Shown piece after piece: positions 1-64,000 of a stretch of 64,000 nt of DNA. This stretch comes from Pseudopyrenochaeta lycopersici. Lineage: Eukaryota; Ascomycota; Dothideomycetes; Pleosporales; Pseudopyrenochaetaceae. The notes under the pieces were generated by a model, which saw only the letters and a program-made list of their open reading frames with translations, was not told where the DNA came from and did not search any database. The stretch's first letter is position 1, and each line of letters opens with the position of its first letter. The stretch lies in contig NHZP01000015.1 of the NCBI GenBank assembly GCA_003313425.1, forward strand, positions 186,001 through 250,000. Direction: 5' to 3'. The translations under genes were made by a program, and so were the position numbers.

Positions 1-361
1 GTCCCAGACGCCCGTAGGCAAAGTAGAGGACCTTTTGCAGACATGGCAGCTCTCCTTGATTGGCGCGCCGCAGAAAGTTCAAGCCCTTCTGGCCCTTTCT
101 CAGCAACGGCCGCGTGCGCTCATGGATGATGGCCGCCTGCCGCCTCTTGAAGCTCCGGTGGCGGTACCTGGCGACGGCGTGCAGGTCGAACGAGGCAGTC
201 GCGTTCTGCCGGGGCTGGTAGGCCTTGAAGCGGTTGACAATGTACTGGCGCAGGTAGGAGCGGGCAGTGGCATCGGGCAGGTACGAGGCTTCGCGGAGGA
301 GGGCGCGCAGCAGGTGGACGGGCCTGAGACTCGACGCGGGCAGCTGAACGGGCGCCGACAT
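1..361 (-). CDS. LYR-motif (Complex1_LYR-like) mitochondrial protein, 3' end outside window
   Basis: Reading leftwards from the ATG at 361-359, a frame stays open for 120 codons to the window edge without a stop. The N-terminus carries a LYR-family signature: VHLLRALLREASYLPD at about residues 15-30, followed by R-x-Y and an NRFKAY helix end at about 45-50. LYR proteins are small, basic, mostly mitochondrial assembly factors that bind acyl-ACP or the Fe-S transfer machinery. The rest is rich in Arg/Lys, as expected. The gene is divergent from the APSES gene and shares a GC-rich spacer of about 370 bp with it. Which LYR subfamily it belongs to cannot be decided from the visible part; no intron is needed. 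Confidence 0.72.
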   Translation of the reverse strand, partial: MSAPVQLPASSLRPVHLLRALLREASYLPDATARSYLRQYIVNRFKAYQPRQNATASFDLHAVARYRHRSFKRRQAAIIHERTRPLLRKGQKGLNFLRRANQGELPCLQKVLYFAYGRLG

Positions 362-729
362 GCCAGACGGGTGGTGGTGACAAACTGGGCTCGAAACAGT
401 GGGCGGGTCTGATTCGCTGAGCCGCCGTAGCCGAGACGCGTGAACGCGCTTGATTCTCCACCTTGGTCGACGACGGCCAATTCACTCCCCGCCCACCCAC
501 GAGCCCCAGCCAGCGTGTCGAGTCTCCACCATCGCCCCGGGCGACCACCGTGCCAGCGACGATACTGCGCTCCTGCGCGCCTGCGCACCCGACTGTGACT
601 GTGCCGGCCACTGCGCCTGCGCCTGCGACTGCGACTGCCCCGTTTCTTCACCTCCCTCCCCCATGCCCGCCGTTTGACCGCCGTGCAACCCGCCCACCCG
701 CGCATTCACCTCAGCGTTGCGCTGACATA
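362..729. promoter_or_regulatory. Divergent promoter between the LYR and APSES genes
   Basis: A 368-bp GC-rich, CT-skewed spacer (many CCACC/GCGAC runs around 500-720) between two start codons facing away from each other. No TATA box is visible on either strand. Long frames cross it on both strands, but they have composition-driven, low-complexity translations and are not considered genes. Confidence 0.5.
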
Positions 730-3396
730 ATGCAAGTCGCGCGCACTTCGCTCTCCAACTCGTTCCCCGCCGCCTCGCCGCCGCAGCCCGCCATGTACGC
801 CAATTCCCCCCATGGCCTCATGGCCGCGCCCGGCTTCAACCGCTCCTTCTCCGACATGAACGGCTTCCAGCAGCACGGCATGGAGAAGCCGCAGATCTAC
901 ACGGTAAGCACCCGCCAGCGCAGTCGCAACCTGCACACTGACACGCCTAGGCCGTCTACTCGGGCGTATCCGTCTACGAGATGGAGGTCAACCGCGTCGC
1001 CGTCATGCGCCGCCGCTCCGACGGCTGGCTCAACGCTACCCAGATACTGAAGGTTGCCGGCGTCGACAAGGGCAAGCGCACCAAAGTCCTGGAGAAGGAG
1101 ATCCTGACGGGCGAGCACGAAAAAGTCCAGGGCGGCTACGGGAAGTACCAGGGTACGTGGATCAACTACCGCCGCGGCCGCGAGTTTTGTCGGCAGTACG
1201 GCGTCGAGGACATTCTCCGCCCGCTGCTCGACTACGACATCAGCGTCGACGGCAACCAGGGCCAGGGCATTGAGACGCCAACCAAGGAGCAGGCCATGGC
1301 AGCGAACCGGAAGCGCTTCTACACCCAGAGCATGGACGGCCGCAGCACCAGCCAGAACGTCGGGGGCACCTTCTTCTCCAACATATCGTCTACAGCCACG
1401 AGCGCCCTTGCCGCCATGAACAAGGTTGCGCGCCTGAACTCGCCGGCTCCGCGCCCAGCATCGTCATCACAAGGACGCCGCAGTATGGGCCGCCCATCGC
1501 AAGGCCCAATCGCAAGCCAAGAGTCATTCCGGACGAGCAGCCAGCAAAGCATAGCCTCCGAGCGCAGCTTCAGCGGCGCCAACGGCCACGATTCTGCCTA
1601 TGGCACTGGCTTGGATGACGCCCAGGAGCCGCCCAGGAAGCGAATGCGCGCCTCACAGGAAGAATCCTTCTCTCAGCCCACTGGGCCAGACATGTCCATG
1701 CGCGACCTTGGCTCACCAACCGAACCGAGCGAATCCTTTTACCAGCACCAGACTGGACATCACATTAGCCTTCCAGACGGCGAGGTGCCCTCAGCATTAC
1801 CACCCTTGCCGCATCCAGACACCAAGCACAACGAAGAGAAGCAGGCCATGCTGACCGATCTGTTCGCCGATCAAACAAGAACAAATTTTACAAATCATCC
1901 CGCCATTCTGCATCTTTCAGGTGCAGATCTTGACATGCCAATCGACAACTCTGCCAACACGGCATTACACTGGGCCGCAACTCTGGCGCGGGTATCCTTG
2001 ATGCGACTTCTAGTCTCAAAGGGCGCCAACATGTTCCGAGGCAACGCTTCGGGCCAGACTCCACTGATGAGCGCAGTATCAGTCAACAACAGTCTAGATC
2101 ACAGCTGCTTCCCCGAGACCCTAGAGATTCTTGCACCGCTCATTGAACTCCGGGATGCCCAGGGACGCACAATTCTCCATCACATTGCAGTAACGTGCGC
2201 CATCAAGGGTCGCGCGGCCTCTAGCAAGTACTATCTCGAGGCCCTCCTCGAGTACCTGGTCCGCAGCAACATTGGCGCCAATCAGATCACCTCCTTCCAC
2301 GAAAGCAGCAATTACCCCAAGCCCATTGGATTGATGCGATTCATGCAAGAGATGGTAAACGCCCGGGATAAGGCCGGAAACACAGCTCTCAATCTCGCAG
2401 CACGGATTGGCAACCGCAACATCATTTCCCAGCTTATGGAAGTTCAAGCCGATCCAACAATACCGAACCATAAAGGAACACGGCCAATTGACTTTGGCGT
2501 AGGCAGTGATTTGGGTGACGGCGAGACAGTTCTGGCGGCAAGCAGTCCGAGTAAGGGCAAGGCGCCGCTAAGCAAAGTGGAGGAAACAAGCCGGGAGATT
2601 CAGCCTTGTAAGACATTTCTTTCATCATCAAACGCAAGCACTAACATGTCCAGTGATGAGCGGTATTCTTCAATCTGCGAGCATGCAATTCACACAAGAA
2701 GCCCGCTTGAAACAAGACGCAATAGATCGCACAAACGAGCTTATTACACAGCTCTCCAGCCAACAAAAACAAGAGCAACAAAGACTGGAAACGCTAAGAA
2801 TGCGTCTACGAATGCGACAAGACCGTGCCAAGCGAATAGCAAATCTCAAGCGCTGGCTCGAACCGCAACGGCATATGCTGTCCGTCAACGCTGGCGCAAC
2901 AGATTTGCACGAGAAGCGGAGGATCGGCTACGCCGACGCAGAAGGCGCCGGCATCATCATCAAGGAAGAAGACCTGCCCTATGAACTAAGACAAGCTGGC
3001 GAACACCTCATCCGCCACGCCTCTGATGGCCCTTCATATCTCTCCACCCCACTCCCGCTCGACTCGTCCACTCTTACTCAAATTGCCCATCAGCCGCAAT
3101 ACCAAAACTTTGCCGTTCAACAATTACCCTCGGTTTCTGTCCTACGTCATCGCCTAGACACGTACACATCCACCAACTCTGCACTGCTTAATCGGAGCAG
3201 AAAGTTAAAAGAAAAGGACGGCCAACTAGAGCAGATGTACAGGAAAGTGGTCAGTCTGTGCACAAAAGTGGAAGAGAGCAGAATTGAAGAATGTCTGGAA
3301 GGCCTGGTAGCTGCTCTAGATAGTGAGGAGGGAGAGGGTGTTGAGGTCGGACGTGTGAGAGAGTTTCTGAGAAAGGTTGAGGGTGTAGAGCCATAG
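730..3396 (+). CDS. MBP1: APSES-domain transcription factor with ankyrin repeats, Mbp1-like (MBF complex)
   Basis: Exons 730-903, 951-2607 and 2654-3396 join to 857 codons; introns of 47 and 46 nt have GT-AG ends, the second with a GCACTAAC branch site. The APSES DNA-binding domain (about residues 60-155) follows a short low-complexity leader and contains the family core SDGWLNATQILKVAG and the GTWI/NYRRGREF segment. A Ser/Pro-rich linker is followed by ankyrin repeats (NTALHWAA near 392, NTALNLAA near 533) and a Gln/Arg-rich coiled coil near 640-670, as in Mbp1/Swi4-class proteins that pair with Swi6 to drive G1/S genes in the nucleus. Length fits the family. The ATG at 730 was chosen because it keeps the leader in frame with the first donor site. 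Confidence 0.93.
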
Positions 3397-4110
3397 CCCA
3401 TACGGAGTCCAATTTACCTCCCATCGCAGTTGTGGGAATAGTAACATAGGGACATGTTGATTGCGTATTCTTATGCCAGCGTTGTTTGTAATGGCAAAAC
3501 GGCTCGACGAGGCTGTATGATGACTTTTTCGTCCTTCATGTCAATAGTAATTGTATTCTTGCATGATCTGATGTGATTGAGTCCTGCTTCTACCTTTTGT
3601 AGTGAGGAAGAGTGATGGATAATACAGAATTGTAATCGAGATTATCCAAGTGAGTGCAATCGAGATTATCCAAGTAGTGCTATTCTTGAACATAACGACA
3701 CATTCCTGCAGGGTAGAAAGCATACTCGCGCATACCTAACACCCAAGATGCTCACATGTGCAATTTCGAATATATACTTCCTCTGACCTTTCCTAACACG
3801 GAAGGCGCAGACTGCTCTCACAACATCAACAACCCAAAGGGAGCTGTTCTCAAGGTCACCACATGCTACAAAACATCGGCAGGGAACATGCGAGGACTAG
3901 TAAAAATTTATGTTGGCAAACTTGGAAACGAGGAACATGTGGCATATGAACGACTTCCAGCACTGAAGGATGCCCAGACTTGCTCATAACGTTAAGACAT
4001 ACATTCCCATCCACCGCCGGTAATATCACAACAGACCGGTTCCTTCATATCCTATCGCATAGTGACCTTAATCAGAGATCGAAAAGATCTAACAACAGGC
4101 CCCAAGATGG
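3397..4110. other. Intergenic spacer with a short duplicated 18-mer and one weak reading frame
   Basis: Between the APSES stop and the end of the next (minus-strand) gene. It holds an 18-nt sequence repeated 24 nt apart (3634-3651 and 3658-3675). A plus-strand frame at about 3756-3989 (ending near QTCS) contains LVKIYVGK, faintly like the C-terminal exon of the neighbouring secreted protein, but no good start or splice context was found. No gene is called. Confidence 0.4.
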
Positions 4111-5106
4111 TTAAAAGTTGTCCTCACGGACAGGATTCTCCTGCGACGGGCTGGAACCAACGAAAACCTTCAGCGTGCCCGTTGGTTGTCCATTACCCGC
4201 AAGCCACTACAGTAATCATTTGTTAGCATCATCCGTCACCATTTCTCTAAGAATGCTGGATAAGCAGGGCACCACATACCTGAATGACTGCCTTCCCCTG
4301 CGGACTCCCAGGTGCATCGCCGGTACCGCTACCACCGACCGAAGCCCACCTCCTTATCGCGCCCTCGTCGAGTCCCCAATCCTCGGTCAGAAAGTCCTCG
4401 ATGATGTCAAGGCGAGGAGTGCCGTTCTGCTGGGCGCTGTAGAGTAGTTCTACGCGAGTGTTTGGGCCGGGGTCGAACTGCGGAGTGTCAGTGAGTTCTC
4501 GGCGGAAGAAGTGTTGTAGTGAGAGGAACATACAAAGTCCGTTGTGGGAGTCAGCTTGTCGTCGACAAACCTCTGCACTGTAGCTGCGTTGGTCAATGAG
4601 ATGCATGCATTCGAGTCAATCTCTTGCATGTGGGCCACTGGATTATTGTTAGTGTTTGTTGGCTACGAATTACTCATAAAACGATAGATACTAGAAGCGC
4701 TCCGTCGTGGGAAAACCCAAGCTTGTGGCTTCTACGACGTGTCCGTGCATGAAGATACTACTCACCGACTACATGCTCAGGGTCAGAAATCATGAGCGCT
4801 GTACACCCATAGAGAAACGTGATGCCCCATGCATCATCTTGGGATTGATCGACCTTGAAGTAGAGCGCAGAGTCACCTCCTGCTTTCTTGGTGTTTGGGA
4901 TACTTCTCCACAGGTCGTCGAGAGCGCTTGCACGCTTGGAAAATCCTACAGTTCCCTCGCTACGATTGTGTCAATTGGGGGTATTCAGGATATGTCACTG
5001 GTAAAAGTGTTGGTACTTACATTGCTTTGGAGGGAGCAGAGAGTGCAAGTGAGAAGAATAAAGCGAAAGAGACGCTGAGCATCTGTAGCAAAAGATAACG
5101 CGCCAT
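4111..5106 (-). CDS. Predicted secreted protein of unknown function, five exons
   Basis: Five exons in transcription order (5106-5021, 4959-4766, 4637-4534, 4477-4280, 4206-4111) close in frame to 225 codons; introns are 61, 128, 56 and 73 nt, most with GTAAGT/GTATGT-type donors. Residues 1-28 form a classical signal peptide (MARYLLLQML, hydrophobic core, then SAPSKA). The mature part has only two Cys and no recognised domain; it contains VAHMQEID and LEDW-like acidic stretches and ends in a strand-like KVFVGSS followed by a charged tail. A TATA-like site lies about 120 bp upstream. I infer extracellular location; effector or surface protein are both possible. The frame closing over four introns is the main support. 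Confidence 0.72.
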
Positions 5107-5224
5107 CTTAGGCTGGAAGGCGGAGAATCTAATAATTCGGTGAGCTTAGGGTATTCTCGCAATCTACTTCTCGATTGAAAGGCTGCAGCTGATTTAAAGC
5201 TACCACACAGTGAATGTCCCCCTT

Positions 5225-5232
5225 CTTATACA
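5225..5232 (-). promoter_or_regulatory. TATA-like element of the five-exon secreted protein gene
   Basis: Minus-strand TGTATAAG about 120 bp before the ATG at 5106. Position and sequence fit a TATA box; nothing else in the spacer competes. Confidence 0.4.
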
Positions 5233-5239
5233 TCTTGAC

Positions 5240-6411
5240 AGAGTCAAAATGACGTAGAAAATATGAAGAATAAGAGAACGCCCAGAGCATGGCATTTCAG
5301 AAACACATCTCCATCGTGATGAATCCAAGCGGGTCTTCGTTGTAGGATGTCCATCCTGCACTTCGGAATACTGCGTCCGACGAGTGAATCAAACAATTGC
5401 CGGATTGTAGGATTAGCGTAGGATGAAAGTGACATCAATGCTCCCTATTCACTGCCAATATGCAGGATATGAATAGAATAGAAGTGGTTCATTCCAATCA
5501 GAGAGCAGTACCTGATACCCTGTTGTGGCTAGTAGCTTTTCCTACACGCTTTAGCTACTAGCCCTAGTAAGCTATCGACCTCTTGCAGAAAGACGCCTAG
5601 TTCTTACTGAACGAAACGGGAAGGCAGAGTAGAGCATGTGGGGCTAGTTTGGGTTCAGCGCGGCTACGTCCATGTGGCGTGACCCTAATCAGGTAGTATG
5701 TTCTTGTCACCACCAGATTCGGCAAGGAAATTTATGTACCCCTGAAATAATAAGGTCCCACGCTTACTTGATGCCTAGAATCTGCTCTCTAATCTCTCGT
5801 TTGAGAAGCCGGAGAGTGTCACCAGACACACTTCAGTCCGCGGCCATTACTTCTGAGAACAAAGGTTGGCCTGGGAATATCATGTCATCCTCACTCCTCG
5901 GAAGTGGCCCATGCGCTGCGGTGGGTATTTGCGAAATCCTTCTAGTTTCACTCTGGCACTTGAGGACACAAATTGCATTGACTAGTCTTTCCGTATAGGG
6001 ATTTATTGTCAGCTTACGTACTACGAAGAACGGGTATCCGGAATTGTTTTGAGGCGTCCTTAGGGGTACTGGAAACCATGATCTTAGCTGCAATGGGGCT
6101 GAACTGGGGCTCTTGGCGGCAATGCGATGACGTACCAAGTAATCGTGCATCCGTTTGTTGAGTATTGTTCTGGTCTGATATCTCTAGGCACGCCTAAGAA
6201 TACGGCCGCCCGCCAATATTTATGCACTACTCTCTCAAGCCAACCACTTACATACGTGATCACTTGGTAAGTCACTAAATCCACCTTTATTGCGTAGCCT
6301 GACCGTGGAGAAGTAGTCACAATATTACGGCTTCTTCCTTCGAAGGCCCAACTTCTTAACTAGCACATCGTCTGTTTTAGAAAGTTCTGGTAGATAACAC
6401 AAAGAACGGAC
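5240..6411. other. Intergenic spacer, nothing convincing
   Basis: About 1.2 kb between divergent genes. Short frames on both strands lack family features, splice logic or a biased composition. CTAGTAGC-type words around 5528-5565 resemble the RIP-worn repeats further right, but no element boundary is visible. Confidence 0.4.
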
Positions 6412-7578
6412 ATGTCATCCCCCCAATTTAGCAAAATTCCCATGGAGCTGGTCGAAAATTGGGCGCAATACCTAGAACCTTCAGACCTGAGCTCTTTTCG
6501 ACTAGTTTGTAGGCAGGCCGACGCGCAGACACTACACACCGTAGCACAACGCTTTTTTGCAACATGGAAAACCAGCCTGATGGACTCAGATATGACGAAA
6601 TTAGAAGAAATCTCTTTGAACGAAGATCTACGAAAATACATAAAAACCATTTCTATCGAGGATGACAGCGAGAAGAGCGATGCACAACCGTCACTCGCGA
6701 GACCTGACAGAGTTTCATCGACCGACACTTCACATATCTGGCCGCGTGATGATGAGCAAATCGTCAAGTCACGGGAGATTGGCGTTGCGAGGCTAAGAGC
6801 CATGTTTGTGGAGGGAAGACTTCACCCAGAGACAATCGAGATCCGAGACTATCGCAGTGGAAACAAAACGACAAGTTCAGAGCCTGCAGCCACACTCCTA
6901 AGGGACATAATTGACGTAGCAAACTTAGCTGTTGTGTCAATGCGAATACATAAGAAATCTCAGTCGGTAGTTGAAGCATCTGTACGACTCTCTCCACAAC
7001 ATCAAGGCCAAAACGTAGCATTCTCTATGTTGCAATCAGCAGAGCTATGTCTCGGCTCTGATGCCGCATCATACTGGTCGGAGCAGGTATTCTATCATGC
7101 CCCCATCCTTGAGAATTTGAGACTCTCTTTCGAAAAACCCTGGAACCCCCAGGTCGACTCGGCGCTTTCAACAGGTACGCCTGTTTTCAAGCTAAAACGA
7201 TTCGACCTCTCTATGTCAACACTGCCTGCACACACCGTGCTTGCCATCTTGGCCAATTCCAAACAAAGCTTGACCGACATTTCTTTCAGCCTAATGAAGC
7301 TCACTCAAGGTTCAAACTGGAGAGATCTCTTGTCCACGATTGGAAACGATTTTACTGCTTTGAGTTCCTTTAATCTTAAGTTTCTCTCGGAGCAAGATTC
7401 CGGGGCAGTCAAGTTCCAGGGTCTTAGCAAGGATAAAATCGACGCAGAGTTTGGACCGGGAATTGAGATATTTGAGAGGGGTCCACAGGATAATAAGCGG
7501 ATCACTTGGGTGCGCTACAAGGGACCATGCGCTGGCAGTGTTCTTCTTTTCGTAGTCAAAAGTGCAAGGCCTTTGTGA
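6412..7578 (+). CDS. F-box domain protein
   Basis: Single exon of 388 codons. Residues about 6-50 match the F-box: IPMELVENWAQYLEP, then DLSSFRLVCRQ and a following hydrophobic helix. F-box proteins link substrates to Skp1-Cul1 ubiquitin ligases through this segment. The remainder is typical of fungal orphan F-box proteins: a variable region, then leucine-rich strands such as LKRFDLSMSTL (about 262-272) and LTDISFSLMKL, probably a degenerate LRR/receptor part. Substrate unknown. The start at MSSPQFSKIPMEL puts the F-box at the extreme N-terminus, which is the usual arrangement. Confidence 0.85.
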   Translation: MSSPQFSKIPMELVENWAQYLEPSDLSSFRLVCRQADAQTLHTVAQRFFATWKTSLMDSDMTKLEEISLNEDLRKYIKTISIEDDSEKSDAQPSLARPDRVSSTDTSHIWPRDDEQIVKSREIGVARLRAMFVEGRLHPETIEIRDYRSGNKTTSSEPAATLLRDIIDVANLAVVSMRIHKKSQSVVEASVRLSPQHQGQNVAFSMLQSAELCLGSDAASYWSEQVFYHAPILENLRLSFEKPWNPQVDSALSTGTPVFKLKRFDLSMSTLPAHTVLAILANSKQSLTDISFSLMKLTQGSNWRDLLSTIGNDFTALSSFNLKFLSEQDSGAVKFQGLSKDKIDAEFGPGIEIFERGPQDNKRITWVRYKGPCAGSVLLFVVKSARPL

Positions 7579-8142
7579 AGTATGTAGCTGCGCTATGAAT
7601 CGACGAGAAAAAGGCCTTGTTCAAAGGGCGATCTTTACTCTTTCGGTTCACATGCTCACATTCTCATATCGAACTTCTAATATCCCTTGAACATGTGAAG
7701 TCTTTCATATCACGAAGCGCCAACATTGCTTGCGCTATATAATTTTAAAATGCTCATGGAGATCAATTGTTCCTAAGGGCGGAGGAAGGCGCACCGCAGT
7801 CGCCCGCGATTTCTGGCAAGACGACAGGGGTTAAATAAGGTTCCGCTAACTTAATAGTGACGTGTTCGCTAAGATATCACGCTCGAGCCATGAGGTAATT
7901 CTCAGCTTAGCTTGAAAAAGGCCATACGCGGCGCAAGATTCGGCGGCTAGACCTCATCAATGTGCTTCAAAAAATATGACACTAAAAGAGTGAAACTGGG
8001 AACGGCGATGTTAGAGTGACAACATGAATGAGGTTATAATTAAGATGGAAGCCGAGTTTTCAATTTAAGATTGGCGATACAAATTGCCAATGCTACAGCT
8101 CCGTAGCTAAAAAACTCTGCGTGTACCTGAAAACACTCCTTC
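7579..8142. other. Spacer between convergent genes, no gene seen
   Basis: 564 bp separating the F-box stop from the stop of the minus-strand oxidoreductase; AT-richer than its surroundings. No frame or RNA-like structure stood out. Confidence 0.5.
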
Positions 8143-9963
8143 TTAATAGGTCTTAGCGTCACCAATGATGTCTGCGGAAGCTTTGTCTGAGATCATGTAT
8201 GTTGGCAAGACAGGGAATGCGCCTGGGACATGGGGAAAGACCGATGTATCCACAACCCGCAGATTGTTAACACCATGGACCCGGAATTTGCTGTCCACTA
8301 CAGCCATAGGGTCCTCTGCAGCTCCAATGGCGCACGTAGATGAAGCATGGTGACCAAAAGATTGATGCCTAAAATATTCGAGCTGTTCCTCGTCACTGCA
8401 GTCCGAAGTATCGCCGTGACAAGGGTGCAGCTCGTTCCACGGTGAGGCTGGGGCTTCGGCAGCTTGGAATCCCTTACGTATGATCTTGATAGCATCAACC
8501 AGCTCTCGCAAGTCCTCGTCGCCGTCAACCTCCCAGAAGCGAAAGTTGATATCCGGAGTCTCTGTTGGATCTGCTGACTTGAGCCTAACACTACCAGCAC
8601 GAGACTTGGGCTCCATATGCGCCATTGCACACATGTACTGTCGTGGACCGTAGTTATTGGGCATCCCGGGCCAGAATCCTTCCAGAGCAAAGGCACCGCA
8701 CCAAGCATGGATATTCCGGCCACCTGTTTCAGTCGGTGTCTTGATAAGGAGGGCGGTCTGTCCAGCATTGCGGTTAATATCGTCGCCTGCTCGGCCTAGG
8801 ATTCCGGCTTCATAGTTCTCTGCCATGTTTTCACCAACACCGGGGAGATCCTTGACTACTTTGATGCCGAATTGGGTGAGTTCTGCGGCCGGGCCGATGC
8901 CAGAATGCTTTAGAATTTGAGGGCTGTTAAAGGTACCACCTGATACGATGACTTCTCGTGTGGCCTTGAATGTTGTCAAGTTGCCTTTGTTTCCTTCTGT
9001 CCATCGAGGATCGGCACGGTATACCGCCTGACCTTGTAGTACTTCTACTCCATTGGCAACTGGAATGGGTCCGCTCTCATTGAAAAGCACCCTGGTGGCA
9101 AAGCTGTTCAGTTTAACGGTCAACGGATAGTTTGCCGGATCGTTCAAGGTATCGCGGATGTAGCTGTTAGGTCCAGAACGACGACCGTTGCTGTCCATGT
9201 GCAGACTCATTCCGTAGAACCCCACTTGTTGATCCCGATCAGGGCCAGCGGCATTGACATCTCGAATGACCAGCTCGGCCATATTGTTGGTGTCTTGGTT
9301 GGTAGCGTTGGCCAAACCAGTCAACATGCGCAAGACATTATTTGGCTGTTGAGTCCATGAGTTATTCCTAGTGTTGATGCGTAGCCATCCGTCGAATCCG
9401 TGGCCTGGGGTGCCACGAGGCAGCCACTCGTTTCTCTCGATGTTTACAAAATGCTGGAGCATATTCTCCGCCCTCCAAGTTTGATCGCCCGTACGGTTCA
9501 CAACTATGTTCCAGTCGGCATCGGGTGGTAAGGAGGAAATAGCTGCGTTGTTCATAGAGCACCCTCCAAGGGAAGTACCGCGGGGGTACCAGATACCCAG
9601 CCTCTGGGCACCGGCAGGAGGGTCGAGCCCAGTGTAAAAAGACCCATTAGTGGTACGATAGGTCTGCCTTTCGTACCGGGCCTGGATTGCGGGGTCTTCG
9701 GAGTGCTGGACGAAAAAGTCCCATCGAGCCAAAGGACTGTTAACAGCAGCGTAATTGTTCGCAAGTGTGTTCCAAATAGGATCATCCGCGCGGTCGTCGC
9801 CAGCCTCGAGGAGGAGGGTTTTATACCCTGCCCTCGCAAGGTTGCAAGCCAGAGGTCCTCCACCAGGACCGCTTCCAATGACGATGTAGTCGTATGTTTC
9901 TTGGGCACTGATGGTTCGGATAGCCAATACCGCTATAGAACAAGCCGAAAGAAGAGACAACAT
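8143..9963 (-). CDS. Secreted GMC-family FAD oxidoreductase
   Basis: Intronless, 606 codons, the usual GMC length. Residues 1-20 are a signal peptide (cleavage about AIRTISA-QE). The FAD-binding GSGPGGG lies at 30-36 with the following LLLEAG acid end of the Rossmann motif near 50-56. GMC signatures follow, including LGGCSMNN and GTFNSPQILKHSGIG. The C-terminus has the active-site FGHHASSTCAIG, but the second catalytic position, usually His or Asn in NxH/N, reads HVPGAFPVLPTYM. Family members oxidise sugars, aryl or aliphatic alcohols outside the cell, yielding H2O2 or reducing quinones; the substrate cannot be told from sequence. It is an isolated gene with a TATA box about 90 bp upstream. 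Confidence 0.93.
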   Translation of the reverse strand: MLSLLSACSIAVLAIRTISAQETYDYIVIGSGPGGGPLACNLARAGYKTLLLEAGDDRADDPIWNTLANNYAAVNSPLARWDFFVQHSEDPAIQARYERQTYRTTNGSFYTGLDPPAGAQRLGIWYPRGTSLGGCSMNNAAISSLPPDADWNIVVNRTGDQTWRAENMLQHFVNIERNEWLPRGTPGHGFDGWLRINTRNNSWTQQPNNVLRMLTGLANATNQDTNNMAELVIRDVNAAGPDRDQQVGFYGMSLHMDSNGRRSGPNSYIRDTLNDPANYPLTVKLNSFATRVLFNESGPIPVANGVEVLQGQAVYRADPRWTEGNKGNLTTFKATREVIVSGGTFNSPQILKHSGIGPAAELTQFGIKVVKDLPGVGENMAENYEAGILGRAGDDINRNAGQTALLIKTPTETGGRNIHAWCGAFALEGFWPGMPNNYGPRQYMCAMAHMEPKSRAGSVRLKSADPTETPDINFRFWEVDGDEDLRELVDAIKIIRKGFQAAEAPASPWNELHPCHGDTSDCSDEEQLEYFRHQSFGHHASSTCAIGAAEDPMAVVDSKFRVHGVNNLRVVDTSVFPHVPGAFPVLPTYMISDKASADIIGDAKTY

Positions 9964-10050
9964 GGTTGAACTGGGCGAAATTTCGATGACCTAGGTAACG
10001 AATGTTGGAGGAGCTGTTTAGTGATCGAGAAGATGGGTGATACCAGAAGC

Positions 10051-10060
10051 ACTTATATAC
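10051..10060 (-). promoter_or_regulatory. TATA box of the GMC oxidoreductase gene
   Basis: Minus-strand GTATATAAGT centred about 93 bp before the ATG at 9963, a standard distance for a filamentous-fungus TATA promoter. Confidence 0.5.
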
Positions 10061-11740
10061 TTGAGGCGGTAGTGATCAAGAGACACTTCTTGGTTAAAGC
10101 CAGCCCAAACATGCCAAGTATTCAATTGTGGAGAAAACAACAATCGAGCAACCCAGAAAGGCGTACCAGAAGCAGGTGCTAGGCTGTACAGATGTCCCTA
10201 CATGCTTGTCCAATAGGACATGACGCGTATGCTAAACTGATAATGTTCTCTTTTAATTGTTTGTGACATCATGATCACTCAGACGCCTTCGTCTAGACCA
10301 CAAAGTACATGTAGATGATGTGCACGCCCGTTTAGTGCTGTTCATGACCATCGTGAATTTCCTGTAAGCGTTCTACCATCATACCGCCAATGGCTCAAAA
10401 AGAAGCCCGGAATATCACTCGGTGCTACCACGTAGTTCAAGGGGGCTGAGTAACCATAAAAGGGCCGGATCATGGTTGAATCTTGCGAGGCCAAGTGTTG
10501 CCAAGGCATTTAGTGCCGAGGTATGCCAAAATGGAGAGGGAAAAGGACCTTGTCGACATTAAGACTTACAATGCTAAGGCATACCAAGAATGGAGCATAA
10601 ATCGAACGTCCGCTCTAGGGCTAGTATGGTCAGGAGGGCTTACAAAGCAATCTCGATGCTCAGTCGAACAAACGTCATTCTTGTTTGATAGGGACTTCCG
10701 CATTGTCCATGTGTTCAAAACACGGGTATATTTACACGGCGACGCGATCATAAGAAAGACAATAACTAGTACCGTCTAACGAAATTGTGCGAATTATACT
10801 ACGTGCTTTGCAGAGTATGTTCATCTCAAAAAACCTATTAGAAGATACTTTGCATATCCCGACATTGAAACACTCATTCTATCGATTGCATTATGGCTAT
10901 GCTTAGCTGCATACTCGGCGTTACCGGTATTATCATTATATCAACAGTCTTATCACCGAGCATGCTCGTATCAATTATACGCTTCGGCGGTTAGAGAATC
11001 CTAACCCTAACCCGAAAGCCTTTCGGCACGTTGCGTCGGCAGCTATGCCTTAAACCTCAATGTAAGGTGAGGAGACCCTCAAAGCTGTCATCGCAGCTAT
11101 TAACTGAAGAAGGACGAAAAGAGCTGCAAAATCCCTGGTAGTACAGTGAAGCTTGGAACGCTATGCTTGCTCTAGACAGTCCTGTTATACGTTCCTGGTG
11201 GCCACAGACATGGGGATATCGATTTCAATTCGCTTAAGTATGATTTCTTCTGAAAAGTTACGTGTTCTTCGTATAAATTAACTATAACCTGCTCACATTG
11301 AGATTTTACCCCAGGCTCGTGAAGCACAGGCGTTGGTGGCTCGGCGTGCACATTAAGGCTGCAGGTCGCCTCGATGGATCATGGCATACTCTGTTATCTA
11401 GTGTCGGCTACATTCTTTAAGTGGATTCATGGATTTAAGCTCACAGAAACCAGACCATATCTCGTTCATATATTTTCTGGAGTAGAGGCTTTAGTTTTGG
11501 TGGCCTAACTCGCATTGATTCGCATAAAACGTGTAGCTGTTTTGTAGGACTGAATGAAGTGAGCTTTGTTGGGTGGTAGCCTGATGTGACTCAGCATTTA
11601 AAGAGAAGGGGATACATCTTGATATAACGAGGACCGTGGACAGCATCGCGTGACGGTGAGCCTGACGCTGACTGGTGGTGATAGAGGATATTTTGAAACT
11701 TGGCAATGTTTTCGGTACATTTTGGTACAACTTTGAAATT
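10061..11740. other. Intergenic region, no gene recognised; contains a short telomere-like word
   Basis: No frame longer than about 100 codons and none with family features. At 11000-11013 the sequence CCTAACCCTAACCC matches just over two copies of the telomere hexamer; too short to be more than an interstitial trace or chance. Confidence 0.4.
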
Positions 11741-13450
11741 GCCAGTCACTAGAGGAATCTGAATTCATCATTGACCCAGACTTTTGGTGTTAAGAATGAT
11801 GTCTTAGTAATTAGGATCTGTCTGTTTCAGATGTGAAAAACTTTCGTTATATTGACGATTCGACCTATGCTGATAGTCTACATCATCTTTAGCGTGCTTG
11901 CATAGCCATATCGAGCAAGTATGTGGGTTTCTAGCAATTCCTTGCGGAGACTAGTTCAACCCAACTGGTTGCAAAGGTTTATATGTTATCATGAATTTCA
12001 GCGCTTCGACAACCATCACCTGTATCCCATTGTATGAATCAATCCCCTGAATCGTCAGACAAAATTCGATACTGAAGGTGCTCTGATGGTCTTTGGTGGG
12101 CATGAATTTGAAGAGAATAAGAAGCTTTTCGAGTAATAACTGAGATATGCGAATCTGACTTCCTTACAACACGTGGTCTTGGCTTCGGAAGGATATACCG
12201 GTGTAAAAAGCCTAATCGGACTGGCCCACAATTTCAGGCTATTGACACTGTAACTCTCTACAAATAAACTCGTCGTGATTGTTGATATGCTGTTACAGGC
12301 TAGAGATTCACAAGAATAGTATTAAAACAAACCGTCTTCATGTTTGTCACTCTAAAGTCAGCCTAGAATTTACTCAATTGGCCGTTGAACGAGCAATACT
12401 TTGATCTTCAATCAGCTTCACAATCTACTTCCATTGATTTTGCGACATCGGTAGAAACGCGTATTTAGCGACATGAAAGTGTCAACACAGGTAGGCTGCT
12501 TGTGTTCTAGGATCTCCAGCGTTACCTAAAAGCTAGCGACATTTACATAGCTTTAGATATCACATATAGAGTATGGAATTATCTTTGTACCTCGCTAGAA
12601 GAGTGCCCATGTTAAGATCACAGCTGATACCTATATATATACTCGTATATGTGATAAAGATTACAATTTCTACGATAACGCTAGACCTACAGCAGCAACT
12701 ACAGATTCGTCTTTACTTCAGATTGCCACAAATAAGATTGGGCTAAGTACTGGTCTTGATGATGTAGACCCTGTGAGTGAGCTTTTGTTCCCTCTGGAAT
12801 GCGTACCCAACATTTATCTGAATTGCATGTTCGACACATTTCCGTTTACTCTCACTGGAGGTTTAGGTTTCTTTATTTCCACAAACCTTCTATTGCAACT
12901 TGACACTTCTCAAATTAATTGAGACTGCCCCTGGCCTAATGGAACCCTTTGGGTATACCGTCACAATTTGCACTAAGACAGGAGTATTTTGTTTTTGGCT
13001 AGTATCTCTTAAAATAGACGTTATCTTGGTGAATTATTGCTGCTGTCTTGTAAAACGGTTTCTAGTGCTTGAATTCCTGCTCTTGTGCGGTGTTCTTATG
13101 CGTAAACACTTCGACCTCCATACTCAGCATGCTCTTTTCAGAAGATAGATCTTCATTTTTCCACAGGTGCTAAGGAGCTTCACGAAGACGATCAGAATTA
13201 TAACAGGGATATGCGGGATTACCACAGTGGCTTTCTTTAGAGCTTTCTTCGGCTGCGATTACTTCTAAACAAATTTTTGGGAATGCATGAACACTGCATT
13301 AGACAGCAACAATATTCCACTTAAGTTGCTCTGATGCATCACGGTGTGCTGTTCTGTTCTGCCTCAGGAATGCAAAAACGGACCGAAACAGAACACAGCC
13401 TAAAGAGATTCTTGAATGATTGGTTGGCGAAGGGAAGTCCGTGTCGTGCA
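11741..13450 (+). pseudogene. Possible decayed protein-coding gene (family not recognised)
   Basis: Plus-strand reading shows protein-like runs in shifting frames, broken by stops: about 12071-12135 (TEGALMVFGGHEFEENKKLFE-like), 12140-12252 (LTSLQHVVLASEGY..KSLIGL) and a stop-free run of about 100 codons at 12608-12921 (IGLSTGLDDVDPVSELLFPLE, then a hydrophobic end). The leucine-rich texture recalls F-box/LRR-type orphans, and one such gene lies 5 kb to the left, but no motif is diagnostic. It could also be chance in a long spacer. Confidence 0.25.
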
Positions 13451-13762
13451 TGGAGCTTACCTAGCATGGCGTCGGTCAGCAACCTCATAATTGAAGGCTG
13501 AAACAAATACGAGCCTGAGAGAGCACATCGTCCCTTTCCACCTGGGCGCGACTGCTTGACTGCTTAACTATCGCGATCTTCTTATCGCAATCTAAAGAAG
13601 CTACAAATGCTAGGATTTTGAACCGGGTCACCCTCAAGCCCAGGTCTGGATCGTCGGTTGCCTTTCGTAGGCAACACCATTGAACGGTCAAGCTGGCGAT
13701 TTAGGCCGTGCTTTAGGCAGAGTAGTTGATTTACATACAAGCCGTATGCTCCAAATCTAGCA

Positions 13763-14288
13763 ATGAAGAATATGAAAGTCGTTTTCAGCGAGCTGGGAGG
13801 GTTGGTTAAGGCGAACTAGGACATGCTGAACAGGCTGACTAACTAGTAACAGACAAGACAGCGCCTCGAGCTTATACCAGCCCGAAAGCCCCCAGTACAC
13901 TGAGGATATCGAGAATAACGAAAACGCACCTCTTTTGGGACAGGATGGGGCAGGCCCAAGCCCCTCTCGGCGGCCGCGCAATGCCTTGATCCGAACACCA
14001 GTAGGATTTGCTCGTTGGGTCTTATTTTCAACAGGAAATCTCCTCTATACCATCTTCAGATTCTTCGCGACCGCAATCAAGAGCGTCTTATTCTTCATAC
14101 GAAAACATCACCGATTCTTTGGTCACATGTTCTGCGTTTCATTCTTGATTGGAGCAGGCATACCACTTTGCATTTCGCTCACTCGAGATGAATTCCCCCT
14201 GGTCTCGCTCTTGATATTTTCTGCTACAATGATAGCATGGGCTATATTCTCGCGGCTGGTTGAAGAACGCCACCCACCTCCAATTTAG
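13763..14288 (+). CDS. Small multi-pass membrane protein of unknown function
   Basis: Model: exon 13763-13800, 46-nt intron ending GACTAACTAG, exon 13847-14288; joined length 160 codons including stop. The donor is the weak GTTGGT, so the first 13 residues are less certain than the rest. The protein has an acidic, Asn/Ser-rich N-terminus (NAPLLGQDG motif at about 40-47, reminiscent of sorting signals), a Pro/Arg stretch, then three hydrophobic segments at about 68-93, 105-123 and 129-148 separated by a basic FIRKHHRF loop. No known family recognised. Frame closure and membrane-protein composition are the evidence. Confidence 0.5.
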
Positions 14289-17020
14289 CACCAGTTGGAC
14301 GATTGATGTAGAAAGACGAAGTTGGTGGAGCACGAAAACCAGTACGGAATACAACGCTGGATCCTCGCAAAATCACTGTAAAAAAAGGGAGGCACATGTG
14401 AACAGGCACTACGAGCAGACGCAATTTGGGAGCAATACGCTGGAGTAGGAATAGGAGAAATGGTGGAACGGAAGCATAGCATTCCTTGACCCGAGTGTGG
14501 AAGACATTGTTCTTGATCGTACATGAACTATTCCTGATGCGCAATGCTTTGAAGAAGGAACACCCATCCGAAACCTTATATGGTCCTGGCCTCATACACC
14601 CCGCAAATCCCGCCGTCTGGGAGTTAAAGCAAAGACTCGAGGTTGAAGGCCATGCTACTTATATGCTTTATTATTTTTTTGCTGATAATGTACAAAGAAC
14701 CAATATATGTCATTGGAGACGCGATCTTACGTTATTGGAAATGACATGAGTGAATTGAGTGGAGATGAGATGGCGAGGGAATGGTGAGCGTGAAAGTCGG
14801 GTAAATCCGTCGCGAAAGTAACAACGATGTATACGAGGTGTCAAGGCTAGTGTCTTGCGTCTTCACTTGTGATTCGTGCTTGTATCAACGCATACCTGTT
14901 CTCCGCGGCCGCCAAATTCAACATATCCCTACAACGAGGTGTATTTTCTTACACCCTCTAATACACACTGCCATTGATTTGTGCGCGAGGTTGTTTAGGA
15001 ATCTTCACTTTAGCCATCACATCACGACGTACTTTTCCTTTGATAATGTGTCATTCGATAGAATAATCTATGATGAGCGCATCGCGTCTTCCAGTATACT
15101 TCCCACGTCCAATTGATTCAATCAGCGACCTGATTGGAAAAGCAAACATATGGTAGAATCAGGTAAGCGTTGAATCATTTGTAGACTAGTTATGCAGTGC
15201 CATGATCTCAACCAATTTAATGGGGAACCGATGCAACGGACATATCGTCGTGTAGAAGCTGTCAAACCGGAGGGTTCTCCGTCCCATCTTGAGATCAGAC
15301 CACAATGTCGGCACTAAATCCCAGACAGACTCATTGCTCTTCGCACTAGTATGACCTGGAAGCAGCGCGACTCATGTAGTTGCCAACAGCCATAACCTTG
15401 TTGAGGTCTCTAGCTTCTTACATACTGCTTACATGTGCCCAAACCCAAGCACCTGAACGTTCGTAAGTAGTCTGCAGCTTTTGTAAGTGATGGTCAAGGA
15501 TGTGGTACTGCAAGGCGTTCACAGATGCTCGCACGGCTGCTCAGCACGACAATTGTGGTCTGGAAGTACGCTAGAAGACACTTTTAGCGCTCATTCTCCG
15601 CTCCACCCTGAAAACATTAGCCGGCCCTAGAGCAGATCCATCACATGTTTAACAATGGTTACCAAGTACGTAGGAGCGCAACCCGACCAATTTTCGTCCT
15701 CCAAGAGATTGCCCATTCCACCAATCGAATCGAGACGCAGGACCGCGAAAACAATGCCGTGTACAAATCTGACGGGAGCTTCAGCGCATCGCATCGAGGT
15801 ATCCGCAGGGTTTTCCGTACCCTCGTTCTTGACAGCGGACGCCAAGGGATATTGGCGGAGAGGCTAAAGTGAACCTGGGGTACTGTGTGGGATGGTCAGT
15901 GGCGCTAGAGCGACGCCGGCGGCTCGGCGGATGCTCCCCGAGGTACTTCCGATGGGGGGATCGTAGTAATAATAGCCAAGTGGCGCGGGGTGTTTTAAGA
16001 TGAACAGATACTTATTAGCTACATCACGCGCGATAAGTTTGACTCACCACTGCATGGAACAGTGTAGCTTGGAAGGCTCTCAATGCCCCGCTGTAAGATT
16101 TTGTATTCTCTTCGAAATCGTCTTATCGGCAGTCCTTGAGTCTCCTGCCAATGCCGAGGCATTTCAGCCTCACGCGTCGCCAAGTCGCGCCCAAGTGGTG
16201 TGAGCGAACGGCTTGTAGGGTTGAAGAGAACACAAAGCTGCCACGAAGCTTGTGTCGCCAATTGTCGCTTGACATTCCTCGCAGCCCAACATGGAAGCGG
16301 GAATATTACTGTGTCCGTAGCCAAGAGGCTAGAGCGCAACAAGGATTGCGACATCACACATTGTGGCTTAAATAGCGTCGCGTGGCAGACTTGCCATCCG
16401 GGAGTTGAGATGTTTAGCTTACTTCTGCTGGTGGAGAAGTGCAGACACGGTGGACGCCCTGCCACAGCACGTGCGGCCGTGTTGTGCTCTGTATATGCAT
16501 TGTCTCTGTCTTTCCACTTCACATGATAATCTTAAAGTCGGTAGGGGTATCACGAAGCAATATGAGAGGTATACAAGATTGAGACATGTCGTTGAAAATG
16601 GAATGCCGCTACGGGTAGGCCGCCCCTAGCCAGTCTCTTCTAGTTGCCATCCCCGCGCTTACCCCGCAGACGTCAATGGCGCTTGCCGATCCTAGCTCAA
16701 CCACCCCAAGCCAACACCAACGGCGGGCTTGCCAAGTAGCCTTCATGCAACCTTCGCCTTCTCCCTACCTATCACCATGCTGCATTCCGTGTGCCAAACT
16801 TCACTCAAGACTTGCCCAAGTCCGCCGCCAACCGGATAATCCCCGGATTCGCTGCGATAATGCACCGGATATCTTTATGGAGAAGGTGACGGGGGAATTG
16901 TGGGACAAACATGTTGCCTGTGCGCATGCCCCCCGCGTTGTGTGTCCAGAGCAGCAATGGATGGTAGCATCGCTGGAGCTGACGGGGCGGAGAAAGATTC
17001 TGCGATTCAAAATGCGACAC
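14289..17020. other. Long spacer, no supported gene
   Basis: 2.7 kb upstream of the transporter. Several 70-170-codon frames exist on both strands (largest 16019-16522 minus), but their translations look like random GC-balanced sequence, and overlapping frames on opposite strands score equally. Nothing resembling a repeat boundary or RNA gene was found. Confidence 0.4.
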
Positions 17021-17030
17021 AAGCATAAAA
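17021..17030 (+). promoter_or_regulatory. TATA-like element of the MFS transporter gene
   Basis: GCATAAAA about 105 bp upstream of the ATG at 17132, followed by a CT-rich tract typical of transcription start regions in filamentous fungi. Confidence 0.4.
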
Positions 17031-17131
17031 GCCCTGCCCTCGCTGCACTTTCAAGTTCTCAATCTTTCGGCAATTCGCCATCGTTCCCATAGAACCAACT
17101 ATCAAGACACCATCAAAAATCCCCCATATAC

Positions 17132-18926
17132 ATGGGCTGCTTCAATACTCATGCATCGGGCACTCTGGACCCGCCAGAGGTGCGCAACTGGCGCATCCAT
17201 CTCATCGCCCTCATTGCTTCCATGTCGGCGCTAGCCAGTAAGTACGATCTGTCCATAGCAGATGCATTGTTAACACAGCATGGCAGTGGGCTACGATACT
17301 GCTGTTATCGGCGGCACCATGGCCCTCAACTCCTTCATCCGTGATTTTGGAATGAACAACATTGCCAAAGTCAATCGTGATACCATCCAAGGCAACATTG
17401 TCTCCACATTTCAGGTTAGTTCCAGAGACTTGATTGCTGCACCTTACCGCTGACCTAATAATCGCCAGGCTGGTTGCTTTTTCGGTGCGCTCATCGCGTT
17501 CCCCTTTGCAGAAAAGATTGGTCGTAAGAAGACCATGATAATAGCCTCGTCCATCTTCCTACTAGGTGGCACCCTCATGACGGCTGCAAGAGGCCATCTT
17601 AATATGATTTATGGAGGACGTGCCGTAGCTGGCCTAGGTATTGGCGCATCTTCTATGGTCGTACCTGTCTACATTTCCGAAACTGCCCCGCCGTCCATCC
17701 GTGGTCGGCTGATTGGCATTTTCGAAATTGCCTCCCAGGGTGGTGGCATGTTGGGTTTCTGGATCAACTATGCATGTGACCGGACCATTGATGTCAAGAG
17801 TCAAGCGCAGTGGACTATCCCACTCGCAATCCAGCTCATCCCTGGTCTGCTTCTGCTGCTCGGTGTCGCTTGGTGCCCAGAGTCACCCCGATACCTTGCC
17901 AAGCAGGATAATTTTGAAGATGCTGAGAGAATATTGACCCAGATTCGGGGTCTGGATTCATCCCATGCGTATATTCAGCACGAAATGAGCGAAATCCGTG
18001 CCCAGCTTGAAGAGCGCAGTGTCAACCGCATGAGCAAGAAGGCGCAGTTCATGAAGCTGTTCCAGAAGGGTGTGCGTAACCGTATGGCAATCGGTCTCGC
18101 ACTCATGTTCTTGCAGTCATTTACAGGAGTAAGTTCCATCTTATCAAAGTGCTCAGTGTGAAGTCTAACAAACTCTTAGGTTAACATCATCACTTACTAT
18201 GCGCCCCGCATCTTCGAGACACTTGGCATCTCTGGTACCTCGCTGAAGCTCTTCTCTACCGGCTTCTACGGGATTTCCAAGACCCTTGGCATGTGCACAT
18301 TCACCTTTATTGTTGTTGAAAAGGTCGGTCGTCGCAAAGGTCTCGTCTGGGGCGCGGCATTGGGTTGCATTCCAATGTGGTACATCGGTGGCTATGTCAT
18401 GAGAGCCGACCCTGCTGCCGCCGCTCTACGAGGAGATGTCACTCGTGATGGCTGGGGATACCTTGCCATGGTCTGCGTCTACCTCAATGCTTTCATTATC
18501 TGCGCAACCTGGCAGGGAATCACCTGGACATATGCGTCCGAAATCTTCCCGCTCGATATCCGTATGCTTTGTGTGTCGCTCACAACCGCAGACACCTGGC
18601 TCGGTTCCTTCATCATTGCTCGCAGCACGCCGTTTATGATCTCTGATCTCGGCTATGGCGCGTATTTCTTTTTCGCTTCTATCCTCGTCGCCATGGGTGT
18701 GTGGAGTTTCTTCTTCGTTCCGGAAACGAAGGGCATCACCCTCGAGGAAATGGATATGCTCTTTATGAACCCAATGCACAAGGCAGTTTGGGCACAATTA
18801 CGAGGCAAGCCTCTCATCATGGAAGAGGACGCCGCTGCGAGAAGTAAAGGCCTGGAGCCGGTAAAGGAGAAGGAGATTGGTGTTGAACGTGTTGAGGCTG
18901 TTGAGGCTAAGAGGGAAAACTTATAA
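17132..18926 (+). CDS. MFS sugar/quinate-type transporter
   Basis: Exons 17132-17237, 17287-17414, 17469-18128 and 18180-18926 give 546 residues; introns 49, 54 and 51 nt. Hallmarks of the Sugar_tr MFS family are in order: GYDTAVIGGT in TM1, EKIGRKK after TM2, GRAVAGLGIGASS in TM4, ETAPPSIRGRL, PESPRYL in the central loop, GVNIITYYAPRIF in TM7, VEKVGRRKG and the terminal PETKGITLEEMD. Twelve TM helices are expected in the plasma membrane. The opening NWRIHLIALIASMSAL resembles fungal quinate/lactose-permease-like members; substrate uncertain. Exon 1 joins at GCAG-TGGGC rather than the earlier CACAG, because only that acceptor restores the TM1 frame. Confidence 0.9.
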
Positions 18927-19110
18927 GACGAAATGAATCAGGCTTACGCCTGATTCAAGCCCCGGGTGAGATCGCGGTATGATTGCATTTCTAACTTACG
19001 AGTTATATCATGAATGGACCCAGTCTCACCGCAAATCTTTTGGCATCTTGACTTCTGCGTGACTTTCTGTCTCTTTGTCATCTTTATGATTGGCTCTCTC
19101 ATGTCCAAAA

Positions 19111-19633
19111 TCACCAAGGTCTCGCCCAGAAGATATCTGTGCTTGTATCCTCCTCTTCATCCCGAAGCCACAAGTGCAACACATCTCTCCCTTTAAATGC
19201 ACCCTTGGAAATAATGTAATTTCTCCTCTGACTCTTCGCCAACCAACTTGGACGCGTCGCCATAGCCAACGGCCCATGCGTCAGTGTCCCTACCGTCTCA
19301 TTGCTCCCATCCCACACGTGTAATTCTCCGGCATAGCTTAAACTATATCTTCCAATCCGAGCATAGTCGGAATCCGTCAAGTTTCCCTTGTTTGGCACTT
19401 GGTGTTCCGGGTCTGTCGATGCCAGGTTGGCGGACATGTAGCCGTTGGCGTCATATATAAGAAGACCAATTGCATTGTCGCCAATGTTTCTAGGTCCCTT
19501 CAAGGTACCATTTAGATGGGTCCTAGAGATTTTAGAAGGTTGATTGAAAATAGTGGCCTTGTACTAACGAGGTACTATTGATTAGTTGCCACGTTCCAGC
19601 GAGCGCCGCGGCGATGTTTTGTGGAAGGACCAT
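19111..19633 (-). CDS. Lipocalin-like domain protein
   Basis: Exons 19633-19569 and 19522-19111 with a 46-nt intron (GTTAGT..CTAG) give 158 residues. The fold signature is clear: N-terminal LAGTWQLINS, then IGLLIYDANGYMSANLA, IGRYSLSYAGELHVWD and a closing WLRDEEE. Proteins of this Lipocalin_5-like family are small beta-barrels, sometimes found in secondary-metabolite clusters; a cyclase or ligand-binding role has been suggested for some. No biosynthetic genes are adjacent here, so the role is open. No signal peptide; probably cytosolic. It lies 184 bp from, and convergent with, the transporter gene. Confidence 0.82.
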
Positions 19634-20371
19634 TTCAAATTCTCGAATGAACTGCAACGCGACAAGAGTGTAAACTGGAGTTTTGATAAAACTGGATGAT
19701 AAATTGAGCTATGGCATCTCCAGGAGATTTATATGCAAGGGCTGGATATCGCAAGGAGGCTTACCGATGGTGATTGCAGGATAAAGTGCGCCGCACAGGC
19801 TGAGTAGGCAAAGAGGTTCACTGCTTCGAAGCGATGCAGATCATGAAATAAGCTTCATTTATATCCAAGCCACCGGATCGAAAAGTCATCACGACAAAGA
19901 TTTCACCGATGACAGCGGACGATTTCATTAGCCTCGGATCAAATCTGCACTATCAAATTCCTGATCGAAAGTATTGCGCATTATTTTAAAATACTTGTTT
20001 CGGAGCCCATATTCTATGGCGCCAACAAACCCATGTTCTTGTCAGCGTCAGAACGGGTCATAACTGAGGCGCTGAATCACAAAGATTGATAAATAATGGC
20101 AAGTTCAATAAATTCCTACCAAAATTCAATTTTTATCGATACTGTATATTTATCTTGCGATATTATGCTAGGGAGGTCAACAATTGCATTACATGTGTGC
20201 TGGCTTTCCAAATCCTCTACAGTCTGAGTTTGGTCCTCAGAATTTCACGCACTAGTATAGATCTACTTGGTCATCCTCATAATCTCAAACATACCGAATT
20301 TCTTACCCAGATGAACATATACAGAGTTAAGTCTCGGTAATGGCATCTGATTTCTTTCCCTCTCCCTCGCC
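19634..20371. other. AT-rich spacer, no gene seen
   Basis: About 740 bp between the lipocalin-like gene and the CxxC mini-protein. Short frames only; no repeat or RNA structure noticed. Confidence 0.4.
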
Positions 20372-20617
20372 TTATTCATCATTCTCATTTTTGATAGCAC
20401 GTTCTTTTTCCTCAGCAGCCTGGATCTCCGCCATACAAGCGACGCATGGTTTTGCCGAGGGTGTGAACGTAATCTTGTGGTCGTAACATGACGGCCTTCT
20501 AGACAAATACTCTGGCTCTCCACCCGATACTTGTCGATAAGTTGAGCAAGTAGGTCCATATCGCTCACGTATCCTAAAACCGCACACCTTACAAACACGG
20601 ACTTCTACGGGGCACAT
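20372..20617 (-). CDS. Small CxxC-motif protein, hypothetical
   Basis: 81 codons from the ATG at 20617. Two cysteine pairs, CKVCG (about residues 9-13) and CVAC (about 58-61), plus single Cys at about 24 and 44, suggest a zinc-binding knuckle. The C-terminus is a charged helix (AEEKERAIKNENDE). No signal peptide. Such tiny zinc-ribbon-like proteins are common, poorly conserved orphans in Pezizomycotina. Kept because of the Cys spacing and compact start-to-stop unit; additional exons cannot be excluded. Confidence 0.45.
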   Translation of the reverse strand: MCPVEVRVCKVCGFRIRERYGPTCSTYRQVSGGEPEYLSRRPSCYDHKITFTPSAKPCVACMAEIQAAEEKERAIKNENDE

Positions 20618-21430
20618 GATACCCGCGGTTTATCGAGGGTTTGTTCTAAGGTTTGTCAGGTTCTGGATTACGAGTTTCACCTTTTTTACTATAGAAATTG
20701 ACTATGTTTGTAAATACCCCGGGTTGGGTGAGGTGAGTGAATGGTACTGTGGGTAAACGGTTTGCTAGTAGATTTGCCTAGTTCTGGAGCTATTGTTTGT
20801 GCCGCCAAGATAGTTGCTATGGAATTTGGAATTTGTCTGGGGACTATTGTTATTTACGGAGGAGGTTCAATATACTGTTATATATACAAAGAGGAGAACA
20901 GAAGATTGTGCTTCTTGGCGTCGACTCCATGTATGATATTGAACAGTCAGTAACAATGCGATGACAGAGCAACTATTCATACTTTGTACGCAATCTATCA
21001 CACGCGCATAATTGTCATGGCTGTGCTGCAGCCTACTTCGACCATCACCCGCGGGGGCTTGGAAATGGCATACACAGAATGTTCAGAAGCCAAGGGTAAT
21101 GCAGTTTCCCAATAGTACATGAAAAGTCGAGGTTGGAAGGATCGCGACCGATTGTTTAGGGAATTGGCAGCTTTACTTCCGGAGGATGCAATATGTCTAC
21201 GCCACACTAGGCCCGATGAGACAACGCCGCAATCCTTCGCCAAGACGTTTCACCCTCCAGGCAACAATCTCCGAGCACATATATACACGAGTTGTACGTA
21301 GCGAAACTCCTTCGCACGCACTAGTGTCAAGCACTCGGGCCTGCTCAACCTTAAACATCTTTCATCGTACTGTGCGGCACTACGTAGCTAAATCATTCAC
21401 CTTCTACACGACTTTAAACATTCTCTCAGT
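20618..21430. other. Spacer with possible promoter of the downstream membrane-protein gene
   Basis: Contains a TATA-like ATATATACAC at about 21279-21288, roughly 150 bp before the ATG at 21431. Weak hydrophobic frames (for example 20741-20953 plus) have no support. Confidence 0.4.
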
Positions 21431-22068
21431 ATGACGGATTCAACAAGGCGCCCTCTTGGGCAACAAATGCTCCGTGGCGTCGGTATTTTCCAGGCTATAG
21501 CCGCCCTGCCCACGATGCTCATCCTCGGGACCTTTGCGTATGAACAGCTCTTCTACCCCTATGACGAGTACTATTATTTCATGTGAGCGGTCCAGTACAG
21601 CAGTAGTAGATCTGCGATATTAATATCTCATCCATAGTGTCGACTCCATCACCGCGCTCATGGCCGCAGGCATTATATTCATTGTTTACGTCCAACGAAA
21701 AGCTGTGGTCACTATTACTCAAACTCTGATATTTGAGACTGTCAAGTCGACGCTTGCTACTGGGTTGTGGCTGTGGCTTATCTTAGACTCTGCGTTTGGG
21801 CCATGGAAACACCGCTACGTATATCATGATGATAAAGATGTTGAGAGACGGGTGAAAAGGGCTGCGCTTTCCAGTATTTTACTGATGTGAGTTGTTCTCG
21901 CTGAGTCAGTATTGCTACTTGCTGACAATCGGTAGAGTGCTCTTCTACCCGCCACTTGGTTACGCGTATATTGTGTGGAGAAGAAAAGATGGCCGTGAGT
22001 TGGACTTGAGTGACGACGGGGCACAGGGCACGAGTCAGACAGAGAGAACGCCGCTCTTACGCGAGTGA
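21431..22068 (+). CDS. Four-helix membrane protein of unknown function
   Basis: Exons 21431-21582, 21638-21886 and 21936-22068 (introns 55 and 49 nt) close to 177 residues. Predicted helices at about 17-36, 52-71, 82-102 and 124-144, with a short basic N-terminus, a conserved-looking YPYDEYYYF loop after helix 1 and a cytosolic acidic tail ending TPLLRE, which resembles a dileucine-type sorting signal. No enzyme motif. Frame phases at both introns (AT|T and AT|A) agree. Family not recognised. Confidence 0.75.
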
Positions 22069-22252
22069 TGGTTTGCAACAAAATGAAGGCGTTCTCATGA
22101 TTTATAACCAGGGTATATACCTATTGCGCCAATGTGACCAAAACGCCAACTTTATCATATCATAATCGCGTCCGAAACGCTTCCAATGTGGCTCTGAGAG
22201 TGGGCCGTATAGTCGTCGCACGCTAAAATACATCCACTCGAATGCGTACAGT

Positions 22253-23276
22253 TTAGAGATCAGGCTTTGGCTTGTCCTCTGTCGCGTCTTCTTTCTCCAC
22301 GACTACAAAATCATCTTCCGCCTCGGCGGTCTTCTGTCTCTTCAAGGAGGGCTGGTGGACACCTTCAGCATCCTGTGGATCGACAGTTGGGGCATCTGGC
22401 AGCTGCGATAAGAGTTCGCTTGGCTCGGTCGATTGTTCTTGCTCGGTTACAGACTTGTCGTCTGCTTTTGTCTCGGTAGTTACTGGCGGGAAGAACTCGC
22501 TACACAAGTTGATTTAGCATGTTTATCACATGTGGAGATCACTAGACTTACGGGATGTTCTGGAAGTAGGCATCTTCATCTTTCTGTAGAAAATTGCAAA
22601 AGATGACGCGATCCAACTTGTCTGCGTTACCCTCCTCGAGAAACTTGCGAACAGTCTCCAGCGCGACCAGACTCGCTTCACCGCTCGGATAGCCGTAGAC
22701 ACCCGTACTTAGTGCCGCAAAAGCAATGCTCTTGCACCCATTGTCGACGGCTAACTGCAGGCTTGTGCGGTAGCAGCCAGACAACAGCTCGGCGGCACGC
22801 GGGCCCTCCTTCCAGTATATCGGACCAACAGCGTGTATGACCTTCTTGCTTGGGAGCCTGTAGCCATCTGTGATCTTGGCGCTGCCTGTCTCGCAGCCGT
22901 CGAGTGTCTCACATTCATCGTACAGTTCTGGTCCAGCTGCGCGGTGGATGGCGCCATCGACCCCGCCCCCGCCGAGTAGCGAGCTATTCGCGGCGTTGAC
23001 GATTGAGTCGATTGCGAGCGTTGTAATATCCTGTCGAATGACGCTGATTTTGTCGTTCAGCTCTGCCGAGGCCTCATAGGAGGGCTCAAAGTCTTCGTCG
23101 TCTTCCGCTACGATCTTCTTGAGCTTGTAGAGCAGGGTGAGGGTGGGAATCTCATCAAGCGAAACCACGCCGGCCATTGTGGCAGAGGTTCGAGAAGACG
23201 TCGCAGGTGGTTTGGCGAGGTAATATGAGCTAGTCATGGGTCTTAGTATAGTTCGCGCAGTGAGTAGACGGAACAT
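22253..23276 (-). CDS. Macrodomain protein (MacroD-type ADP-ribose hydrolase)
   Basis: Exons 23276-22552 and 22499-22253, 52-nt intron, 323 residues. The macrodomain (about residues 75-240) shows the ADP-ribose pocket: [27 protein letters not shown] core split as [20 protein letters not shown], then KVIHAVGP and [14 protein letters not shown]. MacroD-class enzymes remove ADP-ribose from acidic residues or hydrolyse O-acetyl-ADP-ribose. A Ser/Glu-rich disordered tail follows. Start choice is open: ATG 23276 adds a basic, mitochondrial-presequence-like leader ([13 protein letters not shown]); the ATG at 23237 would give 310 residues. The frame also continues upstream without a domain. Confidence 0.88.
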
Positions 23277-24032
23277 GTGCCTGAAGGTAGGGAGCCGTCG
23301 CGGGAAGCTCATGGGAAGTGGGGTGGAGCTTGGGCCATCCCTACATTGGCCGCCAAGACAAGGCTTAGTTTCATTCATCTCACCAACATTCCGCTCTTCC
23401 ATTTTGGACATTTTGGGTACGCAAGAGTGGACGACCAAGTCAAAAAATCAGACACTGGCCTGGCTAATATGGCCGCGCACGAAATCAAAGCACTCATCGC
23501 TTTAAATCAGTACAGCTTGATAGCTACCGATGTCGCGCGTATATACCTCAGTTCTATGCTGAGCGATTCGGTGCTATCCAGAGTTGACATGTCGTTCTGG
23601 ATAACGGTCTTTTCCATATCGCTCAAAAGATTTGCAGGTTTCGGGTGTCATTTTTCAATTTGTGGACAGGAACGCTGACTGCGCTTTTCATCCGTGGGCA
23701 CCACTAGTCACTTGGGTAATCGCATACCTTAGGTTGGTGAGGAGTTCAGTGTGTCTTGTTCTATGTAGAAGCGGTAAAATTTAGAAATCCCGTGCTGGGT
23801 AACTTCGAATAAGCTAATTTTTCATTCCTAGATCTTCACCACTATAGGATTGAAGCCATTTGATTCTGTAGAAGTGTTGCTACCTTGAACGACGTGAACA
23901 TTCATACAAGACGAACATCCTCATAATTAATACTGTGCGGCGAAGACGGCTGTTGCAGATTCAATTTCCGAAAACCCACTCACAGTTCCCCGCCTATTCT
24001 CATTATATACATCGCCCGTCAGGGCTCATTTC
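23277..24032. other. Spacer, no gene seen
   Basis: Between the macrodomain promoter and the end of the next minus-strand gene. A plus-strand frame at 23277-23678 has no features beyond being antisense to leader sequence. Confidence 0.4.
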
Positions 24033-24358
24033 CTATGCCTCAAATTCGATTGCCTTGCTATCAGCACCCACCTCCCGCCTCCATTTATCTCTGCCATCAC
24101 AGTAATTGCCCCTGGGTTCGCTGCATCTGCTGCTTGTACCGTAGTCTTCGCAGCCACCTGACCTTTCTTAGCACGCTAGTACAAGAGTGTTGTGGCAGAG
24201 AACATACCTTGCTTGTTACACCAGTAGGCGTGATTGGCAACGTACGTTCCCAGCACCTCGTTGCAGTATCCACAATAGATTCCAGGATTGGAGACTTTGG
24301 CGCACTTGCATGCCGCCGCGATGCCGATTAAGGAGGCTAGTGCCAAAAAGAAATGCAT
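24033..24358 (-). CDS. Small cysteine-rich secreted protein (effector candidate)
   Basis: Signal peptide MHFFLALASLIGIAAA, then a Cys-rich body: CKC, CGYC, WC in exon 1 (24358-24208) and three more Cys (GGC, SRC, NYC) if a 41-nt intron (24207-24167) is removed and exon 2 runs 24166-24033. The spliced product has 94 residues and eight Cys, an even number suited to disulphides. Without splicing the frame ends at 24176 after 60 residues. A TATA-like GTATAAAG lies about 100 bp upstream. Function unknown. The intron is at the lower size limit, so exon 2 is tentative. Confidence 0.55.
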
Positions 24359-24458
24359 CTTGGAGACTCAGGACAAGTACAAGGAGTGCTTTAATTAGGT
24401 GACGAACTTGATTCAATGCCTCAAGATACTAATCAATGGAAGGTATTCTGCCTCCCTT

Positions 24459-24466
24459 CTTTATAC
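24459..24466 (-). promoter_or_regulatory. TATA-like element of the cysteine-rich secreted protein gene
   Basis: Minus-strand GTATAAAG about 100 bp upstream of the ATG at 24358. Confidence 0.4.
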
Positions 24467-25228
24467 AAATTTCGAGAGTGAAATTCACGAACACTGGCAT
24501 CAAAGAGATTTCACTTGCGGAAGGATCGTGTTTATCGCATTCCTCGCGATATTCTCCAAATACCACATGTGCAATATATTCAAGGTACATTGTCTCGTAT
24601 TCGCAGAAACACGTGGTAAGTCAAGATGGTGCAGGACGCTAACCCACCTGAACATACCAGCTTCCGCGTCTTGAAGCAACCAACACTGAATTAGGTAGTC
24701 AGGGCCGCAACTGGCTTGAATGCGGCGGTAGGGTCTGTTTTGGTGGTGAAATGCATCTCCTATCCCACTTGTCATTGCGTCGAACTTGCAAGACAAAAAA
24801 ATTTTAAGGCAGAGGGCTTTGATTGAGCTGTTACATCTACCCAAAACCTACCATGTCAGATGAATTCGAGTAGATATCCAGAATTTCCCCTTTAGCGCCC
24901 ATAGTGCATTCGAGAAACAATGTGTTATTATGATACTATACACACCTCATTTATGGAATACTCGACGAAAAGTTTTTCCCTATTACCGTACTACGTAAAT
25001 TATAGGAACGTACAACACTTTCTTGTGTACTCTTGCACTCTTACAATAACCTTTTATCTGCTTTCGAAGTATTGTTATTGCTATTATGTTGATAAACGTA
25101 ATAGTTAGAGATAAAATGATTTACCGCACAGACCACATTGTTCCTTCCGAAGCGTACTCAGCTGACTCAATACTTACCTCAACTTGGAAGCCAACCATCT
25201 CCCCATTATATCTGGTTACGAATGAGAA
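24467..25228. other. AT-rich spacer upstream of the first HET gene
   Basis: A minus-strand frame (24500-24844) has scattered Cys and Trp but no start, signal peptide or splice logic; it might be a relic of another small secreted protein. No gene called. Confidence 0.3.
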
Positions 25229-27130
25229 ATGGACACCAATAATTGTCCCTTCTTCGGACCAGATTCAAAAGCGAACAGCGTGACCATTGCAGATGTTCAG
25301 ACGCATGCCGCGAGCGGCTGCACCCAATGTCTGCTACTACGAGGAATTGCGACCAAACTCACAGATCAAAATGTCATTTTCGACGCGGAACACATGCGAC
25401 GTTATGGATGGCGTCGGGTACCGTATAGGATAGCCGAAAAATCCCTTTCTAACGATATCGAAATCTTCGTGGCAGAAGGTATAAATTCGACGGCTGATTG
25501 ATGTTATCTGGGGTAGGAAGCTAATCTATGCCCCAAAGGCTCTCCTAAGCTGTTCCCCGAGTTGCAGCACCGGCTCCTGGATGGAGATGTCCCTTTAAAG
25601 GAGGGCCTCTCTCGTGCCAAGGAATGGATAAGCCAGTGCTCGGCGAAGCATGAATCCTGCCAACAGCCATCCGCCAGACCCTTACCGAACCGAGTAGTCG
25701 ACGTCAGTGGGGCTACTGTCCGATTGGTAGAGACTACTACCGACCAGTGTGGTCAGTATACCACCCTTAGCCACTGTTGGGGGAGTTCTCGGCCGCAATG
25801 CCTCACGACCCGGTCGACTAGAGCAGACAACATGCACGGGATCCCGTGGGCATCGCTTCCCAAGACTTTCCATGATGCAATAAAAATTACCCAGAAACTA
25901 GGAATCCAGTATCTGTGGATCGATTCCCTCTGCATCCTCCAGGACGACGATGCCGACTGGAAAGAAGAATCATCTAAGATGGCTTCGATCTACCAGAACT
26001 CGTATCTCACGATATGCGCGACGGCAGCTCGAGATGATGACGCTGGCCTCTGGCCACGTGTGGCCCCGATGGAAGTGGCTGAAGAGGTTGTCATTCAGCA
26101 CGGAGGCAAGGAGTACCAGGTTTATGTCAGAGACAAAGAAGTCCGCGACGATGTGAATGCGGTGCACATGATGTGGAATCACAGTACGGTTGTGTGGAAA
26201 ATTGTCAAGGACATCTGCCCACTCATGAGCCGCGCCTGGACGCTCCAAGAACGGCTCTTGGCGCCGCGATTACTTCACTACGGCCACGGAGAAATGCTTT
26301 GGCAATGTTCAGAGCTGGCTGCCTGCGAATGCTGCGTTAGTGCAGCAGATAGGTCCAAGTATATGGGAATGACGGGACAACTTACGGATCTGGCCCGCCG
26401 AATGCAAAAGGAAAAGAGCCTTAAGGCTATTGCACGAAGGTGGAGAATTCTCGTTGCGTTCTACTCAGAACTGGATCTCACATGGTCCAAGGATGTGTTG
26501 CCTGCCATGTCAGGTCTGGCCAAAGTATGCTTGTCCGTGCGACCCGGAGACGTTTATCTAGCGGGCTTGTGGGAAAGCACCATCATCGAAGACATGTGCT
26601 GGCATGTACCCTTCGGGCTCAGCCCGCTGCACCGCCCAAAGATTTGGCGTGCCCCGACGTGGTCCTGGGCTTCGGTCTGTAAGGACGTCGGGTACACGTT
26701 CGACGACTCCGAGAACAATAGAATCTACGCGCGGGTGGTTCGAGCCTCGACCGTGCTCGCGGGCCCTGATCCCACCGGCGAGGTTTTGTCCGGCTCCGTG
26801 GTACTTTTCGCCCCCGTTAAGGCTGCCGTTGTTACAAAGATTTTTAGGTCTTCATTTTACGTAGCAGCCGATTCGCTCGATATTTTGTGCTATGGCGATT
26901 CGGTGACGGACTTTGAAACAGGTTTGATTAGAGTGGGGATTACCGTCTTTTGTCTCCGACTAAAGACTATATACAGTGCAACCAATGATTGGATGCTGTT
27001 ATTGGTGGCAGTTGACGGTGAGAGGCCCGGTATTTATCGACGGATTGGCATGGCAAATCCGTCGACCAGTGGAACTGACCGGCATTGGTTCGGGGATGGA
27101 AGCCATGAGATGGAGGTTGAGATCATTTAG
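25229..27130 (+). CDS. HET-domain protein (heterokaryon incompatibility type)
   Basis: Exons 25229-25478 and 25539-27130, 60-nt intron, 613 residues. The three HET blocks are present: YTTLSHCWG (157-165), YLWIDSLCILQDD near 208-219 and SRAWTLQERLLAPR near 314-327. An N-terminal CTQC pair and a C-terminal WRAPTWSWASV segment are also typical. HET domains are TIR-like modules; overexpression or activation causes growth arrest and cell death in non-self recognition. No NLR or other partner domain is fused. A plain HET protein with unknown recognition partner, in a gene-poor flank of a transposon. Confidence 0.93.
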
Positions 27131-27550
27131 ACTGAGAACTCGTCTCAGCATAGCACTGTGAAGATTACTTCTCAGCCGCGCACAACCCAATGGCCTTGCT
27201 AGATTGAAATCGTGCAAAACATTATCCCTAAATCTCAAGAATTATGTAAGATTATCCTCTTGGCAAAGCACTATCAAAAGGAGGTTACATGAAGAATCTC
27301 CGTTTCAGTACACTTGTGTAGAATAAACATTGCACCAGGTTCAAGGTGCCTTTTGCCCCAGTGGTGGCAACTACCCATAACGAGGCGAGTCCAGCAAGGA
27401 TGCGCTGTCTATAACCCCACCGTAAATCACAACTTCTTATAATACTAGTTCATTCTTTCCCCAGTGTAAATATCCCATAGGTATTATACTAGCAATGCAA
27501 GCTTAATAGTAGTACTCTAGTAAATCAGCCAAATTATTACGGTGAAGACA
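27131..27550. other. Spacer between HET gene and transposon
   Basis: 420 bp with normal to AT-rich composition. The base change into the AT-rich repeat is abrupt at about 27551. Confidence 0.4.
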
Positions 27551-29299
27551 TAACGTCCCTCCCTGCGTGCTGTAAAACCCTGTGTGCCGCAAACCTACTA
27601 GTACTTTTTATTATAATAAGAGCTAATAATAATTAAGAGGCGTAGATAATCTTAAAATAGTAATATTAAATTCTAAGCTTTATATAAACTATATATTTTT
27701 AATATAAATCTTTCTTTTAGCTTATAATACTATAATTTACTATATATATATTGTTAGGACTGTTGGTAGAGGTCGAGGTTAAGTGATAGGGGATAGTATT
27801 AAGACTAATCCTTAACCTCTGCTCTAAGGAGGTAGCTCTCGTTTATATACTAGCCCGTCTCTAGTGTAGTCCTAAGCCTTTCTAGGCTCTATCTAGTATA
27901 GGTCTAAGGGCCCTCTACTAGGTTGTCCCCTGCTAGGTCTAGTATATTTATAACAATTACCCTCCCCTTTTTTTTAAGGGTTGTCCCTAACCCGTATAGA
28001 CGTTACGCGCACGCTGTTCGCGCCGCCCTAGTCCTAACGCGTCTCTAGTTATTCGCTAGGTAACGTAATATATTTTTTATAGGCGGCTTTTACAGCTTTA
28101 CCTGTAAATCTTTTTACGTAAAGTAGCTACCTTTATAACTGTTGTACGGTCGCTGTTTCCTAGCTGCCTTAGCGTATTCCTTTCTTGCGACTGCTATTAG
28201 CTGGGGCCTTACGTGTTTAGCTTATAAAGTTTGCGTATGTAACGCTGTTACGTAGGTAGGTTGTTATAGCCTATCCCTACTAGCTGCTTATTACCCCTTT
28301 ACGTAGTTTACCCTTCACAGGTAAGTTACTAGTGAGCTGCTGCCTACGACTGCCCTAGTAAGAGGCTAGGTTTTAGAGGGTCTGTAGGCGCAGAGGTGTA
28401 TAAGTGTACTACTCCCCTTCTCTCTACTACCTATATCTACTTCCTTCTTTTAGGTAATTATACTACTCTTTAACTTGCTTAATAGGTTCCTAAATACTAA
28501 CTAGCGTAAGTAACACGCCTCTTCCTAGTTACATCTATAGTTTACCTAGTAATATGCAGCTGCAGCTATTACTTACTTAGTTTTAGTGCAAGGCCTGTAT
28601 CTCCGCTCTCTCTATAGTGTCCTGCGGGGACCCTAACGGTATAGTTTAAGGCATGTTTCGCACGTTTTACTTAGGCAAAGGCTATTATGTCCGCAAGAAT
28701 AACTTTAGTATATATAGCTATTATTCCTCCTAGAAGAAGGGGGGTTGTGTTAAGGTAAGTAACTTACCCTTACTTCTAGGTTTAGCTGACAGGTCTCCTA
28801 GATTAAACCTTCGTTCGTGACATATATTTACTAGTATTACTTTAGATAGCTTTAAATTTACTAAAAAGTTTATATATTTTATCTAAAGCTTTATTAAGCT
28901 ATAAATAGCTATAAAAAGATTTTATACTAAGTATAATACTTAAATATCTACGCTTATTATAGTTTAAAAGTAACTTAATAGCTTAGTAAGTAAAGTTAAT
29001 AAATAAAAGCTTTGTTTTTAACTATATAGTAAATTTAAAAGTAAAATAGCTATATTTTAGTAATATATAGTATATACTTCTATAATACTAAATAAAGCTT
29101 TTACTTTTAATAGTTTAGCTATAAGTAATAGTATATACTAAATAGTACTAGTAGTATATATACTTTAGAGCTTAGTTTTTACTACTTATGGCTTAGTCTT
29201 TTTTAGTTAATAATTTTCTTTTTATATTCTTAATAAATTTAGTATATCTTAATAAGGTTATGGCTAGAGCGGGTTAGCCATCCTCTCTGCTAGAGGTGG
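27551..29299 (+). repeat. Left inverted arm of the long-inverted-repeat element
   Basis: AT-rich, RIP-like sequence pairing with 33157-34260 as reverse complement. It is interrupted by a solo LTR at 27752-28822; removing it and one TATAT copy restores continuity with the other arm. Confidence 0.8.
27752..28822. mobile_element. Solo LTR of a second retrotransposon family
   Basis: 1071 bp starting TGTTAGGAC and ending TTCGTGACA (TG..CA), flanked on both sides by the 5-bp duplication TATAT (27747-27751 and 28823-28827). The opposite arm of the host element lacks this block, proving insertion. Sequence is RIP-worn and does not match the LTR of the element at 35789-43353. Orientation cannot be fixed with certainty. 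Confidence 0.8.
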
Positions 29300-30125
29300 C
29301 GATACAAAGTACTAAATCACGGAAAGCTTCACTGCCACCTTCAGCCTTGCAGGCTGCGAATGATGGAGCTCTTGCCAAATGTGCAAAGGTGGTGATGCGA
29401 AGTGTGACCAATCCAAAACGCCTACATGATGCCATGCGAGAAGCACACAGAAACACCGGGTGACTTGAGATTTACATTCAGCCTTGTCGTGCTGGAGAGC
29501 GGGATGCTTTCGCACGACTGCGTGCTCAGCCGGACACAGTGTGTGTGGGGGCATAGCAAAGAAGCAACCACTTCAGCTGCATTTGGAAAGAAGCTCCACG
29601 ACGGCTCCCGAAAAGGCGGCGTATTTTTATCTCAGCCTTTGCACCTAATCTTACGCACTGCCGAGCTGCTATGGATGTTCTATTTATATCAGTGTCCTGT
29701 GAAAAGTCACAGGCAACGAATTCAGCTTTGTCAGTAGCTGCCGATTGAATGTCTACAGAAATATCTGGCACTGGGAATTCTACAATCAGTAGAATTGGTA
29801 CGGGCGGCAGGGTATTGATGGAACGCGTTTTGTTGAGCCATACTGTATGTGACGGGGGCTGGGTGCATGTTCCCGGTTTGCATCAGGCTGAGAGATGGCG
29901 TCCACTCAATATTCCTTCTAAACCAAGCTGAACAGCCGAGAACACTGTCACGAATCAAATGTATTCCTCTTAGCGCCTTCGATCTTTAATGCCAAATGGG
30001 TAGCAAAAACAAGCGTGTCGAGGGCTGAGCAAGGGAACGCAGGACGATAAATAACCCACGCCCGCCGGATCTCTACGAAACATCATACTTTCCCTTTTTT
30101 GTTGACCTCGTATTGCCCTGTGACT
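29300..30125. other. Internal segment of the transposon upstream of the cargo gene
   Basis: Normal composition. A plus-strand run of about 60 codons from within the arm edge to a stop near 29463 (..SALQAANDGALAKCAKVVMR..) looks protein-like and could be a captured gene end. The remainder probably holds the cargo gene's promoter. Confidence 0.3.
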
Positions 30126-32788
30126 ATGGCCCTCACACTTCCAACAACCGCCGACAACGGCACTGCATTCGTTGGCGAAGCGCAGAAGCCAACGATCCGG
30201 CGCAGCGGCCTTACCATCGTCGCTGGAGGCCTTGCCAGCAAGATCGAGTAGGGCAGTCTTCCGTGCTTTGGCTTGTTCACAGATTTAACGTTACTGCTCT
30301 AGTGTGGTCTTTCTCCACGGTCTCAATGGCCACCCGGAGTCTACGTGGACAGACCCCAGTACGGGCTTCTTCTGGCCCTGGGAGCTCCGGAAGCAGCTCG
30401 AGGAAGCTCGCATTATGACCTATGGCTACGATGCCGACATCTCGTCTCAATTTGGGACCAATCTGATTCGGATAAAGTCAGCTGCTGAGAGTTTTCTGAG
30501 TAGCCTTGTCAACGAGAGACAGGAGGACAATGTCCGCTAGCCTTTCCATTCAGTCAGCGTGCAGTGTTGATGAAGTGTAGGAGCAAGAAAGGCCGCTGAT
30601 TTTCGTTGCGCATAGCCTGGGCGGGCTCATCGTGAAGAAGGTACGTTTCTGCCTTACGTTAGGTCGCGCACCTGATTGGCTGATGTACTATAGGCCTTGG
30701 TCCTCGCTTCACAAGCCATCCTGACCGAGAGTGACGATCAGCATCTGATCTATAAGTCGGTCAAGGGCTTGGTGTTCTTTGGGACGCCGAACGCTGGCAG
30801 CAACATGAACGAAAAGAAACGCATTTGGATCCTGAAGAAGATAGCCAAGGTGGCGTTCATTGAGGTACCGCCAAAGCTTGAGGCCGCGCTTGTGCAGCAT
30901 TCTGATGAACTCCTTGATCTTGCCGAGGACTTCCGGAAGGGCCCGATATATGTGTTGAAGCAGATGTTTATCTACACATACTACGAAACGCGCACGACAG
31001 CCAAGCTTGGTGAACTGGTAAGGACGCCAGTCCCGTGCGCCCAGGCTTAGCTGATATGCATAGATTGTTGACGAAACTTCTGCCACCATTGGGTACGATC
31101 GAGAGACTAAGGCTGGGATCGAAGCAGACCATGAAGGCATGGTTAAATTCCGAGACGAGGCCGATCCGGGTTATCGCAATGTGTGGGGCAAGTTGAAGAT
31201 ATTGAAGCGGAACGCGTTGAAGCCGCAAATTCAGAGTGGGTCATAGCTGTCGTGAGACGGGCTTCCACTGATCAAGTGCTTGAACTGATGGATTGTCTGC
31301 AGCACAGGATGGCGAGCTGGATGACGTGACCATTCATGATACACTTACTTGCTTTGGCACTTACCAGAATCGCAAGAGTATACTGTGTTTTGGTAGGGGG
31401 CTTGATTGTGATGATTCGTCAGTGACTGATCCGGACAGATGCCGCTGGCCAGCGCACCTTGTCATCTCTCATCATTCTCAAGGAAATCATGCGTGCCATA
31501 CAAGATGATCTGCGCTTACCGATGTGCCCATATCCCTGTGAATTTTTCGATCTAATTGGAGGATCAGGGACTGGAGGGTGAGTCGCGTCGCTACCTCCGA
31601 TGGATTCGCTAACAAACAAAAGTCTTGCAGCACTTTTGCTAGGGCAGCTGTCACTAAATATAGAGAACGCCACCAGAGCATTCTCTCAGACTATGTGTGA
31701 GTTTGTAAGAGGATGGAAACCAAACTTCCTAAACCCGTTCCTTCCAAGGTACGATCAAAACTTCATATCAACAACTGTTGGCAATGTTCTCCAGGGAGCG
31801 GCCCGGGAATATGGTTGTGATCTTAGCAAAGATTCCCTGATGGAATTTTCAGAGGTCGAAGACTTTGGAGCTGGTCTACAAACTCGAGTGTAAGAAAGGC
31901 CTTTAATTCTGCCTGCCTGTGTAATGAAAGAATACTTATAGGTTCGTGTGCGCAACACGCGTCGTAGAAGAAACCGATGAACAGCTCTGTTTGATGTGCC
32001 ATGTCGGAGATCCGTTACGATCATACCGAGTTGATTATGAGACGATCGAGCAGCCGTGCTCCGTCTTCGAAGCGGGCACTGCGACATTGAGCCGAGCAAT
32101 ACTCTGTGAACCAACCCGCTTCAGCAATGGCACGCGATACGTTGATGGGAGTGAAACGCAAGTGAACCCCGTTTTCACCGCTATCTCGGAAGCCGAAAAG
32201 ATTTGGAGATCCGGAATCTCCGGGATTGGGGTGCTATTGAGCATAGGTGGGGGTGGCAGACCCGCGAAAATACCGTCCGACAAGGTCAACACCGGATTGG
32301 GTAGCTTCAGTAGGAACCTGAATACTCTCGTCAATGTCAACTTTGTTGGGCCGGAACAATTTAATACGCAGGCAGAAATGGTCTTCGAGCAGACAGAGGA
32401 GCAACATGGTTACAGCCGGTTTGACGCTGGCGCCCGTCTTCGCGATATCCGAGATGTTTACTCTGCGGAAATTACCGAGAACCTCGGACGCATTCATGGC
32501 CACACCCTGAATTATCTCGAGGAGGCCGGGACGAAGAAGCTTATCCGGGAGTGTGCTAGGAGGCTTGTCGATTGCAGGATTGAAAGGGTTATAATGGCTA
32601 ATGCCCGCAAGAACAAGGAAGAGGAGTTCCAGGACCTTAAGAACGAGGGGATATCGCGAGAGCGGCTGAAGGATTACCTCGACAGAAACCGTGAACAGGC
32701 AAAAAGACAGGCTGCAAGAGCAGTCGCGGACTTGCGAGGTTTGAAGCTACGTCTTTCCGCTATTGACGCAGCTCTAGGAAATATTTGA
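30126..32788 (+). CDS. SesB-like alpha/beta-hydrolase fused to a patatin-like domain with lost catalytic residues
   Basis: Nine exons (30126-30247, 30303-30531, 30581-30640, 30694-31017, 31064-31235, 31303-31392, 31439-31577, 31623-31889, 31942-32788) close exactly to 749 residues; introns are 45-67 nt. Residues about 42-270 form the lipase/esterase module typical of fungal SesB proteins and NLR N-termini: VVFLHGLNGHPESTW, nucleophile elbow VAHSLGGL (Ser129), VKGLVFFGTPNAGS and ADHEGM (candidate His268). From about 325 a patatin-like domain follows (ILCF-DAAGQRTLSSLIILKEIM, then PYPCEFFDLIGG). Patatins need DGGGxRG and GTSTG; here they read DAAGQRT (333-339) and GSGTG (374-378), so the Ser is Gly. 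DG at 536-537 remains. A charged coiled coil ends the protein. It lies inside the inverted-repeat element. Confidence 0.85.
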
Positions 32789-33156
32789 ATAGATTTGAGT
32801 CTCAAATACCTGCGGTAGTAATTACTCTCTAGAGGCAGCTTCTCATACTCCTACAGCAATAGAAGAATGCCTTGACGCTCTCTCTCATGACGCTCCTCAT
32901 ACGCCGACATCCTACCCTGCCTATCGAATATGATGCTATCGCACTAAACGCTGAAAATTTCATTTCATAGGCTAGAGTAACAAACATATCATTATTGGTG
33001 ATATATCAACTTAAGATTACACGTAGCCGCAGCGGAATGATGCAATATAGGGAGAAGCGCTCGAGAGCCCTGTACAATATAAGCTTTTCAAGGTACAGTA
33101 GTTCGCTTACCAATTATCGTGAGGTGTAGCCTATGTGAGAATAGTACATTAAGTTA
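32789..33156. other. 3' flank of the cargo gene inside the transposon
   Basis: 368 bp of ordinary sequence between the stop codon and the right arm; no gene seen. Confidence 0.4.
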
Positions 33157-33329
33157 CCACCGCTAGAAGAGAGGATAGCCAACTCGCTCTAGCTATAACC
33201 TTATTAAAATATACTATATTTATTAAAAATATACAAAGAAAATTATTAACTAAAAAAGACTAAGCTATAAGTAGTAAAAACTAAGCTCTAAAGTATATAT
33301 ACTACTAGTACTATTTAGTATATACTATT

Positions 33330-33700
33330 GTGCCGTTGCACAGGGTACCTGGGCAATCAGGTGATGATGGGTTTCCTTTGTCAGCGAAATTTAGTGATAA
33401 AACTTGGAGATGCGAGAGATCTCAACATTATGCACCAAAACCTCATGCACCACACTCCACGAGAATTCACTTCAAAAACTGAGATTTTGCAAAGTAGCTA
33501 GTGCATTAGCTACGTTAATTCATGAGATTTCAGACCATTTTGTTTATTACTTTTAATCAGGCTCCATACTTACCTTCGTTTCTGGCAGACTGCACAGGCA
33601 GAGCTGCTCCTGTTGTTCACGCACGTTTGGATTCCATCGTTACCTCTCATTCACAACACCAGAACTGCGGGATTGTGCCGAACCACCTTGTTAACTCCAC
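33330..33700. mobile_element. 371-bp insertion of unknown type in the right arm
   Basis: Starts GTGCCGTTGCACAGGGT and ends TTAACTCCAC; flanked by ACTATT on both sides (33324-33329, 33701-33706), a likely 6-bp target duplication, since the left arm has the uninterrupted sequence. Composition is normal, unlike the AT-rich arm. No inverted termini beyond GTG/CAC and no poly(A). A word like its start (CCGTTGCGCAGGGT) recurs near 45552. Confidence 0.6.
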
Positions 33701-34015
33701 ACTATTACTTATAGCTAAACTATTAAAAGTAAAAGCTTTATTTAGTATTATAAAAGTATATACTATATATTAGTAAAATATAGCTATTTTACTTTTAAAT
33801 TTACTATATAGTTAAAAATAAAGCTTTTATTTATTAACTTTACTTACTAAGCTATTAAGTTACTTTTAAACTATAATAAGCGTAGATATTTAAGTATTAT
33901 ACTTAGTATAAAATCTTTTTATAGCTATTTATAGCTTAATAAAGCTTTAGATAAAATATATAAACTTTTTAGTAAATTTAAAGCTATCTAAAGTAATACT
34001 AGTAAATATATATAT

Positions 34016-34125
34016 AGTAAATTATAGTATTATAAGCTAAAAGAAAGATTTATATAAAATATATATATATAGTAAATTATAGTATTATAAGCTAAGAAAA
34101 AGATTTATATAAAAAATATATAGTT
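34016..34125. repeat. 55-bp tandem duplication in the right arm
   Basis: Two copies beginning AGTAAATTATAGTATTATAA, 55 nt apart, differing by a few bases. Confidence 0.7.
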
Positions 34126-34260
34126 TATATAAAGCTTAGAATTTAACATCTCTATTCTAAGATTATCTGCGCCTCTTAATTATTATTAGCTCTTTTATAA
34201 TAAAAAGCACTAATAGGTTTACAGCACACAGGGTTTTACGGCACGTAGGGAGGGACGTTA

Positions 34261-34903
34261 TTTATTATAACGGACAGAAAGGCGCTTGTATAGAAGCTTC
34301 TTTTTCCGATGCACAGTATCAGGGGTTTAAGACCGCTCATGGCATAAATTTCGAAAGGGAAAATGAGTTGGCTTTCTGCCACAGTGTTCTTTTTTTCAAT
34401 AGATTTGTTGTTTAAGTACCTAACGTATAACTTATTCTGTTCCAGTTGTTCTATTGTGATTTACTAGGTGACCTTATGTGCACTAGTATGCTGGTGCGAT
34501 GAAATAATGATAGGGTTCAGAAACAGAGACATTGTTGGTGAAAGGTAATGAAGTCGCCGCAATGTTCGCACATAATGAACACATTTCTCTCGAAGAGTTC
34601 ACCTGATGCTTATTGGCTATTCGAGGCACTAACTAGCAGCAACTTAATTGAAGTCTTTCTAATTTATTGATGCAATTGGAAAATAACCAAGTATATTCAT
34701 ATTGCCATGGGACTGATGGGAAACATCTAAATTATGCATATTTTATTATTGAAGAAAAACTTGTTCATTTTGATCCATCAAAGATCGTGTCCGCGGTTAT
34801 CGACTAGAGAAAACTGTGCGCTAAACCTAGAATTTTTAGCAAGGCATAACCGCGGCAATTCCGTTGCTTGATTTCTATGATGGGTTCTTACATTCTCATA
34901 TAT
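34261..34903. other. AT-rich spacer, no gene seen
   Basis: About 640 bp between the transposon end and a small minus-strand gene. No frame or repeat with support. Confidence 0.4.
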
Positions 34904-35182
34904 CTATTTCTCGAACGTCAGGGTGCGACGGCGCGGCAGGATGCATTTCCTATATATTAGGAACCATCCAAAACAAAGTACGACGAGACCACCAGCAACA
35001 GCGCCAACTCCAATCGCGATAACTTGGTGAGTTTTGATTTGTGTCGGCTCCGTCTCGAAACCTATGGCTATAGCCGAAGTGACTACAGCTGCGGTTTGTG
35101 TGACGTAGACGGTAGCCTGCGCAACGGCAGGGTCAATCAAAGTGATTGTGGGAATAGCAGGCATAGTTGAGGTGATGCGCAA
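34904..35182 (-). CDS. Small single-pass membrane protein or last exon of one
   Basis: 92 codons (a nearer ATG at MPAIPT would give 86). One strong helix, GVGAVAGGLVVLCFGWFLI (about 59-77), follows a Thr/Val/Ala-rich, beta-prone part and precedes a basic stop-transfer YRKCILPRRR. This is the layout of the C-terminus of fungal wall-sensor or adhesion-type surface proteins, whose long Ser/Thr-rich ectodomain would be encoded upstream; none was found, so it is either a stand-alone gene or a leftover exon. Confidence 0.4.
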   Translation of the reverse strand: MRITSTMPAIPTITLIDPAVAQATVYVTQTAAVVTSAIAIGFETEPTQIKTHQVIAIGVGAVAGGLVVLCFGWFLIYRKCILPRRRTLTFEK

Positions 35183-35783
35183 TATTTGAAGAGATGAATG
35201 GGTGGGTGCTTTTATGTAAAATTTCGATCTGGTTGTTATTGGTGTGATCCGGCTTTAGATCATGCACAGGGAATTCTGTGTATGGAAGGGGTTGTTTTGT
35301 GGTAGACAGAATGGTCGTAGGTACTAAGTTGCACCCAAATAAAGGTACTTGTTTACCAAGCGAGGTCTTGCATTGTGGGCGCACCGTATACCTGCATTCC
35401 GCGTCGTTGTACTACAAGACTGGAATGTTGGTAACAATGTCCGCACCACGAACATCCAAGCTGCACAAAAATCAATGTACGTACAATGAACGTTGGGTTT
35501 TGCTGTGGCACACAACGGTAATCTTCTAGAAGCGTCTACGATTATGTGTCCAATCTACCGTTTGTAATAGGTAATAGATCAACAAGCAGATAGCTATCTC
35601 TTATTAGACTCTTAGTTGTAAATCTCTAGTAGCAATTACTTTCTCAGCGATGCTTAAAGCTTCCATAGCGTAGTATATAGCCTATATATTTGGGCGTATC
35701 TATGAAATACAGATTACAAAGAAATAGAGCAATAAAAGAACGAATAAACTCTTGCGACGATAACCTTTAAAGATATTGAAGGT
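35183..35783. other. Spacer between membrane-protein gene and retrotransposon
   Basis: 600 bp, no gene recognised. Confidence 0.4.
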
Positions 35784-35788
35784 TGATC
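35784..35788. repeat. Left target-site duplication of the retrotransposon (TGATC)
   Basis: TGATC directly precedes the 5' LTR and recurs at 43354-43358 directly after the 3' LTR. Confidence 0.9.
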
Positions 35789-36090
35789 TGTCAGGGTTCA
35801 ATCCTTTCAGGTTACTAGACGCAGGTGAAAGGGTTCAATCCTTCCAAGTTACTAGACGCAGGTGAAAGGTAACGATCCTGCCAAGTTACTAGACGCAGGT
35901 GAAAGGTAACTGTTACCTCTTACCTTTCACCAAGCTAGGTAACTGGATCGGGACTAGCCTGCTCTAGCTCATGTATATAGGCAGCACCTCTCCCCCGAAG
36001 GTGAGAGGTATCTGCTATTTTATCTATTTCCTTTTAAATTGAGTTTCTTTAACTAAGACCGTCCTAACTGTGCGTGTTAACTGCCTTACA
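35789..36090 (+). repeat. 5' LTR
   Basis: 302 bp, TGTCAGGG..CTTACA. Contains three copies of a roughly 37-bp tandem unit built on TTACTAGACGCAGGTGAAAG, and a TATA box (TGTATATAGG, about 35973-35981) for transcription of the element. The sequence after it (primer-binding site) is too RIP-worn to name a tRNA. Confidence 0.92.
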
Positions 36091-39000
36091 CTATAGTCTA
36101 TACGTGTGTTTTAATTACGCGCACGTACTACCTTAAGCACGTATTTACCCTCTAAAACTTCCTAATTAGGTAATTCTCTAAACTTAGCCTGTGCATAATA
36201 CTCCTAAGTATTTCTCCTAGTCCTAGTAACCTTAACTAGCCTATAACACTACTTAACTAATAGTTAAATCTTAAGTCTGCTTACTAAAGCTTAAGGATTC
36301 CCTCTAGTTTTACTTTAACTTTTACTTTTACTGTTATAGCTACTCTTACTTCTATCTAACCTTCTTTATTTAGCCTAATAGCAGACAGCTCTTATAATAA
36401 AGGGTCCTCTAGCTAGCGGCCTAAATTTTAAGCCTATTAGAAAGATAACGCGTTAGCTAAAACACAGGCAGCTCGTAATTAACTTAGGGAAAGGGCTTAT
36501 TAACGCTAAGAGAAGAATAAGAATAAAGCTATAGAGGATTTAGAACTAGTTATCTTAGAAAACCTTGTTATTAAAGACGTAGAGTACCCTAAATTTACGC
36601 TAATAAGCTCCTGTGCTAACTTATTAACTAAGGAAGTTAACTTATATTCCTTCTCTCGTAATACAACACAGCGTGCTACAGGAGCTTATTAGATATAGCT
36701 ACGTAAGGAAGCTGCTAATCTAGGTCTCCCTAAGGACTTTAATAACTATCTTCCTCTAAGTAGCCTTCTAAGTTTACTACTATCTGTAAGCTTAAGTCTA
36801 CCTACTTCTATTTAGTAATTAGCACCCTTAGGTATCTAGCTTATAAAGAACTACCCTAGTAAGTTCTTAAGCCTTAAGCCTACGTAACTTACACGCCTAA
36901 TAATACTATTTAGGTGTGCCTTATATACTCTTAATAAGGATAAGAAGTTGTTAGAGATACACTACCTTAACGCTTCTACTCTAAAGCAAGAACTAACTAA
37001 ATAATAACGCAGCTTTACTTAATAAAAGGATAAGCTAGTTAAAGAATATAATAAGCTTAGTAAGTAGTAGAATAAGCTCATCGCTAACTATAAGACCTTA
37101 GAAGGTTTATTATAAGAAATTAAGAATAAGCGTAACTCTGCGTTACGTAACTATCTATTATCTAGCTCTCCTAAGGTTTTAGGCCTTACTAGACTTACCC
37201 TATTACAGCTAGCCCTAGGAGCTATAAATAAGCCTCTACTAAGAGGAATAAGTACGCCTATATAAATCCTCCTATAAGGTAATATAGCAGGCGGTATTCT
37301 TAATAAGTTTAGTTCCTCTTAGCGTGTTCTACTCTTAACTAACCTTCCTCTTACTCGCGAATACTAAATATCCTTAAGTAATACAGTAACGCTAAGCCCT
37401 TATCTAACTAAGCTCTACTATAAAATTAAGGGGTTATATTAGTTCTTATCTATAAAGAATAAGTAAATTTAGGTACCTTTAGTATACTCTAGAAGTCTTA
37501 ATCTTTATAGGTAGATTATAAAGATACTTAACTATTTTAAAAATAACAAGTTAGACTAGTAATATAATAATATATAAGTATAATTTATCTTTTAAGCTAC
37601 TAGCAGTTCTACTTAAACCTTACTACGAGAGTCTAATAAGTTTTTATATTAATATAAAGATAACTTTAAGTATTTTTATATCCTTAACTCTATCTTTAGT
37701 AACTGTAACTACTACGTTATAGTAGAATAGTAATATAATACTTTAGTCTTCCTAGAACATAGCTTACTAGAATACCTTACTACAGTTAAAGTATAGGCTC
37801 TGTTCTAGACAGAGTTTAACGCTATTACTACTTAGCTTAGATAGATTACTGTAACTTAAGCGTATAAGCTTTAGGCTAAGCTTCTAGGCTATCTCTAACA
37901 GAGCCTTAGCAGCGCGCCTGCTGTCTATACCGCTGCTAACTTCTAATCTCTTTATAATATAATTAATAATGCATGTTAGAGCTACAACCTCTAGCAATTA
38001 CCTTAGTATCTCGCTAATTGAATAAAGGGGCGTAACGCGCCAGCTAGACTAAGCCTAGCACTGCCTCGTAAATTTATTCTAAGGACGGCGGCGGATAAGC
38101 CTATTAAGAAAGCTAGTGAGCCTACTCTAGGCCTACGTTTGTTGTTTAAAGATAATAGAATAGGTAACTATAAGCTAGCTAACAGTCCTAAGCCTTATAA
38201 CGCGGACTCTAGCTGTAACTAGTATTAAGGAAATCTGCGCGGTAACCTAGCTACTAATTATTACGTGCACGTAAGCTTAGAAACTAGTAACTCTAACTAT
38301 AAAGAAGCCTCTAACAGCAACAGTAATAAAGCTAAGGATATTATTTATTTAGGGGAAGAGTAACCCTAGATAAAAGTCCTTTATCTAGAGTTAATAATTA
38401 GTCTTAGGAAACCGCGCTAGCTACTACTTACTAGGGCGGTATATATAAGCTTGTAGCGCAGGCACTCCTATAACGTACGTAGGCTGTCTAGAAAGATAAG
38501 CTGTGTCTAGATAGCCTAGACTAGTTTACTTTCTTAAGTATAATTAGATAATAAGAAAACGCCCCCTACGTTGCCTAGACATTAGCAGATAATAAGGTAG
38601 ATACGAACTTTATCTTACAGTAGTTCCTCTAGCTCACCTAGAGGTTCTAACTAATTCCTCTTATTACAGCTATTATGTGCGAAGGATATAAAGGCGTTAC
38701 TTTAGAATCTATTACTTATAGAGTTAAATTCTATATAAAAATTAATTCCTACTTTAAGTATACTTCTACCTATATTTTTAACTAGTATAGGGCCTTTAAC
38801 CTAGTATTAAGATTCTGCTAGAAGAAACTATACGCACTACGCTTTAATTACTATTAGAGTATAATTAAATTCCTTAACGCATACTACTAAATAGAATGCT
38901 AGTAACACTCGCATATACTACGAGTTGTCTGTAAGCAAGCTACGCCTAACGCCTCTACACAGCCTAGTTCCTCTATAGATAGCAGGAATAAAGGTAAGAC

Positions 39001-42000
39001 TAGCTAATAACAGGTAAAGTTAGATACCGCAGCCCTAGTAAAGCTAGACAATAAATACTAAGTACTACACTAGTAAACTAAACCTGTAGTAGGTATTAAG
39101 GTTATCTTACTAAGAGCTATTTAGGCGTTTACTAAATAAAAAAACTACCCTCTATTTATAATAGTTTAGCGCTTACTACTAGAAGTGTTATAGAAAATCT
39201 ATTACGTAGTAGTATAAAAGGACTATAATAAGTTCTTTAACCCTCCTAAGGAAGTCTTATTAAAAGATATCCTGCCTCTGCACCTGCTTAAGGAATATGC
39301 CTTAATTATTTCTATATTTAATAAAGTAGCTGTAGCTAAGCTCTTAGATTACTTAGAATATAACTATAAGATTAAGCTTAAGCTAGAAGCTAAGGTGCCT
39401 AATTATTAAGTAAGACTATTTTCTAGTAAATAGTTTAAAGCTATTAAGTAATATATTTAGGAGATAGAGGCCTAGGATTTTATCTTCTAGGGACCCTCTA
39501 CTGTATAAAATAACTTACTTATTATTACTAAACCTAGTAGTAGTATCTAAGTCTATATAGATTATTAAGACTTTAATAAAGCCTCTGTTAAGGATTAATA
39601 CCTAATTCCTTTCTTCTGTAAGACTTTAGCTAAGCTTAATAAAGCTGTTATCTTTTCTAAATTTAATATTATGCACGCTTTTTATTAAATTTATATAAAG
39701 CCTAGTTTAGAGTAGCTTACTACCTTCTCTACGCGTTAGGGCACTTATTAATACTGTGTAATACCTATAAGCTTCTATAATACTCTAGCTACGTTTTAAA
39801 AGGTAATTAATAGCGCTCTTTTTAAGTACCTTAATAAGTTTTATACTGCCTATCTAGATAATATCTTAGTTTTCTTAGAATTAGTAGAAGCCTATATAGA
39901 GTATATAAAAAAGGTGCTTACGCGCCTTAAGGAAAAAAGGTTCTATATAAACCTGCGTAAATTAGAATTTTATACAGACTATATTAAGTTCTTAGGTATA
40001 ATAATTATAAATAAAGGTATTAAAATTAACTCTAAGAAGATTAAGGCTGTATAGTAATAGGAAATACTAAAGACTGCCTAAGATATGCTTACTTTCCTTA
40101 GGTATACTAGCTTCTCTTAGCGCTTTATTAAAGGCTACTTAAAGATAGCGCTACTGCTTACACGCCTTATTAAGGCTACTATTATAAAAAAGAAAAGTAG
40201 TAATCTTAATAAACCTGCCTATAAGAAGGTTTATTATAAGCTAATTATATAGGAGGAGGAGAAAGTAAAAGCTTTTAAGGCTCTTAAAGTAGCATTTTGT
40301 GTAGGCGTAGTATTAAAGTATTTTAATTCTACTAAGTAAATCTATATCTTTACTAATACGTTAAGATAGGTATTAGGTAAGGTTATAAAGTAATATAATA
40401 ATAAGGACGTTCTATAACTTATTACTTTCTTTTTAAAGAAATACTTCCTAGTAGAGTGTAACTATAATATCTATAATCTTAAACTTATAGTAATTATATA
40501 GGTATTTAAGGAATAGGAGCCTAAACTTATAAGCTCTTCTTAACTAATACAGGTAATAATAGACTATAAGAACCTAGAATAGTTTATAATAACTAAAAAA
40601 CTTAGCTAATAGTAAGTATAGTAGTCCTTATTTCTTAGCTAGTTTAACTTTAAGATTATCTATACTCCTAGGGAAACTAATAGTAAAGTAGACGCTTTAA
40701 GCTGTTAACCTTAAGATACTCTAACAGACGCAGAAGACCCTCGTTATAGTATACAGGCTGCTATTCTTAGACTCTAAGTACTCTCCTTAGGTATGTAACT
40801 AGCAGTTATAACAGCCTTACGCGCCTTAGCTCTTAGTTAACTTAAGTCCCTAGACTAAATATCCTAAGAATAAGCTAAGATAGAATAATTTTGCTTTACC
40901 CGCGCTTATAAAATAGACTTTCCTATAGAATTTAATAATAATAATAATAATCCTACGCCTATTAATAGTATAATAGATCCTTTGCTACCCTGTTACAAGA
41001 ACGACTATTAGTTAACAGAAGAAATCCTAGACGCTGCGTACGCTAATAACGCTATAGCTAAAAAGGCCTTTAAAGCTATTAATATAGAAACTGCTAAATT
41101 ACTATTATAGTTTTATAAAAATAGCTACTATTTCTCCGCTATAGACCTAGTAAGCATAAGTAAAGGAGCTTCCTAACGCCTGTAGATAGATAAGACTAGG
41201 CTTTACGTGCCTCCTAACTTACAGTTACGCTAACGCATTATAGAGTTGTGTTATAACTATTAAATTACTAGTTATAAGGGCCCTTATAACACGTTCTTCT
41301 TTATATACTTATAGTATTACTAGCTAAAGATGCACCTATTAATTAAACAGTATTATAACGCGTACGCTACTTATTACTAAATAAAAAGCTCTTAGGACAG
41401 TAAGTATAGTTACTTACAGCTACTACTAGTACCTTATAGACGCTAGATAAAAATTTTAGTTAATTTTATTTAAGATTTACCTGCCTCTTAGCTAGATAGC
41501 TGTACTTTTAAGAATATCTTTATTATTATAGACCGCCTTATAAAAAGATAGCATTTTTTCCCTACGTATAGCTATACTATAGCTAAAGCCGCTAGGTGCT
41601 TTATAGAGGTCTTTAAATTATATAGCATTCCCTTTAGTATTATCTCTAACTATAGTTTAAATTTTATTAGTTAGTTTTAGAGGCGGGTCTGTAAGCGACT
41701 GCATATCTAACAGCGCTTATTAATAGCCTATTACCCTAAAATAGACAAACAGACTAAGCAGGTAAATTAAGCCTTAGAAATTTATCTTTATTAGTATATT
41801 AACTACGCACAAACTAACTAGGCTGCCTAGCTTTACGTTACTAAGTTTTAGGCTAATAATATAGTTAACGCCTCTACAGGCATAACGCTATTCTTTATAG
41901 ATCTTAGATATTACCTTTATAGTAGTATACACCTAGAGGAAAACTATAATAAAAAGCTTAGTAGCGCTGCAGCTAGTAATAAAATCTAGGTAGATAAGCT

Positions 42001-43076
42001 TATAAACACCTACGCGGACCTAGTTACTTATTTATAAGAATAAATACTATAGGCTTAATAAGAATAAGCTTACTACGCTAACACCTCTTACTAATTAGTA
42101 CTAAAGTACGCTGTTAGAGACTAAGTTATAGTTAATATAATTAATTAGTCTACTAAACAGGAATTAAAGAAGCTAGACTTTAAGTAGGTAGGGCTTTATA
42201 GTGTTATAAGAGTTATGTATAATAGCTAGGCGTATTAATTAGACCTTCTACTAGACATGTTAGGCAGCAGAGTTTTTCCTATATTTTACCCTAAGCTTCT
42301 TTAGCCTACGCCCTTAAAAGGGCTTCTAGATTAAGCGCTAGCTTAGCTAGTAGCTATTAAGGTAATTAATACTAATAGCGAGGTTTAAGATAAGTAGCTT
42401 ATTAATAATTTTCTTAATTACTAGTAAACTAGTGTTAAAGGCTACTAAAAGCGCGAGTGGCGGTACCTAATTAAATAGACTAGATACCTAAAACCTACCT
42501 AGCACCCAGTAACTAAGTACCCTAATAACTATAACACTTATCTATTTTATTAGCAACAGCCTAATAAGCCTAAGCTACCTACTTATTACATGCCTCTAAA
42601 TTAGTTACTACTTAACAAGGATAGGCTAGCTACAGAAGAGTATCTCAGCGGCGATAAAAGTATCTAAAAAGTTTTGCTTAAGTTAGCGCGCATTAATTTG
42701 CCTTAATTTGCGCGCCTTCAGCCTTAATTCGCGCATCTATAGCCTTAAGATTACTCGCCTTCGCCTTTACTCTACGCAGTGCGCCTCGCTTTGCGCGCTA
42801 CGTCTAGGGACCTTACAACTAAATAAAAATTATAAAGGTTACTCCTATATATATTATATAAAGGTCTTTAGGTTCTATTTTTATATTATAGGGTAGAAGT
42901 ATTAGAAAACACTTTAGAGCTTAGTAATTTTATATAGGAAACTGTTTAGATATACGCAGCGCTATATTAAGCCTATTACTAGATTTACTAAGTTAGATAG
43001 ACTTAGTAGTAAATAGTTTTCTTATATTTTATCTTAAATTTTTGTCTCTTAGTTTAGAGGCCCTTACTATTTTAAA

Positions 43077-43085
43077 GGGGGGGGG
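43077..43085 (+). other. Polypurine tract of the retrotransposon
   Basis: A run of nine G preceded by AAA, three bases before the 3' LTR; it fixes the element's orientation as plus. Confidence 0.8.
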
Positions 43086-43088
43086 TCG

Positions 43089-43353
43089 TGTTAGGGTTCA
43101 ATCCTTTCAGGTTACTAGACGCAGGTGAAAGGGTTTAATCCTTCCAAGTTACTAGACGCAGGTGAAAGGTAACTGTTACCTCTTACCTTTCACCAAGCTA
43201 GGTAACTGGATCGGGACTAGCCTGCTCTAGCTCATGTATATAGGCAGCACCTCTCCCCCGAAGGTGAGAGGTATCTGCTATTTTGTCCATTTCCTTTTAA
43301 ATTGAGTTTCTTCAACTAAGACCGTCCCAACTGTGCGTGTTGACTGCCTTACA
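43089..43353 (+). repeat. 3' LTR
   Basis: 265 bp, TGTTAGGG..CTTACA; two copies of the 37-bp unit instead of three, which accounts for the 37-bp length difference from the 5' LTR. Followed by TGATC (43354-43358). Confidence 0.92.
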
Positions 43354-43359
43354 TGATCC

Positions 43360-43823
43360 TACAAACAAAACCATCCCCTCCCAGGCCCATTACCTATACC
43401 TACAATCGTCTCGCTTACGGACGAACAGGATGGCCGATACTCTGATGGAACCCAAAGCATGTTCCCCCTATCACGCTTAATCCATATACTATCTGGGCTA
43501 AGGCTAATAGCTATGTATAGAGGCCGCTCCGGTTCCGTAACATCAACCACACTAGAATCTTCTGCACTTTGAAGGGCGACAGTGCCTATTGCAGTATGAA
43601 GAAAGGAGCCAGTAGCGTCAAAGGATACGGTTTCAAGACTCTTGCCGACCTGGAGGGTCTGTAGGCACGCGCGGCTGCTTGCATCTCATATCTTGATGGT
43701 CTAGTCGTACGACGCTGACGCCAGCCTCGCGGAGTCGTGCGAGAAGGCCACTGAGATGACCAAACTACTATGGCCCTCAAGCGTCTGCAGGCACGCACTC
43801 CAGCTATCGCTCATAGCTGGCAT
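43360..43823 (-). pseudogene. Relic of a WD40-type NLR (NACHT-WD40 C-terminus)
   Basis: Minus strand from about 43823: a leader MSDSWSACLQTLEGH typical of the junction into WD40 arrays of fungal NACHT-WD proteins, then VAFSHDSARLASASYD and a last degenerate blade, ending at a stop at 43362-43360. Two stops break it, TAG at 43703-43701 (in place of Gln) and TGA at 43688-43686 (in place of Trp in the WD dipeptide), both explained by C-to-T changes. Only about one and a half blades remain. The retrotransposon sits immediately behind its stop codon. Confidence 0.8.
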
Positions 43824-44134
43824 AATTGCGATTCCTCTCGGCTCTTCTTGTTGAAGTTGCTGCCTGATTACCCTTATTAATAAGCACGTATTCGAGACTA
43901 GAGGTTAATAACAGCTAGCCGCACAGTTAAGTGGAACATGCAGCTCCTACTGCATAGGGCATTAGCATTGAAGATCGATAGATTGTAATCCACGAATTAT
44001 CTCGAGACAGCGTCGATACAACCGTTTCCCGGCGGTGTAAGCGGTCCCCATGCGGCACAGTCAGAGGCAGAGTCTAGAGACCACTTAAGTACTTAAAGCA
44101 CTACATCGTCCACATATCATAGACATTTAATACT
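43824..44134. other. Spacer upstream of a small secreted protein
   Basis: About 310 bp; no TATA box stands out. Confidence 0.4.
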
Positions 44135-44422
44135 ATGGCTACAATCACTATCAGCCGCGTTGCACTTCTTTTCGTTATCTTTTCATCAATTGCTACTTCT
44201 CAGTACGTAGCCTGTCGGGCTCCCAGTTCAACTAATGTTTGTAGGACTTATTGCCACTGCTATTGCCTCGGGGCCAACCTTATTTGCAACCCTGGCTGCT
44301 CTTTGTGCAATGCCCTTACGCTTACTGCATGTAAGGGAAATTATCTTTGCACCCAATCAATGAGCGATACTACCGAGGCCAGCAATACAGAGAGTGAGAA
44401 GGTTATCGCGTTTGCTGCATAA
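44135..44422 (+). CDS. Small cysteine-rich secreted protein (effector candidate)
   Basis: 95 residues, intronless. Signal peptide at about 1-22 (ALLFVIFSSIATS-QY), then a 50-residue core with ten Cys in tight spacing (C-x8-C-x3-C-x-C-x-C-x6-C-x3-C-x2-C-x7-C-x5-C approximately), enough for five disulphides, and an acidic, Cys-free tail (TEASNTESEK). No family recognised; antimicrobial protein or host-directed effector are the usual guesses. It lies 0.8 kb from a RIP-affected retrotransposon, a common setting for fast-evolving effectors. Confidence 0.72.
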   Translation: MATITISRVALLFVIFSSIATSQYVACRAPSSTNVCRTYCHCYCLGANLICNPGCSLCNALTLTACKGNYLCTQSMSDTTEASNTESEKVIAFAA

Positions 44423-45840
44423 GAGACGTACGTGCATTTTGCAAAGATTTCTTAAGTCATTACTAACAGTGAACCTAAAGGGGTCGCCAAAAGCTATCGG
44501 CCGTGGACGAGGCTAGGGATAACAGACACGATCGACTAGGAAGAGGCATTAAGGCTATCGCGATGGGCGAAGGACATAGTCCGTAGCCGCGACGGAACAG
44601 ACAGTCGAGGCTTATGGTGGTCTGTAATAAGCTGTGAAGGCAGCCTGTCGAGGCAGTGCGTGCGACGAGGCTGACCGAACCAGGCGCTCTGCGTTGCCCT
44701 ACCGTGCGGACTTCATAGGACGCGAGTGAGCAGAGCAGGTCTGCCGTCGTTGCATCTCGCAATATTCATGCAATTTACAGACGACGTAGTTTGCGCAGCG
44801 ATGTCAGTCACTTAAATGCAAAGAAAGGGGCCATGTTGTGTATGACGCAGGCCCGTTATGCTGCGGGCCTAACTACTCTAGAATTACAGTGCAGCTGCTG
44901 CAAGCCTAGCAGCGTAGAAGGCAAGGTACGTGTGCCGCTCTACCGTGACACTTGCATCACGATGCAATACTGTGTCTAATTCCCACGCTATCCCGCAGAG
45001 TATTTCAATGCATGGTACTCGGAAAGTGTATTTAACAGCTGAAATTAATACGTGCATAGGAATGAATCAGTCTACAATTCGCGCGACCAAGTCGGGAATA
45101 ACCACTGCCCAAGGCAACAACGTTTAGAGCCGCAGTTCTTAGCCACAATGCGCTGCGCAGCAGGCAGATATTTCAGCACGCTACTGCAGGCTGCCGCTAA
45201 AGACGCACGTTCTGTCAGACGCGATCTTGCCGCCGCGCGAAACTGCTGGTATACACCGTCCATAGCTTAAGTTAGCCTTCCAAGTCGGCAGTCTTGATCT
45301 TTGCCATCTTGGCTTTGTTTCTAGCCCCACTGAGCTCTTTATAGATGTAAACCGTCGTGAATGAACAGGGGTTGTTAGTGGAGAGTCTGTAGACTGCACT
45401 AACAGAACGAGCGACAGCATAGTTAACGGCGCGCTTTTTAGTACCGGAGGCTGACGTGCTGGGAGAATAATGGCTGTAAGATTCATGCACGTTGCGCTTT
45501 TTTATGTACTGGAACGCTGCTAGCAAACCGAACGCCCGAAAGAAAAAGTGTCCCGTTGCGCAGGGTGTCCCGCTACATAGGAATGGACGTTAGCAGACAA
45601 GCGATATCAAAGGCTCGGGCTACAGAGCTTTCTCAGAGTAACTAATAGCATGTACTAGTCTACTCCTAGTCAAAATCTTGCTATCAGCGGTACACATTCG
45701 CTGCCTAGTGCTGTAGAGCATATTGAGCGTAGAAGTTTGATATATATCATTCACACGAAATTATGCACCTTACGGTGTGCTTACATGCCCAATACAAACA
45801 TCTGATCGACGTGCTAGAATATCAATTCCCTCTTCAAAAC
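44423..45840. other. Spacer without recognised gene
   Basis: 1.4 kb. The first part (44480-44770) is GC-rich with CGAGG-type words, the later part holds minus-strand frames with charged residues (45181-45526) but no motif. Near 45552 the word CCGTTGCGCAGGGT resembles the start of the insertion at 33330. May contain old transposon debris. Confidence 0.3.
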
Positions 45841-46613
45841 CTACGATTCTTTCAGCCTCATCCCATGGGGCCGCGAGTATTGTTCTCTTCCCACCCACGG
45901 CCGTCGTGAATGCATCACGGCGTAGTTATCAACCAACACAATGTCACCCTTCTGCGAATGAATATCTACTTGCATCTCTTCTACAATATCTAAAGCAAGT
46001 TCTAGATGGGAAGTGTCGATCGGTGAGCCATCGCCATAGGTGGACAACGGGTGGTAAGAACTATCATCGCCTCGAAATGGTGGTTGGATTGCGCCATGGT
46101 GGCGGGATCGGCCGTAGGCAGATGTCAGGTTACCAAACCACGTTGTGAGATGTGTAAGAGTATCATCACTCTCTAGGATGAGAAGGTTAACGAAGCGCGA
46201 TTATGTGTTGGCCAGCCGTATTCGTTGTGAGGCCATATGGGTAATTCTGGTAGTCCTTCATTTGCAGTCTTCACATTCTTTGCTAGAATAGTACGAATGG
46301 GTGGTCGTCCGACTTCTTTGTGTGCATCGGATCCAAAAGCGTGCGCAATGCGGCTGTACTCTTCAGCATTCGTGATAGGAAGCCCACGAATGAGAACTGC
46401 ACTGCCGTGTTGACGAACGAGATCAAAAAGAGCACCAGATTGAGTCACTGACTCTAAATTGGCGACAGCATCTTCATCTGTGGGCTCCCAATCTGGTCTG
46501 GCCTGCAGGGCCAGTGGAAATGCGAGATCATCAGGGTAACCAAAAGCACCTGTCTGCTGCTGGCGGTCAAAAGTTACAGTGTCAAAATATGTGAAAATTG
46601 ATTCTGGTATCAA
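45841..46613 (-). pseudogene. TauD/TfdA-family dioxygenase, internally deleted
   Basis: The N-terminal half (46613-46173) contains VLIRGLPI and the iron-binding H-x-E in IWPHNEYGW; the C-terminal half (about 46162-45841) contains the cosubstrate/iron region DIVLVDNYAVMHSRRPW with the distal His. Between them the expected strand segment of some 60 residues is missing, and the two halves are in different frames across a TAG. The remaining gap of about 20 nt is too short for an intron, so this is a deletion plus frameshift. No ATG is found in frame at the 5' end. Intact members are Fe(II)/2-oxoglutarate oxygenases. Confidence 0.75.
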
Positions 46614-47039
46614 TGATGCGATATATGTTAGGTCAGCTATGGCGTGGTGCTTGACTCAAACAAGCATTCAAAATTGCCCTTGTTATGTTTAGTCGGGCAC
46701 GCCAGGTCTCAGTTGTGGATCCGGTGTGCAGGGCTGGCCACTCATTTCTCCAATTGCCGGATCAGTACGATACTGCACGAAAACTCCTTTCCCAAAGTCT
46801 TACCCACCACTAAGTAATCTCCAATGGAGGTTGTAAGATGCGAACATCGGAGCTGTTCCTCAGCCTTTGATGACAAAAATATCTTGTCGAGCACGCAATG
46901 CGGATATTTTCTGTGATCCTGGCTACGGAAGTAAATAAAGGTTTTCATGGTATATTAACTATTTGTCGCCTTCGCAGTTGCCTCACTCATCACCGAAATC
47001 AGTTTTCTATCTAGATTACCAGTCGAGATATCAGACGTT
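46614..47039. other. Spacer between two divergent pseudogenes
   Basis: Former shared promoter region; a 68-codon minus frame (46742-46948) has no support. Confidence 0.35.
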
Positions 47040-48608
47040 GGTAAGACACCATCTATTTCGGAGGAGCATCGATCTACCGAAGCCCTGTCATCTAAGGCAG
47101 ACGGGTCATACCAATAGCACCGAGGGGTTTTCTTTCAGACGACTGTAGTTGGCTTCTCTGCATTCACAGCACCTGGACTATGGAACGCCATCCAATCAGT
47201 TGGTGCTGGTGGGCAGCAGACGCCTTACCTTGTGATGTATGTGGGCCTAGTCATTCAGCATTTACTATGAACCCTGCTTAACAAATTGCATAGGTCAGGA
47301 AACGTTATTCTCTTTGCGCTCATGACTTTAACCTGTTTGAGCGGGTCTGTAGTGATCAATCGCATAGGGCTACGATACACTTTAGCCCTCGGTACAAGTG
47401 GCTATGCTTTATATTCAGCCGCGTTGTATCAGAACAATCGATACGGAATACAATGGTTCATTTACCTCGACTCTGCTACGTGTGGCATTACTGCGGGATT
47501 ATTTTGGGCCGCTGAAGGAGCAATCATGTCAAGCTATCCGCCACCCGAGAACCGGGGAAAGTATCTGGCATACTGGCTTGCGTATCGCAACAGTGGCGCT
47601 ATACTCGAGGTGCGATTAATCTCGCATTCAATTTCAGCGGCAGATCTCTTGGAAAATCGGATTAGAAGACATATATTGTTTTCGTGGTTTTGCATAGGTG
47701 ATCCACTTTCTGGTGAAGCGACTGTAGTTAACAGAATCTAAAGAGTGCCTTGGACCGGGGGTACCAATGTTGCTTTCAACTCCAGATAAGGTCCAAAGAA
47801 AAGATGAGTCAACGGTTGAGTTGTTTGCCGAAATCTCCGCTAAAGTCGAGCTAAATGAGACATCGAAGCTTTCGTAAGGAATTTCTACTACTGTAAGCCA
47901 TATCACATTTCCATTCTTCCGGTCGAGAACAACGCTGAATGCCACTCAGTGTACCATACTTCCTTTGTGTGACATGGTCACTTCCATATATCGGGTCTTA
48001 CATGTCTCTGTATTTCTCTGTTCGGTCTCGGGCACTTGCATCACTCGTGACCGCTCTTGCTCAAGTCCTGGCTACCGGGATTATGGGCACATTCCTTTAC
48101 TGGAAACGCCTCACGTTAAATCAACGCATGAGGTATGGCTTCCTTGGCATGATAGTGCTCAGCGGTGGTGTTTGGGTATGGGCTATCATTATCCAGCACA
48201 AAAACCAGAAACCAGCAGCACAGGCCCGCACTCGACTGGAACGACGTCGCAATTGGCGAAGGCTGGGGGTTGTATGTGTTCCAACAGGTTGAATTCGCTT
48301 TGACATACAATTATGGATATTGGTTGATGGGATTCCTGGCGAAGAGGCCCATTGAAATTGTTCGATACACCAGTGTCGCAAGGAGTGTTGAAGCGGCTGG
48401 TCAATGCATCGCAAGCGGTATCAGCTCAACACGAACGCCATTAATCGTATCGGCGGGGCTCATCCTGGCTTGGTGGAGTATTGCACTTCTCTTGGGATTC
48501 ATTGCTGTACGAAAGGTAGGCGTTGACCACGGTGGGGCTGAAGGCTATGTGCCTGAGGCGGAGCAATCGAACAGAATGGATGTCGAGGGTTCCAAGGCGA
48601 AGGCATAG
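47040..48608 (+). pseudogene. UNC93-like MFS transporter, disrupted
   Basis: Recognisable segments in three frames: VVGFSAFTAPGLWNAIQ and GAGGQQTPYLV (about 47150-47240), an intron of about 60 nt, then INRIGLRYTLALGTSGYALY, TCGITAGLFWAAEGAIM (47290-47600); after GAINLAFNF-like sequence the frame breaks near 47650 with several stops to about 47950; SYMSLYFSVRSRALASLVTALAQ resumes at 47940-48220; another frameshift near 48220 precedes ALDWNDV..FALTYNYGYWL to the end. Intact relatives (DUF895/UNC-93-like) are multi-pass membrane proteins. It is divergent from the dead dioxygenase gene. Confidence 0.8.
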
Positions 48609-49104
48609 TTTTAAGAGGTCATTATTCAGAGTTGGTTATGAATGAAGGCGTACGTTTTCTTGCCGAATTCGGGGCAATTGAAAGCTGGAATGATATATCC
48701 TCATCTTCGTGTGGAAGGACAGAGTGTAAGGCGATAGGCATAGACGGCCAGTGTGCAAATCGACGGGGGTTGACTCTGGGATTAGAACAAGAAACAGGCT
48801 GTAGCTTAATGCTACGTTATACTGCTCATACGACAGGATTGCGCCAATTTTGAATATGGTGTTTAACAATGGGTTTGCGTCTCCAATTGCTCCACCCGCT
48901 CTACAAAAACGACTCCGACCAAACTATCCTCACCCCCCCTGTTTGATATTATATATTTACATGTCGTCTTACTGAGGTAACAGGTTCATTATGTGGGTAA
49001 TACTTCCGTGAATCACCCATCCTAGCACGCTCACTTCTAGTTAACCGACCAAACCCGATTGTTTAGTGCTCCACAACATAGATTACGAATCATACAAAGC
49101 TTTT
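48609..49104. other. Spacer, no gene seen
   Basis: About 500 bp between the UNC93 relic and the convergent end of the large ATPase gene. Confidence 0.4.
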
Positions 49105-52100
49105 CTACACATTGGCTGTAACTGCATATGTAGGCGCAACAAATTTGAGTACGCCCTGTTCGCCGCAAGTGTATGGATCCAAATACGCTCTCCACTGGGG
49201 TCGGTGTCTTGCCCCATCTTCCAATGCATCCAAGCCCGAAATTCGCAGAATGACGTAGATTTCTAAGGGTGTCGCCGATGTGACACGCAATCTCTTCGCC
49301 TATTCATTTTTAGCCCAAAGGTACGCTGACTCGCGCACCGTTTGACAAATCTTACCAATTCGTGCTGATTGCTACTCATATAAAATGTAGTAGTAGGATC
49401 TTGGCTCGTGGTACTCTTCACCTCTAGCCTGTATAAAGGCTCATTACCATTGTTGCTAACCGTCGACAGCCAGTCCGGTGTCGCGTATGGGTGCTGTATC
49501 TGCAGAAAGTGGCGAGTAAGGGCACATTGCGTGTCTTTATAGGTAAAATCTGACACTTCGCGGCCAAAGGGTGAGAACCCTGCACGAGTACGGAGTGAAC
49601 TGGTCCAGTTGCCTTCACCTGTGAAGCCGGGCAATTTGAGTATATCATGGAGCAAGTTGTATACCTGGGCAAAAGTCAGCTTCCGATCTGGGCAGGTTGG
49701 GTAAAGCCGGATTTTCCAAGAGACTTACAAACTGTTCTCCAAGAAATCCAACTTCAAAGTCACGGGCCATTTCTTCCGCATTACGATTCGGAATGCCCCC
49801 TCCTCGTCGCCGCGGGCTGCGGTTGATCTGAATCGGTGTTAACGCTGGAGTAGGCTCTGGGGCCTCGAGGGTTTCTCTCATTGTGCTCATGTCAAAAGCA
49901 TCACCACTGCCGCCGTCAATCGGGACGTTTGACCACGTAAATCGAGAACTGGGTGCAGAGCCCGGATTGCGGGCGAAGTCTTGAAGCCGCTCCCTGTTCC
50001 GGGTCCGGTTATCTGTGCTGTACAGTGGAGCGGCGGTGATATTGGGCGTGTCTGGCTGCTCGCGGGGCCCTCGTTCGGAAGGTATATTCAGATAATCCCC
50101 TGACACAGGCCTGGGGGTGACGGGTCTAGGGATAGGTCTATGATTTAGATGTGGCCACACAGTTTTGTTTACGGCCTCAGATCTAGCCGAAGCACTAGTA
50201 GGTTCTATAACGGCGGATCCTGCGAGGTCCGAGCGAACACCGGTTGTAGGTGTCAACGGTTCATCGTCACTTCGGCTCTGCGAGTCTCCATCGACCGAAT
50301 TCGCACTCAAATTCTCCTCATAGTCGTCTGCAGTATCTCCGCTAATAATGCCTTTCCTAACCAATAGAGTCTTCAACGAGGTAAGTGGCATCTGTAACAA
50401 AAGATAAAGATCTGGAAGATTGGCAAGATCAAGATCCAGTGCCACTACAAGCTGCCTCGGGAAATCTGCAGCAAGCGCACAATCGCGTGCATGTCTGTTC
50501 GTTGAAACAAAAATCTCCAGCCTGGCAATATTGTCGTCCCCGATGGTAACTTTTACACTGGAACCTCCTTCGCTCCTCGTCACCGTAGTGTCTTCTAATG
50601 TATACTGGGTACTGATATCTGCACTCATCCAAAATTTGGCGTTTTTAAGCAGTGACCGAAGCTCGTAAGGTGACTCGCATTTAGCATACTCAAAATATCT
50701 ATTTTGGTAAGCACAAACCGCCATATTCAAGGGGATGACATGTGGAGTACTTCACAAGTGTATCTGCGCGACCCCGAAAGTCCCGCGTGAGGTCGTCATG
50801 GTATTGAAGTGGCTCGCAAGCTTTCGTCTCTATTAAAACATTGTCAGACAGAAACTCGTCACAGTCTTGGTGACGAAGCAAATCTGCTGCCTTTCTTGAG
50901 ATGTCAAAATTGAAGTCAAGCAAGGTGTGACTGTCGAAGAAGATGTCGAATAGATCCTGTCGGTCGTTGACGTAGAAATTTCCAATCGAGCAAAGTTCAT
51001 GCAAGCCCGTTGGCGTGCGGCACGGCCAGCATTTTTTGTGCTTCAGTTGAGACAACATCTCATCATTCGGCCATAGACGGGCAATTTCTTGCAGGAGTTC
51101 CTTGACGTACTGGTGTTTGTCCTCATCCTTCATGCGAGAGTCGTTTGGTGTTCTCAGTATGTCAGTGATTAACATCTGTATTGTTGCATTCGGCACTTCC
51201 AATGTATCTCGAAATAGATCTCGGTATTGATTTAACGAAGGCATGAGAGCATGCTTGTACCGGAGAATTGACCGAGCCCAGATGCATTCCTCAAGTGATA
51301 GCCACTGGCCTCTTTGGTCGTTAATACCTCTAACACCCCTAAGAAAGGCAAGTGGGCGTGCCTTGAAAGCTCTCCTATTAAAACTGTCAGCCAGTTGATT
51401 TAAAGCTTTAAGTGTGAACACATGCGTTATGATTGCGTGACAGCTGCGTCGATAGCTTCCAATTCTTTCATAGAGCTGGTGTACTCGCTCTGGATCGTTG
51501 CAGTTGTTTTGCTGCATCAACGACAAGTCGGCAAGAAGTTCTGTAATCCCCGCATTTGGAAGTTTCAGCAGATTGGTGAAGAAAGCTCTTGTTTCCGGTA
51601 TATGCCGTTCAATGATGTTGCGAATGGCCGTCTTGCTTTCAAGCTCAAGGTTATTCTGCGAAAACTCGGCGTCGTCCCATACACACTGAGCTCGTGTTTT
51701 CCATTCCAGGACAGACCCTGATAAAGGTGGTACAGCAATACAAATGGCTGCGTCATCCACTTTAAAACTGCTTTTAATCAGCAATATTCCATTCTGTACA
51801 CCGCACTCTACCTACGTATCCGCACAGTATTCTTGAAGAAAAACATAGACATCAGTGACATCCGCCATTGTCGTTAGCTTACTGTTTCTAAGCTGTAAAA
51901 TATATTGTTTAGCTTCAATACTGGTCGTATTTGGGACTTTTAAGATCATGCCAAATAGCCGACCTAGTTCGTGACCGTAGACTGGGCTTAAGGCAGGTTT
52001 GTCCGAGAAGCCCTTCGGCCCATGCCAAACACAATCTCTCAGGTACTTGAATTTTTGATTTGGAAACTTAATAGAAGCGTTCCCAAAAGCTTTCCTGTTG

Positions 52101-54880
52101 ATAGTAGTCAGCATTCTTAGTCGACTCTAGGTTACCAAGGCTGCTCTTCTAGTTGCTTTATACACTTACCTGACCTTCTCCTCCTCTGTAGGCGAGAAAG
52201 ATTGCGATTGAATTGCTAGGTAAAGCTGTTTTGACTTGTGGAAATCCATATTATCCTTGAAGCCCGGCTGATTGAGTACCCACAAATGAAAGTCCAGACT
52301 ATCATCCAGTCCGACACCTAAATTGAACAAAAACTTCCAGTCCTTTGGTTCGCCGCTAGGTAGAGCTAGGAAATTGCACTTATCGGCATCACAAAAGGCT
52401 TTCGCTTTTTCTACAAGTTTGGCAAACGGAATGTAGGTGCTGCGCAAAGCAACGCGGCATCCCGTGTTGCACATGAATTCATAACCTGCTAACGCCTCTT
52501 TCGCCGTATTGGTAATTTGTTTGCTGTATAGGCTCCAGTTCTCACGCAAGATAGCTAAGATTTGATCGCGTTTATTAGCCAACAACCATTTGAAGTCACT
52601 GTGAAGCTTATCACGACTCGTGGATGTTAAACGTGGGGCTACCGCCACACTGGATGCCTCCACTAACCATTTTGTGAGCGTGGCTCTTTCTAAAGGATTA
52701 GATTCTGCAAAGTAGCGGTTGTCCAGAAAGTGCGCCTCGCTATAGCCGGAAAAAAGACGCTTTAGCTCTCCAGAAATAGAAGTATCGGCATACATCGCGG
52801 AGCCCAATAGGAAATGATTGTGGTCGGAGCACACGATGTATATCTTGGCCATATTACAATCCTCCAGGTACAGTCGCATCTTGTAGAGGTACTTGAGCTG
52901 TGCAATGATATGGGATCCATTTGCCGAGTTGAACTTGGCGTGGTAGTCAAGGATGCGCTCGGCGACATTATCGACGTTACAGTCCTTTACTCCAAGGAGC
53001 TGAAAGAGCTCCCTTCTGTTAGGGCAATCACATGCTTCCTCTTCCACCAGGGACAATGGCAGTCCAGGCGGAATGGTTGTTCCCAGACTCACCGGAAAGT
53101 AGATTGGATTGTCTTCAGAGGGGGCATACGTCCAGGTGCCGTCAACTAGTGGAATCAGAGAAATATCTCTCAAGTCTCTTGCGTAGGTTCTATCGTCTCC
53201 AGGGACCTGCGGCTTGAGGATCACCTTGGCGAGATCTGAACACCACTCCTTATTTTGCATCTTGGTTTGGAGCAAGTTTTTATTCTGCATCTCCTTGAGT
53301 TTGTCACATACCCACCTCCAGTTAGGAGCAGTGACGCCCAACATTGAGAGGGCCTTACGGACGGAATCGGGGTAATCAGAAGAGACATAATCACCGTCAT
53401 ACCCAAACATTGGCTCGCCGTTGCGGTCGTGCGCCCAATCTAAGAATGTGAGAGACGTTGGCTTGTCAACATAGCCAAGTCGGTCTTTAATGACAAGCGA
53501 TTGGCTTAGGCGCTGACGTATGTTACGTTGTATATTGAACCAGTACGAGCTCGGGCCACTAATATTGTGAGTGAGGTAGAGTGGCCAGCATGTTGCTAGC
53601 GTATCCAAGTTTGACTTCCTGCCATTGCTGTTGAAGTTTTTGATAGCTGCTTCAAAGGCGCGTGGAATTGCTTTTGCAATGTTTTTATTCCAGTTGTTGT
53701 CTTCGTCTACTGATTGCCGACTGGATGTGGTCAGGAAATCTGCCTGGATAATAAACTGTGTAGAGCATTAGTAGGCGCGTTCGAGTAATTATGAAATACC
53801 GCACCTTGAACCCAAAGTCTCCAAGAGGCAGATATGCGAAGGCAAAGTTCTGGCTGCGTATCAAGGGTATGTAGCTGTCTGATTTCTTGGTCACTGGAAA
53901 CGCTAGCACAATGTCGGTCTCTGTGCTGTCTAGACGTCGGATTTCAATTCCGTTAAAATTAATGGTGAATCGATGTTTGTACATGAAGTGTATTTTGTTG
54001 GAATCTTCATCTTTGAGCGACAAAATTCCAGAATTGGGCGTCCATTTGATGCGTCGAAAGCATTTCGAGATAGCTGGCGTACGATCCATGGAAGATTTGA
54101 AGAGTCTGAGATGGAGTCGTTCTATTCGCCGCAGAAAAAGAATAAGAACAGGGTCGATTGAATTCACGTCTTTCTTGAGTGCAGTTGAAAAGTTTGTCGA
54201 CCGGTCGCAGATACGGTCCAGGATGATGGTCGTCTGATGTTCTTCGTCGTGGTCGTCAAAGAAGTCTTCATCCCAGCGCGGCGTAATCATGCCAAGCTCT
54301 CTCCTCTGGTCCAGCTGGAAGTAGTAAGGGTGAGAGCGTATGTGTGCTTGATTAGCGATCTTGAAGACGGATTTGAAGCCGATGCCCTTTTCGCCCGTGT
54401 ACCCTTGGCCAGGTTTTTTGGAACTCCGGCCCGTCCGACATAGCGCCTGAATATTCTCTCTGGAGAATCCCTCTTCGTTACATTCGATCTTGACATATCT
54501 GGGAAAGATGGTAATAGACAATGTTGGCGTCTCGCCCTCGGTATATTTGTTATCGTCGGCATTTTGAATGACTTCCATCAAGAACCGCGCGCGGCTCGTG
54601 TACAGATCAGTCGATATGCTGAGAAATTGTTATTTCCATTACATGTCAAATGTTACATAGCATTACGGTGGGGCTCTCACATCCTCAACGCCTTTACCAA
54701 ATCTTCTCGAATTTCCTCACTGCCTTGTATCGCTTGAAGCATGCCCTTACGGCCATTTTCTGCCTCCTGCTCTGCTTCTCGTCTGAACTCACGTGTGAAG
54801 GTCCCTTTGAGCCGCGCCAGTTCTTCAATTACTGCGCGTGCCTCCTCTGTAGTTGTCACAGGGTCGGGGCTTTCATCCAT
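49105..54880 (-). CDS. Giant GHKL (Hsp90-like) ATPase with C-terminal NO VEIN/DUF3883-like domain
   Basis: Eight exons (54880-54681, 54618-53805, 53755-52170, 52115-51816, 51770-50751, 50698-49729, 49664-49356, 49299-49105) close to 1797 residues. After a charged helical leader comes a GHKL fold: N-box LMEVIQNADDN (80-90), degenerate G1 NEEGFSRENI (114-123) and G2 GYTGEKGIGFKSVFK (139-153), as in sacsin and plant NO VEIN proteins. A long helical middle follows. The C-terminal part, GFLGEQFVYNLLHDIL then SDFTYKD and YRLEVKST (Glu1711, Lys1713), looks like the DUF3883/NOV domain, which resembles PD-(D/E)xK nucleases. An intact gene among pseudogenes. The role is unknown; bacterial relatives of this pairing occur in defence loci. 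The donor at 50750 (GTACTC) is unusual; the rest are good. Confidence 0.85.
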
Positions 54881-55440
54881 AACGCATCAACTTTGGCTGT
54901 TATAGGCGTCCAAATAAAAGATTAGTAATGTAATAGAACTAAAAGAATCATGAAAACTGAACTATAAAGCGTCATATATTCGTGTAACTAGTCTCAGTGG
55001 ACTCCAATCATGATATTTCAAGAGGTCATGGGGGCTGTGAATACCCCGCTGCGGCACAGCTGCCTCGCGAGAACCTACACACCTAAATTAATTACCGTAG
55101 CGGGTAATGCTGTCATTTGATTCGTTATTACCAACAATCATAGTCCCTGCGTTTTCACTATGTTTCATTGCGGTAAAGTTCGTTGTCAAGCAGAGATGTG
55201 GCGAAACATGCTGACCACGAAAATTGTCGAAGGCGCTGTTATAATATTATAGGTGTTGCAAATGTAACCACAAGGTAAGAGAGAAGCATAATATTAATTT
55301 CTTAAGGATATATCACTTGCTTATCATTTAGGGTAGCCTCTAAAAGAGAATAATCTCTATAGAAATTTTAGAATACTAGGTACTCTGTACGGTAAGCCAA
55401 GACGGCAGAGGAACTGCCATAAGCGCCAGAACGGATCTGA
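54881..55440. other. Spacer, no gene seen
   Basis: 560 bp, AT-rich towards the right. No supported feature. Confidence 0.4.
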
Positions 55441-56253
55441 CTATCTGCCGCAATTCCGCGTCGCACATACAGTCGTTTCATGAATATACCTAATCCGACC
55501 GCCTTCTATCCTAAAAAAATTGGTACTCGGAGTGCCCTCCGGCCTCGTCGCATCGATGAACGGGAAATCATTCAAAATCCCCAACCCGCCCACATCCTCG
55601 TCGATAACATAACGGCGATTCCCCGCGCCGGCAAACGGCTTCGGAAACTCAGGCATGCGACACGTATTCGCCGACGCGTTCCTCTCACCCGTGTAGAGCC
55701 CGCCTTCGAGCCGCGCGCACGGCGTCCCGTACGGCACTGTCACTTTGCCATCGGCCCAGCTGTCGAGGTACGCGTCGCCGGCGAATTTAATGGCGGCTCG
55801 GGTGTCGCGATTGGCTGCAGGAATGGTATTCCATGTCTCCTTTGTCGACCAGTAGAGGTGTGCTGTTGCGTTAAACACCCAGTCGCCGCTGTCTGCGATG
55901 ACAGATTGGATCCCTATGATGCGTGCGCCTGAGATGAGCATCCTCGTGTCGATTACATAAGGGTGTGTGTGTGTCGCGGCTGTAATCTCTGTGAAGGTTG
56001 AGCATGTAGTAGTGTCGAGGAGGCTGCGGCTGAGGTCGATGGTGATGGCTTGGTTTAGAAGGCCCGAGGTGATGTTGGTGATCACATCGTTCTCTGCATA
56101 GCTAATGTTCTGGGCCAAAGGAAGTAGACTTAGATTTCCGTTTGCTTGTGCTTGGATATATGCATCTACAGCGCCCTGCAGCACTGCTCGAGTGCATGCT
56201 GCGGACGCTTTGGCAGTGAGGCACACAAATGCTAATAGGAATGAATAAATCAT
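55441..56253 (-). CDS. Secreted protein, DUF8021-like
   Basis: 270 residues, intronless. Signal peptide MIYSFLLAFVCLTAKASA, then CTRAVLQGAVDAYIQAQANG, LSYAEN-like ISYAENDVI, TFTEITAATHTHPYVIDTR, and a C-terminal block with FFRIEGGRIRYIHE followed by a Cys pair. This layout matches a family of secreted fungal proteins (DUF8021) resembling the SnoaL/NTF2-like fold in its opening helices and closing R-I-x-x-I-H-E strand. Four or more Cys probably form disulphides. Biochemical role not established; extracellular by signal peptide. Start is the only ATG in front of the signal sequence. Confidence 0.8.
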   Translation of the reverse strand: MIYSFLLAFVCLTAKASAACTRAVLQGAVDAYIQAQANGNLSLLPLAQNISYAENDVITNITSGLLNQAITIDLSRSLLDTTTCSTFTEITAATHTHPYVIDTRMLISGARIIGIQSVIADSGDWVFNATAHLYWSTKETWNTIPAANRDTRAAIKFAGDAYLDSWADGKVTVPYGTPCARLEGGLYTGERNASANTCRMPEFPKPFAGAGNRRYVIDEDVGGLGILNDFPFIDATRPEGTPSTNFFRIEGGRIRYIHETTVCATRNCGR

Positions 56254-57504
56254 AGCTCTTTCTCTGTTGCGAGTTCAAAGCACAGGTGTGTAGCACCTGG
56301 TGTTTAATACGGGAGTGCCGTGCTGCGCTTTCAATCAGGCAAAGACGCAAGATGTGGGGCTTCAGGGGACCATGCCAATCCTCCACATTCATATCTTGAC
56401 GTAGACTCGGTACTAATGATTGCAGGGGTTTTATCAATTGGACTGAATTGGTTTGTGATTTAACCGCCATGATTTGGAGAAATTCCCGAAAGCGTGGGTG
56501 TGCCTACTACCGAGCCCATATACAAATGCTTCTCTTCCTTGCGAGTCTTACAACGACTTGATGTAGCAGGGCAGATTATATGATTTCGAATGCTGGCTAT
56601 GTCGCATTTATGCCAAATCATGTTCCTGCAATGGGGTTTATATTGAAGTTGGAATTAACCTCATGTCAGCCTTGGCTTCACGGTAGGTGGTCCGGCCGGT
56701 ACGTTCTTGATCTCAACATCGCAGCAAATTGTCGCCGTTCAATTCATTGCGCCTGTTCAGATATGTTAGATTAGCTAGTTTGGAACTCAAAGGAAAATTA
56801 GCGGCTCATGATCCACGGCAGCGGTGGACAGCTTTAGGCTTTGCTAGGCTTGGATTGTTTTAATTTGGGTTTCAAGATTAAGGAAACTGTCTAAGATCAA
56901 ACAAGGCTAATATGGTCATTTTGAGGACTATTAGATAGCATTCGATGGTAGAAGTTTCGTATGGTCTCTACTCATCCTGATAGGACATGTATTGTGGGAT
57001 CGAGGATTTGATAACTCTACGAACATTCTACGAACATAAGATTTGCTCTTAACTACAATCTCTTGTGAAAGAAAGTTTCGGTCATGTGATTGGGCTTGCA
57101 TGACAGAATCCCCAGGTGTTCATGTACAGCTACGTGAATGAGAATTTTGAAAAAGCAATCGTAGTGGTAAACGACAGCATTGCAACTCCTGCATCAGTGA
57201 TATAACTGTACTATTTGAGTCCAGTGTCGTCCATCGGTCTACTCTTCTGCCAGCATGAAGAAGCTTATCAGTCACGTGCTTCACCGGTCCTGTAGCCTCG
57301 CCTCAAAGCCCTGCATCTTTGAAGATCATCTCTACTCTTGTCGCGTTAGGCAACAACCGATTTTCCCAGAGACCTTGCACCTAAACGACTGTTCTTGATG
57401 CTGCTGCTCATTTCTATATTGCTTTATGTTCTTTGTAATCACCATTCAGTGGTAGCTAACACGGCGATTTCGAATCCCGCCATCGCGCTGGAAATTTACT
57501 CATC
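56254..57504. other. 1.25-kb spacer between divergent genes, no gene seen
   Basis: Upstream of both the secreted-protein gene and the second HET gene. A tRNA-like T-arm word near 57468 was examined and dismissed. No TATA box stands out. Confidence 0.4.
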
Positions 57505-59845
57505 ATGGAAGCTAAAGTCTGGAGTACTCCACTTTGTGGAGCCTGTCAAAGTATCACGTTAGAAATGTTCATGAATGGTTTTGAACATCCACTCCCTTAT
57601 CCACGAATTGTTGAGATGGGAAAGACTTGCATGCTCTGCAGACTGATAGTATGTTCCACCAGCCATCTTCAAACATCAGCGGCGGATCCATATGAAGTCA
57701 ATCGGGACTATCATTATTGGGCATCATGTCTTCCGCAGCTTCCTTACTTGGTCCGGAACCCAGGTTTGGTCCTACAAGAAAATGGCGCTCCGTCCGTCCT
57801 TGAAACAGTGAATTCTCCTCCATGGCGTGTCGTTTGGAAAAGGCAAGTGGCATATTTGCAAAGTTATATAAATGGAGAGTTCAACGACGGCAAAACCATT
57901 CAGATATCAGCCCCTAAAAGTAAGAAGTTAAAACGTTTGTCATTGGTAATCTACTGATTTAGGGAAAACAGGTTCAATATACAAAAGCCACGGCTTTTTT
58001 ATCGAGGATCAAACATCAATCGTCAAGGAATGTGGTTTTAGCTCTCAAGACATTGAAGCGGCTAATTCGTATCGGAACAAATCACTTTTGTATACTTGGC
58101 TTCGTAATTGCATCGAGGAGCACACAGACTGTAAGTGGTCATTTTCTGGTGACAAGTTGGCTCTTGACGAAAACATGGATGAAATCCAACCTCTCCCAAC
58201 CAGAATCATAGAAGTTGGTCGGAATAATGACCATATCAAGTTGGTCGCCACCGCTGGGAAAAGGGGGGCGTACGTTGCTTTGAGTCATCGATGGGGACTT
58301 CGAAAGAATCTTTGCACTCTGGATGAGAACCTACTTCGACACCTTAAAAATATTGAAGTTGGAGGCTTGTCCCAAACCTTCAAAGACGCCATAGAAGTCA
58401 CCCGAGATCTTGGTGCTCAGTATATATGGATAGATTCTCTTTGCATAATCCAGGACAATCCAAATGACTGGGCTACTCAGGCAAATGAAATGGGCAAAAT
58501 TTTCGAGAAAGCATTATGCACCATCGCCGCAGTCGACGCAATCGATGACACTACTGGTATGGATAGAGGGCTATTCATTCCTCGAGAAGAGGATCCTCTT
58601 GCTGTCCGCTTCTGCTGTGCTCCACAAAAAGACCCCGTAAAACCTGACAAATTTCGATCAAAAGCGGGTGAACCATACTGCTGGAAGTATACATACTATC
58701 CAACACTGAAAGAGAATGACTGCGCTGCTAATGAGAATATCCTAAAAGAACATCGATTGGTTGCAAAGCCTAGACTCATCGGACCCCCATGGGATATTAT
58801 GAAATCAAAATGGAGCAGGAGAGGCTGGATACTTCAAGAGCGTATTTTGTCTAGGCGTATAATATATTTCTCTAAAAGTAAAGTCTCCTGGGACTGCCTC
58901 GCCACCTCCGGTGAGGAAGAATCGCTCGGCCTTGAAGCACCACCTCTTCGCGCAACAATGTTCAAGACCGGTATTCAGAATTGGCAGTCACTGACCGGGT
59001 CTTACACAGAGTGCTCGCTCACGTTTGACTCTGACAAGTTGGCTGCTATAGCCGGACTCGCTGAAAGATTGAAAAAAAAAAGCAGGATACCCTATTTTGC
59101 AGGAATTTTCAATGATACTACCAGAAACGGGCTGATGTGGCGATCAGAGTCCAATGATCCCATGACGAGATTGAATTCTTTTCACGCACCCTCATGGACT
59201 TGGGCTGCGTACAAGGGCACTATTTGCTATGACTTGGCGTCAAAAAATGAGATGGTTGAAGCTAACTGTGAGATTTCGAAACCCGAGTTCAACATTACGC
59301 ACAGCTGTTCGAATATGTGTCCGAACCCTTCCCGAAATTGTATTACCGGGAATGTAAAGTGGGTCGGGAGGATCGGCACTGCGGTTCGATCAGACAGTTT
59401 ACGCTCCTTACAGCTTTCTAAGGATGAAGATCTCATCAAAATTCTTGGCTCCAATGTACACTTTGAGCGGAGACCGATAGTGCGAATCGTTGGAGACATA
59501 CCCGAAGATACCCCTCGAAAGTTGAGTATCCCCGATAGGGTCGAAGTAATAAAGAATGAGGGGGGAAGTATTATTGGCTGGGTACTCTTGGATACAGATA
59601 TTCCCAAAACTGTCGAAACGCCAATATTTTTGGCCGTGCTTAAGTGTTGGCGGAGAGCGGCCCCACTGCCGGCTTTTCTGGGCTTAATCAAGGGCTTTGA
59701 TTATATGATCGAAGAGAACTTCGACGTTCTCGCATTGTTAAAACGCGACGAAAAACCCTGGACCTATGAACGAGTTGGGGTGGGCAGGGTCGTCGATAAG
59801 AGCTGGATACAATGTTGCGCCATGAAGACTATCGAAGTCTGGTAG
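57505..59845 (+). CDS. HET-domain protein (second copy in window, divergent from the first)
   Basis: Exons 57505-57919 and 57963-59845, 43-nt intron, 765 residues. N-terminal Cys motifs CGAC and CMLC precede the HET domain: YVALSHRWG (about 242-250), YIWIDSLCIIQDNPNDW (about 292-308) and RRGWILQERILSRR (about 424-437). HAPSWTWAAYKG marks the usual segment behind the domain. The C-terminal part (about 560-765) is not recognised. Similarity to the other HET protein is limited to the HET blocks, so they are not recent duplicates. HET proteins execute or transmit incompatibility cell death; it lies 700 bp from the HeLo/NLR pair, but no functional link can be claimed. Confidence 0.93.
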
Positions 59846-60547
59846 GAACCCAATCAGTAATATCCTCGCTACTAACAAACACCAACTCATTCAAGCACTC
59901 TTTGGTGAGAATGTTCTTCATTTGCTTGTATGAAGGGCTGTTAGGGCTATCTGTCTCGTATGTACGACCGATTGAATTTGTTGCACATGATTTACGGAAA
60001 GAGTTTCCTTCTTAATTCATGGCATGCTCATTAATGGTAGAGTAGCTATCCGAGCCGAGCCTATAGAAACAATCCTTCTTCTACACTTTCCTACTGGGTT
60101 TTTGGATCTGGGACCTTCGTATAGTAGGATCATACTCAATCAATACAGCTGTATTTCCAAAGAGGCGATTGACAACTCTATTTGAAGAATTAAAAGCCAA
60201 AGACGCAAAGTCATCAACGGGGTAGCTGCCAAAGTAGGGCCTTCCTGAAGAGGCTAGTTCCTAGACCTGTTTACTAAAGGTGGTTGAGTTGATTCTTTTT
60301 GGAGAGAGTAAGGGGATGATACAAAAGTGTATCGCGAATACAGTATTGAGAAGACGTTTATTGATACTGGAGCTGGCGCTTCAGGTCAGCTACTGACATA
60401 CTCCTACCAACGCACTGTCAGTCTTGCGCACGGCCCAACTAAATGCGCTTGCGCTGTCGCCGCTGTCCTACAGTTCTGCTAAATATACGTCGCATTCTAT
60501 AAACCTTAAGCCAACATCTCTTCGTTAACAATCGATCAAACACGCAA
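59846..60547. other. Spacer between convergent HET and HeLo genes
   Basis: About 700 bp, no gene seen. A minus-strand frame at 60439-60684 overlaps the HeLo gene and is a shadow. Confidence 0.4.
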
Positions 60548-61351
60548 TTAAACAGCTGAACTGGCTTTTCCAAACGTGAAACCTGACATTGTACCGGAGT
60601 TGTGGCCAATCTGTAGGCCAGTATTATGGCTGCCTGAGAAGACAATGTGGTGAGACTTCGCGGCAGCCTCCGTCTGCTTTGCAATCGCCTGCTCTAGTAG
60701 CTTATCCTGCACTGCGGCAATCTCTCTTAACATTGAGATTCCTTCACCTGGCCCAATAGCGGATACTTCGATGTCGCAGAGGTCTCGTTGAGACTGCTGT
60801 GTGGCTGGGAAGAGCTCCACCAAGCCATCGACCAACTCTGTGATATCCTCAATCAGTCGTCGAAACTGCTTCTCCTGGTAAACTGCCCACTGTGCCTTTT
60901 GGCGTACGCTGGACCGATTCTGGCGGTCGATTGCCAGCTGGCGCATTTTGTCGTGAAGCCTCGCCGTAGCCGGATCTAGATCTGTTTGCGGATTGTATAC
61001 CAGAAGACTGCTCGCCTGAGGTTCTGTCCTGCTCTTGTATTTGTTCGATACGCCTTCAGCTTCGGCGAACAATTCTACAATCTGACCAAGCAAGGCTTCA
61101 GCATGTTTGACGGTCGATTCTGGCCTAAAACGATCCTGAAGCGACACCAGATCTTGGACATCACCATTTAGATCCAATGACTTGCCCCACCGCGATAAGC
61201 GAAGTCTTGCGTTGTCCAATTTGAGCTGGCTTGTTTGGAAGCTCTTTCCGAATGTACGACCGAGTTGGACGAATTCGAAGCACTCGACGGTGTTGTTGAA
61301 GAGGCCAGCAAGGGCGACGACGCCAACAACAAGACTAGCTGGCTCTGCCAT
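60548..61351 (-). CDS. HeLo-domain cell-death effector with C-terminal amyloid-type motif
   Basis: 267 residues, intronless. The N-terminus (MAEPASLVVGVVALAGLFNN, then VECFEFVQLGRTFG and a KLDNARLRLSRWG helix) matches the HeLo domain of HET-S-type proteins, an alpha-helical membrane-perforating module whose first helix inserts in the plasma membrane. Residues about 205-233 are a linker helix. Residues 235-258 form a G/N/Q motif, F-S-G-x-x-N-x-G-x-Q-x-G-x-N-S-G, of the kind described as the sigma amyloid motif. The neighbouring divergent NLR carries the same pattern at its N-terminus. I infer that the NLR motif templates this one into a beta-solenoid or amyloid, activating HeLo and killing the cell. 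Confidence 0.88.
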   Translation of the reverse strand: MAEPASLVVGVVALAGLFNNTVECFEFVQLGRTFGKSFQTSQLKLDNARLRLSRWGKSLDLNGDVQDLVSLQDRFRPESTVKHAEALLGQIVELFAEAEGVSNKYKSRTEPQASSLLVYNPQTDLDPATARLHDKMRQLAIDRQNRSSVRQKAQWAVYQEKQFRRLIEDITELVDGLVELFPATQQSQRDLCDIEVSAIGPGEGISMLREIAAVQDKLLEQAIAKQTEAAAKSHHIVFSGSHNTGLQIGHNSGTMSGFTFGKASSAV

Positions 61352-61678
61352 GGAGACTCACTGATGTAGAATACTTTGGTAGAAGTTAAAAAGGGCACAA
61401 AAGGATAGATCTCAAAAATTGTCCAATTCTTATCTGGGCGCGTCTCTGGCGTGGAGTGTGAGGCTGGCGGTAGCAACAGGGACAAGGGCAAGCCAGTGTG
61501 CTTATGTGCAGCTACGCGATGGCAGCATCTTGACAGTAGGATACATCAGCAGCCCAGCCGAAGCGCCAGCCCAGTCTTGTCAGCCCCAACGTCGACAGCC
61601 CAGCCTTATGCGCAAGAGCACCCATCTCTGCGCCAGGCCCGCGACCATGCAAGATCATCGGCCGCGTTGTACAATACA
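61352..61678. promoter_or_regulatory. Shared divergent promoter of the HeLo and NLR genes
   Basis: 327 bp between the two ATGs, which suggests coordinated expression. No TATA box on either strand. The NLR frame stays open upstream of its ATG to about 61451 (Ser/Pro/Gln-rich), but has no ATG there and no domain, so it is read as 5' UTR. Confidence 0.5.
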
Positions 61679-64000
61679 ATGGATCATCCTGGCATTACGA
61701 CTACGTTCGCAGGCCCGGGAAATCAGGGGGTGCAGGTAGGATACAACTCGGGCTCCATTTACGTCGGTGCACTTGGCAAGTCCCCGCTTCCGCCTAGACC
61801 ACTGCTGTGCTAACTGCGCTCTGTCCCCGTAGAACGTCCAGAGACTCCACCGCAGCCTGGGTGTTTCGTCCCGCTCCGTCGCGACCCAGACTTTGTCGAC
61901 CGCGCAACGCTGCTCGATCAGATACGCGAACAATGCGCGGCGCCAGCTTCTCGAGTAGCGCTGGTGGGCCTCAATGGTGTGGGGTACGTCCAGCGGAAGC
62001 ACCCTCGGGCCGGGTCTTGCGACTCGTATCTGACGCAGGCACAGGAAGTCGCAGCTGGCCATCGAGCACTGCTACCGCACCGTTGAGCTGTCGCCGCAGA
62101 CGTGGGTGTTGTGGGCGCACGCTAGTAACACGGCTCGGCTCGAGCAAAGCTTCCGCGACATAGCAGACCTGCTTACGCTTCGGGGCCGCAAGGACCTACA
62201 AGCGGATGTGTTCAAGCTAGTTCACGACTGGCTCCGCAACCAGCAGAACGGACCATGGCTCTTGGTCCTCGACAACGCCGACGATGCTGCTGTTCTCTCG
62301 CCGGCAGGCCACGAAGGTGGCAACGGCGGCAACAACGGCACCGGCGCTCTACGGCAACACCTGTCGAGGTATGTGCCGTCGAGCAGACACGGCTCGGTTT
62401 TGGTAACTAGCCGTACAAAGCGTGCGGCGATGCAGATCGTGGAAGAGGGCGATATCATACCTGTCGAGCCGATGCACGATGCGGCTGCACACGCTCTCCT
62501 CCGCAAAAAGCTGGGAGGCAAGGGAGACTCGGGCGACAGCGATGATGGCATTGTCAAGCTAGCGAGGGCACTGGACCATATGCCGCTCGCTCTTGTACAG
62601 GCGGCGGCCTATATTCGGGAACGAGCACCAAGATGCTCTGTGCAGCAGTATCTAGCCGAGTACTACCAGAGCGACACCAGAAAGACGAGTTTGCTGAACC
62701 AAGCGGCAGGCCATCTTCGCCGAGACGAAGCGGCCAGTAACTCTATTCTCATAACTTGGCAGATATCATTCGATCACATACGGAGCACTCGAAGATCAGC
62801 AGCAGATCTGCTATCGCTAATGAGCTTCTTTGACCGACAGGGAATTCACGAAAGTCTCCTCCACAGCCAGAGCTGCACGGCTGATAGGCACGTGGCAACT
62901 GTGAATGTCGACGATGGTTTTGAGGAGGATGTGCTTACGCTGCGAGACTACTCCTTCATCACAGTCTCTAACGATGCGAACATATTTGAGATGCACAGCT
63001 TGGTACAACTAGCTACACGCAAATGGCTAGAAAGCGAAGGCCGAGTTGACCGGTGGAGGAAGCAGTTTATCTCCAACCTTTGCACAGAGCTGCCTACAGG
63101 AGAACACGAGAATTGGGGGAAATGCCGGGCACTGTTCCCACACGCACAGGCGGCCTTAGCGCAGCCGCCAAGGGACAAGGAATCTCGCAAGGAGTGGGCT
63201 CGAGTACTGTACAATGCAGCATGGTACGCGTGGCAAAGCGGAAAAGCAGGCGAGGCAGAGCACATGTCGACGATATCCATGGAAGTCAGGACAGAAGTGT
63301 TGGGCGAAGAGCATGTAGAGACTTTGAACAGCATGGGGATGGTAGGCGTTGCGAAGGATATGGGAGGCAAGTATGACGAGGCGGAGTCGATGAACAGACA
63401 GACGCTGGCGCGGTCTAAGAAGGTGCTTGGGCATGACCATCCAGACACGCTAACAAGTATGAGCAACTTAGCACTAGTGCTAAAAAGGCAGGGCAAGTAC
63501 GAAGAGGCGGAGTCGATGAACAGACAGACGCTGATGCGGCGAGAGAAGGTGCTGGGGCATGACCATCCAAACGCGCTGATAAGCATGAACAACTTAGCAG
63601 TAGTGTTGGAGAAGCAGGGCAAGTACGAAGAGGCGGAGTCGATGAACAGACAGGCGCTGGCGCGGTCTAAGAAGGTGCTTGGGCATGACCATCCAGACAC
63701 GCTAACAAGTATGAGCAACTTAGCACTAGTGTTGGAGAAGCAGGGCAAGTACGAAGAGGCGGAGTCGATGAACAGACAGACGCTGATGCGGCGAAAGAAG
63801 TTGCTGGGGCATGACCATCCTGACACGCTGATGAGCATGAGCAACTTAGCACTAGTGCTGGAGAGGCAGGGCAAGTACGAAGAGGCGGAGTCGATGAACA
63901 GACAGACGCTGATACAGCGAGAGAAGTTGCTTGGGCATGACCATTCAGACACGTTAATAAGTATGAGCAATTTAGCAGTAGTGTTGGAGAAGCAGGGCAA
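61679..64000 (+). CDS. NLR: amyloid-type motif, NB-ARC, TPR repeats (3' end outside window)
   Basis: Exons 61679-61775, 61833-61983 and 62045 to window end (734 codons so far, no stop). Residues 10-28 hold FAGPGNQGVQVGYNSGSIY, parallel to the HeLo protein's C-terminus. The first intron is GC-AG (GCAAGT donor, GTGCTAAC branch); the second is GTACGT..CACAG. The NB-ARC has P-loop GLNGVGKS (78-85), Walker B WLLVLDNADD (about 154-163), TSRTKR and a GLPL-like MPLALVQAAAYI, then a winged-helix MHSLVQLATRKWL. From about residue 505, TPRs of kinesin-light-chain type follow, each 42 residues (GKYEEAESMNRQ..LGHDHPDTL). Such proteins are STAND sensors that oligomerise when the repeats bind a ligand. Confidence 0.92.
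63381..64000 (+). repeat. 126-bp in-frame tandem repeats encoding TPRs
   Basis: The word GCGGAGTCGATGAACAGACA recurs at 63381, 63507, 63633, 63759 and 63885, exactly 126 nt apart. Units differ at few positions (for example GCGCGGTCTAAG against ATGCGGCGAGAG), with alternating sub-types. The array continues beyond the window. Confidence 0.95.

What the first reader, a model, noticed from the sequence alone, without database searches (positions are those of the whole stretch)
60548..64000. HeLo effector and NLR sharing a cognate amyloid-type motif, head to head
Seen: the C-terminal motif of the HeLo protein (235-258) and the N-terminal motif of the NLR (10-28) align position by position as F-x-G-x-x-N-x-G-x-Q-x-G-x-N-S-G, and the genes are divergent over 327 bp. 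Known: HET-S/NWD2 and sigma-motif pairs in fungi work by prion-like templating from NLR to HeLo or SesB effectors. Inference: a complete cell-death module, with its sensor part partly outside the window. The variable residues between conserved G/N/Q positions differ from one motif to the other, so specificity and cross-seeding are worth testing.
Basis: partly seen in the sequence, partly recalled or inferred. Interest (0 to 1): 0.9.

Follow-up and report, generated by a model that had tools for sequence, protein, structure and literature searches.

The report
Fungal cell-death gene pair, PP motif
Two neighbouring fungal genes, a likely membrane-killing protein and an immune-type receptor, carry the same short amyloid-type motif, so the receptor probably switches on the killer by prion-like templating; this is a new, well-formed example of a system already known in fungi.

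The parts
60548..61351 (-). HeLo-PP effector gene (267 aa, one open frame)
   Evidence: Pfam HeLo 5.5e-55; PDB HET-s/HET-S chains E down to 2.8e-36; 337 homologues at E 0.001
60755..61333 (-). HeLo (HET-S type) domain, aa 7-199; hydrophobic N-terminal stretch aa 7-25
60581..60655 (-). PP (Ses_B) motif at HeLo C-terminus, aa 233-257
   Evidence: 37.7 bits over cut-off 23.2
61352..61678 (.). 327-bp divergent spacer between the two start codons
   Evidence: no unusual single-strand fold (z 0.90)
61679..61775 (+). NLR exon 1
   Evidence: counterpart in both C96 paralogues
61685..61762 (+). PP (Ses_B) motif at NLR N-terminus, aa 3-28
   Evidence: 31.5 bits over cut-off 23.2
61776..61832 (+). NLR intron 1, GC-AG (donor GCAAGT; GCAAGT and GTAAGT at the same place in the C96 paralogues)
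   Evidence: several homologue proteins read straight through the junction
61833..61983 (+). NLR exon 2, start of the STAND NTPase up to the P-loop
61984..62044 (+). NLR intron 2 (GT-AG), splits the P-loop GVG|KS
62045..64000 (+). NLR exon 3: NTPase, DUF7779, TPRs; continues outside the window to 64880, stop to 64883
63366..64000 (+). TPR array, 126-bp unit, 10.7 copies, 89% matches; continues to the equivalent of 64713
   Evidence: L009 2967-4314

Best explanation
A two-gene amyloid NLR signalosome of the PP type in a Pleosporales-like fungus. Inferred working: an unknown ligand binds the TPR array of the NLR; the NTPase oligomerises the receptor; the clustered N-terminal PP motifs nucleate a cross-beta stack; this stack templates the PP motif at the C-terminus of the HeLo protein; the HeLo domain then exposes its hydrophobic N-terminal helix and permeabilises the membrane, killing the cell. 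Shown here: gene structure, domains, motif sharing, recurrence of the association, HET-S fold of the effector model. Inferred from studied relatives: every dynamic step.
Against: No assay of any kind. The NTPase scores below the Pfam cut-offs (NACHT 22.1 of 26.7 bits, NB-ARC 17.9 of 23.5), although DUF7779 passes and the P-loop is visible. Model pLDDT over the motif is 62-65, and four of the five models were worse overall. No co-variation of paired motifs. A profile of 18 motifs finds no solved structure, RHIM ones included. Same contig is not the same as adjacent for the megabase contigs.
Confidence: 0.85

Rival explanations
1. The motif is a non-amyloid homotypic docking tag: receptor and effector bind through it without fibril formation, and activation is by ordinary recruitment.
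For: Nothing here shows fibrils; model confidence over the motif is low.
Against: The G/N/Q pattern is that of PP; HELLP(214-271) of Podospora forms prions in vivo and fibrils in vitro (PMC7885112, part read).
Confidence: 0.08
2. The HeLo protein works in allorecognition as a HET-s-like prion, independently of the NLR.
For: HET-s/HET-S incompatibility is thought to derive from an NLR effector (PMC5485727, part read). Position 33, which that paper names as decisive for activity, varies here (T 21, A 11, S 8, N 7, four others once each, of 51).
Against: None of the 51 aligned sequences has proline at 33, the residue of the HET-s chain 2wvn; low dN/dS in the HeLo domain; the linked NLR frame is intact.
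Confidence: 0.05
3. The shared motif is chance, or the gene pair a by-product of clustering of unrelated genes.
For: The motif is short.
Against: 5 of 5 genome hits over cut-off lie at these gene ends; the association recurs in other species.
Confidence: 0.01

Closest known systems
HELLP / PNT1 of Podospora anserina (PP motif; PMC7885112)
   Same: Two-gene cluster, effector with C-terminal PP motif, NB-ARC/TPR NLR with N-terminal PP motif
   Different: HELLP carries a HeLo-like (HELL) domain; here the effector domain is the HET-S-type HeLo (PF14479)
HELLP / SBP / PNT1 of Chaetomium globosum
   Same: PP motif shared by a cell-death effector and a TPR NLR
   Different: No PP-bearing lipase found here: the 5 genome Ses_B hits over cut-off are HeLo or NLR ends
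HET-S / NWD2 of Podospora anserina
   Same: HeLo domain fold and the logic of one motif shared by effector and neighbouring NLR
   Different: HET-S has two HRAM repeats and a NACHT/WD partner; here one PP motif and a TPR partner
RHIM of mammalian RIP1/RIP3
   Same: Central G-phi-Q-phi-G core; partial cross-seeding with Podospora PP is published (PMC7885112)
   Different: Other host proteins; no sequence-profile link to RHIM structures found here
Concerted evolution of repeats in HNWD genes of Podospora
   Same: Repeat units exchanged between paralogous NLRs (PMC1805685, passages)
   Different: In cluster C96 the shared tract is TPR plus 3' flank, in inverted arms around an effector gene

Membership tests
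PP-motif amyloid signalosome | PP motif (Ses_B) over cut-off at effector C-terminus | tested here: met
   37.7 bits against 23.2
PP-motif amyloid signalosome | Same motif at the very N-terminus of an NLR encoded next door | tested here: met
   aa 3-28, spacer 327 bp
PP-motif amyloid signalosome | Effector with a domain of the HeLo/MLKL cell-death kind | tested here: met
   HET-S-type HeLo. Activity itself not tested
PP-motif amyloid signalosome | NLR with STAND NTPase and C-terminal repeats | tested here: met
   P-loop, DUF7779 over cut-off and about 11 TPRs; NACHT and NB-ARC models below cut-off on this protein
PP-motif amyloid signalosome | Motifs form fibrils/prions and activate killing | not testable with these tools
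   needs assays
HET-S/NWD2 (HRAM) system | Two HRAM repeats at effector C-terminus | tested here: not met
   no PF11558 hit at E 0.1; one PP motif instead. PF11558 is insensitive: it also missed the HRAM-like pair at C5
HET-S/NWD2 (HRAM) system | HeLo domain of HET-S type | tested here: met
sigma-motif system | NACHT_sigma motif (PF17106) | tested here: not met
   no hit at E 0.1 in HeLo protein or NLR front; no genome hit over cut-off
RHIM | Detectable sequence relation to RHIM | tested here: inconclusive
   G-phi-Q-phi-G core present; PDB profile search gave 0 hits at E 10, with one of its 18 rows mistyped at its ends

The most novel reading that the evidence does not exclude
One HeLo killer served by two PP receptors whose sensor arms are interchangeable: inverted, perfectly identical TPR-plus-flank arms around the HeLo gene let gene conversion (or inversion of the middle) move whole TPR sensor arrays between receptors while their signalling fronts stay distinct. 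Seen in cluster C96 here, and at protein level for two receptors on one Alternaria alternata contig.
Probability: 0.15. Interest if true: 0.6.

Novelty: new member of a known kind. Interest (0 to 1): 0.37.

Why it matters
It places a PP (RHIM-like) motif on a HET-S-type HeLo domain with a TPR receptor, a combination common among the homologues found here but not tested by experiment in the papers I saw; the functional PP work I saw (PMC7885112) used HeLo-like effectors. It also gives two PP loci in one genome, a natural setting to ask whether PP pairs stay insulated or cross-talk, and a palindromic locus that could show how sensor arrays are exchanged.

Tried and rejected
HRAM: genome search with PF11558 gave nothing but also rang in no control genome, so it is uninformative; a HRAM-like pair was then found by eye at C5. 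Sigma: 15 sub-cut-off hits, none over cut-off. RHIM link through solved structures: no hit. Co-variation test: negative by identity (p 0.79) and BLOSUM (p 0.73); dropped before it: the A. burnsii and A. alternata contigs (HeLo gene models broken in the motif), Ophiobolus contig 98476 (NLR model lacks the N-terminus), and the second C96 receptor (NLR-B), so 11 of 14 named contigs plus the two own loci were used. Spacer DNA fold: not unusual. A second NLR beside the window pair: none seen in the C15/C96 comparison. The rows shown by Foldseek and VIA-align hold no MLKL; absence says nothing. Papers: the listings, and the passages I opened, showed me no NLR/HeLo/NLR palindrome; the held library lacks most subscription papers.

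Full report
What is there. The NLR has a 97-bp first exon, a GC-AG intron (61776-61832), a second exon, a GT-AG intron (61984-62044) that splits the P-loop, and a third exon that leaves the window; read on in the contig it ends at the equivalent of 64883 and encodes 1028 aa. The GC donor is credible because both C96 paralogues have a donor at the same place, GCAAGT in one and GTAAGT in the other, and several homologue proteins read through the junction. The gene structure is a prediction; no transcript was available.

Motif. HeLo F238-G253 and NLR F10-G25 share F-x-G-x-x-N-x-G-x-Q-x-G-x-N-S-G. Over 18 residues 9 are identical; 1 of 100,000 shuffles reached 9. Pfam Ses_B matches both ends over cut-off. 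A paper on amyloid-motif grammars lists its PP test set as 'PP (Pfam Ses_B)' (PMC8086366, passage), and another gives the PP core as NxGxQxGxN (PMC9815663, passage). No HET-s (PF11558) or sigma (PF17106) match appeared at E 0.1 in the HeLo protein or in the NLR front. In the 62.7-Mb genome, 8 Ses_B hits were listed at E up to 10; 5 pass the cut-off, and these 5 are ends of HeLo or NLR genes in two clusters, C15 (the window) and C96.

Relatives. 337 proteins match the HeLo protein at E 0.001; 120 were listed. The best named ones are Pleosporales (Clathrospora elynae, Paraphoma chrysanthemicola; lineages), so the host is probably of that order (inference). Of the 120 listed, 110 carry both HeLo and Ses_B by the precomputed domains (counted by eye); 108 of 120 keep GxQxG near the C-terminus, and of the 12 without it two are broken gene models and the other ten have changes in that stretch. 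The NLR front (residues 1-130) has 417 hits, 120 listed; 77 of those 120 have GxQxG in the first 60 residues, the other 43 being variants, other fronts or partial models. Matching organism and contig length (the column is the longest contig of each cluster) links 14 of 34 HeLo homologues listed with an organism name to an NLR in the other list; this shows a shared contig, and adjacency only for Puttea exsequens (tags 002716 and 002717), which is a lecanoromycete, outside the Dothideomycetes. Three of the contigs are under 70 kb (19,857, 66,664 and 68,160 bases).

Co-variation. Over 13 pairs (11 named contigs and the two own loci) own-pair motif identity averages 10.62 of 18, cross-pair 10.72, permutation p 0.79; BLOSUM gives p 0.73. 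Nine of the 12 other receptors match the window HeLo motif better than its own does. What differs is the role: effector motifs have S at -6 (13 of 13), T or S at -1 (12 of 13), T at +9 (12 of 13) and M at +10 (11 of 13); receptor motifs have A, T or S at -6, mostly Q at -1 (8 of 13), S at +9 (7 of 13) and I or V at +10 (12 of 13). [quoted passage not shown]

The second cluster. C96 holds NLR-A (minus), HeLo (plus, start 21277), NLR-B (plus). The two receptors lie in inverted arms. Their fronts are diverged (NTPase region 79% identical in protein, dN 0.12, dS 0.63; 150-column DNA windows 0.66-0.87), but 2,695 bp from near the start of the TPR region through about 1.65 kb of 3' flank are 100% identical, with a sharp edge (19311/24019) and end (16617/26713). 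The edge is in register, as gene conversion would leave it. NLR-A's frame is broken by a short indel a little upstream of this edge. RIP indices: the coding parts look unRIPed, but the shared 3' flank gives TA/AT 1.12 and (CA+TG)/(AC+GT) 0.99 (windows), which passes the thresholds usually taken as RIP-like (recalled), so that flank may have been mutated before it was copied, or is merely AT-rich. Among named relatives, an Alternaria alternata contig of 68,160 bases has two receptors whose last 272 of 272 aligned residues are identical while their fronts are a mosaic (45 of 59 identical in the first block, 58 of 60 in the next, 30 of 47 before the identical part), and an Alternaria burnsii contig of 19,857 bases has two receptors without such identity. 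Repeat exchange between paralogous NLRs is known from HNWD genes (PMC1805685, passages) and suggested for TPR receptors (PMC4986451, passages). An assembly artefact is not excluded for C96, nor for the Alternaria contig; orientation there is unknown.

Mechanism and standing. The anatomy matches HELLP/PNT1, where HELLP(214-271) and PNT1(1-31) form prions in Podospora, HELLP(214-271) also forms fibrils in vitro, and PP prions trigger killing by full-length HELLP (PMC7885112, first two parts of the text, one results section and the discussion read). The HeLo-PP combination itself was already noted: a survey of HeLo-related proteins mentions sigma and PP motifs as single copies (PMC4518210, passages), and a later survey counts 296 receptors and 106 effectors with the main PP motif (PMC9815663, section read). 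I therefore call it a new member of a known kind.

Noticed in passing
G000:C96:16617-26713 (L018, L019): Second PP cluster NLR-A/HeLo/NLR-B with 2,695-bp identical inverted arms over TPR and 3' flank, diverged receptor fronts, a broken frame in NLR-A, and a RIP-like base composition in the shared flank.
   Followed up: partly
L031 (C5:1514000-1523999): A HeLo protein with two HRAM-like repeats (judged by eye, pattern recalled), divergent from a NACHT/WD40-looking NLR with one similar repeat near its N-terminus: a HET-S/NWD2-like pair that PF11558 missed.
   Followed up: partly
L033, L034, L036, L037, L039, L048: Six further loci with a variant front motif; in five it reads G-F/L-Q-A-G-x-I-N-G and lies just before an NLR NTPase start, the sixth looks degenerate; a search with one variant peptide found only these six places, no effector C-terminus. 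It may be the published NLR39 class; not compared.
   Followed up: partly
L032 (C3:111100-113600): Two NLR fronts of the same family head to head, about 470 bp apart, one with an internal stop.
   Followed up: no
window 58088-59845: HET-domain gene (PF06985, 1.3e-27) beside the HeLo gene; no evidence that it belongs to the module.
   Followed up: no
P0053: A 421-aa metagenome protein with HeLo, Ses_B and TPR domains on a 1,450-bp contig, either a fusion or a gene-model artefact.
   Followed up: no
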